Under the pieces are notes generated by a model. That model saw only the letters and a program-made list of their open reading frames with translations, had not been told where the DNA came from and did no database searches. Positions 1 to 64,000 of a stretch of DNA of 64,000 bases are shown here, piece by piece. This DNA comes from Phytoactinopolyspora mesophila (GTDB taxonomy: Bacteria > Actinomycetota > Actinomycetes > Jiangellales > Jiangellaceae), in NCBI RefSeq assembly GCF_010122465.1, contig NZ_WLZY01000001.1, positions 930,001 to 994,000 on the forward strand, written 5' to 3'. How positions within the stretch are numbered: position 1 is the first letter of the stretch; each line of letters begins with the position of its first letter. A program made the translations under genes and the position numbers.

Positions 1-797
1 GCCGCCACGACGGCCATCTGCCGTACGGCGTCCCACTGTGCTTCCTCCAGCATCCCCGGATCGAGCGAAATACCCATCGAGAAAGTGGTCATGTCGTCGG
101 AATCGCCCGAGTAGTACGTGCCCTGGTGATGGATGTCGATCATGTAGTGCGGCAGGAAGTCGGCCCACAGATACCAATGTGCTTGCGACTCCACGGCGCG
201 GTGCCGGGTGTAGTTGTCGAATACGGAGTCCGGCAGCGGCGCCAGGCCCCCGTCCACTCGGATCGAGTTGACCAGGTCGAACGTGTCCCGGTCCACGCCC
301 CAATCCCGGTTGAGGTCGATTCCGTGGACAGTGTCCTGCCGGATGTAGGCCTCGTAGCCGTCCGGGTTGTACAACGGAATCACCACGAACGTGATCTCCT
401 CCAGCACCTCGCGGGCATGCTTCCCGCCAGCCGCCAGTTGCTTCAGGAACGCAAGCGAAGCCTCCGCTCCGTACGGCTCGTTGCCGTGGATACGGCCCTG
501 GACCCAGACCCGGGTATCTCCGGATCCGATGTAGGCCACGCTCAGCGAACGGCTCTCGCCGCTCAGGCCGATCTCCTCCACTTGGACCGCGCCCTTGCTG
601 CGCGCCTCGATCGCTTTCAGCTCAGCTTGGACATCCTCATAGCTGAGCATGGCAGACCGGTTCGGGTCCTCCTGCCCCGGTGGGACGTGCGGACCTCCAG
701 GCTTGCCGGCAACGGCGACGCCGGCCGAGCCGGCCACCAACGCCAGAACAAGCATGCAGACGAACAAGATCGGGTGACGACGGTGTGGGCGGCTCAT
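1..797 (-). CDS. M14-family zinc carboxypeptidase, secreted (3' end cut off by the window)
   Basis: A secreted metallocarboxypeptidase that would remove C-terminal residues from peptides outside the membrane. The N-terminus has an RPHRRH basic stretch, a hydrophobic core and a likely signal-peptidase site after AVA at about residue 30. The zinc-binding HxxE motif is HGNE (H104, E107). Downstream are an NPDGYE segment, a DLNRDW segment typical of the substrate-binding Asn-Arg pair, and a later His-rich MIDIHHQGT segment that probably supplies the third zinc ligand. The ATG at 797 is the first start in frame and directly follows a promoter-like sequence. About 265 residues are visible; the catalytic Glu near the C-terminus lies outside the window. 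The gene appears to stand alone. The family call is secure, the peptide substrate unknown. Confidence 0.88.
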   Translation of the reverse strand, partial: MSRPHRRHPILFVCMLVLALVAGSAGVAVAGKPGGPHVPPGQEDPNRSAMLSYEDVQAELKAIEARSKGAVQVEEIGLSGESRSLSVAYIGSGDTRVWVQGRIHGNEPYGAEASLAFLKQLAAGGKHAREVLEEITFVVIPLYNPDGYEAYIRQDTVHGIDLNRDWGVDRDTFDLVNSIRVDGGLAPLPDSVFDNYTRHRAVESQAHWYLWADFLPHYMIDIHHQGTYYSGDSDDMTTFSMGISLDPGMLEEAQWDAVRQMAVVA

Positions 798-846
798 GGA
801 CGTCCCTTCTGCCGGCGGCGCACCGACGAAATGTCGGCCCTATGAC

Positions 847-876
847 GTATAGCACACTGTCGTCACAGAAAGTCAA
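847..876 (-). promoter_or_regulatory. Promoter for the M14 carboxypeptidase gene
   Basis: On the minus strand a TTGACT -35 box (871-876) is followed after 18-19 nt by CTATAC/TATACG (847-852) as the -10 box. It lies about 50 nt upstream of the carboxypeptidase ATG and is the only AT-rich stretch in this gap. Confidence 0.6.
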
Positions 877-878
877 TA

Positions 879-1042
879 AGAACCCGCGCGAATAGGGGCG
901 CCGGATAGGGAGCGGGGTCGGGCGCCTGGATAGCAAGGCCGAGGAAGGAGTCGCACTGGGTTTGTGCGTCGACTGACGAGAACGCAGCTAGCCAGGATGC
1001 CCGGGCCCGCGAGCCCGGCGACTCCCTATTCGCGCGGGTTCT
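879..1042. repeat. Compound inverted-repeat element, 164 bp
   Basis: Two perfect 19-bp arms (879-897 and 1024-1042) in inverted orientation bound a segment with nested complementarity. Inside are a second pair reading CCTGGATAGC / GCTAGCCAGG (one mismatch), a hairpin GTCGCAC/GTGCGTCGAC, and a 6-bp hairpin CCGGGC/GCCCGG with a 6-nt loop. The arm tip AGAACCCGCG recurs in the palindrome at 48575-48590. No ORF of substance is present. It could be a miniature mobile element or a structured RNA; the sequence alone does not decide. Confidence 0.6.
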
Positions 1043-1130
1043 AAGCGGGCCACGTGTTGATCAGGTCATCGCGCCTGGAGATGTCTCACCTCCGGCTCAG
1101 TCGCGCACCACTGCCCCGTCACTGGTGAAA

Positions 1131-1169
1131 CGACGTTGGCGCACGGGCGAAACCCGTGCGCCAACGTCG
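1131..1169 (-). terminator. Terminator hairpin after the liv operon
   Basis: A perfect 17-bp stem (1131-1147 with 1153-1169) with a 5-nt CGAAA loop lies 24 nt beyond the stop codon of the substrate-binding protein gene. There is no clear U-tract, as is common for actinobacterial terminators. Confidence 0.75.
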
Positions 1170-1192
1170 CGTTCACATCACACCGGCGGCAT

Positions 1193-2569
1193 TCAGGCGC
1201 AGGCCGATGTGTACTCGTAGGCGTCGGCCGTCTCACCGGTGACGTCCGCCTCGACCGTCGACACACCGAGCGGGGCGTCTTCGTCGGGGCGGTTGATCAC
1301 CGCGGTGCGCGTGGCGGTCTCGTCCGGGTCGCCGCCGAAGGTAGCCGTGGGCAGCATGCCCTCGTAGTCGACCTCGAGCCCATCCACCGCCGACCGCAGG
1401 CCGGCCCGGGTCAGGTCTTCGTTCGCGGCCGCAGCTTCCAGAGCCGCCTTGATCGGGTACGACCACACCCAGCCGAAGATGAAGCCCTCATTGTCCGGCA
1501 GGTCGCCTCCAACTGATTCACGCATGGCTTCGTGCCCGGCTGTGTCCGCCTCCCAGCCTTCCCACGGAGCGATATGCAGGTAGACGGCCTTCAGCGCCTC
1601 ACCCGCCGGGGAGTCCAGCAATGCGGGGTTCCACGTAGGCACCGAGCCGAGGAACTGGCCCTCGAAACCGTTGGCGATCGAACCGCCGACGATCGCTGCC
1701 GCCTCGGCCGGGCCAACGGCAAGTACGACGACGTCCGCGCCGCTGCCCACGACCTGGCCGATCGCCGCGTCCTGCGAGCCGACGACGGCGTCCGGGGCGG
1801 TCTCGACCCAGCCGGCGAACTCCACGTCGTTCGCCTCGGCCCACGCCTCGACACCGGCCGCGGAGTCTCCTCCGTAGTCGCCCGGGTAGCCGACAGCGAG
1901 AACCGACGACGGCTCCGCGACATTCGCAGCGGCCCAATCCAGGCCGATCTGCGACTCGATGCAGTACGAATACCCCGACTCCAGGATCAGACCCTGGTCG
2001 CTGTCCTCGAAGTGCCAGCCCGACCACCACGTCGCCGGGGCGCCGATGACGTCGTCGCTGTCCATGTCGGACAGGATCGCCTCGGTGGGTTCCGTTCCGA
2101 GAGTCTGGGCCAGCGCCAGGATGTTCGGCTCGATCTCCCGGTACCGGGCGCTGTGCTCCTGCGGGTCGTACAACGTGTCGCGAGTGTACGTCGCGATGTC
2201 GATGTCGAAGCCGCCGATGCCGCCGTCCTCGTTCACCCGCTGCCAGAAGGCGCCCTGACCGGCCGTGATGGGGATCGCCAGCGCCGCGAACGGCCCTTCG
2301 CTCAGGTCGGACAGCACACCCAGGTAGATACAGCCGTTGTCCGGATTGACCGCCTCCGGGCACGGCTCCTCGGTGACGCCGATGTCGAAGGCGATGCCGT
2401 CGGCCTCTCCCTCATCCGGCGGCTCGTCCTCGTCGGCGGGGTCGTCTTCTTCGGTGACCTCCGGGGTCTCGTCTTCGGCGCCGTCGTCGTCATCGACGGC
2501 ACAGGCCGTCGCCATCAACGCCACCACTCCGAGCACGGCGACCAAGCGCCGTGTCTTGGTACTTTTCAT
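1193..2569 (-). CDS. Branched-chain amino acid-type ABC transporter substrate-binding lipoprotein
   Basis: The extracellular receptor of the Liv/HAAT-type importer encoded directly upstream. The 458-residue product starts MKSTKTRRL, has a hydrophobic stretch, and a lipobox-like MATAC with C23 as the likely lipidated cysteine. An Asp/Glu-rich linker of about 40 residues follows, then a type I periplasmic-binding fold. The SD GAGGAG lies 7 nt before the ATG. It is the last gene of the operon livF-livG-ligase-livH-livM-receptor and is separated from livM by 45 nt, the longest gap in the operon. The ligand is unknown. These receptors bind amino acids, amides, aromatic acids or other small acids, and the acyl-CoA ligase in the same operon suggests a carboxylic acid (inference). 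Confidence 0.88.
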   Translation of the reverse strand: MKSTKTRRLVAVLGVVALMATACAVDDDDGAEDETPEVTEEDDPADEDEPPDEGEADGIAFDIGVTEEPCPEAVNPDNGCIYLGVLSDLSEGPFAALAIPITAGQGAFWQRVNEDGGIGGFDIDIATYTRDTLYDPQEHSARYREIEPNILALAQTLGTEPTEAILSDMDSDDVIGAPATWWSGWHFEDSDQGLILESGYSYCIESQIGLDWAAANVAEPSSVLAVGYPGDYGGDSAAGVEAWAEANDVEFAGWVETAPDAVVGSQDAAIGQVVGSGADVVVLAVGPAEAAAIVGGSIANGFEGQFLGSVPTWNPALLDSPAGEALKAVYLHIAPWEGWEADTAGHEAMRESVGGDLPDNEGFIFGWVWSYPIKAALEAAAANEDLTRAGLRSAVDGLEVDYEGMLPTATFGGDPDETATRTAVINRPDEDAPLGVSTVEADVTGETADAYEYTSACA

Positions 2570-2614
2570 CGGAATCTCCTCTTTCTGTCGGTTCGGATCA
2601 GTGGTCGGTTGTCG

Positions 2615-3826
2615 CTAATGCGAGAACGGCCAGGCCTTCCAGTAGTTGCGGACTCTGATCCACAGTCCGTACAGCCCACGAGGTTCAAGGACGAGGAACA
2701 CCACGATCAACGCCCCGAACAACATCGTCTGGAGCTGGAAGACAGACAGGAAACCGCTGCCTGGGCTCGTGGAGATGAAGGGCACGACGTCGGCCAGTTC
2801 CGAGACCAGCCGCGGCATGAGCACCACGAATGCCGCTCCCAGGATGGATCCGCTGATCGTGGCGATGCCGCCGATCAGGATGACGGCCAGGAAGTCGATG
2901 GACAGGAACAGGTTCCAGTTGGTGGGGGTGACCCGGCCGATCACCAGCACCAGCAGGGCTCCGGCAATACCCGCGTAGAACGACGAGATCGTGAATGCCA
3001 GTGTCTTGGTGCGCTGCAGCGACACACCCATCACCGCGGCCGCCACGTCCCGGTCTCGCACAGCGGCGAAGGCCCGGCCGAGTTTGGACCGGGTCAGATT
3101 GCGGGCGGCGATCGCCATCACGACGAAGATCGCGAAACAGACGAAGTAGAACACCGCTTCGCGCGAGAGGATGTGGCCGAACACGTGGTAACGCGCGCGT
3201 AGATCCAGGCCGAACAGGACCGGCTCCGCGGGTGCCCGGCCGACGCCGGCTCCGCCGGTGATCGAGCGCGCTTCCTTGAAGATGTGCTCGCCGATGAAGA
3301 CCAGGCCGAGGGTGAGGATCGCCAGGTACAGTCCTCGGACCCGTGCCGCCAGCGGTGCCACCAGCAGCCCGACGGCGGCCGGCACTATCCCGGCCATCGG
3401 CAGCCAGATCGCCATGTCGAGGCCGAGACCGACGACGCTGTCGGTTGCCTCCCCTCCGAAGATCGCCGCCGTGTATGCGCCCAGGCCCATGAAGAACGCA
3501 TGCCCCAGGGACACCTGCCCGGCGTAGCCGGTGATCAGGTTGAGCCCGATGCCACCGATCGCGAAGATGAAGACCGTCGTGAGCAGGCTGGTCAAGTCGC
3601 GGCTGAGCACAAACGGCAACATCAGCACGACGGCGACCAGCGCCAGCGTCCACGCGCGCTTCGCCGGGGTGTTCCAGATCGCCTGATCAGCGCCGTAGGA
3701 CGTGTAGAGCATCGGGCGCCCCCGCAGACCTCCGCGCCGGCCTCCGAGGAAGCTCCCACTGCGGCCCCCGGACGGCCCGCCGCCGGCCGGGCGGCCACGT
3801 TCGGGTGCTGTGGTGGTTCCGGTCAT
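2615..3826 (-). CDS. livM: Branched-chain amino acid-type ABC transporter permease LivM
   Basis: Membrane-spanning half of the importer that pairs with LivH. The start is taken at the ATG at 3826, whose ATGA overlaps the livH stop; reading further upstream in this frame only runs through livH in the wrong phase. The 403-residue product has a Gly/Arg-rich cytoplasmic N-terminus of about 35 residues. Multiple transmembrane segments and the LivM signature NLITGYAGQVSLGHAFFMGL follow. The EAA-like region near GRAFAAVRDRDVAAAVMGV would contact the ATPases LivG/LivF. Family assignment is firm; transported substrate unknown. Confidence 0.9.
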   Translation of the reverse strand: MTGTTTAPERGRPAGGGPSGGRSGSFLGGRRGGLRGRPMLYTSYGADQAIWNTPAKRAWTLALVAVVLMLPFVLSRDLTSLLTTVFIFAIGGIGLNLITGYAGQVSLGHAFFMGLGAYTAAIFGGEATDSVVGLGLDMAIWLPMAGIVPAAVGLLVAPLAARVRGLYLAILTLGLVFIGEHIFKEARSITGGAGVGRAPAEPVLFGLDLRARYHVFGHILSREAVFYFVCFAIFVVMAIAARNLTRSKLGRAFAAVRDRDVAAAVMGVSLQRTKTLAFTISSFYAGIAGALLVLVIGRVTPTNWNLFLSIDFLAVILIGGIATISGSILGAAFVVLMPRLVSELADVVPFISTSPGSGFLSVFQLQTMLFGALIVVFLVLEPRGLYGLWIRVRNYWKAWPFSH

Positions 3827-4722
3827 ACGCGCTCCACCTCTCGGGTGCCGAACAGGCCGTACGGCCGGAACACCAGGACGACGATCATGATCACGTAGGG
3901 CACGACGACGTCGAAGTTCGCGCCGAGCCACGGCGCGTATTGGGGCTGGTAGGTACGCGTCAGCGCCTCGGCCACACCGATGAACAACCCCGCGTAGACC
4001 GCACCCTTGATGGAGTCCAGCCCACCGACGATGATCACCGGCAGTGCCTTCAGCGCGACCAGCGCCAGGACCGCGTCGAACCCGCCCGCCGCGGTGCCGA
4101 TGAGCATCCCGGCGAGCGCGGCCAGCGCGGCGGAGATGGCCCAGGCCAGGCCGAACATCCGGCCGACGTTCACGCCCTGGGCAAGGGCGACCTCCTGATC
4201 CATCGAGGTGGCCCGCATGGCCAGCCCCAGCCGGGACCTCGCCAGGAACAGCCCGACGGCACCGATGGCCACCATCGAGATGACGATCTTCGCGACGTCG
4301 ACCTGCGCGACCCCGATGCCGAAGACCGACATCCGTTCCAGGCCCCACGGGTCGCCGACGGTTCGGACCTGGGCACCGATCAGGCGATGGGCGACGACGA
4401 ACAGCACGATGAACACACCGACGGTGACCATGGCCGCGGCGAACGGCAATTTGCCCACCATGGGCCGTAACGCCACCCGTTCCGTGGCCAGGCCTACGAG
4501 CGCCAGCACAGCCATCGCCGCGATGACGGCCAGCGGGAACGGGATCCCCACGCTGGTCGCGAAGACCGACGTCACGTAGGCGCCCAGGATCATCAGGGCG
4601 GGCTGCGCGAAGTTGATCACACCAGTAGCGCGGTAGATGATCACGAAGCCGACGGCCAGCAACGCATAGGTGCTGCCGATCCCCAGCCCGCGGATCAACC
4701 CCAACGAGATCAGCTCGCTCAC
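3823..4722 (-). CDS. livH: Branched-chain amino acid-type ABC transporter permease LivH
   Basis: Second permease subunit of the importer, 299 residues with about eight hydrophobic segments. The N-terminal GLGIGSTYALLAVGFVIIY and the ATGVINFAQPALMILGAY segment are typical of LivH. It overlaps the acyl-CoA ligase gene upstream and livM downstream by 4 nt each, so translation of the whole operon is probably coupled. The Liv complex would be LivH-LivM in the membrane with LivG and LivF on the cytoplasmic face. Confidence 0.9.
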   Translation of the reverse strand: MSELISLGLIRGLGIGSTYALLAVGFVIIYRATGVINFAQPALMILGAYVTSVFATSVGIPFPLAVIAAMAVLALVGLATERVALRPMVGKLPFAAAMVTVGVFIVLFVVAHRLIGAQVRTVGDPWGLERMSVFGIGVAQVDVAKIVISMVAIGAVGLFLARSRLGLAMRATSMDQEVALAQGVNVGRMFGLAWAISAALAALAGMLIGTAAGGFDAVLALVALKALPVIIVGGLDSIKGAVYAGLFIGVAEALTRTYQPQYAPWLGANFDVVVPYVIMIVVLVFRPYGLFGTREVERV

Positions 4723-6614
4723 GTGTGGACCTCCGTCAGGTCGCCGCCGGGGAACTTCTTGGTGCCGCCGTACATGTCCTCGATCAGGTCCCCGAACCGG
4801 TCGTGCAGTGTGGCCCGTTTGACCTTCTGAGTGGCAGTCAGCTCGCCGTCATCGTGATCGAGCTCTTTGGGGAAGGTCCGGAACTGGCGGATATTCTCGA
4901 CCCGCGCGAAATTCTCGTTGACCTGTTTGACGATGCCTTGGATCAGCTCCAGGACCTCACGCTTCTCGGTGAGGTCGCGATAGGTGGTGTACGGGAGCCG
5001 CCGACGCTGCGCCCAGTTGCCGACCGTCTCCAACTCGATGCCGATCAACGCGGTCAGGTAATTTCGCCTATCCCCGATCACGACGGCTTCCTTGATGAAC
5101 GGGGATGTCTTCAGCGCGTTCTCGATCTCCGACGGTGCGATGTTCTTGCCTCCGGCGGTGATGATCACGTCTTTGATCCGGTCGACGATCTTCAGATGTG
5201 ACCCGTCCACCCACTCGCCGACGTCCCCGGTGTGCAGCCAGCCGTCGGCGTCCAGCACCTCCGCCGTCTTGTCGGGCTTGTTCCAATAGCCGGCGAAGTT
5301 GGCCGGATGCCGGGTGAGCACCTCGCCGGTGGCTTCGTCCAGGCGCAGCTCCGTGCCGGCGTGTGGCTCACCCACCGTGCCGAGCTTCACCCGGTCGCCA
5401 CGAGTTCCGGTGGCCACGGCCGAGTTCTCCGTCATGCCGTAGGCCTCCCGGATCACCACGCCGATACCGAAGAAGAACTTCAGCACCTCCGGGGCGATCG
5501 GGGCAGCACCCGAACCACACGCGCGGACCTTGCGCAGCCCGATCCGGTCGCGCAGAGCCCGGAACAGCAATGGATAACCGAGCGCGTATAGCAGCCGGGT
5601 CCGTGCGGTCGGACGCCCCTCGCTTCGGACGAGATCGTCGGCGATCCGTCCCGCCAGCGCCATTCCGGCGCCATAGACAAGCCGCTTGAGACGGGACGCG
5701 GTGCTCATCCTGATCTGGATTCCGGCGTGGATCTTCTCCCAGATCCGCGGCACACCGAAGAACAGCGTCGGCTGCACCTCGCGCAGGTTCGCGGCGACGG
5801 TGTCGATCGATTCGGCGAAATGGACCGTGGTCCCCGCGGCCGCGTTCACCCAGATAGTGGCCGCCCGCTCCACGACATGGCACAGCGGCAGGTAGGACAA
5901 CGTCACGTCGCTGGAGTGCGGGGGCGGGTCGTAGAGGCCTGAGCCGGCGCCGAGCGTGTCAGTCGCGAAGGACACGTTGCGTGCGGTGAGCATCGCGCCC
6001 TTCGGCGGGCCGGTGGTTCCGGATGTGTAGATGAGGGTGACGACGTCGTCGGGCTCGGCGGCTGCGGCGGCATCGTCGAGCAGCGTGGGATTCGCGGCCA
6101 GGTGCTCCCGGCCGCGCTCGATGAAGTCCGGCCAGAACAGCAGCTTCGGGTTCTGGTACTCACGCACCCCGCGCGGCTCGAGGTACACGATCCACTCGAG
6201 ATCCGGACACTGGTCTTCCACGGCCAGCGCCTTGTCCACTTGCTCCTGGTCCTCGGCGACCAGCACCCTGGCTCCGGAGTCGCGCAGCAGGTAGGCGACC
6301 TCGGCCGGCGGGTTGGTCGAGTAGAGGCCGACGCTGATCGCGCGGATCGCCACACACCCGACATCGGTGTAGAGCCACTCGGGACGGTTCTCCGAGTGGA
6401 TCGCCACCCGGTCCCCCGGCCCGACCCCGAGCGCCGCCAGTCCGTGCGCCACCAGCCCGACGTTCTCCCAGTAGCCACTCCAGGTGATGTCCTGCCAGAT
6501 ACCGAACCGCTTCTCTCGCAGGCAGACCCGGTCCGGATCCTGCTGCGCCCACGCGCGGATCCGTTGCGGGATGGTTCGCCAGGTCTCTACGGTGCTGGCC
6601 TGCGTCGTCGTCAT
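4719..6614 (-). CDS. AMP-forming acyl-CoA ligase (long-chain type, FadD15-like)
   Basis: Activates a carboxylic acid to its CoA thioester through an acyl-adenylate. The 631-residue length and motifs fit the long-chain acyl-CoA synthetase group. They are the P-loop-like LIYTSGTTGPPKGAM, the A5-type YGMTENSAVATG, the hinge region GWLHTGDVGEW, and GGKNIAPSEIEN of the mobile C-terminal domain. The gene is embedded between livG and livH with 4-nt overlaps on both sides, so it is an integral part of the transporter operon. The simplest reading is that the imported compound, or a product of it, is a carboxylic acid trapped as a CoA ester; this is inference from context. Aromatic or branched acids cannot be excluded by sequence reading. 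Confidence 0.87.
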   Translation of the reverse strand: MTTTQASTVETWRTIPQRIRAWAQQDPDRVCLREKRFGIWQDITWSGYWENVGLVAHGLAALGVGPGDRVAIHSENRPEWLYTDVGCVAIRAISVGLYSTNPPAEVAYLLRDSGARVLVAEDQEQVDKALAVEDQCPDLEWIVYLEPRGVREYQNPKLLFWPDFIERGREHLAANPTLLDDAAAAAEPDDVVTLIYTSGTTGPPKGAMLTARNVSFATDTLGAGSGLYDPPPHSSDVTLSYLPLCHVVERAATIWVNAAAGTTVHFAESIDTVAANLREVQPTLFFGVPRIWEKIHAGIQIRMSTASRLKRLVYGAGMALAGRIADDLVRSEGRPTARTRLLYALGYPLLFRALRDRIGLRKVRACGSGAAPIAPEVLKFFFGIGVVIREAYGMTENSAVATGTRGDRVKLGTVGEPHAGTELRLDEATGEVLTRHPANFAGYWNKPDKTAEVLDADGWLHTGDVGEWVDGSHLKIVDRIKDVIITAGGKNIAPSEIENALKTSPFIKEAVVIGDRRNYLTALIGIELETVGNWAQRRRLPYTTYRDLTEKREVLELIQGIVKQVNENFARVENIRQFRTFPKELDHDDGELTATQKVKRATLHDRFGDLIEDMYGGTKKFPGGDLTEVHT

Positions 6615-7384
6615 GCCGTCTCACCCAGGTAGGCCTTGATGACCGCGGGATCGTTCTGCACAGCCGACGGCGGCCCCAGCGAGATCCACTGTCCGAAGTC
6701 GAGAACCAGCACCCGGTCGGCGATGTCCATCACCAGTCCCATGTCGTGCTCCACCATGATCATGGTGATGCCGAGCTCGGTCCGGATATCGAGGATGAAC
6801 CGGGCCATGTCTTCGGTCTCCTCGACGTTCATCCCGGCCACCGGCTCATCCAGCAGGAGCAGCTGAGGAGCCATGGCCAGCGCCCGCCCGAGTTCGACCC
6901 GCTTCTTCAGCCCGTACGGCAGCATCCCCACCAGGCTGCGGCGGATGGCCTCGATCTCGAGGAAGTCGATGATGTCTTCGACCGCGCGCCGGTTCTCGAT
7001 CTCGGCTCGCTTCGCCCGTCCGGCGTACACGAGCGCGGACAACGTGCCGTAGTTCAGGTGCTGATGCCGGCCCAGCATCAGATTGTCCAGAACGCTCAAG
7101 TTGTCGAACAGCTCGATGTTCTGGAACATGCGCGCCACGCCGCGCCGGGCGATGTGATCCGGGCGTTGTCCCAGCAGCTCTTCGCCGCGAAACCGGATCC
7201 GGCCCTGCTGCGGGCGATAGACGCCGGACAGGCAGTTGAAGATGGATGTCTTCCCGGCGCCGTTGGGCCCGATGATGGCGAACAGCTCGCCGTCGTCGAC
7301 GGTGAAACCCACCTGATCGATCGCCGTCATGCCGCCGAAGCGCAGCGTCAGGTCGTCCACCTCGAGGAGCGGAGCGGCAGTCAT
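6611..7384 (-). CDS. livG: Liv-type ABC transporter ATP-binding protein LivG
   Basis: Cytoplasmic ATPase of the importer. Walker A is GPNGAGKTS, the signature is the LivG-typical PYGLKKRVELGRAL, and Walker B is LLLLDEPVAGM. The ATG at 7384 is chosen over the GTG at 7393 because it gives the same ATGA overlap with livF seen at the other junctions and has GAGGTGG about 5 nt upstream. The product is then 257 residues. Its stop overlaps the ligase start. Confidence 0.9.
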   Translation of the reverse strand: MTAAPLLEVDDLTLRFGGMTAIDQVGFTVDDGELFAIIGPNGAGKTSIFNCLSGVYRPQQGRIRFRGEELLGQRPDHIARRGVARMFQNIELFDNLSVLDNLMLGRHQHLNYGTLSALVYAGRAKRAEIENRRAVEDIIDFLEIEAIRRSLVGMLPYGLKKRVELGRALAMAPQLLLLDEPVAGMNVEETEDMARFILDIRTELGITMIMVEHDMGLVMDIADRVLVLDFGQWISLGPPSAVQNDPAVIKAYLGETA

Positions 7385-8166
7385 GACAGCCACCTCTTCC
7401 GGCGCTTGTAATGCTTGACATCTCGGAAGGAAACCGCGCCTTCGTCGGCGAGGCCGAGATAGAACTCGCGGATGTCGTCGTCAGCCCGAAGTGCCTCCGC
7501 CGACTTGTCCATGACGATCTTGCCGGTCTCCAGAACATAGCCGTGTGAGGCGACGGACAGCGCCATGGCCGCGTTCTGCTCGACCAGCAGGACAGCGGTG
7601 CCTTGCTCATTGATCTCGAGGATGAGGTCTTTCATCTGCTGGACGAGCAGCGGCGCCAGCCCGAGGCTGGGTTCGTCGAGCAGGAGGTAGTCCGGCTGGG
7701 CCATCAGCGCACGGCCCATCGCGAGCATCTGCTGCTCACCACCCGACAGGTAGCCGGCGACCTGAGTGCGACGCTCGGCCAGGACGGGGAACAGCGTGTA
7801 CGCACGCTCCAGTCCGGCCCCGATCGTGTCGCGGTCCGCGGTATGGGCGCCGATGCGCAGGTTCTCCTCGACAGTGAACTCGGTGAAGATCCGCCGGCCT
7901 TCCATCACCTGCCCGATACCAGCCGCCACCGTCCCCGGGGCGTCGAGATGGTCGATCGGGCGGCCGTCCAGGGTCACGCTGCCTCGCGTGATCGAGCCGC
8001 GGTGGATGTCCAGCAGGCCGGTGATCGCCCGCAGAACTGTGGTCTTGCCCGCTCCGTTGGCCCCCAGCAGCGCAACGATCTCGCCCCTGGGCACCTCGAG
8101 CGTGACACTCTTCAGTACGAGGATGACGTCCTCGTACACGACGTCCAGGTTTTCGATCGCCAGCAC
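7381..8166 (-). CDS. livF: Liv-type ABC transporter ATP-binding protein LivF
   Basis: Second ATPase and first gene of the liv operon, 261 residues. Walker A is GANGAGKTT, the signature is YLSGGEQQMLAMGRAL, and Walker B is YLLLDEPSLGLAP. The GTG start at 8166 has a GAGG SD. The C-terminal extension after about residue 235 (FYLGLADEGAVSFRDVKHYK) is longer than in many LivF proteins and includes basic residues. The promoter candidate lies 67-95 nt upstream. Confidence 0.9.
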   Translation of the reverse strand: MLAIENLDVVYEDVILVLKSVTLEVPRGEIVALLGANGAGKTTVLRAITGLLDIHRGSITRGSVTLDGRPIDHLDAPGTVAAGIGQVMEGRRIFTEFTVEENLRIGAHTADRDTIGAGLERAYTLFPVLAERRTQVAGYLSGGEQQMLAMGRALMAQPDYLLLDEPSLGLAPLLVQQMKDLILEINEQGTAVLLVEQNAAMALSVASHGYVLETGKIVMDKSAEALRADDDIREFYLGLADEGAVSFRDVKHYKRRKRWLS

Positions 8167-8215
8167 TCAGGCCTCGTTTCGTCGCCCGGCAACCATCACG
8201 TGACAACCACTTAAC

Positions 8216-8228
8216 TCACCAGCGGTGA
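8216..8228. promoter_or_regulatory. Short palindrome downstream of the liv promoter (operator candidate)
   Basis: TCACC-AGC-GGTGA, an inverted repeat with 5-bp arms, lies just downstream of the putative -10 box of the liv operon, where a repressor could act. Weak support from sequence alone. Confidence 0.3.
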
Positions 8229-8232
8229 TAGG

Positions 8233-8261
8233 TTCCTACTCGCCAGTAGCTTTGGTGTCAA
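8233..8261 (-). promoter_or_regulatory. Promoter of the liv operon
   Basis: On the minus strand a consensus TTGACA (8256-8261) is followed by a 17-nt spacer and TAGGAA (8233-8238). The -35 box is perfect and the spacing ideal, while the -10 box is weak. The rest of 8262-8453 holds an imperfect inverted repeat (CGACGTGTGCGCAC near 8322 and GTGCGCACGTCGG near 8430) but no gene that I can support. Confidence 0.55.
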
Positions 8262-8453
8262 TGGTTATCGGCCAGCTGTGGCCAAGCTGTTCGGAAATGT
8301 GTACCCGTTCCGACATCGGCGACGTGTGCGCACCAACGCGCCATTGCGGGCATGGCTCGCTGGGCACACGTAGACCTTGGTGAGATACCGATTTCCGACC
8401 GGCCTCCAGCGTGCCATGCCGCACTCGGGCGTGCGCACGTCGGAAGGCGGCGC

Positions 8454-8708
8454 CTACTTCCAGCGGAAGTGCACGAAGACCCGGCCGAAGTTGTCGGAGT
8501 CCTTCTCCACGCGGTGGTAGAGAGCCTTGATCTCCTTCTGCTGCAGGAACCGCAGCACACGTTTCTTCAACTGACCAGACCCCTTGCCGGGGATGATCTC
8601 GACGAGTTTGGCCTTCTTCTCCACAGCCTCGTCGATGATGTCGCGTAGCTGGCGGTCGATCTCCCCACCGCGGTTGTAAACGTCGTGCAGATCGAGCTTG
8701 AGCTTCAC
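8454..8708 (-). CDS. Small Smr-domain protein
   Basis: An 84-residue protein that is essentially one Smr (small MutS-related) domain. It opens with the LDLHDVY segment that carries the conserved Asp-x-His, continues with KLVEIIPGKGSGQLKKRVL (the usual H/IPGKGxG loop), and ends in a beta-strand VFVHFRWK. Smr domains bind and often nick branched DNA or act on RNA in translation quality control; which applies here is unknown. GTG start at 8708. Monocistronic, on the same strand as the liv operon but upstream of its promoter. Confidence 0.75.
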   Translation of the reverse strand: MKLKLDLHDVYNRGGEIDRQLRDIIDEAVEKKAKLVEIIPGKGSGQLKKRVLRFLQQKEIKALYHRVEKDSDNFGRVFVHFRWK

Positions 8709-8760
8709 CTGACATATCGTCCCCCGCGCACACGAGCCGCCGCAAGCGGAGCCACCCCCG

Positions 8761-8829
8761 ACTTCGATACCGCCAGATGCCTCTGAATCGGTTCATCCGG
8801 CCACCTAGCCAACCTGGCGGTATCGAAGT
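8761..8829. repeat. 16-bp perfect inverted repeat with 37-nt loop
   Basis: ACTTCGATACCGCCAG (8761-8776) is repeated in inverse at 8814-8829. It lies in the 488-bp gap between the Smr gene and the one-carbon island. The remaining sequence from 8830 to 9060 shows no convincing gene. Confidence 0.6.
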
Positions 8830-9060
8830 GGCACGCACCACCCCGCGAATCCGCCCAACTGGTACGGACCTGCTTGCTGAGCAGGCGCTTTCATCCGCCG
8901 CCGACACGCTCGCGAAGCACTCCGGAACATCAGTGCACACACGCCTACGCGCAAGATCATCCCCACCGCACGGCCACCCCGCGACAAACCCGGGAAAGAC
9001 ACGATCAAACTGATCAACCAAGATGCTTGACGGGGCCGTGATCTGCGCGTAACACTTGGG

Positions 9061-9095
9061 TTGCGTAGTACAGAACGGTTGCTTATTAAGCAACC
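9061..9095 (+). promoter_or_regulatory. Promoter with overlapping palindromic operator for the one-carbon island
   Basis: TTGCGT (9061-9066), a 17-nt spacer and TATTAA (9084-9089) form a plausible sigma-A promoter. The -10 box sits inside the perfect palindrome GGTTGCTTATTAAGCAACC (9077-9095, 8-bp arms, 3-nt centre). This is the arrangement expected for repression or inducer-controlled transcription. The IclR-family protein at the end of the island is the obvious candidate ligand-sensing regulator (inference). The transcript would have about 100 nt of leader before the ATG at 9197. Confidence 0.55.
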
Positions 9096-9196
9096 TACCG
9101 GTAATAACCTGCGCATATGCCTGGCATCACTCGATGTCACTCTAACTTCAATTCACCCAAACCGGGACATCTCCACGCTGCTCAGAAGGGGGCGAC

Positions 9197-10435
9197 ATGA
9201 CCGATCTACTCGGACACCAGTTCACGGAGACGACGGTTACTGAACCGCCCGTGAAGAGCACACCGACCAGCCCACAGATCCTGCTCTACCCGAGGGTGCG
9301 AAAGTCTCCGTACTTCTGGCAGTCCCGCGCCCACGGTGTGGCGATGTACAGCGTGTACAACCACACATATCACCCGCGCCACTACGGCGACCCGGTCGCG
9401 GAGTACTGGCATCTGCTCAGCGACGTCACGCTGTGGGACGTCGGCGTGGAACGCCAGCTGGAGATCTCCGGCCCGGACGCCTTCGACTTCACCAACTACC
9501 TGGTCCCCCGTGACCTCAACAAATGTGCCGTCGGCCAGTGCAAGTACGTGTTCATCACCGCCCCCGACGGCGGCATCATCAACGACCCCATTCTGCTTCG
9601 CGTCGAGGAGAACCGGTTCTGGCTCTCGCTGGCGGACAGCGACGTTCGGCTATGGGCACTCGGTCTCGCCCAGGCCGGCGGCTGGAACGTGCAGATCCAG
9701 GAGGTCGACGTCGCGCCGGTCCAGGTGCAGGGGCCCAGGTCCAAAGACGTCATGGTCGACCTGTTCGGGCCGTCCATCCTCGACATGCCCTACTACTACA
9801 TGCGCAGCTACACCCTCGACGGCATGGATGTGGTCGTCAGCCGCACCGGGTACACCGGCGAGGTCGGCTACGAGATCTACTTGTACAACGCCACCGCCAA
9901 CGCCGCCCGGCTCTGGCAGGCGGTGTGGCAGGCCGGTCAGGCCCACAACATGCGGGTCATCGGGCCGTGCCACATCCGCCGGATCGAGGGCGGCATGTTG
10001 TCCTACGGCTGTGACATCACGCTCGACACCAATCCGATGGAGGTCGGTTACGACTACCGCTGGATGGTCGATCTCGACCAGGAGGCCGACTTCGTCGGCA
10101 AGGAGGCTCTCCAGCGGATCCGTGACAACGGCGTGTCCCGGCTGATGGTCGGCCTGGAGATCGACGGCGAGCCGCTCGGTTCGTTCAACGACGGCTCCAT
10201 GATCGAACCCTTCACCGTGCTCGCGCCGTCGGCCACCCACCGTGAGGTCATCGGCTCGGTGACGAGTGCGTGCTACTCCCCCAGGCTGGAGCGCAACATC
10301 GGGCTCACGATGCTCTCGCTCGAGTTCACCTCGCTCGGCACCAACGTCGTCGTAGAGACGCCTACCGGGCTGCGGGCCGGGGTCGTCGTCGAGAAGCCTT
10401 TCGTCGATCCGCGCAAGCAGACTCCACGGTCATAG
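9197..10435 (+). CDS. GcvT-family tetrahydrofolate-dependent demethylase, DmdA-like
   Basis: A 412-residue aminomethyltransferase-fold protein that would transfer a methyl group from a substrate to tetrahydrofolate. The stretches VYNHTYHPRHYG, LWDVGVERQLEISGPDA, VPRDLNKCAVGQCKYV, APVQVQGPRSKDVM and GGMLSYGCDITLDTNPME resemble, as I recall them, the corresponding stretches of marine dimethylsulfoniopropionate demethylase DmdA. They are closer to it than to housekeeping GcvT. The ligand could equally be another S-, N- or O-methyl compound, since LigM-type O-demethylases belong to the same superfamily. The AAGGGGG SD lies before the ATG. It is the first gene of a run with metF, fhs and an FAD-GcvT fusion, consistent with disposal of methyl-THF. 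Confident of the family, not of the substrate. Confidence 0.75.
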   Translation: MTDLLGHQFTETTVTEPPVKSTPTSPQILLYPRVRKSPYFWQSRAHGVAMYSVYNHTYHPRHYGDPVAEYWHLLSDVTLWDVGVERQLEISGPDAFDFTNYLVPRDLNKCAVGQCKYVFITAPDGGIINDPILLRVEENRFWLSLADSDVRLWALGLAQAGGWNVQIQEVDVAPVQVQGPRSKDVMVDLFGPSILDMPYYYMRSYTLDGMDVVVSRTGYTGEVGYEIYLYNATANAARLWQAVWQAGQAHNMRVIGPCHIRRIEGGMLSYGCDITLDTNPMEVGYDYRWMVDLDQEADFVGKEALQRIRDNGVSRLMVGLEIDGEPLGSFNDGSMIEPFTVLAPSATHREVIGSVTSACYSPRLERNIGLTMLSLEFTSLGTNVVVETPTGLRAGVVVEKPFVDPRKQTPRS

Positions 10436-10481
10436 ATCCGGCCGGACGCCGACCGTCCCGTGGAGAACGGAGAGTGCGACG

Positions 10482-11612
10482 ATGAAACAGCCCATCCCTG
10501 GGACACGTCGCCAGCTGGCCCGGAACCGGCAGGCTTGGCAGGCGTTGCTCGAGAGGCCGCGCTTCGAGATCATCCCGTTGCCCGGTGTCGCCGAGCGGCT
10601 GACCTATCTGCCGGCCGGGACCAAGGTCACGGTTACGGCCTCGCCCCGTCATGGCGTGGAAGCCACCGTCGGGCTCGCCGAGTCTCTAGCCAAGAGCGGA
10701 TTCGACGCGGTTCCACACCTCGCGGCGCGACAGTTCACCGACGAGGAGCTCACCGATGCGCTACATCGGCTACATGCTGCGGGCGTCCGTGATCTGTTCG
10801 TCGTCGGCGGCGACAGCCCTCCCCCCGAGGTCCGTCGTTTGGGACCTCTCCATGGTGTGGCGGGCATGCCGAGCGGCGACGCCCCTCCCCAGGAGGTCCG
10901 TCGATTGGGACCTCTCCATGGTGTGGCGGGCATCGGCGAGCGAGGAACGAGCGAGTCCGCTGGGCGGGGAGAGGTCCCAATCGACGGACCGCCTCGGGCC
11001 GGCGTCTTCCCCGACGGACTCAGTCTGCTCAAGGCCATCGACGCATCGCCATACCGGTTCGACGAGATCGGTGTGCCGTCCTACCCGGAAGGCCATCCGA
11101 ACATCGACGACGACACCCTGTGGTCCACCCTGGTGGCCAAGCAGGACTACGCCACCTACACGGTGACGCAGATGTGCTTCGACGCCGACCTCGTCCGCCG
11201 CTTCGCCATCGATGCCCGTGCACATGGCGTCACGCTGCCGATCATCGCCGGGATACCCGGCGCCGTCGCCGCGGCGAAGCTCCTGCGGGTCAGCTTCCGC
11301 ATCGGGGTGGGTGACTCGGTCCGGTTCGTCCGCAGGCACCGGGCCGTGGCCCGTCGGCTGCTCAGGCCGCACAGTTATCGCCCCGACGCACTGCTGCGCA
11401 AGTTGGTGGCGGCGACGTCCGACGATGCCGCGGTTGCTGACGAAGGCCAGGGCCGGAGGCACCGCCGGCCGGCCACCACCCGATCGCCGCTGGTGGCGGG
11501 TCTGCACATCTACACGTTCAACGAGATAGCCCCGACCGTGCGCTGGCTCGAACAGCGCCGCCGGAGCCTCAGCTCAGGAGAGGAGGTGGCCGCCGATGAC
11601 CATGCCGTCTGA
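10482..11612 (+). CDS. metF: Methylenetetrahydrofolate reductase family protein carrying an in-frame palindromic insert
   Basis: Flavin-dependent interconversion of 5-methyl- and 5,10-methylene-THF; in this island probably run oxidatively on methyl-THF. The TIM-barrel segments LTYLPAGTKVTVTASPRHG, FDAVPHLAARQF, DLFVVGGD, TQMCFDADLVRRF and PIIAGIPG are recognisable. The 376-residue product is longer than bacterial MetF (about 290-310). Residues ~116-171, between VGGDSPPP and RAGVFPDG, are encoded by a palindromic repeat element with a 66-bp tandem duplication, giving VRRLGPLHGVAG twice. The reading frame continues without a stop. The insert falls in a loop after the GGD strand, so the enzyme may still fold. 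SD GGAGA; the 3' end overlaps fhs by 17 nt. Confidence 0.82.
   Translation: MKQPIPGTRRQLARNRQAWQALLERPRFEIIPLPGVAERLTYLPAGTKVTVTASPRHGVEATVGLAESLAKSGFDAVPHLAARQFTDEELTDALHRLHAAGVRDLFVVGGDSPPPEVRRLGPLHGVAGMPSGDAPPQEVRRLGPLHGVAGIGERGTSESAGRGEVPIDGPPRAGVFPDGLSLLKAIDASPYRFDEIGVPSYPEGHPNIDDDTLWSTLVAKQDYATYTVTQMCFDADLVRRFAIDARAHGVTLPIIAGIPGAVAAAKLLRVSFRIGVGDSVRFVRRHRAVARRLLRPHSYRPDALLRKLVAATSDDAAVADEGQGRRHRRPATTRSPLVAGLHIYTFNEIAPTVRWLEQRRRSLSSGEEVAADDHAV
10829..10994. repeat. Palindromic repeat element inside metF (one full copy plus a 66-bp tandem duplication)
   Basis: The complete copy spans 10891-10994, with arms 10895-10917 and 10968-10990 that are perfect 23-bp inverse complements (27 bp with one mismatch when extended). 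The left half is present a second time starting at 10829. The segment 10809-10874 is repeated at 10875-10940, including the host codons GGCGAC. The core CCATGGTGTGGCGGGCATC matches the core of copies at 23819, about 23950 and 38534. The 66-bp duplication is a multiple of three, and the element stays open in the metF frame. Confidence 0.88.
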
Positions 11613-13293
11613 CCTCGCGGTCTCCCGTAGTGCCGTGCTTGAACCGCTGGACCACATCGCCGCCGGAATGGGACTCGGCGACCATCTGCTCGAACCGTAC
11701 GGGCGGGCGACGGCGAAGATCTCGCTCGAGGCGATCGGCGAACTCCACGACCGTCCGCCCGGCCGTTACGTCGTTGTCACCGCGATCACACCGACCCCGC
11801 TGGGTGAAGGCAAGACCACCACCACGGTGGGACTGGGGCAGGCATTCGGTGTCCTGAACCAGCGCGGCGTCATCGCCATCCGCCAGCCGTCCATGGGCCC
11901 CACGTTCGGCATCAAGGGCGGCGCCGCCGGCGGCGGCTATTCGCAAGTGGTGCCGATGGAGGCGCTGAACCTCCATCTCACCGGCGACATGCACGCGGTC
12001 ACGGCAGCCCACAACCTGCTGGCCGCCATGGTGGACAACCATCTCTTCCAGGGCAACCGGCTGGGCCTCGATCCGCACTCGGTGACCTGGCGCCGGGTGC
12101 TGGACGTCAACGACCGCCACCTGCGGCACGTCGTGACCGGCCTCGGCGGACGCGCCGACGGCACGCCCCGTCAGACCGGCTTCGACATCACCGCGGCCAG
12201 CGAGGTCATGGCCGTGCTGGCGCTGTCGGCTTCACTGCAGGACCTGCGCGCGCGCCTGGGCCGGATGGTGGTGGGCTACACCTACGACGGTGAACCCGTC
12301 ACGGCGGAGGCGATCCGCGCCGCGGGCGCCATGACCGTCATCCTGCGCGAGGCGATCAAGCCCAACCTGATGCAGACCGTGGAAGGCACCCCGGTGCTGG
12401 TGCACTGCGGTCCGTTCGGCAACATCGCCCACGGCAACTCGTCGATCATCGCCGACCGGATCGGCATCCGCGGCAGCGACTACCTGATCACCGAGGCCGG
12501 TTTCGGCGCCGATATGGGCGCGGAGCGGTTCTTCAACATCAAGTGCCGGACCTCCGGGCTGGTGCCCGACGCCGCCGTGATCGTCGCGACGGTGCGAGCC
12601 CTGAAGGCGCATTCCGGCAATTACCGCATCGTGGCCGGCAAACCGCTGCCCGAGGATCTCCTGGACGAGAACCCCAGGGATGTCTTCGAAGGTGCAGCCA
12701 ACTTGCGCCGCCAGATCGCCAACGTCCGGCTGCACGGCGTCACCCCGGTGGTGGCGGTGAACGCGTTCCCCACCGACCACCCCAGCGAGCGGCAGGTCAT
12801 CCTGGACGTCGCCGCGGAAGAAGGCGTACGCGCCGCGGTCAGCACTCATTTCTCCGATGGCGGCAAGGGCGCGGTACCGCTCGCCGAAGCAGTGGCGGAA
12901 GCCTGTGAGGAACCCTCTGAGTTCCGCCTCCTGTACGCCGACGACCTGCCGCTCACCGGCAAGATCGACACCGTTGCCAGGGGCGTGTACGGCGCCGACG
13001 GCATCGACATCGCGCCGGCGGCGCAGCGTCAGCTGGACAGCTACGAGCGCCACGGATACGGCAACCTGCCGGTCTGCATCGCCAAGACCCATCTCTCGTT
13101 GTCGGCGGATCCCACGCTCAAAGGCGCCCCGCGCGGCTGGCGGCTGCCGGTACGCGAGGTGCGGGCCTCCGTCGGCGCCGGTTTCATCTACCCGATCTGC
13201 GGCGACATGCGCACCATGCCGGCGCTCTCGTCGTCACCGGCGGCGGAACATATCGACATCGACGGCAACGGCAACATCGTCGGGCTGAAATGA
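11596..13293 (+). CDS. fhs: Formate-tetrahydrofolate ligase
   Basis: Catalyses ATP + formate + THF to 10-formyl-THF, or the reverse with ATP gain when formyl groups are disposed of. The 565-residue product carries the P-loop TPTPLGEGKTTTTVGL (about 66-80). It also carries QPSMGPTFGIKGGAAGGGY, HCGPFGNIAHGNSS, ITEAGFGADMGAERFFNIK and the C-terminal GDMRTMPALS, all typical of Fhs. AGGAGG lies 8 nt before the ATG. It overlaps metF upstream and the FAD-GcvT gene region downstream, so these genes form one operon. In this setting it likely handles the C1 units produced by the two demethylases; methenyl-THF cyclohydrolase/FolD is not in the window. Confidence 0.95.
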   Translation: MTMPSDLAVSRSAVLEPLDHIAAGMGLGDHLLEPYGRATAKISLEAIGELHDRPPGRYVVVTAITPTPLGEGKTTTTVGLGQAFGVLNQRGVIAIRQPSMGPTFGIKGGAAGGGYSQVVPMEALNLHLTGDMHAVTAAHNLLAAMVDNHLFQGNRLGLDPHSVTWRRVLDVNDRHLRHVVTGLGGRADGTPRQTGFDITAASEVMAVLALSASLQDLRARLGRMVVGYTYDGEPVTAEAIRAAGAMTVILREAIKPNLMQTVEGTPVLVHCGPFGNIAHGNSSIIADRIGIRGSDYLITEAGFGADMGAERFFNIKCRTSGLVPDAAVIVATVRALKAHSGNYRIVAGKPLPEDLLDENPRDVFEGAANLRRQIANVRLHGVTPVVAVNAFPTDHPSERQVILDVAAEEGVRAAVSTHFSDGGKGAVPLAEAVAEACEEPSEFRLLYADDLPLTGKIDTVARGVYGADGIDIAPAAQRQLDSYERHGYGNLPVCIAKTHLSLSADPTLKGAPRGWRLPVREVRASVGAGFIYPICGDMRTMPALSSSPAAEHIDIDGNGNIVGLK

Positions 13294-13325
13294 CGGGCGC
13301 GGCGGAAAGGAGGGAGGACGTGGTC

Positions 13326-15842
13326 ATGAACTCGAACACCATGCCAGAACGTGCCGATGTGGTGGTGATCGGCGCCGGAATCGTTGGCAACTCCCTCGTC
13401 TACCACCTCGCCGAACGAGGGTGGAGAAGCATCGTCCTGCTCGACAAGGGCCCGCTGCCTGATCCCGGCGGCTCCACCGGGCACGCGTCGAACTTCATCT
13501 TCCCGGTCGATCATTCCAAAGAGATCACCGCGCTGACGCTGGACTCGATGAACCAGTACGAGAAGCTCGGCGTCCTCACCACCTGCGGCGGCATCGAAAT
13601 CGCCCGGACCGAGGAGCGCGAAGAGGAGCTGCGCCGCCGGATGTCCTCGGCCACGGCGTGGGGTATCGATGCCGAACTGATCAGCGCGGCCCGCGCCGTC
13701 GAGCTGATGCCGTTCATGAATCGCGACATCATCCGGTCGGCGTTCTGGACGCCGTCCGTCGCGGTCGTGGACCCGCTGCAGGCCGGCGCGCTGATGCGGG
13801 AGCAGGCGGCGGCGATGACCGACCTCACGGTCGCGGCGAACACCGAGGTGCTCGACATCGAGACCGACCGCGGCCGGGTCACCAAGGTGGTCACCGACCG
13901 CGGCTCGATCGAAGCGGAGACGGTCGTCGTCGCCTGCGGTGTGTGGAGCCCGCGGATCGCGCGGATGGCCGGAGCGACGATCCCGCTCACCCCGGCCGTA
14001 CATCAGATGCTCGATGCGGGACCGATCCCGGAGCTCGCCGAGACCGGAGTCGAGATCGCCTACCCGATCGTGCGCGACATGGATCCGTTCATGTACGAGC
14101 GGCAGAGCGGCGCCGACCTGGAAGTGGGCTCGTACGCGCACCGTCCGATCCTGCACGACCCGGACGACATACCGTCCATTGCCGCTTCCCAGCTCTCCCC
14201 CACCCAGCTGCCGTTCACGCACGCGGACTTCGATCCGCAGATGGAGGACGCACTACAGCTGTTCGGCAGCATCCTCGACCGTGACGACGTCGGGGTCCGG
14301 CACGCGATCAACGGTTTGCTATCGCTCACCGCCGACGGCGCTCCGCTCCTCGGGGAGACCCCCGAGGTCAAGGGGTTGTGGTCGGCCGCTGCCGTGTGGA
14401 TCAAGGAAGGGCCGGGCGTCGGCCGCGCGCTGGCCGACTGGATGACCGACGGCGCAACCGAGATCGACCTGCACGGCGCCGACATCGCCCGCTTCTACCC
14501 GCACCAGCGCACGCAGGCGCATGTCCGCGCCCGCGCCTCGGAAGGGTTCAACAAGACCTACGGCATCATCCACCCGCGTGAGCAGTGGGCGTCGTCGCGC
14601 CAGCAGCGACTCTCCCCGTTCTACCAGCGCGAGCAGGAGCTCGGCGCGGAGTTCTTCGAGGTCGGCGGCTGGGAACGGCCGCAGTGGTACGAGTCCAACG
14701 CCGCCCTCGTGGACGAGTTCGGTGTGTCCGACCGGCCGCACGAGTGGGACCGCCGCTGGTGGTCGCCGATCATCAACGCCGAACACCTCGCCATGCGCGA
14801 GCGCGCGGCCATGATCGATCTGACCGCGTTCGCGCAGTTCGAGGTGGTCGGCCCCGGGGCCATGGCGTATGTGCAACGGATGATCGTCGGCCAGGCCGAT
14901 CGTCCCGTCGGACGGCTGATCTATACGCCGGTCCTGGGCCCGGACGGCGGCTTCCGCAGCGACCTCACCGTCGTGCGGCTGGACGAGGACCGCTACCGCG
15001 TCATCACCGGTGGCGCGGACGGTGCCCGCGACCGGGCCTGGTTCGCCGCCCACCTGCCCGACGACGGCTCGGTCAGCCTGGTGGATCTGACGTCGGCGCT
15101 GTGCACGCTCGGGTTGTGGGGACCCCGGGCGCGCGCCGTTCTCGAAGCGATCACCGATGACGATGTCAGCAACGAAGCCTTTCCGTTCGCCACCGCCCGG
15201 CACATTCACATCGGCACCGTCCCGGTGCTCGCACTACGGGTCTCCTACGTCGGCGAACTCGGCTGGGAGTTGCACGCTCCGTTCGAGCAAGGCCGGCAGT
15301 TGTGGGACGCGGTGGCCGAGGCGGGGCGCCCGCAGGGCATCGTCCCAGCCGGGATCGGCGTCTACGGCACCACCGGGCGCATCGAGAAGGGCTACCGGCT
15401 GATGGGCGCCGAACTGGAGTCCGAGTACACCCCGGTGGAGGCCGGGCTGGCCGCACGCCGGGTGAAGGAAGCGGACTTCATCGGCAAAGCCGCCTATGTC
15501 GCAGCTCGCGAACGTCCGCTAGCTGCCACCATGTGCACGCTGACCGTCGACGACCACCATGACTCGTCAGGGCAGCTGCGCTACCCGCAGGGCGGCGAGC
15601 CGATCCTGACTCTGGCCGGCGAGCGCATCGTGGACCGGCTCGGACGGCCGTCGTACGTGACCACCGCTGGTGCCGGGCCGTCTGTCGGCTCCTACCTCCT
15701 GATGGCGTATCTCCCGGTGGAGCACGCCGTCGAAGGGGCGTCGCTGCAGGTCCAGTACATGGGTGAGCGATACCCGGTGACGGTGGCCCGAACCGGGCGC
15801 ACACCACTGTTCGATCCGGACGACTCCCGCATGAAGGCTTAG
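13326..15842 (+). CDS. FAD-dependent dimethylglycine/sarcosine dehydrogenase-like protein fused to a GcvT domain
   Basis: An 838-residue two-domain enzyme. Residues ~10-410 form an FAD-dependent amine oxidoreductase with GAGIVG at 16-21. GGSTGHASN has H53 at the position that, in Arthrobacter dimethylglycine oxidase, carries the covalent flavin. Residues ~440-838 form a GcvT-type THF-binding domain with WERPQWYESNAAL, IDLTAFAQFEVVGPGAM and SYVGELGWELH. It would oxidise an N-methyl group and pass the carbon to THF as methylene-THF. The ATG at 13326 has a strong AAGGAGG 8 nt upstream and is preferred to the ATG at 13290. Adjacent etfBA suggest electrons go to ETF rather than O2 (inference). Substrate probably dimethylglycine, sarcosine or a relative. 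Confidence 0.87.
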   Translation: MNSNTMPERADVVVIGAGIVGNSLVYHLAERGWRSIVLLDKGPLPDPGGSTGHASNFIFPVDHSKEITALTLDSMNQYEKLGVLTTCGGIEIARTEEREEELRRRMSSATAWGIDAELISAARAVELMPFMNRDIIRSAFWTPSVAVVDPLQAGALMREQAAAMTDLTVAANTEVLDIETDRGRVTKVVTDRGSIEAETVVVACGVWSPRIARMAGATIPLTPAVHQMLDAGPIPELAETGVEIAYPIVRDMDPFMYERQSGADLEVGSYAHRPILHDPDDIPSIAASQLSPTQLPFTHADFDPQMEDALQLFGSILDRDDVGVRHAINGLLSLTADGAPLLGETPEVKGLWSAAAVWIKEGPGVGRALADWMTDGATEIDLHGADIARFYPHQRTQAHVRARASEGFNKTYGIIHPREQWASSRQQRLSPFYQREQELGAEFFEVGGWERPQWYESNAALVDEFGVSDRPHEWDRRWWSPIINAEHLAMRERAAMIDLTAFAQFEVVGPGAMAYVQRMIVGQADRPVGRLIYTPVLGPDGGFRSDLTVVRLDEDRYRVITGGADGARDRAWFAAHLPDDGSVSLVDLTSALCTLGLWGPRARAVLEAITDDDVSNEAFPFATARHIHIGTVPVLALRVSYVGELGWELHAPFEQGRQLWDAVAEAGRPQGIVPAGIGVYGTTGRIEKGYRLMGAELESEYTPVEAGLAARRVKEADFIGKAAYVAARERPLAATMCTLTVDDHHDSSGQLRYPQGGEPILTLAGERIVDRLGRPSYVTTAGAGPSVGSYLLMAYLPVEHAVEGASLQVQYMGERYPVTVARTGRTPLFDPDDSRMKA

Positions 15843-15856
15843 GGCGGAGGTGCGTG

Positions 15857-16627
15857 ATGCAGATCCTGGTCTGTGTGAAACGAGTGCCGGCCTCCGGCGG
15901 CGCACCCCAGTTGTCCGCTGACGGGCGCGACGTCGACACCCGCCATCTCGCGTTCACGGTCAGCCCACACGAGGAGTGCGCCATCGAGGAGGCGGTCAGT
16001 CTCGTCGCCGACCTGGGCGGCAGTGTCACCGTGCTCACGGCGGGTCCGGCCGAAGCCGACGAACAGCTGCGGTATGCGATCTCGATGGGCGCCGACCACG
16101 GGGTGCTCGTCGACACCGGTCCGGACGAGATAGATCCGCAGGCCACCGCCGCGGCCATCACTGAGGCGACCCGCGCGCTGGAGGCCGAGGCCGGTCCCTT
16201 CGATCTGATCCTGTTCGGCAACGAGTCACCGGATGCGGGGAACTACCAGGTGGGTGTCCGGGTTGCCTGCGCGCTGAATCGGCCGATGGTCACCGGTGTC
16301 AAGGGCATCGAGCTGGATCTCGAGGCCGGGCGGGCGGCGTTGCGGCGCCATGTGCCCACCGGTGTCGAGGTGTACGACGCGCCGTTGCCGGCCGCGGTCG
16401 CGGTCAAGGAAGGGCTCAACCTGCCGCGGTACCCGAGCATGCGCGGCCGTCTACGGGCGCGCAAGGCCGAGTTCGCGGTGCTCGAAGCCGCACCCGAGCC
16501 AGGTGGGCTGCGCAAGATCCGGCTCCGGCTGCCGGAGGAGAAACGGTCGGAGACCGTGCTGCTCGGGCAGGGCGCGGCTGCCGCTCCGGCCGTCGTCGAC
16601 CTCCTCGAAGAACTCGAAATCGTCTGA
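15857..16627 (+). CDS. etfB: Electron transfer flavoprotein beta subunit
   Basis: Beta subunit (256 residues) of the ETF heterodimer that takes electrons from flavoprotein dehydrogenases to the quinone pool. It starts MQILVCVKRVPASG and contains the AMP/FAD-region DLILFGNESPDAGNYQVGVR and the signature-like YDAPLPAAVAVKEGLNLPRYPSM. The ATG at 15857 has GGAGG 6 nt upstream, better placed than for the GTG one codon earlier. It lies 14 nt behind the dehydrogenase fusion, so the pair is probably its dedicated electron acceptor. Confidence 0.9.
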   Translation: MQILVCVKRVPASGGAPQLSADGRDVDTRHLAFTVSPHEECAIEEAVSLVADLGGSVTVLTAGPAEADEQLRYAISMGADHGVLVDTGPDEIDPQATAAAITEATRALEAEAGPFDLILFGNESPDAGNYQVGVRVACALNRPMVTGVKGIELDLEAGRAALRRHVPTGVEVYDAPLPAAVAVKEGLNLPRYPSMRGRLRARKAEFAVLEAAPEPGGLRKIRLRLPEEKRSETVLLGQGAAAAPAVVDLLEELEIV

Positions 16628-16634
16628 GTCCCCC

Positions 16635-16698
16635 TGTTGATCATGGGCACATGGCACCTATTCGAGGCCCAAAAGGTCTCATCTGCCCATGATCAACA
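16635..16698. repeat. Inverted repeat between etfB and etfA
   Basis: TGTTGATCATGGGCA (16635-16649) has a perfect inverse copy at 16684-16698 with a 34-nt loop. The hairpin lies between two subunit genes that must be balanced, so it may modulate distal expression or mRNA decay. The end TGATCATGGGCAC resembles the palindrome at 62800 (TGATCATTGGCAC). Confidence 0.6.
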
Positions 16699-16709
16699 CG
16701 AAGGTGTAG

Positions 16710-17738
16710 GTGAGGATTATGGTGCTGGCGCTAGTCGAGATCGGCGAAGCGGGGGTGCAGGCGTCGTCGTTGGAGGCGCTGACGCTCGCCCGTGACGTCG
16801 CTGGCTCGTTGGGTGTGCCGGTCGAGGCTGTGGTTGTGACCAGCGACGACGGGACGGACGACGACGCCGGCACGCGAGGCGACATGAGCACCGTTGATGC
16901 CGAGCTGCGGGCATACGGCGTCCAGCGATACCACCGGATGACGCATCCGCTGCTCGTGGACTACTCCCCCGAATGCTGGGGCGAGGCGGTAGCCCAGCTG
17001 ATCCGGCAACTGGCGCCGCCTGCGGTGATCGCACCCGGATCCGACCGCGGCAACGAGATCATGGCACAGGCCGCCGCCCGCGCCGACCTGCCGTTGGCGG
17101 CCAACTGCACCACCGTCGACGCCGGTGCCGACGGAAGTGGCTGGCAGCTGACTCGCCTTCGCAGCGGGGGCATGTTGCTCGAAGACGCCCAGATCACCGC
17201 GCCGACCCGGCTAGTCACCGTCGCAACCGGCGCCGTAGAGCCCGCGCCCGGCCCGGCACCGGCAGCAGCGGACTCCGTCACGTTCACACCCGATTTCGGC
17301 GAAAGTTTCGTCCACAGCCGCCTCACCGAACGTGCTCAGCGCTCCGCCGGCGTGACCCTGGCCGGTGCCAGGGTGGTCGTCTCCGGTGGCCGCGGAGTCG
17401 GCAGCGCCGACGGGTTCGCGCCGCTGGAGGAACTGGCGAAGCTGACCGGCGGTGCGGTCGGCTGTTCCCGCGTGGCCACCAACAACGGCTGGCGGCCACA
17501 CACCGACCAGGTCGGGCAGACCGGCACCAAGGTCAACCCCGATCTCTACATCGCGTGCGGGATCAGCGGAGCCACCCAGCACTGGGTCGGATGTATGGGG
17601 GCGAAGGCGATCCTGGCGATCAACACCGATCCGGAGGCGCCGCTGGTCACCAGAGCCACCTACGCGGTGATCGGCGACGTCGGCGAGGTGCTGCCGGCCG
17701 TGGTCGACGAGATCCGGCGGCGCGCGGCGACGGCCTAG
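16710..17738 (+). CDS. etfA: Electron transfer flavoprotein alpha subunit
   Basis: Alpha subunit (342 residues) holding the FAD. The C-terminal FAD-binding domain reads VVSGGRGVGSADGF, GCSRVATNNGWRPH, QVGQTGTKVNPDLYIACGIS and GATQHWVGCMGAKAILAINT. The start is either GTG 16710 (AAGG 6 nt upstream) or ATG 16719; both give the same protein core. The segment before the FAD domain is divergent and somewhat longer than in housekeeping EtfA. Last structural gene of the one-carbon island before the regulator. Confidence 0.9.
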   Translation: MRIMVLALVEIGEAGVQASSLEALTLARDVAGSLGVPVEAVVVTSDDGTDDDAGTRGDMSTVDAELRAYGVQRYHRMTHPLLVDYSPECWGEAVAQLIRQLAPPAVIAPGSDRGNEIMAQAAARADLPLAANCTTVDAGADGSGWQLTRLRSGGMLLEDAQITAPTRLVTVATGAVEPAPGPAPAAADSVTFTPDFGESFVHSRLTERAQRSAGVTLAGARVVVSGGRGVGSADGFAPLEELAKLTGGAVGCSRVATNNGWRPHTDQVGQTGTKVNPDLYIACGISGATQHWVGCMGAKAILAINTDPEAPLVTRATYAVIGDVGEVLPAVVDEIRRRAATA

Positions 17739-17810
17739 GCTGTGTCCAGGGGCGGAATCACAGTTTCACCACGTCGACCCCGGGGCCCGTCACAACAGGA
17801 CCCGGATCGG

Positions 17811-17827
17811 TAGACTAGTGCTGTGTG
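17811..17827 (+). promoter_or_regulatory. -10 box placed for leaderless transcription of the IclR gene
   Basis: TAGACT (17811-17816) lies 8 nt before the GTG at 17825, with no SD in between. A transcript starting at or next to the GTG is likely. The -35 region is not recognisable. Confidence 0.45.
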
Positions 17828-18637
17828 GAGTCAACCAGAGACGGCCGGCCGACCGGTCATGTGCAATCCGTCGAACGAGCGATCGCCATTCTGGAGTATT
17901 TGGCCCGCACCGACTGGGCCGGCGTCACTGACGTCGGACATGCGTTAGGCGTACACAAGTCAACGGCCTTTCGCCTACTCAGCACCCTGGAGAGTCGCGG
18001 ACTCGTAGAACAACACTTGCAGAGTGGCAAATACCGCCTGGGCTTCGGGCTGGTGCATCTCGCCCACGCGGTCACCGTCGGGCCCGACGTCACCCGCCAG
18101 GCGCAGCCAGGCTGCGAATGGCTGGCCCGGCACAGTGAGGAAACCGTCACGCTGTCGGTCCTCGAAGGCTACGAATCAGTCACCATCGACCAGATCCTGT
18201 CCACATCCACCGTGGCCAGCCGGACGTGGCTGGGCAGGCGCACCCCGTTGCACTGCACGTCTCCGGGGAAAGTGCTGCTAGCCCACCTCACCGACGCCGA
18301 ACGCAACTCCATCATCTTCGGCCAGCACGACCGCTACACCGAATACACCATTGTCGATCCGGACATCCTCGCGGCTGAGATCGACGAAGTCCGAACCAAC
18401 GGCTACGCCACCACCAGCGAGGAGTTCGAGGAGGGACTCAGCGCGGCCGCCGCACCGGTGTACGCCGCCGACGGTTCGGTGGTCGCCGCTATCGGGCTGT
18501 CCGGTCCTTCGTATCGCCTCGAGGGCGATCAGTTGCTCGCCGCGGCGACGCTGGTGCGCGAGGCATCCGAGATGGCGTCCGCGGGATTCGGGCACGTCGC
18601 CGACGAATCCGAGGACACAACCGAAGCCAGCGCCTGA
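17825..18637 (+). CDS. IclR-family transcriptional regulator
   Basis: A 270-residue regulator with an N-terminal winged helix (GHVQSVERAIAILEYLAR, then a helix around HKSTAFRLLSTLESRGLVE) and a C-terminal IclR effector domain (WLGRRTPLHCTSPGKVLLA, SEEFEEGLSAAAAPVYAADG, VVAAIGLSGPSYR). IclR proteins sense small acids or catabolic intermediates and usually control neighbouring catabolic genes. It follows etfA on the same strand and is the natural regulator of the demethylation island. The palindrome at 9077-9095 is a candidate site (inference). Confidence 0.9.
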   Translation: MESTRDGRPTGHVQSVERAIAILEYLARTDWAGVTDVGHALGVHKSTAFRLLSTLESRGLVEQHLQSGKYRLGFGLVHLAHAVTVGPDVTRQAQPGCEWLARHSEETVTLSVLEGYESVTIDQILSTSTVASRTWLGRRTPLHCTSPGKVLLAHLTDAERNSIIFGQHDRYTEYTIVDPDILAAEIDEVRTNGYATTSEEFEEGLSAAAAPVYAADGSVVAAIGLSGPSYRLEGDQLLAAATLVREASEMASAGFGHVADESEDTTEASA

Positions 18638-18657
18638 TCGCTGACCCCATCACGTCC

Positions 18658-18776
18658 GTGATCGTGAGCGGTTTCCCGCACCCACAGCCGGTGATCGTGA
18701 GCAGTGATCTGTCGTTATAGCCGCAGAATTCCGCTCTTGATCACAGATCGCGATGCACGGAGTTGCTCACGATCAC
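18658..18776. repeat. Nested inverted and direct repeats between the IclR and helicase genes
   Basis: GTGATCGTGAGC occurs at 18658 and 18691, and its inverse complement TGCTCACGATCAC lies at 18764-18776. An inner pair (GATCTGT near 18706, ACAGATC near 18743) nests inside. This may form a cruciform or terminator for the upstream gene. Confidence 0.5.
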
Positions 18777-18832
18777 GCCACGGGTCGGGTCATGTCGCGC
18801 AACACGCTCCTCAAACACGAGGATCGCATCGG

Positions 18833-18838
18833 TATACT
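18833..18838 (+). promoter_or_regulatory. -10 box upstream of the HelD-like helicase gene
   Basis: TATACT at 18833-18838 is a near-consensus -10 box without a clear -35. Transcription would start near 18845, leaving a short leader that contains GAGAGGGA at 18858-18865. Confidence 0.5.
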
Positions 18839-18952
18839 TTGCGATTCGCGTGAGCAAGAGAGGGAACGAGTATCAGCGACAACGAACACCAGGCCGGCGC
18901 CTCGTTCCGAGACGGCGTTTCCGCCGATCCCGTCGCAGAAGAGCAGGCGTAC

Positions 18953-21244
18953 GTGTCGATGCTCTACGACCGGCTGGACCTGCTCCGCACCCGCACCACC
19001 AAACGCCTGGCCGAGTTGTACAAGCAGCGCGGTTTCAATCACCAGGCGGTATGGGAACGTGAAGCGTTCGTAGACCGCGAAGTGGAACGGCTCGAACGGC
19101 TGCTCTCGGTGGATCGCGGGCTGTGTTTCGGCCGCCTGGATACTCGCGATCACACGGTCTCCCACATCGGCCGCATCGCCATCGCCGACGACGAGTACAA
19201 CCCGCTGCTGATCGACTGGCGGGCGCCCGCGGCCGAGCCGTTCTACCGCGCCACCGCTGCCAATCCCGGTGACCTCGCTCGTCGCCGGCACATCCAGGTA
19301 CGTCACCGCAGGGTGGTCGGCGTCGACGACGAAGTGTTCTCCCCCGCGGACTCCCCGGCTGGCTCCGCCGCGGCCCTACACGGCGAGGCCGCGCTGCTGG
19401 CGTCATTGTCCGAGCACCGGACCGGCAGGATGTCGGACATCGTCGCCACGATCCAGGCCGAGCAGGACCGCATCATCCGCTCGCCGCTCGGCGGCGTGCT
19501 CGTCGTCCAGGGCGGACCCGGGACCGGCAAGACCGTTGCGGCGCTCCACCGTGCCGCGTACCTGCTTTACACCTATCGCGACCGGCTTGAGCGCAGCGGA
19601 GTCCTGGTACTGGGCCCCAACCGCACCTTCATGCGGTACATCGAGCAGGTGCTGCCGTCGCTCGGTGAAACCGGGGTCACACTCACCACGGTCGCCCGGA
19701 TGCTGCCCGAGGTGGATCCGAGCCGGCCCGAGAGCCGCGAGGCCGCCGTCGTCAAAGGTGATCTGCGCATGGCTCCGGTGATCGCCGCGGCGGTCCGGCA
19801 TCATCAGCGCATTCCTCGCACCGCCATCCCGCTTCACGTCGAGGGCGCCGATCTCACGCTAGAGCCGGCCGACGTCCGCGCGGCGCGGGCCAGGGCCCGC
19901 CGTTCCCGCCGGCCGCACAACGAGGCCCGTCCCGTCTTCACCCGCGAGATCCTGACCGTGCTCGCCCGGCAATACCTGGAGCGCTCTGGCCAGGTCGCCG
20001 ATGACGACGACGTCGCCGACGCCCGCGCCGACCTGCGTGACGAACCCGACGTCCGTGCCGTCTTGGAAGAACTGTGGCCGGTCCTGTCCGCACCCCAGCT
20101 GCTGGCCGAGCTGTTCAGCTCTCCCAAGCTGCTCGCCACCACCGCCCGTGCACTCGACCCGGAGGAGCGGGCAGCGCTACAGCACCAGCGCTATGCCAGC
20201 GAAGAGCATCCGTGGACCGAGGCCGATGTGCCGTTGCTCGATGAGGCCGCCGAACTGCTCGGCGAACCGCCGGATGAGGCAGCGCTTGCCCAGGCGCGGC
20301 GCGAGGCCGAGGAACGACGGGCCGAGGCCGAGTTCGCGCGCGACCTGCTGACCGGGCTCGACCTCGGCTTCCCGGTCGACGCGGGCCAGGTCGCCGAACG
20401 CTACCGCGGCACCAAGACCACGTCGTCGGTCGGCGACCGGGCAGCCGCGGACCGGACGTGGACCTACGGACATGTGATCGTCGACGAGGCGCAGGAGCTC
20501 TCCCCCATGGCATGGCGGATGGTGGTGCGCCGGGTGCCGAGCAAGTCGATGACGATCGTCGGCGACATTGCCCAAACCACCGCGGCAGCCGGAGCCCGGT
20601 CCTGGGCCGCCGTTCTCGACCCGCACGTCGAGGGGCGGTGGCGGCAGGAGACGCTGAGCGTCAACTATCGAACTCCGGCTGAGGTCATGGACGTCGCCGC
20701 CAGGGTCCTCTCCACGATCGACGCTGAGCTGGAGCCGCCTCGTTCGGTGCGCACGACCGGAGTGCGCCCCTGGGCACTGCAGGTGCCTTCGGAGAAGCTG
20801 GTCGGCGAAACGGCCACCGTGGTCTCCGGTGAGATCGATGCCGACGAGCAAGGCCGCCTCGCCGTCATCGCACCCGCAGAGCTGGCCGCCGACATTTATG
20901 CGGCGCTGACCGAGACCCTGGGCAGCGCTCCCGTAGCCGGTGTTTCAGGGGCGGCGGCTGAGTCCGGGGATCCAGCCCCGAAGGTCGCACTCGGCACCGA
21001 CGATCCCGCCGCGCTCGATGCCCGCGCCGTGGTGCTCACCGTCCAGCAAGCCAAAGGGCTGGAGTTCGACTCCGTCGTCATCGTCGAACCGGCGAGCATC
21101 GTGGCGGATTCCGCCCGCGGTCCTACCGACCTCTACGTCGCGCTCACCCGGCCTACCCAGCGGCTCGGACTGATCCACACCGGTGCGCTTCCCGAGTCGT
21201 TGGACGGCGTCGGCGCACCCGGCTTCCAGCCCCGTCACCGCTAG
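18953..21244 (+). CDS. HelD/HelR-like ATP-dependent RNA polymerase-recycling helicase (UvrD/Rep superfamily 1)
   Basis: A superfamily 1 ATPase whose relatives remove RNA polymerase from stalled or drug-bound complexes; actinobacterial HelR members confer rifamycin tolerance. Motif I is VVQGGPGTGKTVAALHRA, the Walker B region IVDEAQELSPMAWRM, motif III GDIAQTT, and motifs V-VI TVQQAKGLEFDSVVIVEP and LYVALTRPTQRL. The N-terminal coiled coil is VSMLYDRLDLLRTRTTKRL. The first canonical start in frame is GTG 18953 (763 residues). However, open and family-like sequence (ADPVAEEQAY) continues upstream to about 18854 with no ATG, GTG, TTG or CTG. An AUC at 18872 has an SD-like sequence 8 nt before it, so the real N-terminus may be 27 residues longer. 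Confidence 0.85.
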   Translation: MSMLYDRLDLLRTRTTKRLAELYKQRGFNHQAVWEREAFVDREVERLERLLSVDRGLCFGRLDTRDHTVSHIGRIAIADDEYNPLLIDWRAPAAEPFYRATAANPGDLARRRHIQVRHRRVVGVDDEVFSPADSPAGSAAALHGEAALLASLSEHRTGRMSDIVATIQAEQDRIIRSPLGGVLVVQGGPGTGKTVAALHRAAYLLYTYRDRLERSGVLVLGPNRTFMRYIEQVLPSLGETGVTLTTVARMLPEVDPSRPESREAAVVKGDLRMAPVIAAAVRHHQRIPRTAIPLHVEGADLTLEPADVRAARARARRSRRPHNEARPVFTREILTVLARQYLERSGQVADDDDVADARADLRDEPDVRAVLEELWPVLSAPQLLAELFSSPKLLATTARALDPEERAALQHQRYASEEHPWTEADVPLLDEAAELLGEPPDEAALAQARREAEERRAEAEFARDLLTGLDLGFPVDAGQVAERYRGTKTTSSVGDRAAADRTWTYGHVIVDEAQELSPMAWRMVVRRVPSKSMTIVGDIAQTTAAAGARSWAAVLDPHVEGRWRQETLSVNYRTPAEVMDVAARVLSTIDAELEPPRSVRTTGVRPWALQVPSEKLVGETATVVSGEIDADEQGRLAVIAPAELAADIYAALTETLGSAPVAGVSGAAAESGDPAPKVALGTDDPAALDARAVVLTVQQAKGLEFDSVVIVEPASIVADSARGPTDLYVALTRPTQRLGLIHTGALPESLDGVGAPGFQPRHR

Positions 21245-21253
21245 GCGGGCTGG

Positions 21254-22291
21254 TCAAGCGGGCCGGGGAGCAGCCGTCGACTCTCGCACGATCAGTTGCG
21301 ACGGCAGCACCACCGGGCGCCGGGGCCGAGTGTCCGAACCAGCGATCATGGCGACGAGGTGCCGCACGCTCGCCGCGCCGAGCTCCCGCAAAGGCGCGGC
21401 CAGAGTGGTGAGTGCCGGCGTACACCAATCCGAGCCCAGGATGTTGTCGCAGCCCACGACGCTGACATCGCGTGGCACGGTCAGTCCCACGTCGGTGAGT
21501 CCCTGGATAGCGCCGATCGCCAGCAGATCGTTGTAGGCGATCACGGCGGTGGTGGTCGCCCTCGGGGCGCCGGTGCCCGCCCGTCCGCCCGAGCCGCTTC
21601 TTTGCCCCCAGGTGACGAGGTCGGCCGCCGCTGCCCAGCCGCCGGATACCGTCGGCGCATAAGGACCGATCCGCCGGATCTTGAAACCCAGCTGCTCCCC
21701 CACGGCCCGCAGCGAGCGCCACCGCACGGTGTTCGCCCACGACGCCTGCGGGCCCGCCACGTAGGTGACGCGGCGGTGCCCCAGCTCGGCCAGGTGCTCG
21801 GCGGCGTGCCGCATACCTTGCTCGTTGTCCGGCACCACACTCGGGACCTGCTGGGTGACCCGGTTCATCGTCACCATCGGGCGGCGACGGGCGATCGCCC
21901 GGATCGCGGCGTCGGAAAGCCGGGAGGTCGCCAGCGCGAACCCGTCCACCGTACGGACGAGCTTCTCCATCACCTGCCGCTCCCGATCAGGAGACTCGTC
22001 GATGTCGCTGAGCACCAGCGTGTAACCGGCCGCCGCGGCAGCCTGTTCGGCACCTCTGATGACCGGGAAATAGACCGGATTGGCGATATCGGACACGATC
22101 AGCACGATGGTCTCGGTACGGCCGGTGGGCAGGTACCTCGCCAGTGGGTTCGCCTGATACCCCATCTTGGCGGCGACATCGTGGATCCGTTCGCTCGTCG
22201 CGGCGCTGACCCTGCCGGGTTGCGACAACGCCCGCGACACCGTTGACGGCGCGACACCACATTCGCGTGCCACATCGTAGATCGTCGGCAC
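21254..22291 (-). CDS. LacI-family transcriptional regulator
   Basis: A 345-residue repressor with the LacI helix-turn-helix and hinge ([20 protein letters not shown], then [15 protein letters not shown]) and a sugar-binding-type periplasmic fold ([38 protein letters not shown]). The GTG at 22291 is chosen because AAGGAAGG lies 7 nt upstream and LacI proteins usually begin at this point; the ATG at 22315 is an alternative. An inserted Gly/Ser/Arg-rich stretch ([20 protein letters not shown]) lengthens the effector domain. No obvious target operon lies beside it. The end is convergent with the helicase gene, 9 nt apart. Confidence 0.88.
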
Positions 22292-22448
22292 GCCAGTGCC
22301 TTCCTTGCGCCGCATCCCCGTCCTCGTGTGTAGTTCCCCGTCGGCAACCGGTTGCCGCCGCCCAAGTCTGCCACCTTTGGCTGGTATGACCACAACCGCC
22401 CGATCGGTCGGCACGTACCCGCCAAGCGGCTGATACCCCACCCCCACC

Positions 22449-22558
22449 CAGGCTCCACCCCCAGCCCAGGCTCCACCCCCAGCCCAGGCTCCACCCCCAG
22501 CCCAGGCTCCACCCCCAGCCCAGGCTCCACCCCCAGCCCAGGCTCCACGCCCCACTCC
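22449..22558. repeat. 18-bp tandem repeat (about six copies)
   Basis: Units GGCTCCACCCCCAGCCCA start at 22451, 22469, 22487, 22505, 22523 and 22541 and are identical except at the last copy. The 18-bp period keeps all frames open, so it creates artificial Gly/Trp/Ala or Pro/Gly/Ser reading frames. It lies upstream of the LacI gene, outside its coding part. Confidence 0.92.
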
Positions 22559-22595
22559 TACCCCTAGCCCTATCCCAGCCCCAGCCCCTTGTCGA

Positions 22596-22679
22596 TGATC
22601 GACAGTGGGTTGTGGTTGTGATCACGTCGACAAATCGGTCATAGCGCCTCTGTGAGCAGCCACAACCCACTGTCGATCA
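22596..22679. repeat. 20-bp inverted repeat around a GTGATCAC palindrome
   Basis: Arms TGATCGACAGTGGGTTGTGG (22596-22615) and its inverse complement (22660-22679) are perfect; the loop contains GTGATCAC. It lies between the divergent LacI region and the zapE stop and may terminate transcription or serve as a recognition site. Confidence 0.7.
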
Positions 22680-22715
22680 CCGATGAAGGTTGGGGAGAGG
22701 TGGGAGAGGTGCGAG

Positions 22716-23765
22716 TCAGGTGGGAGGGGTGAGCGAGGCGTCGCGGGCCAGGGAGATCAGCCGGCTGACCGCCCGGAAGTACTTCTTCCGGTAACCACCC
22801 GTGAGCAGGTCAGGCGCGAACAGGCCGTCGATCGGCACCCCGCCGACAACCACCGGGATTTCCCGGTCGTAAAGCCGATCCACCAGTACCACCAGCCGTA
22901 ACGCCACGTTCTGGTCATCGATCGGGTGTACGCCACGCAGGTGTACGCGGGACACTCCGTCGAGCAGCGGCCCATAGCGCGAGGGGTGGACCTCGGCCAG
23001 GTGCTGGCACAGCGCACCGAAGTCGTCCAACGTGTGCCCCGCCCCGCCCTGCGCCTGGACGGTCACATCGGCGTCGCTCAGCGGCTCCGGTGCCGACGGT
23101 AGCCCGCGATGCCGGTAATCCTCGCCGTCCACCCGGACCACACTGAACCGGGCCGAGAGCGCCTGGATCTCTCGCAGGAAATCCGTCGCCGCGAACCGGC
23201 CCTCGCCGAGTTTGTCGGGCAGCGTGTTGCTCGTCGCCGCCAGCCGGACCCCGGCCGCTGTGAGTCTGGACAAGAGGGTTGAGACCAGTACCGTGTCACC
23301 CGGATCGTCGAGCTCGAACTCGTCGATACACAGCAGCCGCCGGGTGGACAGCGCCTCGACAGCCCGGGTAAACCCGAGTGCACCCACCAGGTGAGTCAGC
23401 TCTACGAACGTGCAGAAGGTCTTCTCCTCCGACGGCACGTCTGCCGCATGCCACACCGACGCGAGAAGGTGTGTTTTGCCCACCCCGAATCCCCCATCGA
23501 GGTAGATCCCAGGGACCGCGTCGGCCGCCGCGCCCCGCCTGCGCAACAAGCCGCGGCGCGGCTGCGCCGCACCCACGGTCGCCGCGAACGCATTCAGCCG
23601 GGCTACCGCCTCGGCCTGGCTGGGCTGTGCGTCGTCGGGCACATAGGTTCCGAACCTGACGCCGGCGAACCGCGGCGGCGGAACCATTTCCGCGATCAAC
23701 CGGGTTACCGAGACGTCGGGCCGGCGGTCCGTCAGCTGGTCAGGCACGCCTGACAGAATACGCAC
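22716..23765 (-). CDS. zapE: AFG1-like ATPase, cell division protein ZapE family
   Basis: An AAA+ ATPase of the AFG1/ZapE family; ZapE associates with the Z-ring in Gammaproteobacteria, its role in actinobacteria is unclear. The conserved start region LIAEMVPPPRFAGVRFGTYV is followed by Walker A GGFGVGKTHLLAS, Walker B LLCIDEFELDDPGDT, and the C-terminal LVDRLYDREIPVVVGGVPI. The GTG at 23765 (349 residues) has GGAGGG just upstream and fits the family length. The frame stays open a further 52 codons upstream through a palindromic repeat; those codons are judged non-coding. No close operon partner. Confidence 0.87.
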   Translation of the reverse strand: MRILSGVPDQLTDRRPDVSVTRLIAEMVPPPRFAGVRFGTYVPDDAQPSQAEAVARLNAFAATVGAAQPRRGLLRRRGAAADAVPGIYLDGGFGVGKTHLLASVWHAADVPSEEKTFCTFVELTHLVGALGFTRAVEALSTRRLLCIDEFELDDPGDTVLVSTLLSRLTAAGVRLAATSNTLPDKLGEGRFAATDFLREIQALSARFSVVRVDGEDYRHRGLPSAPEPLSDADVTVQAQGGAGHTLDDFGALCQHLAEVHPSRYGPLLDGVSRVHLRGVHPIDDQNVALRLVVLVDRLYDREIPVVVGGVPIDGLFAPDLLTGGYRKKYFRAVSRLISLARDASLTPPT

Positions 23766-23818
23766 CCACCCTCCGACAGAGTGTGTGGGGCGAGGGGAGC
23801 CAGGAGCCACCACAGGCG

Positions 23819-23929
23819 CCCGGTTTGTGGAGTCCCTCCATGGTGTGGTGGGCATCAGCGAGGGAGGCCGATGGGCGAAGCCCCGATCCGACCGAGTCTG
23901 CTGGGCAAGGAGGGACTCCATGTACCGGG
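23819..23929. repeat. Palindromic repeat element, copy A
   Basis: Arms 23819-23839 and 23909-23929 match as inverse complements at 18 of 21 positions. The core CATGGTGTGGTGGGCATCAG and the segment GACCGAGTCTGCTGGGC are shared with the copies at 38534 and, in part, in metF. It is located 54 bp upstream of the chosen zapE start. Confidence 0.85.
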
Positions 23930-23939
23930 GGCCCTAAAC

Positions 23940-24055
23940 GCTCCTGGCGCATGGAGTTCCACCGAGTGGTGGGCATCAGCGAGGGAGGCCGATGGGCGAA
24001 GCCTCGATCCGACCGAGTCTGCGGGCGGAGAGAGGTTCGATGTGCCGGGCGCGTC
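23940..24055. repeat. Palindromic repeat element, copy B (degenerate arms)
   Basis: The core GTGGTGGGCATCAGCGAGGG through CCGAGTCTGCGGGC is nearly identical to copy A, 110 bp away, but the arms have diverged and pair only partly. Its right edge ends next to the TAG stop (24056-24058) of the ABC exporter gene. Confidence 0.75.
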
Positions 24056-25870
24056 CTAGAGTTCCTCTGCTTCGACGACGAGCTCCTCGGCCCAGAGCCG
24101 GTTCATCTCCGGGCAGGTCCGCAGCAGTTCATCGAGCGAGCCCACACCTGCTACGTGTCCACGATCGAGTACGACGATCTGATCAGCCCGTTCAAGTGCC
24201 GCCCGTCGATGAGAAACCACGAGCAGCGTCGACGGACCGTCGCCGTGCAGAGCGGCATCGGCGATCCGGTCCCACAGGCGCTGCTCGGTCTGAACGTCCA
24301 GCGCGGACGAGAGATCGTCCACGACGAGCAGCTCCGGAGCCCGGACCAGCGCCCGGGCAGCGGTCGCGCGTTGCACTTGACCACCGGAGAGCCGGACGCC
24401 GCGGGAGCCGACCACCGTGTCGAATCCCTCCGGCATGTCGGCCACGTCGTCCTCGAGCGCAGCCAGTTGTACCGCCGCGGCCAGTTGTTCTTCGTCGGCC
24501 GGCCACCCGAGCAGCAGGTTCTCCCGCAGCGACTCGGAGAACAGCCGCGGCACCTGCCCTGCGTAGGCGGCCCGGTTCGGCACGAGAAATGTCCCGGGAT
24601 CATCAACCCGGCGGCCGTTCCACAGCACCTCGCCGGCGGTCAGGGGCAGCAGTCCCAGTAGCGCCCGGACCAATGTTGTCTTGCCGGCGCCTACCGCGCC
24701 CGTCACGACGGTGAATGAGCCACGTTCTATTCGCAGGTCAACATCATGAACGCCGCTTCCCGCGCCGTCGTAGGTCGCCGTCAGCCCGTGTGTTTTCAGG
24801 ACCTCCAGTGGGTCCACGTGGTCTGGGACATGGGTCCGGACCGGCGGCGGGTCTTCCTTCAGCCACACGCCGTTGCGCTTGGAGAGGTCGTCGGCGTCTT
24901 CGTGGGTCGCCATCAACCGGCTCAGCCGCTGCGTCGCCACAGCGCCTTGGGGCACGCGGTACAGCATCCGGCCGAGGATCCGCGGCAGCATCGTCAGCCA
25001 CGCGACGTAGTTGATGAACAGCGCGAAGTCGCCCACCGTGAACTCGCCGGTGCGCATCGCGGGGGCCGCTAGCAACAGGACCAGTCCGATACTCACCTCG
25101 ACGGTCGCGCTGGTGGCGGTGTCGAGCATGTCCATCGTGAGCCGGTCTTTGACCGCGGCGTCGCGACGACGACGATTATGCTCCCGCAGCCGCTCCAGCA
25201 CGGCGTCCTCGGCGCCCGCGGTCTTGATGGCCAGCACCCCGGCGAACATCTCTCCGATGAACGACGTCACGGCCGCGCCCAGCTGGCGGGCCTTGCGGTG
25301 AATGCGCGCGACCATTCCACGCATCAGCCGGTTCAGCACCGCGATCACCGTCAGCGGGAACACGAGCACCACGGTGATCACCGGGTCGATGCTGGCCATG
25401 ATCGCGAATGCGCCGACGGTGAACAGGAAGGCGCCGATCAAGTCCACCATGTTGTCCGTGACCATGGTCAGGTCGCGGACGTCGTCGCGGAAGCGGGCCA
25501 CCGCCTCGCCCGAGGAGTGTGGCAGCCGGCTCGCGGCCGGTCCACGCGCGGTGAGGATCGAGCGCAACGTATTGGTCCGCAACGTGGTCTCGGCGCTGTT
25601 CCACCAATACGGCCACACGGTGATCGCCAGCCAGAACACCCCGCCGCGAAGCAGCTCCACCGCCACGAAGGCGGCGCACAGCCACAATGCGGCATCCAGC
25701 GACGCCTCCCGCTGACCGCTGATCGCATCGAACAGCGCCTGCAACACCAACCCGGTCAGCAGCGGGATAACGAAAATCGACACCCACAACACGCCGCCTC
25801 CCAGGTAATGGCGCAGGCTGACGCGCATCAGCCGGCCGATCACCAACCAGACCCCGCGTGGCCCTCTCAT
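24056..25870 (-). CDS. Heterodimeric ABC exporter, subunit with degenerate catalytic site
   Basis: A 604-residue fused exporter subunit: six-helix transmembrane domain (~1-320) and ATPase domain (~350-600). Walker A is GAVGAGKTT, the signature LSGGQVQRATAARAL is canonical, but Walker B reads LLVVDDLSSALD. The position after the Walker B Asp is Asp where the catalytic Glu is expected. The partner gene upstream has the Glu but a deviant signature, so together they form one active and one degenerate ATP site, as in TM287/288-type exporters. ATGA overlap with the partner. Substrate unknown (drug, lipid or peptide). The stop codon abuts repeat copy B. Confidence 0.88.
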   Translation of the reverse strand: MRGPRGVWLVIGRLMRVSLRHYLGGGVLWVSIFVIPLLTGLVLQALFDAISGQREASLDAALWLCAAFVAVELLRGGVFWLAITVWPYWWNSAETTLRTNTLRSILTARGPAASRLPHSSGEAVARFRDDVRDLTMVTDNMVDLIGAFLFTVGAFAIMASIDPVITVVLVFPLTVIAVLNRLMRGMVARIHRKARQLGAAVTSFIGEMFAGVLAIKTAGAEDAVLERLREHNRRRRDAAVKDRLTMDMLDTATSATVEVSIGLVLLLAAPAMRTGEFTVGDFALFINYVAWLTMLPRILGRMLYRVPQGAVATQRLSRLMATHEDADDLSKRNGVWLKEDPPPVRTHVPDHVDPLEVLKTHGLTATYDGAGSGVHDVDLRIERGSFTVVTGAVGAGKTTLVRALLGLLPLTAGEVLWNGRRVDDPGTFLVPNRAAYAGQVPRLFSESLRENLLLGWPADEEQLAAAVQLAALEDDVADMPEGFDTVVGSRGVRLSGGQVQRATAARALVRAPELLVVDDLSSALDVQTEQRLWDRIADAALHGDGPSTLLVVSHRRAALERADQIVVLDRGHVAGVGSLDELLRTCPEMNRLWAEELVVEAEEL

Positions 25871-27630
25871 CGGCTCACCCCCGCCGCGTCGAGCAACTGG
25901 CCGAACCTGCTGTGGGGGTCGGCGGCCAGGTCATCACGTCGCCCGTACTCCACGATCCGGCCGTCGTCGACCACCGCGATCTTGTCGACTCGGGCCAGTG
26001 ACGAGAGCCGATGCGCGATCAGCACTCCGGTGCGCTCGGCCAGCAGCTGGTCGATCGCCGCGTCGATGCGCAGCTCGGTTGCCGGATCGAGGCGGCTGGA
26101 CGCTTCGTCCAGGACGACCACCCCGGCGTCGGTGAGGAACGCTCGGGCGAACGCGAGCAGCTGTGCCTCGCCCGCCGAAACCCCGCTGCCCTGCTGGGCC
26201 AATACCGTGTCGAGACCGTCGGGCAAGGCGGCGAACCAGTCGGCTAGGCCCACATCGGTGAGCACGGCCCGCAGCCGATCGTCACCAAGGTGGTCCGGGT
26301 CCTCGTCCGCGTCCCTGAACAGGGTGAGGTTATCCCGCACGCTCGCGGCGAAGAGCTGGACGTCTTGCGTGACGATGCCCACCCTCCGGTGCACCGACGC
26401 AAGGCCCACATCACGCAGATCCACGCCGCCCACGCGCACGGTGCCGGTTGTGGGGTCGTACAGCCGGAGCACCATCCTGGCGATGGTGGTCTTGCCACTA
26501 CCGGTGCGCCCGACCAGACCGAGCGTTTCGCCGGGTTCGAGGTAGAGGTTGACCTCGGTGAGGACCTGTTCGTCGTCGTCCGGGTAGGCGAAGCCCACGT
26601 TCTGCATCTCGACGCTGAGCGGGCCGGCTGGCGGCAGCTCCCGCGGCTGGTCGGGTTCGGCCAGGGTGCGCTGCTCGGCAAGCAGTCCCCCGACCCGGGC
26701 AACGGCCGCCAGCGCCCGTTGGTAGTTCTTCAACTGGTCGATGAGCCGTTCGAAGGGTGTACGCACCATCTGCATGTATTGGAACAACAGCACGGCGGTT
26801 CCGACGGTGAGCGTCCCGGCCTGCTGGGTCCACGCCGCCATGCCGAGCATGAGCGCGGTGCCGACGGCGAAGGCCAGTGTCGTCCCCGCATACAGACCAC
26901 CGCTGATCTTCTCGGCGCGCAGATCCGCGCGGTACAGCCGCGCGCTGCTTTGGTGGAAGCGGTTCACCACGTGTGCCCCGGCGCCGTTGGCGCGAATGTC
27001 CTCGGCACCGGCCAGCCGCTCCTCCAGGTTGCCGAACAACGCCGCATGCCGTTCCCGCGTCCGCGTCGCGGCCGGTACCGCGAGCCGCTGAGCCCGCATC
27101 ATGCCGAAGCCCAGGAGCAGGCAGTACGCCAGCAAAACGCCGCCGATACGCGCGTCGACGGTGAACACGACCACGATCACGCCGAGCAGCAACAAGATGC
27201 TGACGACCACATCCAGGAGGAACGCCACCACGAACTGAGCTAATGCGTCCACATCACCGTCCACGCGTTCGATCATCTCCCCCGGCGTGCGCTGACCGTG
27301 GTAGGCCATGTCGAGACCCAGCGCGTGCGCGGCCAGCAGCTCACGCAGCCGGTTGGTGCCGTCCCAGGCCAGCTGGCTGGCCAACCACGCGGTCAGCAGC
27401 CGGGCAACCTGGCCGGACACCGCCAGGCCGAGGTATCCGAGCGCGATCAAGGTGAGCGTTTGGAGGCTGTCGCCGGCGATGGCGCCGTCGACGAAGCTGC
27501 GAGTCAGCAACGGCGCGAGCAGCGGCAGCACGGTGGTGGCCGCCACCAGAACGATCAGCACGACGGTTGCCCGAGGTCCCGGCCGGAGCGTGCTCAGGAC
27601 GGTGCGACGGGCATCTGTGGGGGAAGTCAT
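25867..27630 (-). CDS. Heterodimeric ABC exporter, catalytic subunit
   Basis: First gene of the exporter pair, 587 residues. The transmembrane domain (~20-320) contains ERVDGDVDALAQFVVAFL, the usual intracellular coupling region. The ATPase domain has Walker A GRTGSGKTTIARMVL, a deviant signature VSAGEAQLLAFARAF, and Walker B VVVLDEASSRLDP with the catalytic Glu. Complementary degeneration with the second subunit supports an obligate heterodimer. It overlaps that subunit by 4 nt. No regulator is adjacent. Confidence 0.9.
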   Translation of the reverse strand: MTSPTDARRTVLSTLRPGPRATVVLIVLVAATTVLPLLAPLLTRSFVDGAIAGDSLQTLTLIALGYLGLAVSGQVARLLTAWLASQLAWDGTNRLRELLAAHALGLDMAYHGQRTPGEMIERVDGDVDALAQFVVAFLLDVVVSILLLLGVIVVVFTVDARIGGVLLAYCLLLGFGMMRAQRLAVPAATRTRERHAALFGNLEERLAGAEDIRANGAGAHVVNRFHQSSARLYRADLRAEKISGGLYAGTTLAFAVGTALMLGMAAWTQQAGTLTVGTAVLLFQYMQMVRTPFERLIDQLKNYQRALAAVARVGGLLAEQRTLAEPDQPRELPPAGPLSVEMQNVGFAYPDDDEQVLTEVNLYLEPGETLGLVGRTGSGKTTIARMVLRLYDPTTGTVRVGGVDLRDVGLASVHRRVGIVTQDVQLFAASVRDNLTLFRDADEDPDHLGDDRLRAVLTDVGLADWFAALPDGLDTVLAQQGSGVSAGEAQLLAFARAFLTDAGVVVLDEASSRLDPATELRIDAAIDQLLAERTGVLIAHRLSSLARVDKIAVVDDGRIVEYGRRDDLAADPHSRFGQLLDAAGVSR

Positions 27631-27733
27631 GGCAGGGGCTTGATGCTACGTTCGCCCGCGGCACCCGGCAACGGATTTTTCACCGACTCTGGCGACGACA
27701 ATGTTGCCCGCCATGCAGGTCGCGCATGCTGGC

Positions 27734-28310
27734 TTAGGCAGGCAGGTGACATAGATGTTTGAGTACCCGCTGCGCGAATGCTGGGCAGCCTGCGTCCCGC
27801 AACGCGTCGGCCAAGCTCTTCGCACGCGGCTTGCGGGCCCAATACTTCTCTTGCTTGCGCGTGACCGCTCGGACATGACGCGGAGCAGAGTCGTCCACGA
27901 GAACCAGGAAGCTATCAGCGCTGTGCACCTCATACGCCAAGCTGTCCAGATCGATTCCGTCTGATCGGAAGTCGCCGTCTCCAGTAATCATGTACGTGGC
28001 GTCTGCAGCGATCGCGGCGGCGTGGACGTGCTGATCGTGTGGGTCCGATCCAGGGAACGAGCCGTCGATCACAAAATCGACGATTCGCCCGCCCTCCAAC
28101 GAATTGGCGATCTGGTCGCGGATAGTGGTGATGACGCCACCCGGAACTGTGGGATTGTCGCGACGATAGTGGTAAATGGCCTCGGCCAGGATGTCCTACC
28201 TCGTACATTCCCCCGCGCGACTCCAGCTGCAGAAGGATCAGCCAGTCACGAAGCGTCTTGGACTACAGTACGTTCGCGTCGACGAGTACCCGGGAAGTCA
28301 CCCCTGACAC
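27734..28310 (-). pseudogene. Disrupted PIN-domain toxin gene
   Basis: Read from the GTG at 28310, the start SRVLVDANVL then a TAG (28263-28265) where a Tyr or Phe codon would be expected, then SKTLRDWLILLQLESRGG, is a typical PIN N-terminus with its first acidic residue. After GMYEV, near 28190-28206, the frame shifts. DILAEAIYHYRRDNPTVPGG and the rest of the domain (VDFVIDGSFPGSDPHDQHVHAAA through ITGDGDF) continue in another phase to the TAA at 27734. A nonsense codon plus a frameshift, probably a small deletion of the usual residues between EV and DIL, means no functional RNase. It sits 16 nt behind an intact antitoxin gene. Confidence 0.8.
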
Positions 28311-28325
28311 GTTAGCGGTAGGTGA

Positions 28326-28736
28326 CTACTCCACGCCGTGCTGATCTTCAAGCTGACGAAGCTCCTCGAACGCCGCCCGCTGACGCTCCAGCCGAGCCCG
28401 GCGAAACTCCAAGACGTCGGCGAGCTTGAGCCGGTGATGGCTTCCAACTTTGTGAGCTGCGATCTCACCGTCGCGTATCATCCGGACGAGTGTCGGGCGG
28501 GACACTCCAAGCTCCCCAGCTGCAACTGTCGTCGTGAGTTCACTCGGGAGCGACTTAAGCGTCAGGCTCCCACCCTCGGCGACTCTCCGAAGTACCTCCC
28601 GCAGAAGAATGCCCAGCTCGGCAGGCACCTCGACCGTTGTCTCCTCACCGATAGCAGTGAACCGGGGATCCGGGGTCTGCGCGACCAGCTCACGGGCCAG
28701 TCGCTCCTGGCGTTCCGACACGGTAACCGTAGACAT
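28326..28736 (-). CDS. Antitoxin-like DNA-binding protein (excisionase-type helix-turn-helix)
   Basis: A 136-residue protein with a MerR/excisionase-type DNA-binding domain (LGVSRPTLVRMIRDGEIAAH followed by KVGSHHRLKLADVLEFRRAR) and an acidic C-terminal helix ending EDQHGVE. This type is usually the antitoxin partner of PIN toxins in actinobacteria. The ATG at 28736 has GGAAGG 6 nt upstream. Its toxin gene directly downstream is disrupted, so the antitoxin is an orphan and may persist by autoregulation or by controlling other loci (inference). Confidence 0.78.
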   Translation of the reverse strand: MSTVTVSERQERLARELVAQTPDPRFTAIGEETTVEVPAELGILLREVLRRVAEGGSLTLKSLPSELTTTVAAGELGVSRPTLVRMIRDGEIAAHKVGSHHRLKLADVLEFRRARLERQRAAFEELRQLEDQHGVE

Positions 28737-28752
28737 GGCACCTTCCCCCAGA

Positions 28753-28804
28753 TACTTACGCTCACAAGTGCAAGTACTTACATTTACATCCGCAAGTAGC
28801 TTGC
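28753..28804 (-). promoter_or_regulatory. Repeat-rich promoter/operator region of the antitoxin gene
   Basis: An AT-richer patch with three CAAGT repeats on the plus strand, a TGCAAG...CTTGCA pair and AAGTACTT, just upstream of the antitoxin SD. This fits an autoregulated toxin-antitoxin promoter. Individual promoter boxes are not clear. Confidence 0.4.
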
Positions 28805-28836
28805 ATCCCAGGGTACGCATACCCTCCACGCTGGTG

Positions 28837-29907
28837 TCACGGTCTGGACAGGACGGAGGCGATGTCGTAGCTGACCGGCTCTTGGAGCTGGTCATAGGTG
28901 CAGCTGAGCGGGTCCCGGTCGGGGCGCCAGCGGCGGAACTGCGCGGTGTGCCGCAATCTGGTTCCCTGCATGTGGTCATAGGCGACTTCGACGACGAGTT
29001 CGGGGCGCAAAGGCTGCCACGACATGTCCTTGCCCGCGTTCCACCGGCTCTGCCCGCCCGGCAGTCGCGAATCCTGGTGTGCCTCGGCGCGCGCCCATTC
29101 GGCCCATGGGTGCTCGGAGAAGACCTCGTCGCCCATCCGGTATGGCTCCAGCTCTTCAACCAGCTCGGCCCGGCGTTTCATCGGGAACGACGCGCTGACC
29201 CCGATGAAGTGCAGGACGCCGGCGTCGTCGTACAAACCCAGAAGGAGTGATCCGACCACACCGCCGCTCTTGTGCCAGCGGAACCCGGCTACCACGCAGT
29301 CGGCGGTGCGGTCATGTTTGATCTTGGTAAGAATGCGCTCACCGGGGCGATACGGGTCTTCGAGTTTCTTGGCGATGAGGCCGTCCAGACCGGCGCCTTC
29401 GAACTGGTCGAACCACTGCTCGGCCTCGCCGGCGTCCGTGGTGGCCTGTGTGAGGTAGATCGGCGCGCCCGCATCGGCCAGCGCGGCCGCCAGCGCCTCG
29501 CGACGCTGCGCGAACGGCTGCTCCATGTGGTTCACATCGTCCAGCGCGAGCAGGTCGAAGGCGACGAAGCTCGCCGGAGTGCGCTCGGCGAGCTCACGCA
29601 CGCGCGAGTCAGCTGGGTGAATCCGGTCAAGCAGGCGCTCGAAGTCCAGGTGATGGTCGGTGACGATGATGATCTCGCCGTCGACGACGCAGCGCCGCGG
29701 CAGATGAGCGCGGGCCGCCTCCGCGAGCTCGGGGAAGTAGCGCGTCATCGGCCGCTCGTTACGGCTGCCGATCTCGACCTCGTCGCCGTCGCGGAAGATG
29801 ATGGCCCGGAAGCCGTCCCACTTGCCCTCGTAATGCATGCCGGGTGGGATCTTCTTCGCAGACTTGGCCAGCATTGGCGAAACCGGCGGCATCACAGGTA
29901 AGTCCAC
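28837..29907 (-). CDS. ligC: ATP-dependent DNA ligase, LigC type
   Basis: Seals nicks using ATP; LigC acts in excision repair and backup end joining with primase-polymerases. The 356-residue product has motif I in YEGKWDGFRA with K29 as the adenylated lysine. It continues with GSRNERPMTRYFPEL, motif III-like FVAFDLLAL, LDGLIAKKLEDPY (motif IV), and the OB-domain LRPELVVEVAYDHMQG. The GTG at 29907 gives MDLPVMPPVSPMLAK, matching the family N-terminus as I recall it from the mycobacterial enzyme. TACATT lies 6 nt upstream and no SD is present, so the mRNA may be leaderless. It is divergent from a primase-polymerase pair. Confidence 0.9.
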   Translation of the reverse strand: MDLPVMPPVSPMLAKSAKKIPPGMHYEGKWDGFRAIIFRDGDEVEIGSRNERPMTRYFPELAEAARAHLPRRCVVDGEIIIVTDHHLDFERLLDRIHPADSRVRELAERTPASFVAFDLLALDDVNHMEQPFAQRREALAAALADAGAPIYLTQATTDAGEAEQWFDQFEGAGLDGLIAKKLEDPYRPGERILTKIKHDRTADCVVAGFRWHKSGGVVGSLLLGLYDDAGVLHFIGVSASFPMKRRAELVEELEPYRMGDEVFSEHPWAEWARAEAHQDSRLPGGQSRWNAGKDMSWQPLRPELVVEVAYDHMQGTRLRHTAQFRRWRPDRDPLSCTYDQLQEPVSYDIASVLSRP

Positions 29908-30123
29908 CTGAGTAATGTAGCGTGCCAATCGGCCCGGGCCTGCTGGGCAGACCGAAACTCTCACCGCCCGCGTCGAAGTATTTGCACCGGGAATGTAACG
30001 CTTTCCGGTACAAGACCTAACCGCATGGTCTCAACTCCCCCGCTTTGGTGGAATTTGGTGTCACGATGACGTAAGAGTCCTTGGATCGGCGGCACCGCCG
30101 ACCGGCATCAGGGAGGTACGCCA

Positions 30124-30660
30124 GTGTCGTACAAAGTCGTTGTCCTCGTCGAAGAGCCCGTCACCGAATGGGACGCCCGGCAGATCGTCGCTCTGCACAC
30201 CGATACTCCCGAACCCGTCCATTACTACGTCCTGATCCCGGTCGAAGACGCCGCGAGCCGCGTCGAATCGACTATCGGCTCGCTCGCCGCCAGCGAAGTC
30301 ATGGGAACCGCCGCGCTCTACCTCGATGAGGACGATCTCGAACGCGTCCATGAAGAGATCCGCAAGGCCAGCCGGCAGGCACTCGATGCCTCGGTCAACG
30401 CGTTCAGCCATCTCGGAGCGCAGGTGACCGGCGAGGTCACCGCCTCCGATCCACTCGACCGCCTGGCATCGCTGGTGCAGGAATGCGGCGCCGCCGAGGT
30501 GATCATCCTGACCCGTCCGCACGTCGTCGCCGAGCTGTTCCACATCGACTGGACGGCTCGCGCACGGCGTAAGCTCAAGGTGCCGGTGCTGCACCTGCTC
30601 GCCCAGTCCGAACCGGACTGGGAGTCGGAGGTGCGCAACCACGAAGATGACGACACCTGA
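30124..30660 (+). CDS. Hypothetical protein with universal-stress-like C-terminus
   Basis: A 178-residue soluble protein of unknown function. It alternates hydrophobic beta-strands (SYKVVVLVEE, VHYYVLIPVED, AAEVIILTRPHVVAELF, VPVLHLLAQ) with amphipathic helices, the pattern of a Rossmann-like/universal stress fold. The GGGAGG SD fits GTG 30124. Its stop overlaps the start of the primase-polymerase gene by 14 nt, so it is probably translated with it and may belong to the repair module. I do not recognise a named family. Confidence 0.6.
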   Translation: MSYKVVVLVEEPVTEWDARQIVALHTDTPEPVHYYVLIPVEDAASRVESTIGSLAASEVMGTAALYLDEDDLERVHEEIRKASRQALDASVNAFSHLGAQVTGEVTASDPLDRLASLVQECGAAEVIILTRPHVVAELFHIDWTARARRKLKVPVLHLLAQSEPDWESEVRNHEDDDT

Positions 30661-31753
30661 CTGCGTGGAAGCAGCGCAGGAGCGAGCGAACGGGGCCACC
30701 AAGGTGAATGAGCCGGTCTTCCTCGACATTGGCGGGCGCGAGGTCCGGGTGTCCAGCCCGGACAAGGTGTACTTTCCCGAGCGTGGCCTCACCAAGCTCG
30801 ACGTCGTCCGGTATTTCGTCGCCGTGGGCGACGGCCTCCTGAGGGCGTTACAGAACCGGCCCACCACCCTCGAGCGGTGGCCCGGCGGCGTGTTCGAGGG
30901 TGCGCGGTTGTCCACCCGGCAGGACAGCCGGGGAGACGCCTTCTACCAGAAACGGGTTCCCAAGGGCGCGCCGTCCTGGGTGGAGACAGCCCGCATCACC
31001 TTCCCCAGCGGCCGCCCCGCCGACGAGGTCTGCCCCACCGAGCTCGCCGTCGTCGCATGGGCGGCCAATCTCGGCACGCTCACCTTCCACCCCTGGCCGG
31101 TGCGGCGCGACCATCCCGATCACCCGGATCAGATGCGCATCGATCTCGATCCCCAGCCCGGCACCGATTTCGCCGACGCCGCGCGCGTTGCCCCGGAAGC
31201 CCGGGCGCTCCTGCAAGAACTCGGTCTGGATGCTTTCCCGAAGACGTCGGGCGGGCGCGGTTTGCATTTGTACGTCCCCATCGAGCCGAAATGGGACTTC
31301 GTCGAGGTACGGCGCGCGTTGATCGCTTTCGGGCGCGAGCTGGAGCGCCGGCTCCCGTCGTCGGTGACCATGTCCTGGTGGAAGGAAGAGCGCGGCGAGA
31401 AGATCTTCGTCGACTTCAACCAGATGGCTCGGGATCGCACGATCGCCTCGGCCTACTCCATCCGGCCGAATCCACGGGCAACCGTGTCGGCGCCGCTGAG
31501 CTGGGACGAGGTCGGCGACGTCACACCGGAGGATTTCGACATCACGACCATGCCGGAGCGGTTCTCCGACATCGGCGACCCACACGCGGTGATGGACGGG
31601 CACGCGTTCTCACTCGAGCCGCTGTTGGAGATGGCCGAACGTGATGCCCGTGACCACGACCTCGGCGATCTCCCCTACCCACCTGAGTATCCGAAGATGC
31701 CCGGCGAACCCATGCGAGTGCAGCCCAGCCGCGCCCGCGACACCAACGGGTAG
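30647..31753 (+). CDS. LigD-type DNA primase-polymerase (PolDom / Prim-PolC-like)
   Basis: Archaeo-eukaryotic primase-superfamily polymerase used in end joining and gap filling, able to insert ribonucleotides. The 368-residue product contains SSPDKVYFPERGLTKLDVV, the catalytic acidic pair in MRIDLDPQPG, the nucleotide-binding SGGRGLHLYVPI, and the third catalytic Asp in FVDFNQMARDRTIASAYS. There is no fused ligase or nuclease domain. The start at 30647 overlaps the upstream gene; GTG 30704 is an alternative that begins at the conserved part. With divergent ligC this resembles the mycobacterial LigC/Prim-PolC association. No ku gene is visible in the window. Confidence 0.88.
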   Translation: MTTPDCVEAAQERANGATKVNEPVFLDIGGREVRVSSPDKVYFPERGLTKLDVVRYFVAVGDGLLRALQNRPTTLERWPGGVFEGARLSTRQDSRGDAFYQKRVPKGAPSWVETARITFPSGRPADEVCPTELAVVAWAANLGTLTFHPWPVRRDHPDHPDQMRIDLDPQPGTDFADAARVAPEARALLQELGLDAFPKTSGGRGLHLYVPIEPKWDFVEVRRALIAFGRELERRLPSSVTMSWWKEERGEKIFVDFNQMARDRTIASAYSIRPNPRATVSAPLSWDEVGDVTPEDFDITTMPERFSDIGDPHAVMDGHAFSLEPLLEMAERDARDHDLGDLPYPPEYPKMPGEPMRVQPSRARDTNG

Positions 31754-31794
31754 CGGACCCGGCCACACGGATGCGCCCAGGGTGGTGGAGCGCG

Positions 31795-31800
31795 TAACGT
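31795..31800 (+). promoter_or_regulatory. -10 box of msrB, leaderless spacing
   Basis: TAACGT lies exactly 7 nt before the msrB ATG and there is no SD, the geometry of leaderless actinobacterial genes. Confidence 0.5.
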
Positions 31801-31807
31801 CGAAGAC

Positions 31808-32224
31808 ATGACGTACCCGGTGGAGAAGACCGACGACGAGTGGCGGGCCGAACTCTCTGCGGAGGAGTATTACGTGCTCCGCCAGGCAGGCACCGAGCGC
31901 CCTGGATCGAGCCCACTCGAACATCAGGATGACCGCCCGTACATGTACGAGTGCCGTGGCTGCGGAGCCGAGCTTTTCCAGAGCGCCACCAAGTTCGACG
32001 CCCACTGCGGATGGCCGGCGTTCTACGCGCCGCTGGCCGAAGACCGAGTCGAGCACATCGAAGACCGAAGCCTCGGGCAAGTCCGTACCGAGGTCCGGTG
32101 CGCACGTTGCGGATCGCATCTAGGGCACGTTTTCACCGGAGAAGGCTTCCCAACGCCGACCGATCAGCGGTACTGCATCAACGGGGTGGCTATGCGCCGC
32201 ATCGAGCCGCCAGAAGCGCGCTGA
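31808..32224 (+). CDS. msrB: Peptide-methionine (R)-S-oxide reductase
   Basis: Repairs oxidised methionine (R-epimer) using thioredoxin. The 138-residue protein has the two zinc CxxC pairs (ECRGCGAELF and CARCGSHLGHVF), FDAHCGWPAFYAPL, and the catalytic Cys in QRYCINGVAM near the C-terminus. Length and order of motifs are normal. Monocistronic. Confidence 0.95.
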   Translation: MTYPVEKTDDEWRAELSAEEYYVLRQAGTERPGSSPLEHQDDRPYMYECRGCGAELFQSATKFDAHCGWPAFYAPLAEDRVEHIEDRSLGQVRTEVRCARCGSHLGHVFTGEGFPTPTDQRYCINGVAMRRIEPPEAR

Positions 32225-32247
32225 GAGAACCTCCCGACGGCAGAAGT

Positions 32248-32303
32248 GTCTAGCAAGCTAGACGGCTGACCTGCTTGTTTAGCGATTTCAGTTGGGTTAG
32301 CAT
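32248..32303 (+). promoter_or_regulatory. Promoter and palindromic operator of the GntR gene
   Basis: TTGTTT (32275-32280), a 17-nt spacer and TAGCAT (32298-32303) precede the ATG at 32311 by 7 nt, implying a leaderless mRNA. Eleven nt upstream of the -35 box lies the palindrome GTCTAGCAAGCTAGAC (32248-32263, 7-bp arms), a good candidate for autoregulation by the GntR protein. Confidence 0.6.
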
Positions 32304-32310
32304 CGGCGTC

Positions 32311-32685
32311 ATGTCGGACCTTGCTCACGGTCGCCAACCGGTGCCAACCGATGCTTCGGACCCGTCCCAGCCCTCCGAGACCACACCCTTCGACGCCACG
32401 CTGACCGAAACGCCCGAGCCATCCGCCGCCCAACCCAGCGTCACCATTCCGGAATTCGACCCCGATGCCCGCGGCAACGGCTACGTCTACCTCAGGCTCG
32501 CCGATCATCTCGCGGCTCGCATCGAGGCGCGTGATCTGCCACCGGGCACTCAGTTGCCGGCCGAACGCGACCTCGCCATGCAGTACGGCGTCTCCATTGG
32601 AACAGTCCGGCGGGTTGCCGCCGAGCTGCGAAATCGTGACCTCATCCTGACACTTCCCGCGAAAGGTACATACGTTCGGCGCTGA
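32311..32685 (+). CDS. GntR-family regulator with a winged helix only
   Basis: A 124-residue protein. About 50 N-terminal residues are Pro/Ser/Thr-rich and probably disordered. The rest is a GntR winged helix (YVYLRLADHLAARIEARDLP, LPAERDLAMQYGVSIGTVRR, LTLPAKGTYVRR) and the protein stops directly after it. There is no FadR, HutC or MocR effector domain, so it cannot sense ligands in the usual way. The start is fixed by the promoter 7 nt upstream. A histidine kinase gene follows 28 nt later with its own -10 box. Confidence 0.8.
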   Translation: MSDLAHGRQPVPTDASDPSQPSETTPFDATLTETPEPSAAQPSVTIPEFDPDARGNGYVYLRLADHLAARIEARDLPPGTQLPAERDLAMQYGVSIGTVRRVAAELRNRDLILTLPAKGTYVRR

Positions 32686-32713
32686 TGTCAGCCCGGGACG
32701 CTAGCGTTGCCTC

Positions 32714-33970
32714 GTGACCACGACCTCTCCGCCAGGCAGGTCGGACCCTGATCTGCCCGGCCTGCTACCGGGGTTCCTGCTTGCTGAGCGCCCCGACGAG
32801 CCACAACATCCTGCTGTCGTGCGCCGCAGATCCGTCCGTGATTGGATCGTCGACGTCGTGTCGTTTCTCATCGCCGCTGGGATCGGCGCGGCCACACTCG
32901 CCGAAGAAGTCGGACGCGGCGATGGATTCACGGCTTGGCGGGCGACCGATCTCGTCATCGGCATAGTCGTCTGCTTCAGCTTGTGGTTCCGCCGGCGCTG
33001 GCCTATTCAGCTCGCGATAGCCGCCACCGTGACAGCGGCATTCGTCTCGACCAGCGGCGGGGCGGCCCTCGTCATGCTGTTCACGGTCGCGGTACACCGC
33101 CGGTTTCCCGCGGCCGCGGCCATCGCAGTCGCGAACATCTTCAGCGCCGCGGTCTACTACTGGATACACCCACCATCGGACTCCTGGACCGTGTCGTTCG
33201 TGTTCGCCACGTTGGTGTTCGTCGTCGCCGTCGTCTGGGGCATGTTCGTTCGTGCCCGGCGTCAGCTGGTCGTGTCGCTGCGGGAACGTGCCCGCCAAGC
33301 CGAGTCCGAAGCTCAGCTACGCGTCGAGCAGGCCCAGCAACGTGAACGCCAGCGGATCGCTCGTGAGATGCACGACGTGCTGGCCCATCGGCTGTCGCTG
33401 CTCAGCGTGCACGCCAACGCGCTCGCGTATCGCCGCGACGCCCCGGCCGAGGACGTCGCGCGGGTGTCCAACATCATCCGGGAGAGCGCACATCAGGCAC
33501 TCGAGGACCTGCGCGAGATCATCGGCGTCCTGCGCGCGCCGTCGGCCCACCCGGTGGCGGAGGACGAACCACAGCCAACGCTCGGCGACATCGCCGGTCT
33601 CGTGGACGAGTCGCGCCGGGCTGGGATGCGCGTCGCGGTCGACGACTGGCGAGACGCCGAAGCCCCATTGCAGCCGGCCGTCGACCGATGCGCCTACCGG
33701 GTCGTGCAGGAAGGCCTCACCAACGCCCGCAAGCACGCTCCCGGCGCAGCGGTGTCGATTGCCTTGGCCGGCACACCCGGCGACGCGCTCACGGTCAACG
33801 TCCGCAACGGAGCTCCCGCCGAGATCGTCCCGGCCGACCCCATCCCCGGCTCCGGCACAGGCTTGGTCGGACTCAACGAGCGCGTGGGCCTCGCGGGCGG
33901 AACCCTCAGATCCGGGCCCACCGCCGACGGCGGCTTCGCCCTCACCGCGGATCTGCCCTGGCCGAGTTAG
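32714..33970 (+). CDS. Sensor histidine kinase, NarL/DesK type, without an adjacent response regulator
   Basis: A 418-residue membrane kinase: about five hydrophobic segments between residues ~45 and 180, a coiled linker (RQAESEAQLRVEQAQQRERQ), and a HisKA_3 phosphoacceptor region AREMHDVLAHRLSLLSVHAN. A compact HATPase domain follows (QEGLTNARKHAPGA, GSGTGLVGLNERVGLAGG). The GTG at 32714 has TAGCGT 6 nt upstream and no SD, so it is probably leaderless. The next gene is convergent cydB; the expected LuxR-type response regulator is missing here. Confidence 0.88.
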   Translation: MTTTSPPGRSDPDLPGLLPGFLLAERPDEPQHPAVVRRRSVRDWIVDVVSFLIAAGIGAATLAEEVGRGDGFTAWRATDLVIGIVVCFSLWFRRRWPIQLAIAATVTAAFVSTSGGAALVMLFTVAVHRRFPAAAAIAVANIFSAAVYYWIHPPSDSWTVSFVFATLVFVVAVVWGMFVRARRQLVVSLRERARQAESEAQLRVEQAQQRERQRIAREMHDVLAHRLSLLSVHANALAYRRDAPAEDVARVSNIIRESAHQALEDLREIIGVLRAPSAHPVAEDEPQPTLGDIAGLVDESRRAGMRVAVDDWRDAEAPLQPAVDRCAYRVVQEGLTNARKHAPGAAVSIALAGTPGDALTVNVRNGAPAEIVPADPIPGSGTGLVGLNERVGLAGGTLRSGPTADGGFALTADLPWPS

Positions 33971-34025
33971 CAGTTCGCTGTCGAGCAGTTGTCGCGCTGA
34001 TGTGTACCTCCGACCGCCAGCTACC

Positions 34026-34838
34026 TCAAATGTTGATCTTCGCCCCGTCATGACCCTTCGAAAGTACGATCCGGTGGGCGCACAGCCTCCACACCCACAC
34101 CTGGGCGGCCACGAGGAACGGGGTGATCACCAGTATGGCCGGCACGAGCCACCCGAGTGTGCCCGCGTCGGCTACGGTCTCGGTCAGGGCGAGGTTCGAT
34201 CCGGCGACGACGGTCAGAGCCGCCATCACTGCCGACGTGACGGCGAAGGTCCGCTGCTCCCCCGATGCGCCGAACCACTGCAACGAGCGCCGTCGCAACT
34301 CACCAGCGCTTCGAAGCGCCACGAACGCCAGTCCGTGTAATGCGAAGACGGTCATCACGGCGACCACCGCGACCACCACAACGGGCTCGGTCACGACGCG
34401 GTCGGTGACGCCCGCCAGAAGCCCAGCGAAGATCCATCCCCAGCTGCCGGCCACGATCCAGCTACCCGCACTGATCACCGCATCGCACCCGGCCCGCCAA
34501 GCGCGAGCTCCGCGGCCGTCCCCATCTACCCGCCCCCGGAACCACACCCCGATGTCCCGGCTCACCCAGCCCGCCAGCAAGGCGACGAACAACGGGAACA
34601 GTCCGCTCAGCAGATCACCTTCGAGCACCGGGAACAACCCGATCAGCACACCGGCAGTCGCGATCAGCCACACCTCGTTGGTGAGAAAGAACGGCACGAT
34701 GGTCGCCACCACGAGCCGCCTCTCTCCACGGTCTCGGCCGAGGATCGGGATCAGCATGCCAGCCCCGATGTCGGCCCCGCCGAGCACGAAGTAGCCGATC
34801 GCGTAGAAAACCAGGATGACGATGGCCAGCGTTTCCAT
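34026..34838 (-). CDS. cydB: Cytochrome bd ubiquinol oxidase subunit II (short form)
   Basis: Structural subunit of the high-affinity terminal oxidase. The start METLAIVILVFYAIGYFVLGGADIGAGML with its GGADIGAG motif is diagnostic. At 270 residues and about seven hydrophobic segments it is shorter than usual (about 330-380), so one or two late helices may be absent or fused. It lies 6 nt behind cydA. No cydDC-type transporter is adjacent. Confidence 0.85.
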   Translation of the reverse strand: METLAIVILVFYAIGYFVLGGADIGAGMLIPILGRDRGERRLVVATIVPFFLTNEVWLIATAGVLIGLFPVLEGDLLSGLFPLFVALLAGWVSRDIGVWFRGRVDGDGRGARAWRAGCDAVISAGSWIVAGSWGWIFAGLLAGVTDRVVTEPVVVVAVVAVMTVFALHGLAFVALRSAGELRRRSLQWFGASGEQRTFAVTSAVMAALTVVAGSNLALTETVADAGTLGWLVPAILVITPFLVAAQVWVWRLCAHRIVLSKGHDGAKINI

Positions 34839-34844
34839 CTGATC

Positions 34845-36134
34845 TCACTTCCCCACGAAGGTCAGGACGGCATCCGACGGCTCTGGCGCTGTTCCGTCCG
34901 TTGCCGGCGAACCGAGCGTCACGGCGCCGGGTCCGCGCCGGGCGTGCCGAGCCATCAGCCAGATGGTCACGAACACCAGAACCCCGAACAGCGTGGTGAA
35001 GGTGAGCAGGGATACCCGCATCGCGCCGTCTGAGATGTCAGAGACGGCGTCCTCGACAGTCAGCATCTCGTAGATCACCCACGGCTGGCGGCCGACTTCC
35101 CGGAAGATCCAGCCGGAGATCATCGCGATGAACGGCAACGGGAGCGATGCCATCAGGACGACGTGCCAGGCCCTGGCCCGCACGATCACCTTCTTCGACA
35201 TCGCCAGCAGCGCACCGAGAATCACCAGCCAGAACATCGCGGCGAAGGCCACCAGCATCAGTGTTCCCCCCGCCCGGGCCAGGCCTGGCGGTTCATAGGT
35301 GCCGGCGCCGAACTGGTCGATCATCGCTGCCTGGATGGCGTCGATCTCCTCGTTGTCGGCGGCGAACACCGCCAGCTTCATCGGCTGGATGTCCTCGAGT
35401 TTGGAGAACTGGATGCCGCCGGAAGCGACGGTGAGGAACAACGCCGGCACTGAGGCGAACACCCCGATCCGCAGCGAACGCCCGAAGAACTCTCGCTCGT
35501 CGGTACGACGCCGCAAGTGGTAGGCGCTGACCCCGGCCAGGAAGAAACCACTGGTCAGTAGCGCACCACCGAGGATGTGCCAGAACGCACCGATCGCGCT
35601 CGGGTTGGTGAGCATCGCCGTGAGGTCGGTGAGCCGCATGCTGCCATCGCCGTCGATCTCGGCGCCGACCGGGTTCTGCATGAAGCCGTTGGCGACCAGG
35701 ATCCAGTAGGCCGACGCGTAGGCGGTCAGGGTGACGACCCAGATCACGCCCAGGTGCAGCCACCGGCTCATCCGGCCCCAGCCGAAGATCCACAGCCCGA
35801 GGAACGTCGATTCGATGAAGAAGGCGACCAAGGTCTCCATCGCCAGGGCCGCGCCGAAGACATTCCCCGCGAAATGGGTCAGACCGCTCCAGCTCATGCC
35901 GAACTGCAGCTCCATCACCAGCCCGGTGACGATGCCCATCGCATAGTTGATCACGTAGAGCTGTCCCCAGAACCGCACCATCCGGGTGTGCACCGGGCTG
36001 TTCGTGATCGTCGCCCGCAGCTGCAAGCAGGCCACGGTCGTCGCGAGCCCGAGGGTCAGCGCCACGAAGAGGAAATGAGCGCCCGCGGTCAGCGCGAATT
36101 GCAGCCGCGCGAGCTCTAGAGTCTCGGGGGTCAT
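34845..36134 (-). CDS. cydA: Cytochrome bd ubiquinol oxidase subunit I
   Basis: Haem-bearing quinol oxidase subunit, 429 residues. The N-terminal LQFALTAGAHFLFVALTLG carries the expected axial His. FWHILGGALLTSGFFLAGVS has a further conserved His, and GWIFREVGRQPWVIYEMLT contains the GRQPW motif at the quinol site. The Q-loop is short, as in many Gram-positive enzymes. Its start overlaps the stop of the MMPL transporter gene by 4 nt, so the three genes are translationally linked. Confidence 0.93.
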   Translation of the reverse strand: MTPETLELARLQFALTAGAHFLFVALTLGLATTVACLQLRATITNSPVHTRMVRFWGQLYVINYAMGIVTGLVMELQFGMSWSGLTHFAGNVFGAALAMETLVAFFIESTFLGLWIFGWGRMSRWLHLGVIWVVTLTAYASAYWILVANGFMQNPVGAEIDGDGSMRLTDLTAMLTNPSAIGAFWHILGGALLTSGFFLAGVSAYHLRRRTDEREFFGRSLRIGVFASVPALFLTVASGGIQFSKLEDIQPMKLAVFAADNEEIDAIQAAMIDQFGAGTYEPPGLARAGGTLMLVAFAAMFWLVILGALLAMSKKVIVRARAWHVVLMASLPLPFIAMISGWIFREVGRQPWVIYEMLTVEDAVSDISDGAMRVSLLTFTTLFGVLVFVTIWLMARHARRGPGAVTLGSPATDGTAPEPSDAVLTFVGK

Positions 36135-38317
36135 GCGACGACAGAGGTGCGGCCGCGGTGCTCAGCGGTCTCTGGCCGCTCCACCGGTATCGTCGGCAGC
36201 AGGCGGTCCAGCCAGCGCGGCAGCCACCAGGCTTTAGCCCCGAGCAGCCGCATCACCGCGGGAACGACGAGGCAGCGCACCACTATGGCGTCGAGGAACA
36301 CAGCCACCGCCAACCCGAGGCCGAACTGTTGCAACATGCGGTCCGGGCTGAGCATGAACGCGCCGAACACCACGATCATGATCGCCGCCGCGGCCGTGAT
36401 CACGCCCCCCGTCCGGGCCAGTCCTTCTCGCATGGCCAGCTCAGCGTCGCCGCTGCGACGCCATACCTCGTGCATCCGCGAGACCAGGAACACCTCGTAG
36501 TCCATGGACAGGCCGAACACGATGGCGAAGATCATGACCGGTACAAAGGCCTCCACCGGCCCGGCCGGCACTCCGAACATGCCTTCACCGAATACGAGAG
36601 TCACCACACCCAGCGCAGCACTGATGACCAGCAGGTTCAGCAGGGCGGCTTTCAGCGGGATCAGTACGGATCGGAACACAGCCATGAGCAGCAACGACGA
36701 CATACCCACGACCACGACCAGGAACAACGGCAGCCGATCACTGACCGCTTCGGAGAAGTCATCCGCCGCGGCCGTGGATCCTCCGACGCGGTATTCGCCT
36801 CCGGTCTGCTCGGCCAGCTCCGGCAGGACGTCGGCGCGTAGATCGGAGACGAGGTCGCTCGTCGCCTCATCCTGCGGCGCGCTGTCCGGGAACACCATCG
36901 CGGTGGCCAGGCCGGTGTCCGGGATTGGTTGCGGCGGCGCGGCGCTGGCCACACCCGGCGTCGCCGCGAGCGTCTCGTGTACGACGCCGGTGTGCTGCTC
37001 CGGCACACCGTCCAAGAGGACGAACAGCGGCCCGTTGACGCCGGGGCCGAACCCCTCGGCCAGCAGGTCGTAGGCTTGGCGGCTGGTCGTCGCCTCAGGA
37101 TCGTTGCCGGCGTCGGCAAAGCCCAGCCGCATGCCGAACATCGGGATGGACAGCGCGGCCAACAGCACCACTGCGATCGCCACCGGCGGCCACGGCCGGC
37201 CCGCCACACCGTCGGCCAGCCGTCGCCAACGGTCCCCCTCGTCACGTTTGGTGCGCTCGGCGTGCCGGATCACCCGGCGCTCGATCCGGCGCCCGAACAG
37301 GGTCAGCAAGGACGGCAGCAGCGTCAGGGACGCCACCATGGTCACCAGGACCGTCAACGCGACCGCCAGGGCAACGCCCTGCAGCGATCCGAGCCCGAGC
37401 GCGAACAGGCCGAGCAGCGCGAATACGACCGTCACACCGGCGAAGATGACGGCGCGGCCCGCCGTGTCGAGCGCCTTGCGGGCAGCTTGCTGCCGGTCTG
37501 CCCCGGCGAGCAGTTCACTGCGGTAGCGAGCGAAGATCAGCAATGCGTAGTCGATACCGACGCCGAGGCCGACGAGCATCATGAGCGGCGGGGTGTAGCT
37601 GGCGATCGTCGTGACATTCGACATCAGCATGATCACCCCGAGGGTGCTGCCGACGGCGAAGATCGCGGTGATCACCGGCAGTGTCGCCGCTAGGAACGAG
37701 CCGAACATGAAGATGAGGATCACCAGCGCGGCCAGGATCCCGGCCCCTTCGGCCGCGCCGCCTTCGGCCTCCTCGGCGCCACGCACGGCATCGCCCCCGA
37801 GCTCGATCCGAAGCCCGTCACCACCGGCGGCGCGCGCCGTGTCGATGATGTCCTCGACAGCGTCTTGTGGAACGTCCGTGGCGCCGGCGTCGAGGGTCAC
37901 TGTGGCGTAGCCGATGGTGCCGTCGTCGGAGACAGCGTGTTCTGCCTCATATGGACTGGTCACGGATGCGACGTGCGGCATCGTGGACACGTCGTCGAGC
38001 ATGGTGGTGACCCGCTCGCGCGTCGCGGCGTCGTCGAGACTGCCGGAGTCCTGGGCGACGATCTGGATCGATGTCCCGGCCTGCGCTGGAGCATGCTCCT
38101 CCAGCGTGTCCATCAGCTCTTGCGACTCCGTGCCCGGCAGAGTGTGGTCGTCGTAGTAGTCGTCACCCACTGTCTGCGCCACAGCGGTGATGCCGACCAG
38201 CACCAGGATCCAAAGCGCCAGGGCCAGCCAGCGGTGTCGCTGCGACCATCCAGCGAGCCGCTGCATGCGGCTCAGCTCAGCCGGACTGTACGGCGTGGTC
38301 GTTGCCACGATCATCAA
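36131..38317 (-). CDS. MMPL-family RND transporter
   Basis: A 728-residue exporter of the MmpL/YdfJ type with two repeats of one helix, a large extracytoplasmic loop and a bundle of helices. Diagnostic segments are VGLGVGIDYALLIFARYRSE and FGLSMDYEVFLVSRMHEVWR, the paired proton-relay helices with the conserved Asp-Tyr. Such proteins export lipids or drugs. Direct coupling to cydAB is unusual and suggests shared control, for example by membrane or respiratory stress (inference). No TetR/MarR regulator is adjacent. Confidence 0.88.
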   Translation of the reverse strand: MMIVATTTPYSPAELSRMQRLAGWSQRHRWLALALWILVLVGITAVAQTVGDDYYDDHTLPGTESQELMDTLEEHAPAQAGTSIQIVAQDSGSLDDAATRERVTTMLDDVSTMPHVASVTSPYEAEHAVSDDGTIGYATVTLDAGATDVPQDAVEDIIDTARAAGGDGLRIELGGDAVRGAEEAEGGAAEGAGILAALVILIFMFGSFLAATLPVITAIFAVGSTLGVIMLMSNVTTIASYTPPLMMLVGLGVGIDYALLIFARYRSELLAGADRQQAARKALDTAGRAVIFAGVTVVFALLGLFALGLGSLQGVALAVALTVLVTMVASLTLLPSLLTLFGRRIERRVIRHAERTKRDEGDRWRRLADGVAGRPWPPVAIAVVLLAALSIPMFGMRLGFADAGNDPEATTSRQAYDLLAEGFGPGVNGPLFVLLDGVPEQHTGVVHETLAATPGVASAAPPQPIPDTGLATAMVFPDSAPQDEATSDLVSDLRADVLPELAEQTGGEYRVGGSTAAADDFSEAVSDRLPLFLVVVVGMSSLLLMAVFRSVLIPLKAALLNLLVISAALGVVTLVFGEGMFGVPAGPVEAFVPVMIFAIVFGLSMDYEVFLVSRMHEVWRRSGDAELAMREGLARTGGVITAAAAIMIVVFGAFMLSPDRMLQQFGLGLAVAVFLDAIVVRCLVVPAVMRLLGAKAWWLPRWLDRLLPTIPVERPETAEHRGRTSVVA

Positions 38318-38533
38318 CCTCCGAAGAACACGTCGGGTGTGCCGGGCACACCACTAGGACGTTGTCCAGCATCGGTTGAAAGTGCTGGTCACCGCGTCGG
38401 CCTGGGGGTGACACCTGCGATACACCCCAGGTTGCGGGCACCCCCACCGCTGTACCCCACAAGTTGTGCCGGCCACCCGGGCCAGTGCACCCGGATCACC
38501 GCTGCACGCGAAAGAACTCGGCTGACCCGCCAG

Positions 38534-38652
38534 AGCGCCCGGGAGATGGAGTCTCTCCATGGCGTGGTGGGCATCAGCGAGGGAGGCCGATGGCGAAGCC
38601 TCTCCCCCGACCGAGTCTGCTGGGCGAGGAGAGACTCCATCTCCCGGGCGCT
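38534..38652. repeat. Palindromic repeat element, copy C (perfect arms)
   Basis: Arms 38534-38558 and 38628-38652 are perfect 25-bp inverse complements. The interior shares CATCAGCGAGGGAGGCCGAT and ACCGAGTCTGCTGGGC with copy A. It sits between the MMPL promoter region and the 3' end of the response regulator gene. Confidence 0.88.
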
Positions 38653-38677
38653 CGGACCAGTGCCCCAGCCGAGTCCC

Positions 38678-39343
38678 CTAGTCCAGCCAACCGGGAGTGA
38701 TCAGGCCCGACTCATATGCTTGGACCACCAGCTGCGCCCGGTCCCGAGCGGCCAACTTCGTCATGATGCGGCTGACGTGTGTCTTGGCGGTGGCCGGGCT
38801 GAGCACGAGCTGCTCAGCGATCTCGTCGTTGGACAACCCGGCGGCCACGAGCACCATGACCTCCCGCTCGCGATCGGTGAGCGCGTTGAGTTGTGGGCTA
38901 GGTTCGGGCTGCGGGGAGCGCCCGGCGATCTCGGAGATGAGCCGTCGGGTCACCGAGGGAGCTATGAGCGCGTCTCCTCGCGCGACAACTCGAACGGCAT
39001 GGATCAGTTCCAGGGGTTCGGTGTCCTTGACCAGGAAGCCGCTGGCACCGGCGCGAAGCGCGGCGTACACGTACTCGTCGAGGTCGAAGGTGGTCAGGAT
39101 GACGACCTTCACCTCCGTGAGATCGCCAGCCGCGGTGATCTCCTTGGTTGCCTCCAGCCCGTCCTTCTCCGGCATCCGGATATCCATGAGAACCACGTCC
39201 GGACGTAGCTCATGGACCTTCTGGAGCGCCTCGACCCCGTTGGATGCCTCGCCGACCACCGCGATGTCGTCTTCGCCGTCGAGGATCGAGCCGAAGCCGG
39301 CGCGGACGAGGCGCTGGTCGTCGGCCAGCACCACCCGGATCAT
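38678..39343 (-). CDS. NarL/LuxR-family response regulator
   Basis: A 221-residue two-component regulator. The receiver domain has RVVLADDQRLVRAGF, the phosphoacceptor in PDVVLMDIRMPEKDG, and the Thr/Lys switch regions VVILTTF and GASGFLVKD. The C-terminal LuxR helix-turn-helix is LTDREREVMVLVAAGLSNDE through TAKTHVSRIMTKL. The ATG at 39343 overlaps the kinase stop (ATGA), favouring it over the upstream in-frame start. Partner of the kinase directly upstream; target unknown. Confidence 0.93.
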   Translation of the reverse strand: MIRVVLADDQRLVRAGFGSILDGEDDIAVVGEASNGVEALQKVHELRPDVVLMDIRMPEKDGLEATKEITAAGDLTEVKVVILTTFDLDEYVYAALRAGASGFLVKDTEPLELIHAVRVVARGDALIAPSVTRRLISEIAGRSPQPEPSPQLNALTDREREVMVLVAAGLSNDEIAEQLVLSPATAKTHVSRIMTKLAARDRAQLVVQAYESGLITPGWLD

Positions 39344-40500
39344 TCTTGCCCCCTGAGCGGGAGCCAAGCCTGCACGACGAACCCGCCTTCGGGTCCTGGC
39401 CCCGCTTCGAGCCGACCGCCGACGGATGCGGCCCGTTCTTTCATCCCGATGACGCCGCTTCCGCCCGGGCGTTCCGGGTCACCGCCACGGCCGTCGTCGA
39501 TGATGTTGAGCTGCACGTCGTCTCCATATCGGATCCGGACGGTGACCGCGCTGGCTCCGGAATGCCGGGTCACGTTCGTCAAGGCTTCCTGCACAATCCG
39601 ATAGCCTGCCAGATCCACGGCGGGCGGGAGTGATTCCGGGGGCTCACCTTCGATATCGGTATCAGTCTCGAAGCCGGCCGACTCGAGCCTCGAGATCAAC
39701 TCAGGCACGTGCGCCAAGCTCGGAGCCGGGGCTGTCGGGACGGCCTCGTCGACCTGTCGTAGCACGCCGAGGGTAGTCCGAAGCTCCTGCAACGCTTCGT
39801 GGCTGCTCTGCTTGATGGTGGTCAAAGCCTCCACGGCCTGGTCGGGATCGCGCGGCATCCGGTGCAGGGCAGCGCTCGCCTGTACGTTGATCAACGAGAT
39901 GGTGTGCCCGAGCACGTCGTGAAGTTCGCGGGCGATCCGCAGCCTCTCCTCGGTGGTGCGCCGGCGCAGTTCCTCTTCGCGGTTCGCCTCCGACTGCCGC
40001 GTGCGTTCGTCGACCTCGCGGAGATAGGCACGCCGGCTGTGGACCGCACCACCGACCGCCATCACGGTGATCAGCCACCCGGCGAAAAAAACGACGCCCA
40101 GGTCACCGAGGTTCTCCTGATCCGTGCTGTATTCGCCGTAGAACGACGCGACGACGGCCACCGCACCGATCAGGATTCCCGACGCCAGCCGCCCGGTGGC
40201 CATCAATGTGTAGATGGCGATCGCGAACGTGAGCACAACAGGCCCGTCGGGATCAGGCATGATGAGGTACGTCGTACTACACACCAGCGTGATGACGGTC
40301 ACCGTCAACGGTGCCGCGCGCCGGAAGTAGACGGCACCACATGCGATGACGAGGATGGCCCAGCCGGCCGCTGAAACGTCACCGAGCTGGTTCGTCACAA
40401 CCGGTGCGCCCAGTACAACCACGGTGACGGCGATGGTCAGCAACGCGTCCATCGGCCGCTGCCGCCTCGGCCATGCTCGAATACGCCCGGTTTCGATCAC
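39340..40500 (-). CDS. Sensor histidine kinase, NarL/DesK type
   Basis: A membrane kinase with about five N-terminal hydrophobic segments, a charged linker (YLREVDERTRQSEANREEEL), the phosphoacceptor helix IARELHDVLGHTISLINVQA and a HATPase domain (VQEALTNVTRHSGASA, GSGVIGMKERAASVGG). The GTG at 40500 (386 residues) has TATGCT 8 nt upstream and no SD, a leaderless arrangement; ATG 40452 is the alternative. It forms a pair with the overlapping response regulator and diverges from an XRE-type regulator gene. Confidence 0.9.
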   Translation of the reverse strand: MIETGRIRAWPRRQRPMDALLTIAVTVVVLGAPVVTNQLGDVSAAGWAILVIACGAVYFRRAAPLTVTVITLVCSTTYLIMPDPDGPVVLTFAIAIYTLMATGRLASGILIGAVAVVASFYGEYSTDQENLGDLGVVFFAGWLITVMAVGGAVHSRRAYLREVDERTRQSEANREEELRRRTTEERLRIARELHDVLGHTISLINVQASAALHRMPRDPDQAVEALTTIKQSSHEALQELRTTLGVLRQVDEAVPTAPAPSLAHVPELISRLESAGFETDTDIEGEPPESLPPAVDLAGYRIVQEALTNVTRHSGASAVTVRIRYGDDVQLNIIDDGRGGDPERPGGSGVIGMKERAASVGGRLEAGPGPEGGFVVQAWLPLRGQE

Positions 40501-40599
40501 GATGCGACAGCATACGCGGTGACGGTCGCTCCAGCACGATGTCAAGATCAAGGTCATGTCCGACACCCCTAGACACAGTGGGACAAACACCACTTAGAT

Positions 40600-42987
40600 G
40601 TGCGAGTGCCGCCGCTCGAGTTCGCCGCCCTCCTCCGGCAGCATCGGTCCACCGCCGGGCTGTCACAGGAAGAGCTAGCGCAACGGGCAGGCTTGAGTGG
40701 AGATGCTGTCGCTGCCCTCGAACGGGGCCGACGACGCGCTCCGCGTCCCCTGACCGTCAGGCTGCTCGCCGATGCGTTGCGCCTGGAAGGCGAGGCCAGA
40801 GCCGCCTTCGTGGAGGCCGCGTGGCAACCGGCGCCCGCCGATCGGCCGACACCGCGGCCGACACCGCTGACGCCGGACGAGTTCATCGGGCGGGCCGCTG
40901 ATCTCGCCGAGTCGATCCGGCTGCTCAACGAGACCGCTACCCGCGTTCTCACGTTGACCGGACCCGGCGGCGTGGGCAAAACCAGAATGGCAACCGAGGT
41001 GGCCGCGGCGATGAGAGCCTCGTTCCCCGACGGTGTGCACTGGGTCTCGCTGAGCCCGTCTTCGAACGAACCGGCCGTGACCGCCGCCATCGCCGCCGCC
41101 TTGGGGCTGAACATCCCCCGCGACAGTGGGCGCCTCGACCTGCTGGCTGAGCATATCGGCGCTCGCCGGATGATGGTCGTGCTCGACAATTGCGAACACG
41201 TGGTCGACGTCGCCGCGACGCTCTGTGTCACCCTGCTCCGGCGCTGTCCGGCGCTGTCGATCCTCGCGACGAGCCGGGAGCTGCTTCGAGTGCCGGGCGA
41301 GGTCATACAACCGGTTCCGCCACTGGCGCGACCACACGCCGCCCGCCTGTTCATCACCCGGGCCGGCAGTCACGGTGTGGACCCGCCGGAGGAGAACCTC
41401 GCCCACATCGATGCCATCTGCGAGCGCCTCGACGGACTTCCCCTCGCGATCGAATTGGCCGCCGCCCGGGTCAGAATCCTCACCATCGAGCAGATCGCCG
41501 ACGAGCTCAGCGCATCCACCCGCATCCTCAGCTCCGGCGTCCGCACCGCGCCGCACCGGCACCAGAGCCTGCACGCGGCGATTGAGTGGAGTCATGACCT
41601 GCTCGATGCAGAGGAACAGCGGTTTTTCGCCGTCCTGTCCGTCTTCTCGGGCGGCTGGACGATGCCGGCGGCCCACGCAGTATGGTCCAGCGTCCGTCCC
41701 GGCGCGTCGTGGGCGCACGCCGTCGACCTCAGCGCGCGCCTGGCCGACAAATCACTCATCATCGTCACCCGTGACGAGGCCACTGCCCGGTACGGCATGT
41801 TCGATGTGATCCACGAGTACGCGGCCGACTGCCTCACGGAGAACGGCCTGCGCAGTCCGGCCGAGCTGGCCCACCTCTCGTACTACGCCCAGCTCGCCGT
41901 CGATGCCGAGCCCGAGCTGAACGAACCGGATCGCTGGATACGCCTTCGCGAGCTGGATGCCGAGTTCGGCAACATGCGCGCCGCCATGCGCCGCGCGCTC
42001 TCCCACCAGCAGCACGAACAGGCGCTGCGGCTGGCCGGGGCGCTGTACCCCTTCGCCTATCTGCGCGGGTACTACAGCACCGGACGCGCGTGGCTGGAGA
42101 CCGCGCTTGCCGCGGCACGCGCGCAGCCCCAGTCGCCGGAACCGGCAATGCTGGCCAAAGCGATGTGTGGCTCCGGCTATCTGGCTTTTCTCCAATGCGA
42201 GTACGACGTCGCCGTTGCCCGTCTGGAGGCCGCGGTCGAGTTGTACCGCCAGCATAGCGACCAGCAAGGCACCGCCGTGAGCCTGCGCTACCTCGGTAGT
42301 GTCGCACGCGAGCGCGGCGCGTATGAACAAGCCGAAGACCTGCACCGGCAGAGTCTCGCCATTTACGCCGAGCACAGTGACGACACCGGCTCGGCCTGGG
42401 CCCGGCACCATCTCGCGTTCGTCTCGTGGCTCCAGGAAAAATGGACGGCGGCACGCGAATACTCCACGGTGGCTCTCGAACACTTCGAGCGGGTCTCGGA
42501 CACCGAGGGCATCGTCGGGTCGCTGGTCAACCTCGGCGCGGTAGCGCTCTACACCGGCGACCTCGACACGGCCGAGACCCGCCTGCGACGCGCCCTGAAT
42601 CAGGCCTGCGAACACGGCTTCCATGAAGGTGTCGCCTGGGCACAGAATCAACTTGGCCTTGTCGCATGGAGCCGTGGACAGCTGGACACCGCGGCGGAAC
42701 TGCTCGACGCGAGCCTGGCCGAGCACCGCGAGCTGGGTGACAGGTGGCGCGCGGCCAGCGTGCTCGAAGCGCTCGCCGCCGTCGCCCACGCACACGGCCA
42801 GACATGGCGCGCGGCGTTTCTGCTCGGCGCCGCGTCCGCCGTGCGCAACCAGATCGGTGCACCGGTGCCGGTGTGCGAACAGCCAGCACACGAGCACACG
42901 ACCCAGGCGGCTCGAGACGCTCTGGGGGAAGACCAGTTCAGCGCGGCCTGGGCCAGCGGCCAGAACACGCCGCTTCACCAGATTTAG
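40600..42987 (+). CDS. XRE helix-turn-helix / NB-ARC-type ATPase / TPR regulator (STAND family)
   Basis: A 795-residue predicted signal-transduction ATPase. Residues ~5-65 are an XRE helix-turn-helix (SQEELAQRAGLSGDAVAALE). A STAND/NB-ARC nucleotide-binding module starts with TLTGPGGVGKTRMATEVA at about 118-135 and continues with MMVVLDNCEHVVDV (Walker B) and ILATSRELLRVPGE. The C-terminal half consists of TPR-like helix pairs. Such proteins are ATP-dependent switches of transcription. GTG starts at 40600 or 40606. It diverges from a two-component pair with about 100 nt between, so cross-control is possible (inference). Effector and targets unknown. Confidence 0.85.
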   Translation: MRVPPLEFAALLRQHRSTAGLSQEELAQRAGLSGDAVAALERGRRRAPRPLTVRLLADALRLEGEARAAFVEAAWQPAPADRPTPRPTPLTPDEFIGRAADLAESIRLLNETATRVLTLTGPGGVGKTRMATEVAAAMRASFPDGVHWVSLSPSSNEPAVTAAIAAALGLNIPRDSGRLDLLAEHIGARRMMVVLDNCEHVVDVAATLCVTLLRRCPALSILATSRELLRVPGEVIQPVPPLARPHAARLFITRAGSHGVDPPEENLAHIDAICERLDGLPLAIELAAARVRILTIEQIADELSASTRILSSGVRTAPHRHQSLHAAIEWSHDLLDAEEQRFFAVLSVFSGGWTMPAAHAVWSSVRPGASWAHAVDLSARLADKSLIIVTRDEATARYGMFDVIHEYAADCLTENGLRSPAELAHLSYYAQLAVDAEPELNEPDRWIRLRELDAEFGNMRAAMRRALSHQQHEQALRLAGALYPFAYLRGYYSTGRAWLETALAAARAQPQSPEPAMLAKAMCGSGYLAFLQCEYDVAVARLEAAVELYRQHSDQQGTAVSLRYLGSVARERGAYEQAEDLHRQSLAIYAEHSDDTGSAWARHHLAFVSWLQEKWTAAREYSTVALEHFERVSDTEGIVGSLVNLGAVALYTGDLDTAETRLRRALNQACEHGFHEGVAWAQNQLGLVAWSRGQLDTAAELLDASLAEHRELGDRWRAASVLEALAAVAHAHGQTWRAAFLLGAASAVRNQIGAPVPVCEQPAHEHTTQAARDALGEDQFSAAWASGQNTPLHQI

Positions 42988-43382
42988 CCCGGCGACTGTC
43001 ATCCGGCTGGATGAGGAATGTTCCACCGGGTCGGTCGCGCCCATGCCCCCCGGACGGGCGTGACCGACCCGGATCAGGTGCTGGATTCAACCGCCAACGG
43101 GGTGGGAACATCCCGCGACAGCGCTTTCGCAGCGCCATTCCCCCCGGTTCCCTAAGGGTGATCGATCTTGGACCGGCATCCCAGCGACAGCACCCTGACA
43201 ATCCCCTGACAAGGGCGTCCAGGGCACGGGGCGACCCCGGTTGCGCAGCCGGGATGCGAGTGCGGTGTCGGTCACCAGCCGGGCCGCCGGCCCGCGCAGA
43301 GGCAACTGGTCCGTGGCCTATCCATGGGCGCCCTCAAGTAGGCCCATGCCCGTCACCCCGTCAGCTGACACATCTACACTTG
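42988..43382. other. Intergenic region without a supported gene
   Basis: Nearly 400 nt between the STAND regulator and the DUF3159 gene. It shows a repeated CCCTGACAA motif near 43194 and 43205 and short GC-rich palindromes. I see no convincing CDS, RNA gene or repeat of the families described elsewhere. Confidence 0.5.
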
Positions 43383-44045
43383 ATGACGACTATGAGCGGA
43401 GCAGATGCGGCTACAAAACAACGCGAACCGGAGTCGCTGAGTGCGCTGCTCGGTGGCCGAAGCGGCACAGTCGATGCCACTGCACCGCCGGCCGCGTTCG
43501 TCATCGCCTGGCTTGCCGGTGGCGAGTCCATCGTCACTGGTGTGGCCGCCGCCGTAGTCGTCGCCCTGCTCGTCGCCGGATGGCGGCTGCGGCGCGGCGC
43601 ACGCCCCAGAGCCGCCCTCGTGGGTTTGCTGGGTGTGTGCGTCGCCGCGCTCGTCGTCCTGTACACCGGGCGTGCCGCCGACTTCTTCCTGGTCCAGCTG
43701 GCCAGCAATGCTGCCAGCGCGCTCGCCTGGCTGGTCAGCATCACGGTGCGGTGGCCCCTGCTCGGCGTCGTCGTGGGTGCGGTTCTCGGTCAGAAGACCC
43801 GTTGGCGCCGCGATCCGGACCTGCTCCGCGCATACAACCGGGGCAGTGTCGTGTGGATCTTCCAGTACGTCATCCGGGTGGCGGTGTTCGCGCCGCTGTG
43901 GCTGACCGATCAGGTCGTCGCGTTGGGGGTCGCCCGGATCGCGCTGACCTGGCCGCTGATCGCCGCCTGCATCGCGGTGTCCTGGTGGGTGATCCAGCGG
44001 TCGCTGCCGCCCGCCCACCCCGGCCTCCGCCACCCCACCGAATGA
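43383..44045 (+). CDS. DUF3159 family membrane protein
   Basis: A 220-residue actinobacterial membrane protein of unknown function. It opens with a soluble stretch ending SLSALLGGRSGTVDATAP, followed by about six hydrophobic helices. RWPLLGVVVGAVLGQKTRWR and RAYNRGSVVWIFQYVIRVAV are characteristic of the family. The ATG at 43383 has no SD. The TGA stop (44043-44045) lies inside a 44-bp inverted repeat that also covers the stop of the ferrochelatase gene on the other side of the monophosphatase gene. Confidence 0.8.
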   Translation: MTTMSGADAATKQREPESLSALLGGRSGTVDATAPPAAFVIAWLAGGESIVTGVAAAVVVALLVAGWRLRRGARPRAALVGLLGVCVAALVVLYTGRAADFFLVQLASNAASALAWLVSITVRWPLLGVVVGAVLGQKTRWRRDPDLLRAYNRGSVVWIFQYVIRVAVFAPLWLTDQVVALGVARIALTWPLIAACIAVSWWVIQRSLPPAHPGLRHPTE

Positions 44046-44084
44046 TCATGTTTGGTGGGTTTTCTCGCGCCTCACCATGCCTAC
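44041..44084. repeat. Left arm of a 44-bp perfect inverted repeat
   Basis: Identical in inverse to 44986-45029. It begins AATGATCATGTTTGGTGGG and includes the DUF3159 TGA stop. With the following sequence it also forms an imperfect local hairpin (CTCGCGCCTCACCA / TGGTGACGCGCGAG), so it can act as a terminator between convergent genes. Confidence 0.9.
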
Positions 44085-44117
44085 AGTCCTGGTGACGCGC
44101 GAGAGGTCCTGGTGAGG

Positions 44118-44930
44118 TCAGTCTGCCGTGTCGCGATCGGCTCCCAGGCGCTCGAGCAGCCCACGCAGTTCCTCAGCGATACCCGGCGCTGCCGCCATGA
44201 CCAGTTCCGCACCGGCCTCGACCCCGTGCAGGCCGCTGACGACGGCGCCGGCCTCGGCCGCCACCAGCGCTCCAGCAGCCAGATCCCACGGTTGCAGGCC
44301 ACGCTCGTAGTAGGCATCGAGCCGTCCCGATGCCACGGCACACAGATCCAGCGCGGCCGCACCGGCGCGCCGGATGTCGCGCACCGCCGGGACCAAGTCG
44401 GCCAGGATGGCGGCTTGCCGGGCACGGCGCCGGGCGTCGTACCCGAATCCGGTTCCTACCAGCGCCAGCGACAGGTCCGCGCAAGCGGTGACCCCAATCG
44501 GCTCGCCGTCGAGCAACGCACCCCCGCCACGTATGGCGGTCCAGGTCTCGCCACTCGCCGGATTGTGCACCACGCCGGCCTCGACGACGCCGTCGACCTG
44601 CGCCGCGATCGACACCGCGTACTGCGGAATCCCGTACAGATAATTCACCGTGCCGTCGATCGGATCGACGACCCACACGACGCCGGACTTACCGTCGACG
44701 TGGCCGCCCTCCTCGCCGTGAACCGCATCGCCCGGCCGGACCGAAAGGATCCGATCACGGATCAATTGCTCGGCAGCGGTGTCGGACTCGGTCACCACAT
44801 CGGTCGGCGTCGACTTGGTGGCCGCGACGGCCATTCGGTCCACCGCTTGCCGGCGCTCACGAGCTAAGGCGCCCGCTTCCCGGGCAGCACTGGCCGCCAA
44901 CTCGACCAGTTTCTTCGCATCAACCGTCAC
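44118..44930 (-). CDS. Inositol monophosphatase family protein
   Basis: Mg-dependent phosphomonoesterase of the inositol monophosphatase/SuhB/histidinol-phosphatase family, 270 residues. Motifs are DVVTESDTAAEQLI, the metal-binding HGEEGG (conserved Glu), the diagnostic VVDPIDGTVNYLYGIP, and the C-terminal YYERGLQPWDLAAGALVAAEAG with WD for the third metal. The GTG at 44930 has GGAG 8 nt upstream; reading further upstream would run into the inverted repeat. The substrate cannot be told from sequence. The gene is bracketed by 44-bp perfect inverted repeats. Confidence 0.9.
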   Translation of the reverse strand: MTVDAKKLVELAASAAREAGALARERRQAVDRMAVAATKSTPTDVVTESDTAAEQLIRDRILSVRPGDAVHGEEGGHVDGKSGVVWVVDPIDGTVNYLYGIPQYAVSIAAQVDGVVEAGVVHNPASGETWTAIRGGGALLDGEPIGVTACADLSLALVGTGFGYDARRRARQAAILADLVPAVRDIRRAGAAALDLCAVASGRLDAYYERGLQPWDLAAGALVAAEAGAVVSGLHGVEAGAELVMAAAPGIAEELRGLLERLGADRDTAD

Positions 44931-44985
44931 GCAATTCTCCTCACCAGATGACCCTTGCCAGGTTTTCTCGCGCATCAACAGGACG

Positions 44986-45029
44986 GTAGGCATGGTGAGG
45001 CGCGAGAAAACCCACCAAACATGATCATT
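44986..45029. repeat. Right arm of the 44-bp perfect inverted repeat
   Basis: Inverse complement of 44041-44084 without mismatch. It includes the TGA stop of the ferrochelatase gene (45025-45027) and with 44965-44984 forms an imperfect local hairpin. Confidence 0.9.
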
Positions 45030-46164
45030 TAGGTGCGGACGGGTGGGCGGGGGCATCCCAGCCACCCAGCGCAGGTTTCGCCGCGCGCAGGTTCCGGCAG
45101 CAGTCGACGGCGCATACGTCGGCGTCAGGGCCAGGTGGGCCGACGCTGGCCCGGTCAACAGCCTCGCCGCGCTCCACGGCCGCGCGTTCGAGCAGCAGGT
45201 CGATCACGGCGGCGACGAAGTCCGGGTGAGTGCCGACGGTCGCCGCGCGGGCAGCTTCGATCCCGAACTTCTTCGCCGTGTCCAAAGCCTCGGTATCGAG
45301 GTCGTACACCACTTCCATGTGATCGGACAGGAAGCCGATCGGCGCCATCACCACGGCGCGCGTGCCCTGAGCGGCCAGTGCTTCGAGGTGGTCGTTGACG
45401 TCCGGCTCCAGCCATGGCACGTGCGGCGGTCCGCTGCGCGAACAGTAGACGAGATCGTACTCATACTGGGCGCCGGTGCGCGCGGAAACCTGAGCCGTCA
45501 CCGCCTGCGCGACCGCCTCATGCTGTTCGATGTAAGCGTTGCCGTTCGCGCCCGACGTCTCGGCCATGGCCACCGGGATGGAGTGTGTGACGAACACCAG
45601 GCGAGCTTGCTCGGCAGCGTCCCTGGACAGTTCCCCCAACGCGCCGACCACACTGTCCGTGTTAGCCGAGACGAACCCCGGATGGTCGAAACTATGCCGG
45701 AGACGGTCGATTCGCGGCGCCGCCGGCCCGACCTCGGCTACCGACTCGGCCAGGTTCTCGCGGTACTGCCGGCAACCGGAGTAAGACGCGTACGCACTGG
45801 TGATGAAGGCCGCGACCCGGCCCATGCCGTCGGCGGCCATCCGTTTGACCTCGTCGGTGAGGTACGGATGCCAGTTGCGGTTGCCCCAATACACCGGGAT
45901 CGACAGCCCGGCTTCGGCGAGCTCATGTTGGAGATTGGCGACGAAAGCGCGGTTCTGGTCGTTGATGGGGCTCTTGCCACCGAAGGCGCGGTAGTGCTCA
46001 CCGACCTCTTCGAGCCGCTCACGTGGCACGTCCTTGCCGCGGGTGACGTTCCCGAGAAACGGGATGACGTCTTCTTGGCCTTCGGGCCCCCCGAACGACA
46101 CCACCAAGAGCGCGTCGTAAGGCGCGAGGCGGGTTTCCGCGGCATCAGCATCCAAGCTACTCAC
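45025..46164 (-). CDS. hemH: Ferrochelatase (coproporphyrin III type, 2Fe-2S)
   Basis: Inserts Fe2+ into coproporphyrin III in the actinobacterial/firmicute haem pathway (also called CpfC). The 379-residue product has ALLVVSFGGPEGQEDVIPFL, PVYWGNRNWHPYL, the active-site region LVFVTHSIPVAMAET and VMAPIGFLSDHMEVVYDLD. Cluster ligands are C131 (YSGCRQYRE) and a C-terminal CAVDCC (C351, C355, C356), as in mycobacterial enzymes. The SD GGGAGG fits GTG 46164. Single gene divergent from a lipoprotein gene. Confidence 0.95.
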   Translation of the reverse strand: MSSLDADAAETRLAPYDALLVVSFGGPEGQEDVIPFLGNVTRGKDVPRERLEEVGEHYRAFGGKSPINDQNRAFVANLQHELAEAGLSIPVYWGNRNWHPYLTDEVKRMAADGMGRVAAFITSAYASYSGCRQYRENLAESVAEVGPAAPRIDRLRHSFDHPGFVSANTDSVVGALGELSRDAAEQARLVFVTHSIPVAMAETSGANGNAYIEQHEAVAQAVTAQVSARTGAQYEYDLVYCSRSGPPHVPWLEPDVNDHLEALAAQGTRAVVMAPIGFLSDHMEVVYDLDTEALDTAKKFGIEAARAATVGTHPDFVAAVIDLLLERAAVERGEAVDRASVGPPGPDADVCAVDCCRNLRAAKPALGGWDAPAHPSAPK

Positions 46165-46227
46165 AATAAGATCCTCCCAAATTGCCGCTCAAGTGCCGGA
46201 CACAGGGTCCGACTAAGAGGTCGCCCG

Positions 46228-46248
46228 CGATTGTTATTGTCACAATCG
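46228..46248. promoter_or_regulatory. Palindrome between hemH and the lipoprotein gene
   Basis: CGATTGT-7 nt-ACAATCG, a perfect 7-bp inverted repeat in the divergent promoter region, also containing TTGTCA. It may control one or both genes; regulator unknown. Confidence 0.4.
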
Positions 46249-46282
46249 AGACGTTGATACTTCTCAGCTCGAATGGATTCGC

Positions 46283-47185
46283 GTGCGCCGTTCCCACACC
46301 TTGACGACCGCCACGGTCTTCCTTCTCGCGCTCACCGGCTGCGGCGGAACCGACACCGACGAGCCCGCGGCTGACAGCCAGTGTGAACTCGGCCCGACGG
46401 AGCTGACGGTCACTGATGCCGGCCGAGAACCACACAAGGTCATGCGGTTCTCGCCGACGGCCGGAGACACCGTCGAGACGGACATCGAGATGTCAGTCGT
46501 CACCGATATCAGCGTCGACGGCGACAGCGCCCCCACCCAGACCGGCCCACTGATGGTGATGGGGATCGTGTTCACCGTCGAGAACGTCGCTGAGGACGCT
46601 ATCGAGTTGTCGTTCGTCTATGACCATGCCAGCGCCGACAGCGACGAGCCGGCACTGCTCGACATGCTGGACAGCCTCACCGGAATCTCGGGAACGCTGA
46701 GCACAGACCACAGCGGTGCCTTTCTGGACGGCAACATCTCGACCGACGGGCTGGGCCCGGAGGCGGAGTCGTTGGTCGAGCAGACCGAGCAGCAGCTGGC
46801 CGACCTGACCGTGGCGCTCCCGGCGGAGCCGGTCGGGCCAGGCGGCCTTTGGGAAGTGACAAGTTCGTTCGAATCAGGCGGCGTGGCCTACTGCAATCAG
46901 GCGACGTACACACTGGCCGAGTTCGACGGTGAACGCTACGACCTCGATATCGAAACTACGCAGACGGTTCAGCCGACCACCATCGAGGAACACGGCGTCA
47001 CTATCGAGATTCTCCGCGGCTCAGGCAACAGTTCGGGCCGCAGTAGCGGCAGCCTCGACAGCCCGATCGCGGCGTCCGGATCGAGTACCACCACCACCCG
47101 CACCGAAATGCGGATCGAGCGGAATGGTTCGACCCAGTTCCAGGACGTCGAGGTCAGACTCGAGCTGGACATTCACCAGCGCTGA
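46283..47185 (+). CDS. Predicted lipoprotein of unknown function
   Basis: A 300-residue exported protein: RRSHTLTTATVFLLALTGC gives a clear lipobox with C20. The rest is acidic and beta-rich with ordered repeats of strand-turn segments (FSPTAGDTVETDIEMSVV, VEDAIELSFVYDHASADS, GGLWEVTSSFESGGVAYC) and a Ser/Gly-rich linker (GSGNSSGRSSGSLDSP) before a final strand. The overall look is of a surface beta-sandwich protein. The GTG start is set by the signal peptide. No operon partner. Confidence 0.7.
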   Translation: MRRSHTLTTATVFLLALTGCGGTDTDEPAADSQCELGPTELTVTDAGREPHKVMRFSPTAGDTVETDIEMSVVTDISVDGDSAPTQTGPLMVMGIVFTVENVAEDAIELSFVYDHASADSDEPALLDMLDSLTGISGTLSTDHSGAFLDGNISTDGLGPEAESLVEQTEQQLADLTVALPAEPVGPGGLWEVTSSFESGGVAYCNQATYTLAEFDGERYDLDIETTQTVQPTTIEEHGVTIEILRGSGNSSGRSSGSLDSPIAASGSSTTTTRTEMRIERNGSTQFQDVEVRLELDIHQR

Positions 47186-47213
47186 ACGCGTTCACGCCCG
47201 GCGGACACTAAAC

Positions 47214-47289
47214 TGCAGGACGTGACGTTGCGTCCTGCACGACGATGCCTCCAACACTCGGTTTGCAGGACATTGCGTTGCGTCCTGCA
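47214..47289. repeat. Two near-identical hairpins, 50 bp apart
   Basis: TGCAGGACG...CGTCCTGCA (47214-47239, 9-bp stem) and TGCAGGAC...GTCCTGCA (47264-47289, 8-bp stem) share the 25-bp layout and the GTTGCGTCCTGCA half. They lie after the lipoprotein gene and before sepH, and may be tandem terminators or binding sites. Confidence 0.6.
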
Positions 47290-47411
47290 GATCTGCCGGT
47301 GTGACGCTGCGCAGGGAAGCTAGTTGGAGACCTGGCTTCCATCCGGCGTGGCGGCTTGGTACAAAGAGCCGCACAAGCGACGATGGAGCCAGTAATGTCG
47401 GGAGGTAGACG

Positions 47412-48560
47412 ATGCGCGAGCTTCGCGTGACCGCGGTCAGCGAGGATGGCGCCTACTTGATCCTCTCCGATGGCCACGAGCAGTTCGCACTGCGTGCCGA
47501 CGAGCGCGTGCACGCTGCGATCCGAGGCGACCGAGCGAGGTTGGGACAGTTGGATATTCAGCTCGAAAGCCAACTGCGTCCGCGGGATATCCAGGCCCGG
47601 ATCCGGGCCGGCGAGTCGGTTGAGTCCGTCGCCGCGGCCGCAACTATGCCGCTGGAGAAAGTCCGGCGGTTCGCCGGACCTGTGCTGGCCGAACGCGAGC
47701 ACATCGCTCAGCGTGCCCGTCAGGCCAACCTCCGCCGGATCACCGGCGAAGGCCCGGTACGCACTCTCGAAGGCGCCGCGGCCGACCACGCGGCGGCGGT
47801 GGGCGCCCAGCCCGAAGCGCTCACCTGGGACGCATGGCGAGCCGACGACGGCCGCTGGAGAGTGCGCTGCTCCTGGCCAGCCGAGGGCGAAGAGACCCCT
47901 GATGACGACCCAGAATTCTCGGCGGTCTTCACCTTCGACCCCTCTGGGAGGTCGGTCGCGCCCCTGGATGTGAACGCGCGTGTCGTCGCCGGCGAGCCGC
48001 GACCCGAGCCCGAGCCTGAACCTGCCCCGGAGCCCGTATCCGCCGGCCCCGCTCGACTTTCCGTCGTCCACCCGCCTGCCAACGAGGTCGATGACGACGA
48101 CGAGTCCCTGCACGACGACCCGTTCGATGTCGAGGCCGAGCCCGCTCAGGCCCCGATCACCGCCCTGGTACGCAACGACGCCGACCCGGCTGACCTCGAT
48201 GACCCCGAGGATCACGAACACACCACGCCGATCGAGCCGGTTCGCCGACCGCGTCGCACGGGCCGTTACGGCCGCCCCGAGCGGCGCCGTCGCGAGCTGT
48301 CCGAACCGTGGGCCGAAGAGCAAGAGCCTGAGGAGCCGGCCGAAGATGTGGCCAGTACCGACCGGCTGCGCCTCAGCGACATCGCCACTCGTATCGAAGT
48401 CGAAGAGCCGGACGAACCCGAATCGCCGGAGGAGCTCGCCCCCACCGCTCAGGAGCCTCCGCCTCCCACTCCTCCCCCGCGCAGCACGTCTTCACGCTCG
48501 CGCCGGCCGAGTGTGCCCAGCTGGGACGAGATCATGTTCGGGCGCCGCAAGAACGACTAA
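47412..48560 (+). CDS. sepH: Septation protein SepH
   Basis: Actinobacterial cell division protein that binds FtsZ and stabilises filament assembly. The N-terminal DUF3071 domain (~1-200) contains MRELRVTAVSEDGAYLILSD, LRPRDIQARIRAGES with a helix-turn-helix-like VESVAAAATMPLEKVRRFAG, and EALTWDAWRADDGRWRVRC. The rest is acidic and Pro-rich. The C-terminus ends in a short basic segment RRPSVPSWDEIMFGRRKND, typical of the family. SD GGGAGG 6 nt before the ATG. Confidence 0.92.
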   Translation: MRELRVTAVSEDGAYLILSDGHEQFALRADERVHAAIRGDRARLGQLDIQLESQLRPRDIQARIRAGESVESVAAAATMPLEKVRRFAGPVLAEREHIAQRARQANLRRITGEGPVRTLEGAAADHAAAVGAQPEALTWDAWRADDGRWRVRCSWPAEGEETPDDDPEFSAVFTFDPSGRSVAPLDVNARVVAGEPRPEPEPEPAPEPVSAGPARLSVVHPPANEVDDDDESLHDDPFDVEAEPAQAPITALVRNDADPADLDDPEDHEHTTPIEPVRRPRRTGRYGRPERRRRELSEPWAEEQEPEEPAEDVASTDRLRLSDIATRIEVEEPDEPESPEELAPTAQEPPPPTPPPRSTSSRSRRPSVPSWDEIMFGRRKND

Positions 48561-48574
48561 AACTCGCACGGATA

Positions 48575-48590
48575 AGAACCCGCGGGTTCT
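48575..48590. repeat. Perfect 16-bp palindrome related to the 879-1042 element tips
   Basis: AGAACCCGCGGGTTCT, 14 nt after the sepH stop. Together with flanks (ATA before, AAG after) it matches the outer tips of the compound inverted repeat at 879-1042, but without the interior. Confidence 0.6.
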
Positions 48591-48591
48591 A

Positions 48592-48622
48592 AGGGCGTCG
48601 GGCCGGCACGGTCCGACGCCCT
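48592..48622 (+). terminator. Terminator hairpin of sepH
   Basis: AGGGCGTCGG / CCGACGCCCT, a perfect 10-bp stem with an 11-nt loop followed by TTGTCC. It directly follows the 16-bp palindrome. A TATAAG box at 48782-48787 further down may start transcription of the next small gene. Confidence 0.65.
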
Positions 48623-48867
48623 TGTCCGTTCTGGCCGCTGGTCCCGCAGGCCGAATCACCGAACGCGCGGCGCCAGACAGGATAGCCAAACGCCTCATTT
48701 CCGTGGGTGTAGGACGCATCGGAAAAAAGTTCTGAAAAAACTTCCGCCGAACATGTATCAGGCGGCCACCGGCGTGCTCTGTATAAGTGGGCGTCGTTGA
48801 CCACCTTGCGGCGCCCAGCGCGGTCCGGGTACCCCGGTCGCGTCATGCTGATGAGGGAGGAGCGGAG

Positions 48868-49035
48868 ATGGTGGCACGCCCTGAGCACCAACCCGTCGTC
48901 GTCTCCGCTCCATCGGGCCATGACGCGAATACCACTCTGGATCGTGAGCGGGCCCAGGACAGGGCCCGCGCCGTCGGGATCCTGACGATCAAACGGCGCC
49001 GACGCGGAAGGTATCGCGTCGTCCGGAGGGGGTAG
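48868..49035 (+). CDS. Putative small basic protein, 55 residues
   Basis: The ATG at 48868 is preceded by GGGAGGAGCGGAG, a strong SD. The product has an acidic/neutral N-terminus and a very basic C-terminus (LTIKRRRRGRYRVVRRG). TATAAG at 48782 could serve as its promoter. No family is recognised and codon usage is only moderately biased, so this is tentative. Confidence 0.4.
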   Translation: MVARPEHQPVVVSAPSGHDANTTLDRERAQDRARAVGILTIKRRRRGRYRVVRRG

Positions 49036-49075
49036 AGCGCCGGGGGGCTTTGCTCGCAGGATTGTTCAACAACGG

Positions 49076-49109
49076 GGGTGACGGGCGCGTGGGTATAGCA
49101 CGAACTTTC
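49076..49109 (+). promoter_or_regulatory. Possible promoter/operator of the ECF sigma gene
   Basis: TATAGC is followed by the palindrome GCACGAACTTTCGTGC (7-bp arms, 2-nt centre), about 130 nt upstream of the sigma factor start. Autoregulation is possible but unproven. Confidence 0.3.
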
Positions 49110-49228
49110 GTGCACGGGGGCACGCGCCCGTCGCCGACGGCATTCGTTCCCCAGGGGCTGGCCGTGGATAATGTCGCCCAGCAGCATTCCGGGACAGGCC
49201 CGGGGCGCAGACCCATCCGGGGGCACGG

Positions 49229-49843
49229 TTGGCGGACCGCTCGATCAGCGATCTGGTGCACGAGGCCAAGGCAGGCGATCAACGCGCCTGGCGGGAGATT
49301 GTCGACCGTCACGCAAGCCTGGTGTGGTCCGTGGTCCGCAGCCATCGGCTTACCGACCCAGACGCCGGCGATGTCTTTCAAACCACCTGGTTGCGCTTGG
49401 TGGAAAGCCTCGGCCGGCTCAACAAGCCCGAACAGCTGTCCGCGTGGCTGGTTACGACGGCCAGGCGTGAGTGCCTACGGCACATCAAACGGCGTGACCG
49501 CGAGTTCCCGGACCCAGAAGCAGTCGACGTGTCGGCCGATGCCGACAACGCCGCAGCCATGCTGCTGGGCGTCTCGGAGAACACCATCACCGCCCCTGAC
49601 ACCGCGATCCTGCGCCGCGAGCGAGACGGGGAGATCCTCGCCGCGTATCGCAAGCTCCCGGAACGGTGCCAGGCATTGCTCCGCTTGTACCTGGCGGAGC
49701 CGCCCCTTAGCTACAACGAGATCGCTGACATCCTCGGCCTGCCAGTGGGCAGTGTGGGACCGAACCGTGGCCGATGCCTTGCTCATCTGCGCAAGCTGCT
49801 GGCCGGCAACCACCAAGCCGCCGAGGCAGAAGGAGACGCGTGA
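49229..49843 (+). CDS. ECF-type RNA polymerase sigma factor
   Basis: A 204-residue group IV sigma factor: region 2 (GDQRAWREIVDRHASLVWSV, DAGDVFQTTWLRLVESL, LSAWLVTTARRECLRHIKRR) and region 4 (LPERCQALLRLYL, LSYNEIADILGLPVGSVGPN RGRCLAHLRKLL). The TTG at 49229 is the only start in frame before the conserved part. The stop overlaps the next gene (TGATG), so the two are co-translated. No zinc-binding anti-sigma factor is adjacent. Confidence 0.88.
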   Translation: MADRSISDLVHEAKAGDQRAWREIVDRHASLVWSVVRSHRLTDPDAGDVFQTTWLRLVESLGRLNKPEQLSAWLVTTARRECLRHIKRRDREFPDPEAVDVSADADNAAAMLLGVSENTITAPDTAILRRERDGEILAAYRKLPERCQALLRLYLAEPPLSYNEIADILGLPVGSVGPNRGRCLAHLRKLLAGNHQAAEAEGDA

Positions 49844-50337
49844 TGGATGACCCGACGGCGGCCGACCACACGCTGCTGGCCGACCTGCGTGACGCGCTGA
49901 ACCGCCTTGACCCCCCGCCGGCACACCTGCTGGACGCGGCTTACAACAGCCTCGATTGGATGGATGCCGACGCCGCGCTGGCCGAACTCGTCGCGGACTC
50001 CGCGGTTGCGGCGGGAGTGGCAATACGTGCGGCCCAGCCACCACGGGTACTCACCTTCGACGCCGGCGGCGCCACGCTGGTGGTCGAGATCCTGACCGAA
50101 ACACAGCGGTCCGGAGCGCAGCCGCGCAGGCGCGTGGTGGGCCAGTTGCTGCCCCCGGGTGTCGCCGACGTGGAGGTCAGGGGCACCGACGGCGCTCGTG
50201 TCCAGGTCCGCTCCGATGCCCATGGGCGCTTTCGCGCCACCGACGTGCCGGCCGGAAGCATCGCGTTCTCGTGCCGTTTCGACGACCCCGAGCGCAACCC
50301 GTTCGTCACCCGCTGGACCGGCCCCGGGCAGCAGTGA
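49843..50337 (+). CDS. ECF sigma partner protein with beta-sandwich C-terminus
   Basis: A 164-residue protein translated together with the sigma factor (SD GGAG, TGATG junction). The N-terminus is helical (LLADLRDALNRLDPPPAHLL, WMDADAALAELVADS). The C-terminus is predicted beta-rich, resembling a carboxypeptidase-regulatory/Ig-like fold (VEVRGTDGARVQVRSDAHGR FRATDVPAGSIAFSCRF). It lacks a HxxxCxxC zinc motif and a membrane segment. Proteins of this type often follow ECF factors in actinobacteria; whether it inhibits the sigma factor is not known. Confidence 0.65.
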   Translation: MDDPTAADHTLLADLRDALNRLDPPPAHLLDAAYNSLDWMDADAALAELVADSAVAAGVAIRAAQPPRVLTFDAGGATLVVEILTETQRSGAQPRRRVVGQLLPPGVADVEVRGTDGARVQVRSDAHGRFRATDVPAGSIAFSCRFDDPERNPFVTRWTGPGQQ

Positions 50338-50356
50338 CCCGCGTCCGGGAACCCGG

Positions 50357-51454
50357 CTAGCTGACCAGCAGCGGAATGAGCAACTCGTCTTCGCTCATTC
50401 CGCCGTGCAGGCCCACCATCTTGACCTCCGTGGGGAACACGCTTCGGTAACAGACGGCGAAACTGCCGCGGGCACACACCACGACGTCCCCGATCCGCTC
50501 TTGCACGCGCCCTTCGACGGCACCGAACCAACCGGCTTCGATGGCCTCGGCACGAGTAAGCACCGCGCCTCGCTCCCCCACCACGGCTTGCCATGCCGCC
50601 AGGACATCTGGTGTCGCGCCGTCCACGGTGTAGACGTGCCTGAACCGCGCCTCGCCGGCGATCAACGACGTGCCTTCGCGCAAGGCCGGAAGGTCGTCGA
50701 CGTCGATGCGGTCCTGCGCCGGCACATCCACCATGCCGTGGTCGCCGGTCACCACCAGCACCGTGTCCGCTGGCAGGGAGTCGTAGAGCTCTTCGGCGAA
50801 TCGGTCGACCATCACCAGCTGGTGCCGCCAAGCCGCGGACCGGCATCCGAGCTGGTGTCCGGTGCGGTCGAGGTCGGAGTCGTACACATAAACCAATGAC
50901 GGGTTCGCCGCCGATGAGCTTGCCGCCGCCGCGATCCGCTCACCGTACGAGTCGGCGGACCAGTAGGGCCCGCGCAGAGCGGCAGCGGTCAGCCCACTGT
51001 CGTGAAACTCTCGCTTGTTGACCACCCTGGTGGCTACGCCGGAGCGCTGGGCCCGCTCGAACAGGGACGGGTGGGGCTGGTAGGTGAGCGGGTCGATGGC
51101 CGGCTGCCACTTCAGTGCGTTGAATATCTCGTTGCGCCCTGGCACCCGGGACGTATAACCCAGGACACCATGCCGGCCGGGAGGCAGTCCCGTTCCCAGA
51201 CTGGTGAGGCTGGTGGCTGTGGTGGATGGCAGCCCGCACGTGATCGGCTGTGCCCGCAGTGACGACAGAAACGGCGTCTGCGCGGTGTGTGAACGGAACA
51301 GGTTCCATCCGAGACCGTCGATCAGCAGCACGCAGTAGCGAGCTGCTGGGGGCAGTCCAAGCGGATTCTGTTCGTCTGCGACACCCAACGCTCCGAGCGC
51401 GGAGGGGATCAGGTCAGCCAGGGATCGCTCCCCGTACTCGGGCAGGAGAGTCAA
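50357..51454 (-). CDS. Alkaline phosphatase superfamily phosphodiesterase/nucleotide pyrophosphatase
   Basis: A 365-residue metal-dependent hydrolase of the nucleotide pyrophosphatase/phosphodiesterase-like group. The first metal site is YCVLLIDGLGWN. The nucleophile is the Thr in GLPSTTATSLTSLGTGLPPG, followed by YDSDLDRTGH, VVTGDHGMVDVP and HGGMSEDE for the remaining metal ligands. No signal peptide, so cytoplasmic. It is separated by only 4 nt from the DUF5998 gene upstream and probably forms an operon with it. Natural substrate unknown. Confidence 0.88.
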   Translation of the reverse strand: MTLLPEYGERSLADLIPSALGALGVADEQNPLGLPPAARYCVLLIDGLGWNLFRSHTAQTPFLSSLRAQPITCGLPSTTATSLTSLGTGLPPGRHGVLGYTSRVPGRNEIFNALKWQPAIDPLTYQPHPSLFERAQRSGVATRVVNKREFHDSGLTAAALRGPYWSADSYGERIAAAASSSAANPSLVYVYDSDLDRTGHQLGCRSAAWRHQLVMVDRFAEELYDSLPADTVLVVTGDHGMVDVPAQDRIDVDDLPALREGTSLIAGEARFRHVYTVDGATPDVLAAWQAVVGERGAVLTRAEAIEAGWFGAVEGRVQERIGDVVVCARGSFAVCYRSVFPTEVKMVGLHGGMSEDELLIPLLVS

Positions 51455-51458
51455 ACTG

Positions 51459-52040
51459 TCACCGGACCTGCACGGTAGCTGCTGAAAGCGCCCGAGCGAA
51501 GGTCAGCATGTCGTCCACCCGCGTCATTCCGTCACCGGCCTCGCTGACCCTCAAGGTGAAGTCGTCCGAAGTGACAGTCCCGGTGTAGCCGTGATCGGCT
51601 TCGCAATCTGGATCTCCGCATGTAGCCGGCTCCAGATCGATGCGGCTCATGGCACCCCAGCCAACGGTCAGCACGACGTCCAGCGGCCGGTCTCCGACCT
51701 GATGCGACGCCGGCGAGGGTACTGTGCGGCTCACGACCACCGAAGAGACCCGCGCCAGCGGTACCGCTTCGGTGGAGGTCGTCGCATACGGCGAGCCATG
51801 GGCGTCGTCGGACGGATACTCGTCGGAGTGGCCGACTATCAGCCGGGTAGGGGTCAAGACCAGCACGCTCACATGGCGACGCAGCTCATCGCGGTCGAAA
51901 TGCGGCTCGTGATGAACGACGAACGACTCGACCGGCTCACCAGCCAGGGCCGTCTCGAGCGTCTCCGCCACCAGGTCTGGATAGTAGCCTGCTTGTTGGA
52001 TCGCGATGCGGAGTCCTTCACGCGTCCCTATGTCCACCAT
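51459..52040 (-). CDS. DUF5998 family protein
   Basis: A 193-residue soluble actinobacterial protein of unknown function. Characteristic stretches are LRIAIQQAGYYPDLVAETLE, FVVHHEPHFDRDELRRHVSV, SPYATTSTEAVPLARVSSVVV and ATCGDPDCEADHGYTGT, the last with a CxxxxC-H pattern. The ATG at 52040 begins at the conserved part; sequence further upstream is not conserved with relatives as I recall them. It lies 38 nt behind the acetyltransferase fusion and 4 nt before the phosphodiesterase gene. Confidence 0.82.
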   Translation of the reverse strand: MVDIGTREGLRIAIQQAGYYPDLVAETLETALAGEPVESFVVHHEPHFDRDELRRHVSVLVLTPTRLIVGHSDEYPSDDAHGSPYATTSTEAVPLARVSSVVVSRTVPSPASHQVGDRPLDVVLTVGWGAMSRIDLEPATCGDPDCEADHGYTGTVTSDDFTLRVSEAGDGMTRVDDMLTFARALSAATVQVR

Positions 52041-52077
52041 ACGTCCAATCCTTACACGCTTCTCGCCAGCTCGCTGC

Positions 52078-54759
52078 TCACGCCAGCCGTCGCGCGTACC
52101 AGTCGGGGCGCGGCGCCGGCCGGGCAAGGCGAGCCGAGGCGTTGACCACGGCCAAGCCGGTCTCGCTGACAAGCACCGGGTTCAATTCGAGCCCCTCCAG
52201 TTCCGGTAGATCATCCGACATGCGCGACACTCGATGCAAGAGATCCTCCACCGCTGCCACATCGGCCATGTCTCCGCCGCGATATCCGAACAACAGCGCC
52301 GCGGCTTTGACCTCCCGTACCATCTCAGCCGCATCGGAGTCGGTCAACGGCGGGATCCGGTAGGCGCGGTCTTCGAGAAGTTCGGTGGCCACACCGGAGA
52401 TGCCGAACGACACGACGGGGCCGAACATAGGGTCTTCGCGGGCCCAGATGGCGACGGGTACGCCGGCCGTTGCCATCGGCTGCACGACGAACCCGGCCTC
52501 GGCTGGATCGGCCAGCGTGCTCGACAACGTCTGCCAGGCGTCGCGCATCTCCTCGGCGGTATCGATGTTGCGCCAGACGTCGGCCAGATCCGGCCGGTGC
52601 CGGAGGTGACTCGCGGTGGCTTTCAGGACCACCTCACCACCGAGCTGTTCGGCCGCGGCCAGTGCATCGTCGAGGCTGTGAGCAGCGATCACCGGCAACG
52701 GGTGGATGCCGTACGCCGCGAGCAAGGCCATCGTCTGAGCCGTCGTGAGGTCTATCGCTTCGTTGCCCGCGGCGGTGGCCAGAACCGCCTCGGCATGCCG
52801 GCGGGCGGCGTCGGGATCGACGTCGTCGAGATCGGGCACGTGACCGTGGCGCCGGCGGCGCCAGGCGCTGTAGGAGGTGACGTGGGCCAGGGCACGAGCG
52901 CCTTCCTCCAGCGAGGGGTACGACGGGACGGAGCCGCGCCGGGGCACGCCGTGTTCGTCGAACCGGCGCATCTCCTCGGGGACACCGCGGATACCCAGGA
53001 AGGTGGTCACCATCGGCTTGTTCCCTGACGACGACGCGTCAGCCAGCACACGCGCGACCTCTTCACTGCTCGACGCGTCGACCGCGGGGGCGAAGACCAC
53101 CAGTAATGAGTCGACCTCCGTGCGCGCGGACAGGTCTGCCAGCGCCGAGGCGTAAGCCTCCGCCGAGGCCGTGACGCCCAGATCGACCGGGTCGCATCCG
53201 ACATCGAGCCCCGCCGCCACGACAGCGTCGTTGGCCAGCATGCACAGGGCGCTGGAGTTGCCGACGATACCCACCCGATCGCCGGTCGGCAGCGGCTGAT
53301 AAGCCAGCACCTGGGCGACGTCGAACATCTCCGAAATCGTATCGACGCGCAACACACCGGACTGGCGGAACATGGCATCGAGCGCCGCGGGCGGGACTTC
53401 GATCGGACGCACGGTGTGCCCGAGCGGCACACCCTGGGTCGAGCGGCCCCCCTTCACCACCACAACCGGCTTGATCTCCGCCACCCGCCGGGCGAGCCGG
53501 GAGAATTTGCGGGGGTTGCCCAGCGACTCCAGGTACAGCAGCACCACCTCGGTGGCGGGGTCGTCACGCCAGTACTGCAGTAGATCGTTGCCGGAGACGT
53601 CCGCCCGGTTGCCCGCCGACACGAAGGTCGACAAGCCGAGGCCGCGAGCGGCGCCGTCGCTGAGGATCGCCGTGCCCAGAGCTCCTGATTGCGAGAACAG
53701 GCCGACCCGCCCCCGTGGTGGAACAACGGAGGCCAACGACGCGTTCAAGGCATACTGCGGATCGGTGTTGATGATGCCAAGACAGTTCGGGCCCACCACC
53801 CGCATGCCGTGAGCGCGCGCCACGCGCACGAGTTCGGTCTGGCGCGCTCTGCCCTCCGGATCACCCCGCTCGGCGAACCCGGCGGCCACGACCACCACAC
53901 CACGCACGCCTTTGGCCGCGCACTCGAGGACAACGTCGTTGACGGCTTCCGCGGGCACCGCGAGAACAGCGAGATCGACGTCGCCGGGGATCTCACGCAC
54001 GGTCGGATAGGCCGTGACTCCCGCCACCGCCGTCGCTTCGGGGTTCACCGCGTACAGCCGCCCGGTGAACCCCTGATCCAGGCCGTCCTTGATGTTGCGG
54101 ATCAAAGCCTGTCCGGCCTTGCCCACCGACCGGCTGGCCCCGACGACGGCAACCGAACGCGGCGTCAGCAGCCGCTCGATCGAACGTGCTTCGGCTCGAT
54201 GCTCGCGGGCAGCCATCACCTGCAGTGAGTGGTCAGTAGGGACGATCTCGAACTCGACGTGGACGACCCCGTCCTCGAAATGGTCGTCGACGCTGTACCC
54301 GGCCTCCACGAATACTGTGATCATCTTCCGGTTGGCCGGCAAGACGTCGGCGACGAAACGGTGCAAGCCACGTTCTCGCGCAGCCTGGGCCAGATGCTCC
54401 AGCAACACGGTGCCGATGCCCCGCCCCTGATGGCCGTCCTCGACGAGAAACGAGACCTCGGCCTCCCCCGCACGAGTGCGGTCATACCTGCCCACGGCGA
54501 TCATCTCGTCGCCCACCAGCATGATCAGCGCTACCCGGGTGTCGTGATCGACCCGGGTGAAGTGATCGACATCCCGCTCGCTCAACCTGGGATACGGCGC
54601 GAAGAAACGGTAGTACTTCGACTCGTCGCTGACCCGGGCGTAGAACTCGACCAATCGCTCGGCGTCGTCGGACCGGATGGGCCGCACATGTGCGGTGGCT
54701 CCGTCGGACAGCACCACGTCGGCTTCCCAGTGATCTGGGTATGACAGGTCAGACTCCAC
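52078..54759 (-). CDS. GNAT acetyltransferase fused to an ADP-forming acyl-CoA synthetase-like module (Pat-like)
   Basis: An 893-residue protein. The GNAT domain (~10-175; VSFLVEDGHQGRGIGTVLLE is the acetyl-CoA-binding motif) is followed by CoA-binding and ligase domains (~195-640; VAVVGASRSVGKAGQALIRN, GLFSQSGALGTAILSDGAAR, FVSAGNRADVSGNDLLQYWR) and an ATP-grasp domain (~660-890). Relatives of this architecture are protein lysine acetyltransferases that control acyl-CoA synthetases. The segment that in active ADP-forming enzymes usually carries a phospho-His in a SHTG motif reads PLGHTVRPIEVPPAALDA. It is altered, so ligase activity is doubtful and the module may act as a sensor (inference). 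Confidence 0.88.
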   Translation of the reverse strand: MESDLSYPDHWEADVVLSDGATAHVRPIRSDDAERLVEFYARVSDESKYYRFFAPYPRLSERDVDHFTRVDHDTRVALIMLVGDEMIAVGRYDRTRAGEAEVSFLVEDGHQGRGIGTVLLEHLAQAARERGLHRFVADVLPANRKMITVFVEAGYSVDDHFEDGVVHVEFEIVPTDHSLQVMAAREHRAEARSIERLLTPRSVAVVGASRSVGKAGQALIRNIKDGLDQGFTGRLYAVNPEATAVAGVTAYPTVREIPGDVDLAVLAVPAEAVNDVVLECAAKGVRGVVVVAAGFAERGDPEGRARQTELVRVARAHGMRVVGPNCLGIINTDPQYALNASLASVVPPRGRVGLFSQSGALGTAILSDGAARGLGLSTFVSAGNRADVSGNDLLQYWRDDPATEVVLLYLESLGNPRKFSRLARRVAEIKPVVVVKGGRSTQGVPLGHTVRPIEVPPAALDAMFRQSGVLRVDTISEMFDVAQVLAYQPLPTGDRVGIVGNSSALCMLANDAVVAAGLDVGCDPVDLGVTASAEAYASALADLSARTEVDSLLVVFAPAVDASSSEEVARVLADASSSGNKPMVTTFLGIRGVPEEMRRFDEHGVPRRGSVPSYPSLEEGARALAHVTSYSAWRRRRHGHVPDLDDVDPDAARRHAEAVLATAAGNEAIDLTTAQTMALLAAYGIHPLPVIAAHSLDDALAAAEQLGGEVVLKATASHLRHRPDLADVWRNIDTAEEMRDAWQTLSSTLADPAEAGFVVQPMATAGVPVAIWAREDPMFGPVVSFGISGVATELLEDRAYRIPPLTDSDAAEMVREVKAAALLFGYRGGDMADVAAVEDLLHRVSRMSDDLPELEGLELNPVLVSETGLAVVNASARLARPAPRPDWYARRLA

Positions 54760-54841
54760 AGTCCGAGGCTAGAGCATCGTCGCCCGATACTGGTGCATGA
54801 GGCAATGTTCAGGGTGACGCGAAGTCAGGAGGACATCAGGC

Positions 54842-55021
54842 ATGGCGCCGACTCGTGAAGACCGCATCTTTTGGATCGGCGGAACGGTTGTCATGGGGCT
54901 CGTGTTCGGGATTCTCGGCAGCGTCTTGGCGAACCCGGGTGCTGGTCTCGCGGGCGGCCTGGCCGCCGCATTGGTCTGGTTCGTGCTGGGCGCCGTCCGC
55001 CGACACGACAGGCAGAAATGA
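54842..55021 (+). CDS. Small membrane protein, 59 residues
   Basis: A short gene with AGGAGG 9 nt before its ATG. The product has two hydrophobic segments (WIGGTVVMGLVFGILGSVLA and GLAGGLAAALVWFVLGAV) joined by an NPGAG turn, a charged N-terminus APTREDR and a basic tail RRHDRQK. The topology is a hairpin with both ends in the cytoplasm. Divergent from the Pat-like gene; function unknown. Confidence 0.7.
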   Translation: MAPTREDRIFWIGGTVVMGLVFGILGSVLANPGAGLAGGLAAALVWFVLGAVRRHDRQK

Positions 55022-55479
55022 TGCCGGATCTTCAGTGATCCCGGCCTTCGGCTTCGCGGCAATAGTGCGGCACGGGGTGTGGAGGGCCACCGAGGCTGCC
55101 CCCAGGCCGGAATCGCCCCTCAATACCGCGATCGGGCACCACTTGGGAAGATCAACTAGGCAACGATTCGGTGACGACACTTGGTACAGATCGCGACATA
55201 TTCCGCCGACATTTGATAAATCTCGCAAAACCTTGACAGGCAACCGTATTCCAGAAAGAGTCCAACTGCACGGTTCGCCCCCGCACCGGGGGTCAGGGGG
55301 TCGCGTTTTCTTTCCAGGGACGCTCACCGATCGTGAGCACCGGGCCAGGGGGCGGGGCTCGCTCGGGTCGATCGCGTCATGTCCCGTCGCCAGCCGGCAT
55401 CCGTAACCCGGATGGGTGGCTTCGAGGCATACCGAGGACTGGACCTGCGACAACCAAGCGAACCAAGGGGAAAACATCC
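55022..55479. other. Intergenic region, probable leader of the solenoid protein gene
   Basis: 458 nt without a supported gene. It holds an AT-rich patch (55185-55255) with a consensus TTGACA at 55233-55238 but no well-spaced -10 box. A G/C-run hairpin lies near 55280 and a hairpin GCTCACCGATCGTGAGC near 55322. A long 5' leader is possible. Confidence 0.45.
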
Positions 55480-56436
55480 ATGCGCTTGAAAAGACTAGCT
55501 CTCCTGACCGCGGGCACCGCACTCGTCGCGGTAGGCCTCGCCGTACCGTCCCAGGCCAACCTCACCACGTTCTGTGACGGCGTCGCGTCCGACGTCACGA
55601 TCCCTGGTGATCTGGTCGTCCGGGCGGACGCTTCCTGTGAGCTCACCAACGTGACCATCAACGGCAACGCCACGGTCCGGGCCGAGGGCAGCCTGCTGCT
55701 CACGGATTCGACCGTGGAAGGCAACCTCCGCGTCAACGCCGACGCCTTCGCCAGCCTCGTCGAGTCCCACGTCAAGGGCAACACCCGGCTCGTCGAAGCT
55801 TTCGGCGTCTACTCCGAGGACAGCGCCCACGACCTCAACGTGGTCGCGACTGATTCCGAGTTCTACTACTCGCTCGGTTCCACCCACGGCCGCAACATCA
55901 ACTCGACAAATGCCGAAACGTTCGTCGAGTCCGGCTGGGTGAGCAGAAACGTCGACTCCGACGGTGGCTACCTGACCGACTTGTACGACTCCGTGGTCGA
56001 GGGCAATGTGTCCGTGGCCGGCACCGACTTCGGCAGCGTCGTCTGTCTCTCCGAAATCGACGGCGACGCCACCTTCACCGGCAATGGCGGTCTGGTGCAG
56101 TTGGGCGCGCAAGCTCCGGTCCAGGACTGCGGGTCCAACGTCTTCGGCGGCAACGTCACGTTGACCGGCAATAACGCCGACGGATTCGTCAGCAACAACG
56201 TGATCCGTGGCGACCTCGTGTGCAGCGACAACAGTCCTGCGCCTGTGGTCAGCGACAACCGGATCCGGGGCGAGGAGCAGTGCGACTCCGCATCCGCGGC
56301 GGCCTTCAGCACTCGCAGCAGCGTGCAATCCGCAGAGACGGCACAGAACCGCAAGGATGAAGTGCGCGGCGCCATCGAAGAGCGGGTAGCCGAGAGCGAA
56401 GAAGCGGCCGAAGAAGCCGGCCCGGCCTTCGACTGA
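55480..56436 (+). CDS. Secreted beta-solenoid-like protein
   Basis: A 318-residue exported protein. The signal peptide KRLALLTAGTALVAVGLAVP ends in SQA with cleavage about residue 27. About 220 residues follow of short strand repeats rich in G-N-(V/A/T): DVTIPGDLVVRADASCELTN, VTINGNATVRAEGSLLLTDS, STVEGNLRVNADA, NVFGGNVTLTGNNA. The pattern predicts a right-handed parallel beta-helix. Four Cys in the solenoid could form disulfides. The C-terminus is an acidic/charged helix (RGAIEERVAESEEAAEEAG). An AAGGGG SD precedes the ATG. No sorting signal or membrane anchor; role unknown, possibly a cell-surface or biofilm protein. Confidence 0.75.
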   Translation: MRLKRLALLTAGTALVAVGLAVPSQANLTTFCDGVASDVTIPGDLVVRADASCELTNVTINGNATVRAEGSLLLTDSTVEGNLRVNADAFASLVESHVKGNTRLVEAFGVYSEDSAHDLNVVATDSEFYYSLGSTHGRNINSTNAETFVESGWVSRNVDSDGGYLTDLYDSVVEGNVSVAGTDFGSVVCLSEIDGDATFTGNGGLVQLGAQAPVQDCGSNVFGGNVTLTGNNADGFVSNNVIRGDLVCSDNSPAPVVSDNRIRGEEQCDSASAAAFSTRSSVQSAETAQNRKDEVRGAIEERVAESEEAAEEAGPAFD

Positions 56437-56455
56437 CAGATCCACGGCTGTTGGT

Positions 56456-56490
56456 CCTGGACCGTCCGCGCGGCTAGCGGACGGTCCAGG
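56456..56490 (+). terminator. Terminator of the solenoid protein gene
   Basis: A perfect 14-bp stem CCTGGACCGTCCGC / GCGGACGGTCCAGG with a 7-nt loop, 19 nt after the stop codon, followed by GGCTTT. Confidence 0.75.
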
Positions 56491-56742
56491 GCACGGCTTT
56501 CTCACCTGCCTGTGGCTGCACAGGCCAGAGGACGTTGCGTCGGCGGCTGTCTCCATCGCCCCCAAGGCAACGCCCGGCCCTCCTCGGTGAGGGCACGGGT
56601 TCGTTTGTCCCCGGCGGCAGTTGCCGGCGCAACCTCTCAGCCCGTCTCAAGGCCCTCTTGGCGAGGGATCTGGATGTTCCGCGCCAGGTCGAGTTGGAGC
56701 GTCGGTGCCAGTCTTCGGTGTGACAAGCGAAGAGTTGGGTAA

Positions 56743-56773
56743 CCGCCAGCATCAGCGCATGATCACCTGGCGG
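56743..56773 (+). promoter_or_regulatory. Hairpin next to the hydrolase ribosome-binding site
   Basis: CCGCCAG / CTGGCGG (7-bp arms, 17-nt loop) ends two nt before the GAGAGGA SD of the next gene and could affect its translation or serve as an operator. The rest of 56491-56742 shows nothing I can name. Confidence 0.3.
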
Positions 56774-56787
56774 CGAGAGGAACTCCG

Positions 56788-57651
56788 ATGGCCTGGACTC
56801 TGCCCGAGATGTTCAAGACCGAGGGCGGAACCGTCCGGTGGGCGCGGCTTGGCGACGGGCCGGAACCCATCGTGTTGGTGCACGGCACGCCCTACTCATC
56901 TTTTGTCTGGCGCGACATCGCACCAGCACTCGCACTCAAACGCGCCGTCTTCGTCTTCGATCTGCTCGGCTATGGGCAATCCGACCAGAGCGCGGACCAG
57001 GATCTGACCCTGGCCGCCCAGGCACGCCGATTCGTGGATCTTCTCGCGCACTGGGAGCTACATCGTCCCAGCGTGGTCGCCAACGACATTGGTGGCGCCA
57101 TCGTGCTGCGCGCCCTCCTCCTCGACGGAGCCACCTACAACGATCTCACCATCTTCGACGCGGTCAGCGGCGGCGACTGGGAACGTGGCCTGTTCAAGCT
57201 ACTGCGCGCCCATCCCGCGGTGTTCGATCAGCTTCCCGGCTACGCGCACGAGTCCCTCGTCATCAGCCACCTCAACAACGCCACCCACCGCGGTTTCTCG
57301 CCCGACGTGATCAGCGCGCACCTCTCTCCTTGGCTCGGACCCACCGGGCAGGCGGCCTTCTACCGCCAATACCGTCAGCTCTCCCAGTCCGACACGGAAC
57401 CGTACGAGGCTCTACTCGACCAGGTCGCCGTACCGGTCAAGCTGCTCTGGGGACGTGAGGACCGGATCCTCCCGCCGGAGTATGGCACCTGGTTGCATGA
57501 ACGGATCCCCCACGCCGAGCTGCACTGGGTAGCCGATGCCGGACACCTGTTGCAGGAAGACGCGCCGGCGCAGCTGCTCTCCCATCTGCTCGCAGGCTTC
57601 GCCGGCGACGGTGAGACGGGTCCGTCGCGTGTGCCGCCGACCACCACCTAG
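56788..57651 (+). CDS. Alpha/beta-fold hydrolase with Asp nucleophile (haloalkane dehalogenase-like)
   Basis: A 287-residue alpha/beta hydrolase. The oxyanion region is VLVHGTPYSSFVW. The nucleophile elbow reads VANDIGGA with Asp100 where esterases have Ser, the acid is in WGREDRILPPEYG and the His in DAGHLLQED. An Asp-His-Asp triad is typical of haloalkane and haloacetate dehalogenases, but many such proteins have unknown substrates. SD GAGAGGA. The stop TAG overlaps the stop of the convergent ABC permease gene in the shared CTAG. Confidence 0.82.
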   Translation: MAWTLPEMFKTEGGTVRWARLGDGPEPIVLVHGTPYSSFVWRDIAPALALKRAVFVFDLLGYGQSDQSADQDLTLAAQARRFVDLLAHWELHRPSVVANDIGGAIVLRALLLDGATYNDLTIFDAVSGGDWERGLFKLLRAHPAVFDQLPGYAHESLVISHLNNATHRGFSPDVISAHLSPWLGPTGQAAFYRQYRQLSQSDTEPYEALLDQVAVPVKLLWGREDRILPPEYGTWLHERIPHAELHWVADAGHLLQEDAPAQLLSHLLAGFAGDGETGPSRVPPTTT

Positions 57652-58460
57652 GCTGTGACGTCCCGTGTCGTGAGACGAGCCCAGGCCAGCGACAGAAAAA
57701 TCACGATGTACGCGGCCTGAGTGAGCAGACCACGGTTGACGGTCTCCAGCATCATCGGCTCCCGTAGGAAGTCCGCGTACGCCCGCCAGGTGTCGGTGAG
57801 CAGCCATGGGTGCAAGCCGGACAGCTGTGGGATGGCCCCCAGAATTTGCGAGATGACCGGAACGGCGGCCGTTGAAGCCATCGCCGTCGTGGGCACTTCA
57901 GTCAGAGTCGAGATGAACACACCTATCGCCGCCAGCCCCGCCAGCATCAGCGCGGCATAGCCGGCCATGATTATTCCGCGCCAGCCGGTCTCCAGCAGCC
58001 CGATCGTCTGGCCCGAAAGCAGCGTCACGTCACCCACGGGAAAGAGCAGCGCGCCGGTCACCATCCCGGATGTCACCACCACTACGGCGGCGACGACGCC
58101 GAACACCACGCTGGACGTGTATTTCACCGCCAGCACCCGCCCGCGCGCCACCGGTACCGTCAGCAGATACCGCAGAGTTCCGCTGGCTGACTCACCGGCG
58201 ATCGAGTCGCCGGACACGACGGCCATCGTCAGCGGCATGAAGAACGGGGTCAGCAGAATCAATGCGGAGAAACCCAGAAACAAGCCGTTGCTCGAGACCT
58301 CGGCCAGCAGACCACGCGCCGGCCCACCCGGGGACGACGATAACCGCAATGCGACCCCCACGATCACCGGTGCCGCCGCCAGCACGGCAAGCATGATGAC
58401 GTTTCGCCGGCGGCGTAGGACCATACCGAGCTCGGACGCAGCGAGGCTAGTGCTCAACAT
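57648..58460 (-). CDS. ABC-2 type transporter permease
   Basis: A 270-residue membrane subunit with about six hydrophobic helices. The first is followed by a region with SGDSIAGESASGTLRYLLTV, the cytoplasmic coupling segment typical of ABC-2/NatB-like permeases. It overlaps the ATPase gene by 14 nt. The pair would move a lipid, peptide or drug outward. Confidence 0.85.
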   Translation of the reverse strand: MLSTSLAASELGMVLRRRRNVIMLAVLAAAPVIVGVALRLSSSPGGPARGLLAEVSSNGLFLGFSALILLTPFFMPLTMAVVSGDSIAGESASGTLRYLLTVPVARGRVLAVKYTSSVVFGVVAAVVVVTSGMVTGALLFPVGDVTLLSGQTIGLLETGWRGIIMAGYAALMLAGLAAIGVFISTLTEVPTTAMASTAAVPVISQILGAIPQLSGLHPWLLTDTWRAYADFLREPMMLETVNRGLLTQAAYIVIFLSLAWARLTTRDVTA

Positions 58461-59376
58461 CGAAACCCTCCCCGGTCAGGGAGACGAAGAACTCCTCCAG
58501 GCCGGCTCGTTCAACGACGGCCTGCCGTACCGGAATACCGGCTTTGACCAGGTGTTCGACGACCTCCTCCGAGGCCGTACCCGACAGCTCGGCGCGGATA
58601 CCGTCCGGACGAGCGACGATGTTCGCCAGATTCAGCCGTTGCAGCACGGCCATGGTGCCTTCCTGTGCCGGGGTGTCGATCCGGATCCGCACTGACATGG
58701 CGGCCCGCAGCGAACCGATGTCGTCCTGCGCCACGAGCCGGCCGTTCCGCATGACGCCCAGGTGACAGCACATCTGGTCGATCTCGCCGAGCAGATGGGA
58801 GGAGACGAAAACCGTGGTGCCCGCCGCCGCTACCTCGGACACGATCCGCCGCACCTCACGGGTTCCCTGCGGATCCAAGCCGTTGGTGGGCTCGTCGAGC
58901 ACCAGCAGTTCACGCGGCTTGAGCAGGGCAGCCGCCAGCCCGAGGCGCTGGCGCATGCCCTGCGAGTAGACCCGATAGGCCTTGCCGGCAGCCGCACCGA
59001 GGCCGACCGACTCCAGGGCGGAATCGATGCGGGTGCGCCGATCGGTCCTGCGCGTGGTGCGGTCGGCCACGTCGAGGCGGATGAGGTTGTCCCGCCCCGA
59101 GAGGTAGGGGTGAAACGCCGGGCCGTCGATCAGTGCGCCCACCCGTGGCAACACGTCTGCGCCGGACAGCGGCATCTCCGAGCCGAGCATCGTCACCGAG
59201 CCCTCGGTGGGTGCGATGAGCCCCAGGAGCATCCGGATGGTGGTGGTCTTGCCGGAGCCGTTCGGTCCGAGGAAACCGTAGACCGAGCCCTCCGGGACCG
59301 CCAGGTCGACCGAGTCGACGGCCGTGTGCCGGCCAAACCTCTTGGTCAGGCCCTCGGTGGCTATCGCCGCGGTCAC
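58447..59376 (-). CDS. ABC transporter ATP-binding protein (ABC-2 exporter type)
   Basis: A 309-residue ATPase: Walker A GPNGSGKTTTIRMLLGL, signature YSQGMRQRLGLAAALL, Walker B LLVLDEPTNGLDPQGT, and a C-terminal domain (~225-309) typical of CcmA/NatA exporters. The GTG at 59376 overlaps the stop of the upstream gene (GTGA), which fixes the start; frames extending upstream are not coding. Confidence 0.92.
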   Translation of the reverse strand: MTAAIATEGLTKRFGRHTAVDSVDLAVPEGSVYGFLGPNGSGKTTTIRMLLGLIAPTEGSVTMLGSEMPLSGADVLPRVGALIDGPAFHPYLSGRDNLIRLDVADRTTRRTDRRTRIDSALESVGLGAAAGKAYRVYSQGMRQRLGLAAALLKPRELLVLDEPTNGLDPQGTREVRRIVSEVAAAGTTVFVSSHLLGEIDQMCCHLGVMRNGRLVAQDDIGSLRAAMSVRIRIDTPAQEGTMAVLQRLNLANIVARPDGIRAELSGTASEEVVEHLVKAGIPVRQAVVERAGLEEFFVSLTGEGFDVEH

Positions 59377-60518
59377 ATCGCCTTTTCTTCGAGTACGTCG
59401 AGCCCGACGGCGCCCAGCAGCAGGCGGCCGTCGTTCAGCCAGAGTGCCGAGAACAGCCTGCTCTCGAAGCCCAGCCCGGTGCCGTAGGCCCCGGACACCG
59501 GCTGCATTTCCGCCATGAACGCCTCGACCAGCCCGGACAGGTCGCCGAACTCGTCCGTGCCGGCCATCAGATCGTCGATGTGCGCGGTGAGCGAGTCCAG
59601 GTCGAAGCCGGACACCACCAGCACCGACATCCACTGATCCTCGATCAGTTCAGCGTCGAGTTCTTCCTCGGCCGGTTCGCCCTCCGGATGGGCCGCCAGC
59701 CACCCCAGATCGAACTCCTCGACAGTGGCACCAGGCGGCGGAGTGAACTCGAACACCGACTGGTCCGGCTCGTCGAACGAGACCGACGTAAAACCGACCT
59801 CGACAGCGGGATCGCCGCCGTCGGCGCTGAAGATCCGGACGCGCAGCGGCACGCCGTATTCGCCGTCGATGGCCACCCGGACCGAGCCGATCAGCGAACG
59901 ATCGTCCTTGGGACTGGCCACCAGCTCGTACGCGGCCCGTCCAGCCACCGTAGCCGTGCCGTCGACCTCGATGTCGGTGGTGGGCTCGACGAACCGCAAC
60001 GCCAGTTCGGCGAGCACGTTGGTGGGAAGCTCCGCCATCGGTTTTCGATCTGGGTGCTGCTCCTTGGCGTCTTCCAACTCGGCGACGGTCTGGTGCATGA
60101 CCACGTTCTGATCGCTGTTCCAGTACCAGACGTCGTCGCCTTGGCGGATCAGGTCGGTCTCGGCGAGGTCGCCGTAGAGAGCGAGCCGGTACGTGGACTC
60201 GTCGGAGAACCACACCCGAGCACTAGTGGCGCCGCTGAGCAGGGCCAACGGAGAACTGGTCGCGCCGGCCATACTCGGCAGCTCCGGGATCCCCACGTCA
60301 GCCGAGTGCACGATCGTGCCGGCGAGCGGGACGTCGCCGGATTCGGCCAGCCCGACCAGCAGCTCGCCCGCACTCCGCTCGGGCAGCTCGGAATCCGCAT
60401 CCGCGATCATCGGCACCGCCACGGCGGTGGCCAAGACCACAGAGGCGATGGTCAGCGGCACCGTCCACGGCAGCTTGGACGAACTGAAAAAGGCGGATCG
60501 GAACGTTCTCGTAGCCAT
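59373..60518 (-). CDS. LolA/RseB-like extracytoplasmic protein
   Basis: A 381-residue protein with an N-terminal membrane anchor or uncleaved signal (LPWTVPLTIASVVLATAVAV). A beta-rich domain of the LolA/RseB/MucB superfamily follows (GTIVHSADVGIPELPS, SARVWFSDESTYRLALYGDL, DVWYWNSDQNVVMHQTV, VRVAIDGEYGVPLRVRIF). Such domains bind lipids or sense lipoproteins. It is translationally linked to the ABC-2 ATPase and permease, so it could be a substrate chaperone or sensor for that exporter (inference). It diverges from the OmpR-type two-component pair. Confidence 0.72.
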   Translation of the reverse strand: MATRTFRSAFFSSSKLPWTVPLTIASVVLATAVAVPMIADADSELPERSAGELLVGLAESGDVPLAGTIVHSADVGIPELPSMAGATSSPLALLSGATSARVWFSDESTYRLALYGDLAETDLIRQGDDVWYWNSDQNVVMHQTVAELEDAKEQHPDRKPMAELPTNVLAELALRFVEPTTDIEVDGTATVAGRAAYELVASPKDDRSLIGSVRVAIDGEYGVPLRVRIFSADGGDPAVEVGFTSVSFDEPDQSVFEFTPPPGATVEEFDLGWLAAHPEGEPAEEELDAELIEDQWMSVLVVSGFDLDSLTAHIDDLMAGTDEFGDLSGLVEAFMAEMQPVSGAYGTGLGFESRLFSALWLNDGRLLLGAVGLDVLEEKAM

Positions 60519-60715
60519 CTAGATCTCCCTCTGGCAGGTTAGCGCACTACTCACTCTGCAGGCCCAGCGCTGTGAAGACCCTGAGAGGTTGGCCGCCGCC
60601 GGAACTCGCGCCATGACATAAAGAGCGAGACACTAATGCCCTCACCGGAAATACCCGCTCCCGAAATCGGGGCTTGCAACGGGGCGCCGGTGCGGGCAAG
60701 GAGGGACCTTTTTCG

Positions 60716-61396
60716 ATGCGCATTCTGGTTGTCGAAGACGAACGCGGGCTCGCTCGCGCGCTGAAGCGCGGGCTCACCGCCGAGGGGTTCTCCGTCGAAC
60801 TCGCCGCGGACGGGATGGAAGGGCTCCACCTGGCCCGGGAGAACCCCTACGACGCGATCGTGCTGGACATCATGCTCCCGTCGCTCTCCGGCTACCGCAT
60901 CTGCCAAGCGCTGCGCGCCGAAGGCAACTGGGTTCCCATTCTCATGCTCTCCGCCAAGGACGGCGAATACGATCAAGCCGACGGGCTGGACGTCGGGGCA
61001 GACGACTACCTGACCAAGCCGTTCTCGTATGTGGTGCTGGTAGCCCGGCTCCGGGCTCTGATGCGCCGTGGCGCCCCGGAGCGGCCCGCAGTACTGACCA
61101 GCGGCGACCTCTCTCTCGATCCCGCGACCCGCACAGTCCGCCGCGGCACGGAAACGGTGGCGCTGACGCCTCGCGAGTTCGGTGTGCTGCACTATCTGAT
61201 GTACAAGCGTGGCGAGGTGGTCTCCAAGCTCGAACTGCTGGAGCACGTGTGGGATCCGCACTACGACGGCGACCCGAACATCGTCGAGGTGTACGTCGGA
61301 TACCTGCGCCGCAAGATCGACACCCCGTTCGACCGGAACAGCCTCAAGACGGTTCGCGGAGCGGGATACCGCCTCATCGACGACCACGTGACATGA
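60716..61396 (+). CDS. OmpR/PhoB-family response regulator
   Basis: A 226-residue regulator. The receiver has RILVVEDERGLARALKRGL and the phosphoacceptor in YDAIVLDIMLPSLSGY (Asp ~51), with KPF at ~102. The C-terminal winged helix has LTPREFGVLHYLMYKRGEVV and VYVGYLRRKIDTPF. The ATG at 60716 has GGAGG 11 nt upstream; an in-frame extension upstream is not conserved. It overlaps its kinase gene (ATGA). Divergent from the LolA-like/ABC operon, a likely target (inference). Confidence 0.94.
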   Translation: MRILVVEDERGLARALKRGLTAEGFSVELAADGMEGLHLARENPYDAIVLDIMLPSLSGYRICQALRAEGNWVPILMLSAKDGEYDQADGLDVGADDYLTKPFSYVVLVARLRALMRRGAPERPAVLTSGDLSLDPATRTVRRGTETVALTPREFGVLHYLMYKRGEVVSKLELLEHVWDPHYDGDPNIVEVYVGYLRRKIDTPFDRNSLKTVRGAGYRLIDDHVT

Positions 61397-62802
61397 CCCC
61401 GGGACCGACCGAGATGAGCGGCCGCTCGCCCTGGTCCGTCCGGCTCAAGCTCTCCCTGCGGGCGCAACTCACCATCGCCGCGACCACCGTCGCCGCGCTG
61501 GTCCTCACCGTCGGTGGGACTCTCACGCTGATCATGCTCCAGCAGACGCTGCTGCGGGAACTGGACGAGTCCGCCCGCAGCCACGGCCATGACATCGCCG
61601 CGCTCGTCGAGGCCGATCGTCTCACCAACCCCCTACCGAGTTCGGGGGCCGCCATCGCGCAGGTCGTCGACGCCCAAGGCCGTGTGCTGGCATCGACACC
61701 AGGCGGCGACCGGCTGGTGCCGATCCTGAGCCGGGACGATCTGGCCGTGGTGCGAGCAGGTGAGGCGATCGACATGCCCGGCACCCGGATCGGGCAGCCG
61801 GAGCCGTTCCGGGCCATAGGTATCGAGACCGGCCCTCCGGACGGACCTCAGACGGTGCTCGTCGCGGTGTCGCTGGCCGAGCAGCGGCGTACGGCCAACT
61901 TGCTCAGGCTCGCGATCGTCGGGGCCGGCGTGGTCGTGGCCGCGGCTGTGGGTTTGCTGAGCTGGTTCGTCACGGGGCGGACGCTCCGGCCGGTCGAGCA
62001 GTTGCGCAGCGGTGCCGCCGAGATCACCGGAACCGGCGAACAACGTCTGCTGCCGGTGCCGGTCGCCCGGGATGAGCTGCACCGGCTGGCCACCACCCTC
62101 AACGACATGCTGAAACGCCTCGAGGCGGCCTCTGCCCGGCAGCGCGCGTTCGTCGCCGATGCCGCCCACGAGCTGCGCAGCCCGATCGCGGCGCTGCGGA
62201 CCGAGCTGGAAGTCGGGCTCGCCCATCCGGACGCCGTCGACCCGTACGAAACCGCCCGTGAAGCGCTCGCCGAGGTGGAGCGGATGGAGCGGCTGGTCGA
62301 AGACCTGCTGATTCTGGCTCGCCTCGACGAGCCACGGCGCCGGACGTCCACCGACGTCGACCTGCGTGACGTGACCCGCGACGTCGTCGATCAGCTGCGC
62401 GACCCCCGGGTGCCGATACGTGTCGACGCCACGGAGTCGGCCTGGGTGTTCGGGGATCCCCACGCGCTGGGCCGCTTGGTCCGCAACCTGGTCGACAACG
62501 CGGTCCGGCATGCCGTCACCGGGGTGGACGTCGACGTCCGCAGCCTCGGCATCCTCACTGAGCTGCGGGTGAGCAACGACGGCCCGCCTGTCCCACTCGC
62601 CGACCGGGAGCGGATCTTCGAACGTTTCACCAGACTGGACGACGCCCGGGGCCGCGACGCCGGTGGCACCGGCCTGGGCTTGGCGATCGTCCGCGAGATC
62701 GCCCAGGCGCACGGCGGGCACGTGACGGTGGGCGACGCCTTTCCCGGTGCCCGATTCACCGTCCGGCTGCCGGTCCGCCACTCCGGCACACGCCTCTCGT
62801 GA
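61393..62802 (+). CDS. Sensor histidine kinase, HisKA type
   Basis: A 469-residue kinase: transmembrane helix 1 at ~25-45 (LTIAATTVAALVLTVGGTLT), an extracellular sensor loop of about 130 residues, helix 2 (IVGAGVVVAAAVGLLSWFV), HAMP domain, and phosphoacceptor FVADAAHELRSPIAALRTEL. HATPase motifs are RLVRNLVDNAVRHA, RIFERFTRLDDARG and GGTGLGLAIVREIAQAHGG. Cognate to the overlapping OmpR-type regulator. The stop TGA is the first three bases of a 50-bp palindrome. Confidence 0.94.
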   Translation: MTPGPTEMSGRSPWSVRLKLSLRAQLTIAATTVAALVLTVGGTLTLIMLQQTLLRELDESARSHGHDIAALVEADRLTNPLPSSGAAIAQVVDAQGRVLASTPGGDRLVPILSRDDLAVVRAGEAIDMPGTRIGQPEPFRAIGIETGPPDGPQTVLVAVSLAEQRRTANLLRLAIVGAGVVVAAAVGLLSWFVTGRTLRPVEQLRSGAAEITGTGEQRLLPVPVARDELHRLATTLNDMLKRLEAASARQRAFVADAAHELRSPIAALRTELEVGLAHPDAVDPYETAREALAEVERMERLVEDLLILARLDEPRRRTSTDVDLRDVTRDVVDQLRDPRVPIRVDATESAWVFGDPHALGRLVRNLVDNAVRHAVTGVDVDVRSLGILTELRVSNDGPPVPLADRERIFERFTRLDDARGRDAGGTGLGLAIVREIAQAHGGHVTVGDAFPGARFTVRLPVRHSGTRLS

Positions 62803-62849
62803 TCATTGGCACTTGACCACCGAATTCGGTGGTCAAGTGCCAATGATCA
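62800..62849. terminator. 50-bp perfect palindrome at the kinase stop codon
   Basis: Both halves (62800-62824 and 62825-62849) are exact inverse complements with GAATTC at the centre and no loop. It starts with the TGA of the kinase gene. It can form a very stable hairpin, so terminator function is likely. The ends TGATCATTGGCAC resemble the etfB-etfA repeat. Confidence 0.8.
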
Positions 62850-62868
62850 TGGGATACGCTCGGCGCTC

Positions 62869-63477
62869 ATGACCATCAGTTCCCGCAGCGACGAACTCCT
62901 CATCCGGCCGTGCACCAAGCAGTACAAGAAGATGGTCGCGGCCGCGCCGCTCTTCTTGATAGTGCCCGCGGTGGCTCTCGTCGTGCGGGAGGGCCTGCCC
63001 GCTTTCGCCTTGCTCGTGGCGACGGTGCTGAGCTGCGTCGTCATCATGTACTTCTACTTCCGGGGCGTCTACGTCGTGCTCACACCTACCGAAGTCGGCC
63101 GCTCCGGATTCACCTCGCGACGCAAGATGTGGCCCCGCACCGACGTCGCCGCGATCGTCGTCGGCCACATCTACCTGTCGATCGTCGACAGCCGAAGCGC
63201 GGAGAACGTGTTTCTGCTCGACCGCGCCGGGCGGACCATCATTCGTCTACGCAGCACCCATTGGGCGCAGGAGGACCGCGACGCGCTCGTCGCCCGCCTG
63301 GGGATAGCACCGGTCGTCCACCCGGACTTGGTGAATCCACCCGAGTTCGCCAAGGTATACCCCAAAGCGCTGCCCTGGTACGAAAGACTGAGCTTCGCCA
63401 AGATGGTGCTGCTGACCTTCGGCTTCGTCATCCTCCTGTTCGTGGTCATCGCGCTCGTCGTCGCGATGACGCTGTAG
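62869..63477 (+). CDS. PH-like membrane protein
   Basis: A 202-residue membrane protein of unknown function: two N-terminal helices (VAAAPLFLIVPAVALVV and FALLVATVLSCVVIMYFYF) and a cytoplasmic PH-like beta-rich domain (VYVVLTPTEVGRSGFTSRRK, VVGHIYLSIVDSRSAENVFL, AGRTIIRLRSTHWAQEDRD). A C-terminal helix follows (VLLTFGFVILLFVVIALVVA). TACGCT lies 8 nt before the ATG and no SD is present, suggesting a leaderless mRNA. It precedes parC on the same strand. Confidence 0.72.
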   Translation: MTISSRSDELLIRPCTKQYKKMVAAAPLFLIVPAVALVVREGLPAFALLVATVLSCVVIMYFYFRGVYVVLTPTEVGRSGFTSRRKMWPRTDVAAIVVGHIYLSIVDSRSAENVFLLDRAGRTIIRLRSTHWAQEDRDALVARLGIAPVVHPDLVNPPEFAKVYPKALPWYERLSFAKMVLLTFGFVILLFVVIALVVAMTL

Positions 63478-63602
63478 CACGGCCCAGCCCACGTTCCGGC
63501 CAGGGCTCGCTCCATACGTCGCATTACTCCGCGTGGCGCCCGGAGCCTCAAATCGTGGGTCGCTGCCGGATCTGAGATAGCGCAGGGGTAAGAATGGGGC
63601 GC

Positions 63603-64000
63603 ATGGCACGCGGAACCAAGACTCCCCCACCTGAGGACTTCGAAGAGACGATCATCGATGTAGACGTGTCCGAGGAGATGCGCGGCAGCTTCCTCGAGTA
63701 CGCCTACTCGGTCATCTACTCCCGCGCGATCCCCGACGCACGAGACGGGCTGAAGCCGGTACAGCGGCGAATCCTGTTCCAGATGCATGAGATGGGTCTG
63801 CGGCCAGACCGCGCCCACGTCAAGTGCGGCCGCGTCGTCGGCGACGTCATGGGCAAGCTGCACCCGCACGGCGACGGCGCCATCTACGACACCTTGGTGC
63901 GGATGGCCCAGTCCTGGGCCATGCGGGTCCCGCTGGTGGACGGACACGGCAACTTCGGGTCCTTGGACGCCGGGCCGGCGGCCTACCGTTACACCGAGTG
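63603..64000 (+). CDS. parC: Type IIA topoisomerase subunit A, topoisomerase IV-like (3' end beyond the window)
   Basis: The first 132 codons of a DNA gyrase/topoisomerase IV A subunit. [20 protein letters not shown] and [20 protein letters not shown] are followed by the quinolone-determining region [20 protein letters not shown] and [20 protein letters not shown]. The DNA-cleaving Tyr lies in the final AAYRYTE. The acidic N-terminal [16 protein letters not shown] and the lone position favour ParC over GyrA in an actinobacterium, though no parE/gyrB is visible. A TAAGAA box lies 8 nt before the ATG. Confidence 0.85.

Follow-up and report, generated by a model that had tools for sequence, protein, structure and literature searches.

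A dispersed palindromic element of the Jiangellaceae, with a conserved loop and arms that change in concert, lies in frame in metF and other conserved genes

A metF-like gene carries, in frame, a copy of a dispersed palindromic element, which is specific to the Jiangellaceae lineage and is composed of a variable arm, a conserved loop and a complementary arm. The gene lies in the window, by which we mean the whole 64,000-nucleotide stretch of DNA analyzed here (G000:C1:930001–994000, from a genome of 6.51 Mb in 27 contigs; Table 1). We regard the family to which this copy belongs, with its kept loop and its arms changing in concert, as the main and more interesting result. The initial annotation, which had focused on the insert in metF, was incomplete, as the metF copy is one of several in-gene copies in a family with at least 90 matches, and it missed the main feature, namely that the arms vary from one copy to another without losing their complementarity. 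As a whole, the observations are probably best explained by a dispersed palindrome of the Jiangellaceae, the arms of which are held by template switching and the copies of which persist where they are harmless.

Table 1. Features of the metF locus and family members in the window
Feature	Position	Strand	Basis
GcvT/DmdA-like demethylase gene, upstream context	9197..10435	+	
metF-like gene (MTHFR family, 376 aa), with the element in frame	10482..11612	+	ORF and PF02219 match
171-bp (57-codon) segment missing from 37/37 distinct aligned relatives	10827..10997	+	protein alignment
Left-half element, partial, composed of arm (10829-10851), start of the loop (10852-10867) and junction (10868-10872)	10829..10872	+	
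Complete palindromic element, same orientation as metF	10887..10998	+	
Left arm, perfect 23-bp part	10895..10917	+	
Conserved 50-nt loop, short-loop type	10918..10967	+	
Right arm, perfect 23-bp part	10968..10990	+	
Formate-tetrahydrofolate ligase gene, downstream context	11596..13293	+	
Intergenic member of the family, long-loop type, 4 of 25 arm positions mismatched	23815..23933	+	
Intergenic member of the family, arms degenerate with 3 of 15 positions mismatched	23938..24054	+	
Intergenic family member, perfect 26-bp arms	38533..38653	+	

The annotated in-frame insertion is borne out. The metF frame is free of stops along its whole length, and PF02219 (MTHFR) matches the product in two stretches; the product scores under the NCBIfam equivalog cut-offs for MTHFR. 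Alignment with relatives showed that the 57 residues E116–R172 are missing from all 37 distinct sequences (42 other rows, four congeners included), after 5 of 40 loci (L085–L089) that were too weak and fell below the cut-off had been left out. The insert had been put at about 57 residues, which is correct, and at positions 116–171, which is not quite. LGPLHGVAGIGER is an example of a peptide within it. The two flanks of the metF site give directly abutting matches in G001 and G004, and Sphingobium MTHFR (7xg9), the nearest solved relative, aligns on both flanks and lacks the segment. In the metF copy, the one inspected in this respect, CCTC is present at both insert junctions and might represent a target-site duplication.

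In an AlphaFold2 model built from the relatives' alignment, most of the MetF barrel has a pLDDT above 90 and the fold matches MTHFR, while 10-residue blocks between residues 111 and 170 have mean pLDDT values of 32–62 and no secondary structure. The element is thus predicted to extend MetF by a loop that follows barrel strand 4 and is disordered in the model, much as had been surmised, and the MetF fold can, judging by the contrast between the unstructured segment and the confident barrel, accommodate it. The step from a surface loop to an active enzyme was nevertheless taken too easily: the insert starts five residues after Asp111, which is invariant in 32 sequences, and the genome has another MTHFR-like gene. 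We take Asp111 to correspond to Asp120, the catalytic residue in the E. coli enzyme. An Asp120Ala mutant of MTHFR is listed in the PDB. The closeness of the insert to this putative catalytic residue is a reason for caution regarding the predicted activity of MetF. Moreover, a loss of activity could be tolerated, since the second MTHFR-like gene (C1:1130572–1131402, 37–39% identity) has no insert.

The complete element in metF has 31-nt arms with two mismatches, within which the annotated 23-bp perfect arms were recovered. Its left half is duplicated as described, a 61-nt copy at 10807–10867 recurring at 10873–10933 with 92% identity and a period of 66. By contrast, it is doubtful that two host codons (GCGGCGAC) were duplicated along with it; they may be the element's own, because at four more loci (L090, L097, L239 and L241) the element, or half of one, likewise has GGGCATGYYGAGCGGCGA after its loop start. 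Partial tandem copies resembling the one in metF occur at further loci, in frame at L225 and L289. As a separate observation, pieces adjoining the element at L225 and at L289 (an EccC-like ATPase of G001) have undergone in-frame tandem expansion. The repeat had also been noted between genes of the window, and three such family members were found there (Table 1).

Within its own genome, a 201-bp query from metF gave 49 matches, three of them at the metF locus, and a 17-mer of the loop occurred, with up to two mismatches, at 60 places, compared to four for the reversed control; the metF copy itself matches the family model, which was partly built from it, with an E-value of 8.1e-20. Chance is therefore excluded as the source of this repetition. 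A covariance model built from the own copies (R1) returned at least 90 matches in this genome at E 0.01, of which 12 have arms shorter than 13 bp and do not enter the counts below. At E 0.001, matches were found in 11 of 22 genomes of the family, the own genome included. As lower bounds, with the best 150 candidates scored per genome, there were 3–27 matches in the other genomes of the own genus and of genus g2, and 0–7 in genus g5, presumably Jiangella. In a sample of the class, in which the best 15 candidates were scored, 9 of 246 genomes had matches, and eight of these nine, again including the own genome, belong to the Jiangellaceae. The relatives' copies studied below come from 54 of at least 87 matches in family genomes outside the own genome (G003 14/19, G005 20/27, G002 13/16, G001 3/5, G004 3/3 and G012 1/7, with none from G006, G015, G016 and G019). 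They gave 57 model matches, with L281 counted on both strands; three weak extras were dropped from the copy table.

Ten loci gave no match at gathering score in Rfam 15, so that a described Rfam family was rejected; the exact loop pattern was absent from the viral contigs searched, and the metF copy matched nothing among plasmids. In keeping with what had been suspected, a literature search whose reach excluded most subscription papers yielded no published actinobacterial counterpart, a search for double-hairpin elements yielded nothing relevant, and the accessible part of the Jiangella genome paper mentions palindromes or repeats solely in the context of CRISPR. Like the present family, REP elements with their RAYT are dispersed intergenic palindromes that are also grouped in tandem, but REP stems measure 6–13 bp and carry GTAG or CGTC ends, according to the available portion of PMC3733652, whereas the present arms are of a longer, variable type, and the tables inspected show no shared end of this kind. 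Together with a search for the Y1 transposase (PF01797), the sole transposase family looked for, which had no match in any of 22 genomes at E 0.001 while the control gave matches in 5 of the 14 named genomes, this led us to reject a REP/RAYT identity. Nor does the family have the fixed terminal inverted repeats of an IS-derived MITE, as the terminal arms differ between copies.

Across copies, the loop is conserved and measures 40–70 nt in 125 of 132 copies, while the arms, 18–33 nt long in 117 of 132, differ from copy to copy yet remain near-perfect reverse complements in the tabulated copies (perfect in 58 of 132). Among own copies (n=41), 96.6% of 899 arm cells pair, and there are 236 double changes, compared to 57 in shuffles and 32–48 in slid controls. 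The 57 matches from relatives behave alike, with 96.8% of 1219 arm cells paired and 403 double changes versus 98 in shuffled and 64–99 in slid controls, in an alignment that was fitted to the model and hence biased towards it, and in which one locus was entered on both strands. In total, 3104 arm pairs over 132 copies comprise 2986 Watson-Crick pairs, 46 G.T, 20 A.C and 52 others. The excess of G.T over A.C (p 0.002) is seen on the plus strand of the element, which is usually the strand opposite to the neighboring gene's mRNA.

Copies of the same genome with identical cores have arms that differ at 4–12 of 18 positions (26 pairs). Such identical cores with very different arms are what one would expect if the loop alone were mobile and an inverted duplication of target DNA made new arms at each insertion. 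We consider this very improbable and largely refuted, given that in metF, in CobB and in the FAD oxidoreductase gene both arms are extra relative to the empty sites; furthermore, the arms have subfamily consensus sequences in common, for example CCGG..ATGGAGTCTCTCC, and vary from species to species where a site is shared.

This last point can be followed at shared sites, which we recognized by their flanking genes. Of fourteen cross-species pairs written out, the count was confined to the five in which the arms permit alignment; together these show 19 double changes (10 transversions and 9 transitions) and 89 unchanged sites, with 19 further arm sites unpaired in one or the other species. At L284/L254 (G002/G003), where the flanking DNA is nearly identical on one side and largely similar on the other, four positions are altered identically on the two arms, and a single position does not pair. 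In the pair L281/L255, adjacent GA has become CC on both arms, and L278/L250 has both-arm changes at five positions. The CydD pair L291/L294 and the hydantoinase pair L257/L292 add three and five double changes, respectively; both need a gapped alignment, and an independent re-insertion at the same site is possible for both. In three other pairs (L237/L268, L245/L292 and L214b/L265), the loop lies in reversed orientation with respect to the genes around it. This may be a spacer inversion, which is a mark of template switching, or just as likely a re-insertion, since the arms of these pairs align poorly.

The element is found repeatedly in frame in conserved genes, in which its open frame encodes a Gly/Ser/Pro/Arg-rich segment, and the insertion site is often a linker between domains. 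Genes were called by a codon score trained on the own genome and applied to the relatives too. The own genome has six such copies: besides metF, these are in CobB (L234), a FAD oxidoreductase with a BFD domain (L231), CydD (L236), a two-ATPase ABC protein identified with Pfam (L098) and an ADP-ribosylglycohydrolase-like ORF (L225, C6:308328), which the codon score missed and which was recognized via its orthologue L282 and its open frame. Two further own copies (L100 and L233) lie in N-terminal extensions of ABC ATPases, the start codons of which are uncertain. The segment is absent from all 17 relatives of the FAD oxidoreductase and from all 12 CobB rows, which represent 8 genomes; two of these genomes carry different linkers of comparable length. 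A PDB search with CobB found no match. Among relatives, 9 of 54 copies lie inside called genes, the hosts being CydD (G001 and G004), hydantoinase A/B fusions (G003, G004 and G005), an EccC/EssC-like ATPase (G001), a branched-chain amino-acid permease-ATPase fusion (G005), and an ADP-ribosylglycohydrolase and a copper amine oxidase (both G002). In the CydD linker, the element is present in three species and absent from 17 other aligned relatives. By a post hoc count made by eye, which includes the two uncertain N-terminal cases, seven of eight sense insertion events are in the same frame (p 0.008), and other frames of some sense insertions are closed by stops. That repeats were collapsed into genes by faulty assembly or annotation would be conceivable for a 27-contig assembly, as assemblers are confused by repeats. 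This reading deserves next to no credence, however, as in-frame copies inside genes occur in five other assemblies (G001–G005), the CydD site is shared by three, the frames are open and homology resumes on both sides. As an aside, the CydD linker is also longer in L362 (G006) and L356 (G005), with a different peptide that is repeated in G006 (SVAEKHATEPS...); this is perhaps a second repeat family at the same permissive site.

Between genes, placement is far from even. We considered 115 intergenic copies (70 own and 45 from relatives), to the exclusion of copies inside genes and of one lacking two neighbor genes. Of these, 54 lie in convergent spacers, 40 in tandem antisense, 19 in tandem sense and 2 in divergent orientation, as opposed to a background in which 56 spacers are convergent, 70 divergent and 182 tandem. 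The right end faces the 3' end of a gene in 94 copies, at a median distance of 17 bp and within 60 bp in 89 of the 94. In convergent spacers the right side is nearer (16 vs 67.5 bp, p 2e-8), and in tandem spacers antisense copies outnumber sense copies clearly in the own genome (26 vs 10, p 0.011) but not in relatives (14 vs 9, p 0.40). Given these right ends, placement or survival favors the DNA right behind stop codons, mostly in one orientation.

This distribution, together with the conservation of several sites between species, is what recommends a rival view, in which the hairpins serve a function at 3' ends, as terminators or as mRNA stabilizers, the covariation of the arms results from selection on an RNA stem, and the copies in genes are accidental. 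We judge this view unlikely. Most tails lack a T-tract, as at least four T in eight positions are found in only 12 of 99, for which reason a canonical intrinsic terminator was rejected, and 3 to 90 copies per genome in the genus, albeit lower bounds, are too few for a general terminator. Furthermore, G.T pairs are rare and commoner opposite the neighbor's mRNA strand, which is the wrong direction for selection on the mRNA; the arms also covary inside coding genes; and adjacent double transversions are seen.

We instead favor the template-switching explanation, according to which a hairpin would form during replication and one arm would be copied from the other, so that complementarity is kept by arm copying and not by selection on RNA. 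The adjacent double transversions, the rarity of wobble pairs and the same behavior inside coding sequence all point to such copying; the nine transitions among the double changes could also arise via a G.U intermediate under compensatory selection. The copies would spread, and would survive where they are harmless, whether downstream of genes or in protein loops that tolerate them, while their long retention and their position behind stop codons could also reflect selection for a 3'-end function. More tentatively, and with somewhat less than an even chance of being right, the heritable identity of the element might be its loop, with arms that are continually rewritten by arm-to-arm copying. 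If so, the arm sequence would drift fast and a near-perfect hairpin would persist without selection, and proteins would be supplied with ever-changing in-frame linker peptides.

There is precedent for the parts of this proposal. Template switching at inverted repeats homogenizes arms (PMC8794818; PMC8604942; PMC6649704, each in its accessible part), also within genes (PMC8604942; PMC8794818). The mutations described in the available text of PMC8604942 likewise combine arm homogenization with spacer inversion in coding DNA, but concern short repeats in yeast genes and not a dispersed bacterial family. In the mitochondria of Nematomorpha, perfect inverted repeats in protein genes have co-changing arms, for which repeat conversion by template switching was proposed; these repeats are long and mitochondrial, and the accessible part of the report does not mention a dispersed family with a shared loop such as the present one (PMC6649704).

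The closest likeness is to RPE and the related Wolbachia elements, dispersed palindromes of about 105–146 bp between genes and, in frame, within conserved protein genes, by which protein-coding palindromes were already known from Rickettsia and Wolbachia (PMC2229807, as far as its available part goes). Here, too, a palindrome is dispersed between and within genes, and its in-frame copies in metF, CobB and the FAD oxidoreductase are absent from relatives, so that the comparison with RPE drawn in the initial annotation holds. By analogy, it seems apt to view the element as repeat DNA that may enter genes at permissive places and stay open. The present family differs from RPE in its actinobacterial host and in its conserved loop and copy-specific arms evolving in concert; RPE are instead reported to lose their repeat identity with time (PMC6649704, accessible part). 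In the present case, such palindromes are found in high-GC actinobacteria and in several enzymes, and an insertion site may be common to different species. The family offers dozens of natural replicates for the question of whether compensatory selection or template copying keeps long hairpins perfect, and for that of how repeat DNA turns into protein sequence.

Some other repeats were observed in the window. An array of 18-nt direct repeats is located at 22423–22566, and an inverted repeat of 100 nt, 81% complementary, has its halves 835 nt apart at 44018–44117 and 44953–45052. Finally, two long hairpins at 16635–16698 (TGTTGATCATGGGCA...) and 62795–62854 (TCTCGTGATCATTGGCA...), both with GATCAT in their arms, possibly represent another hairpin family.
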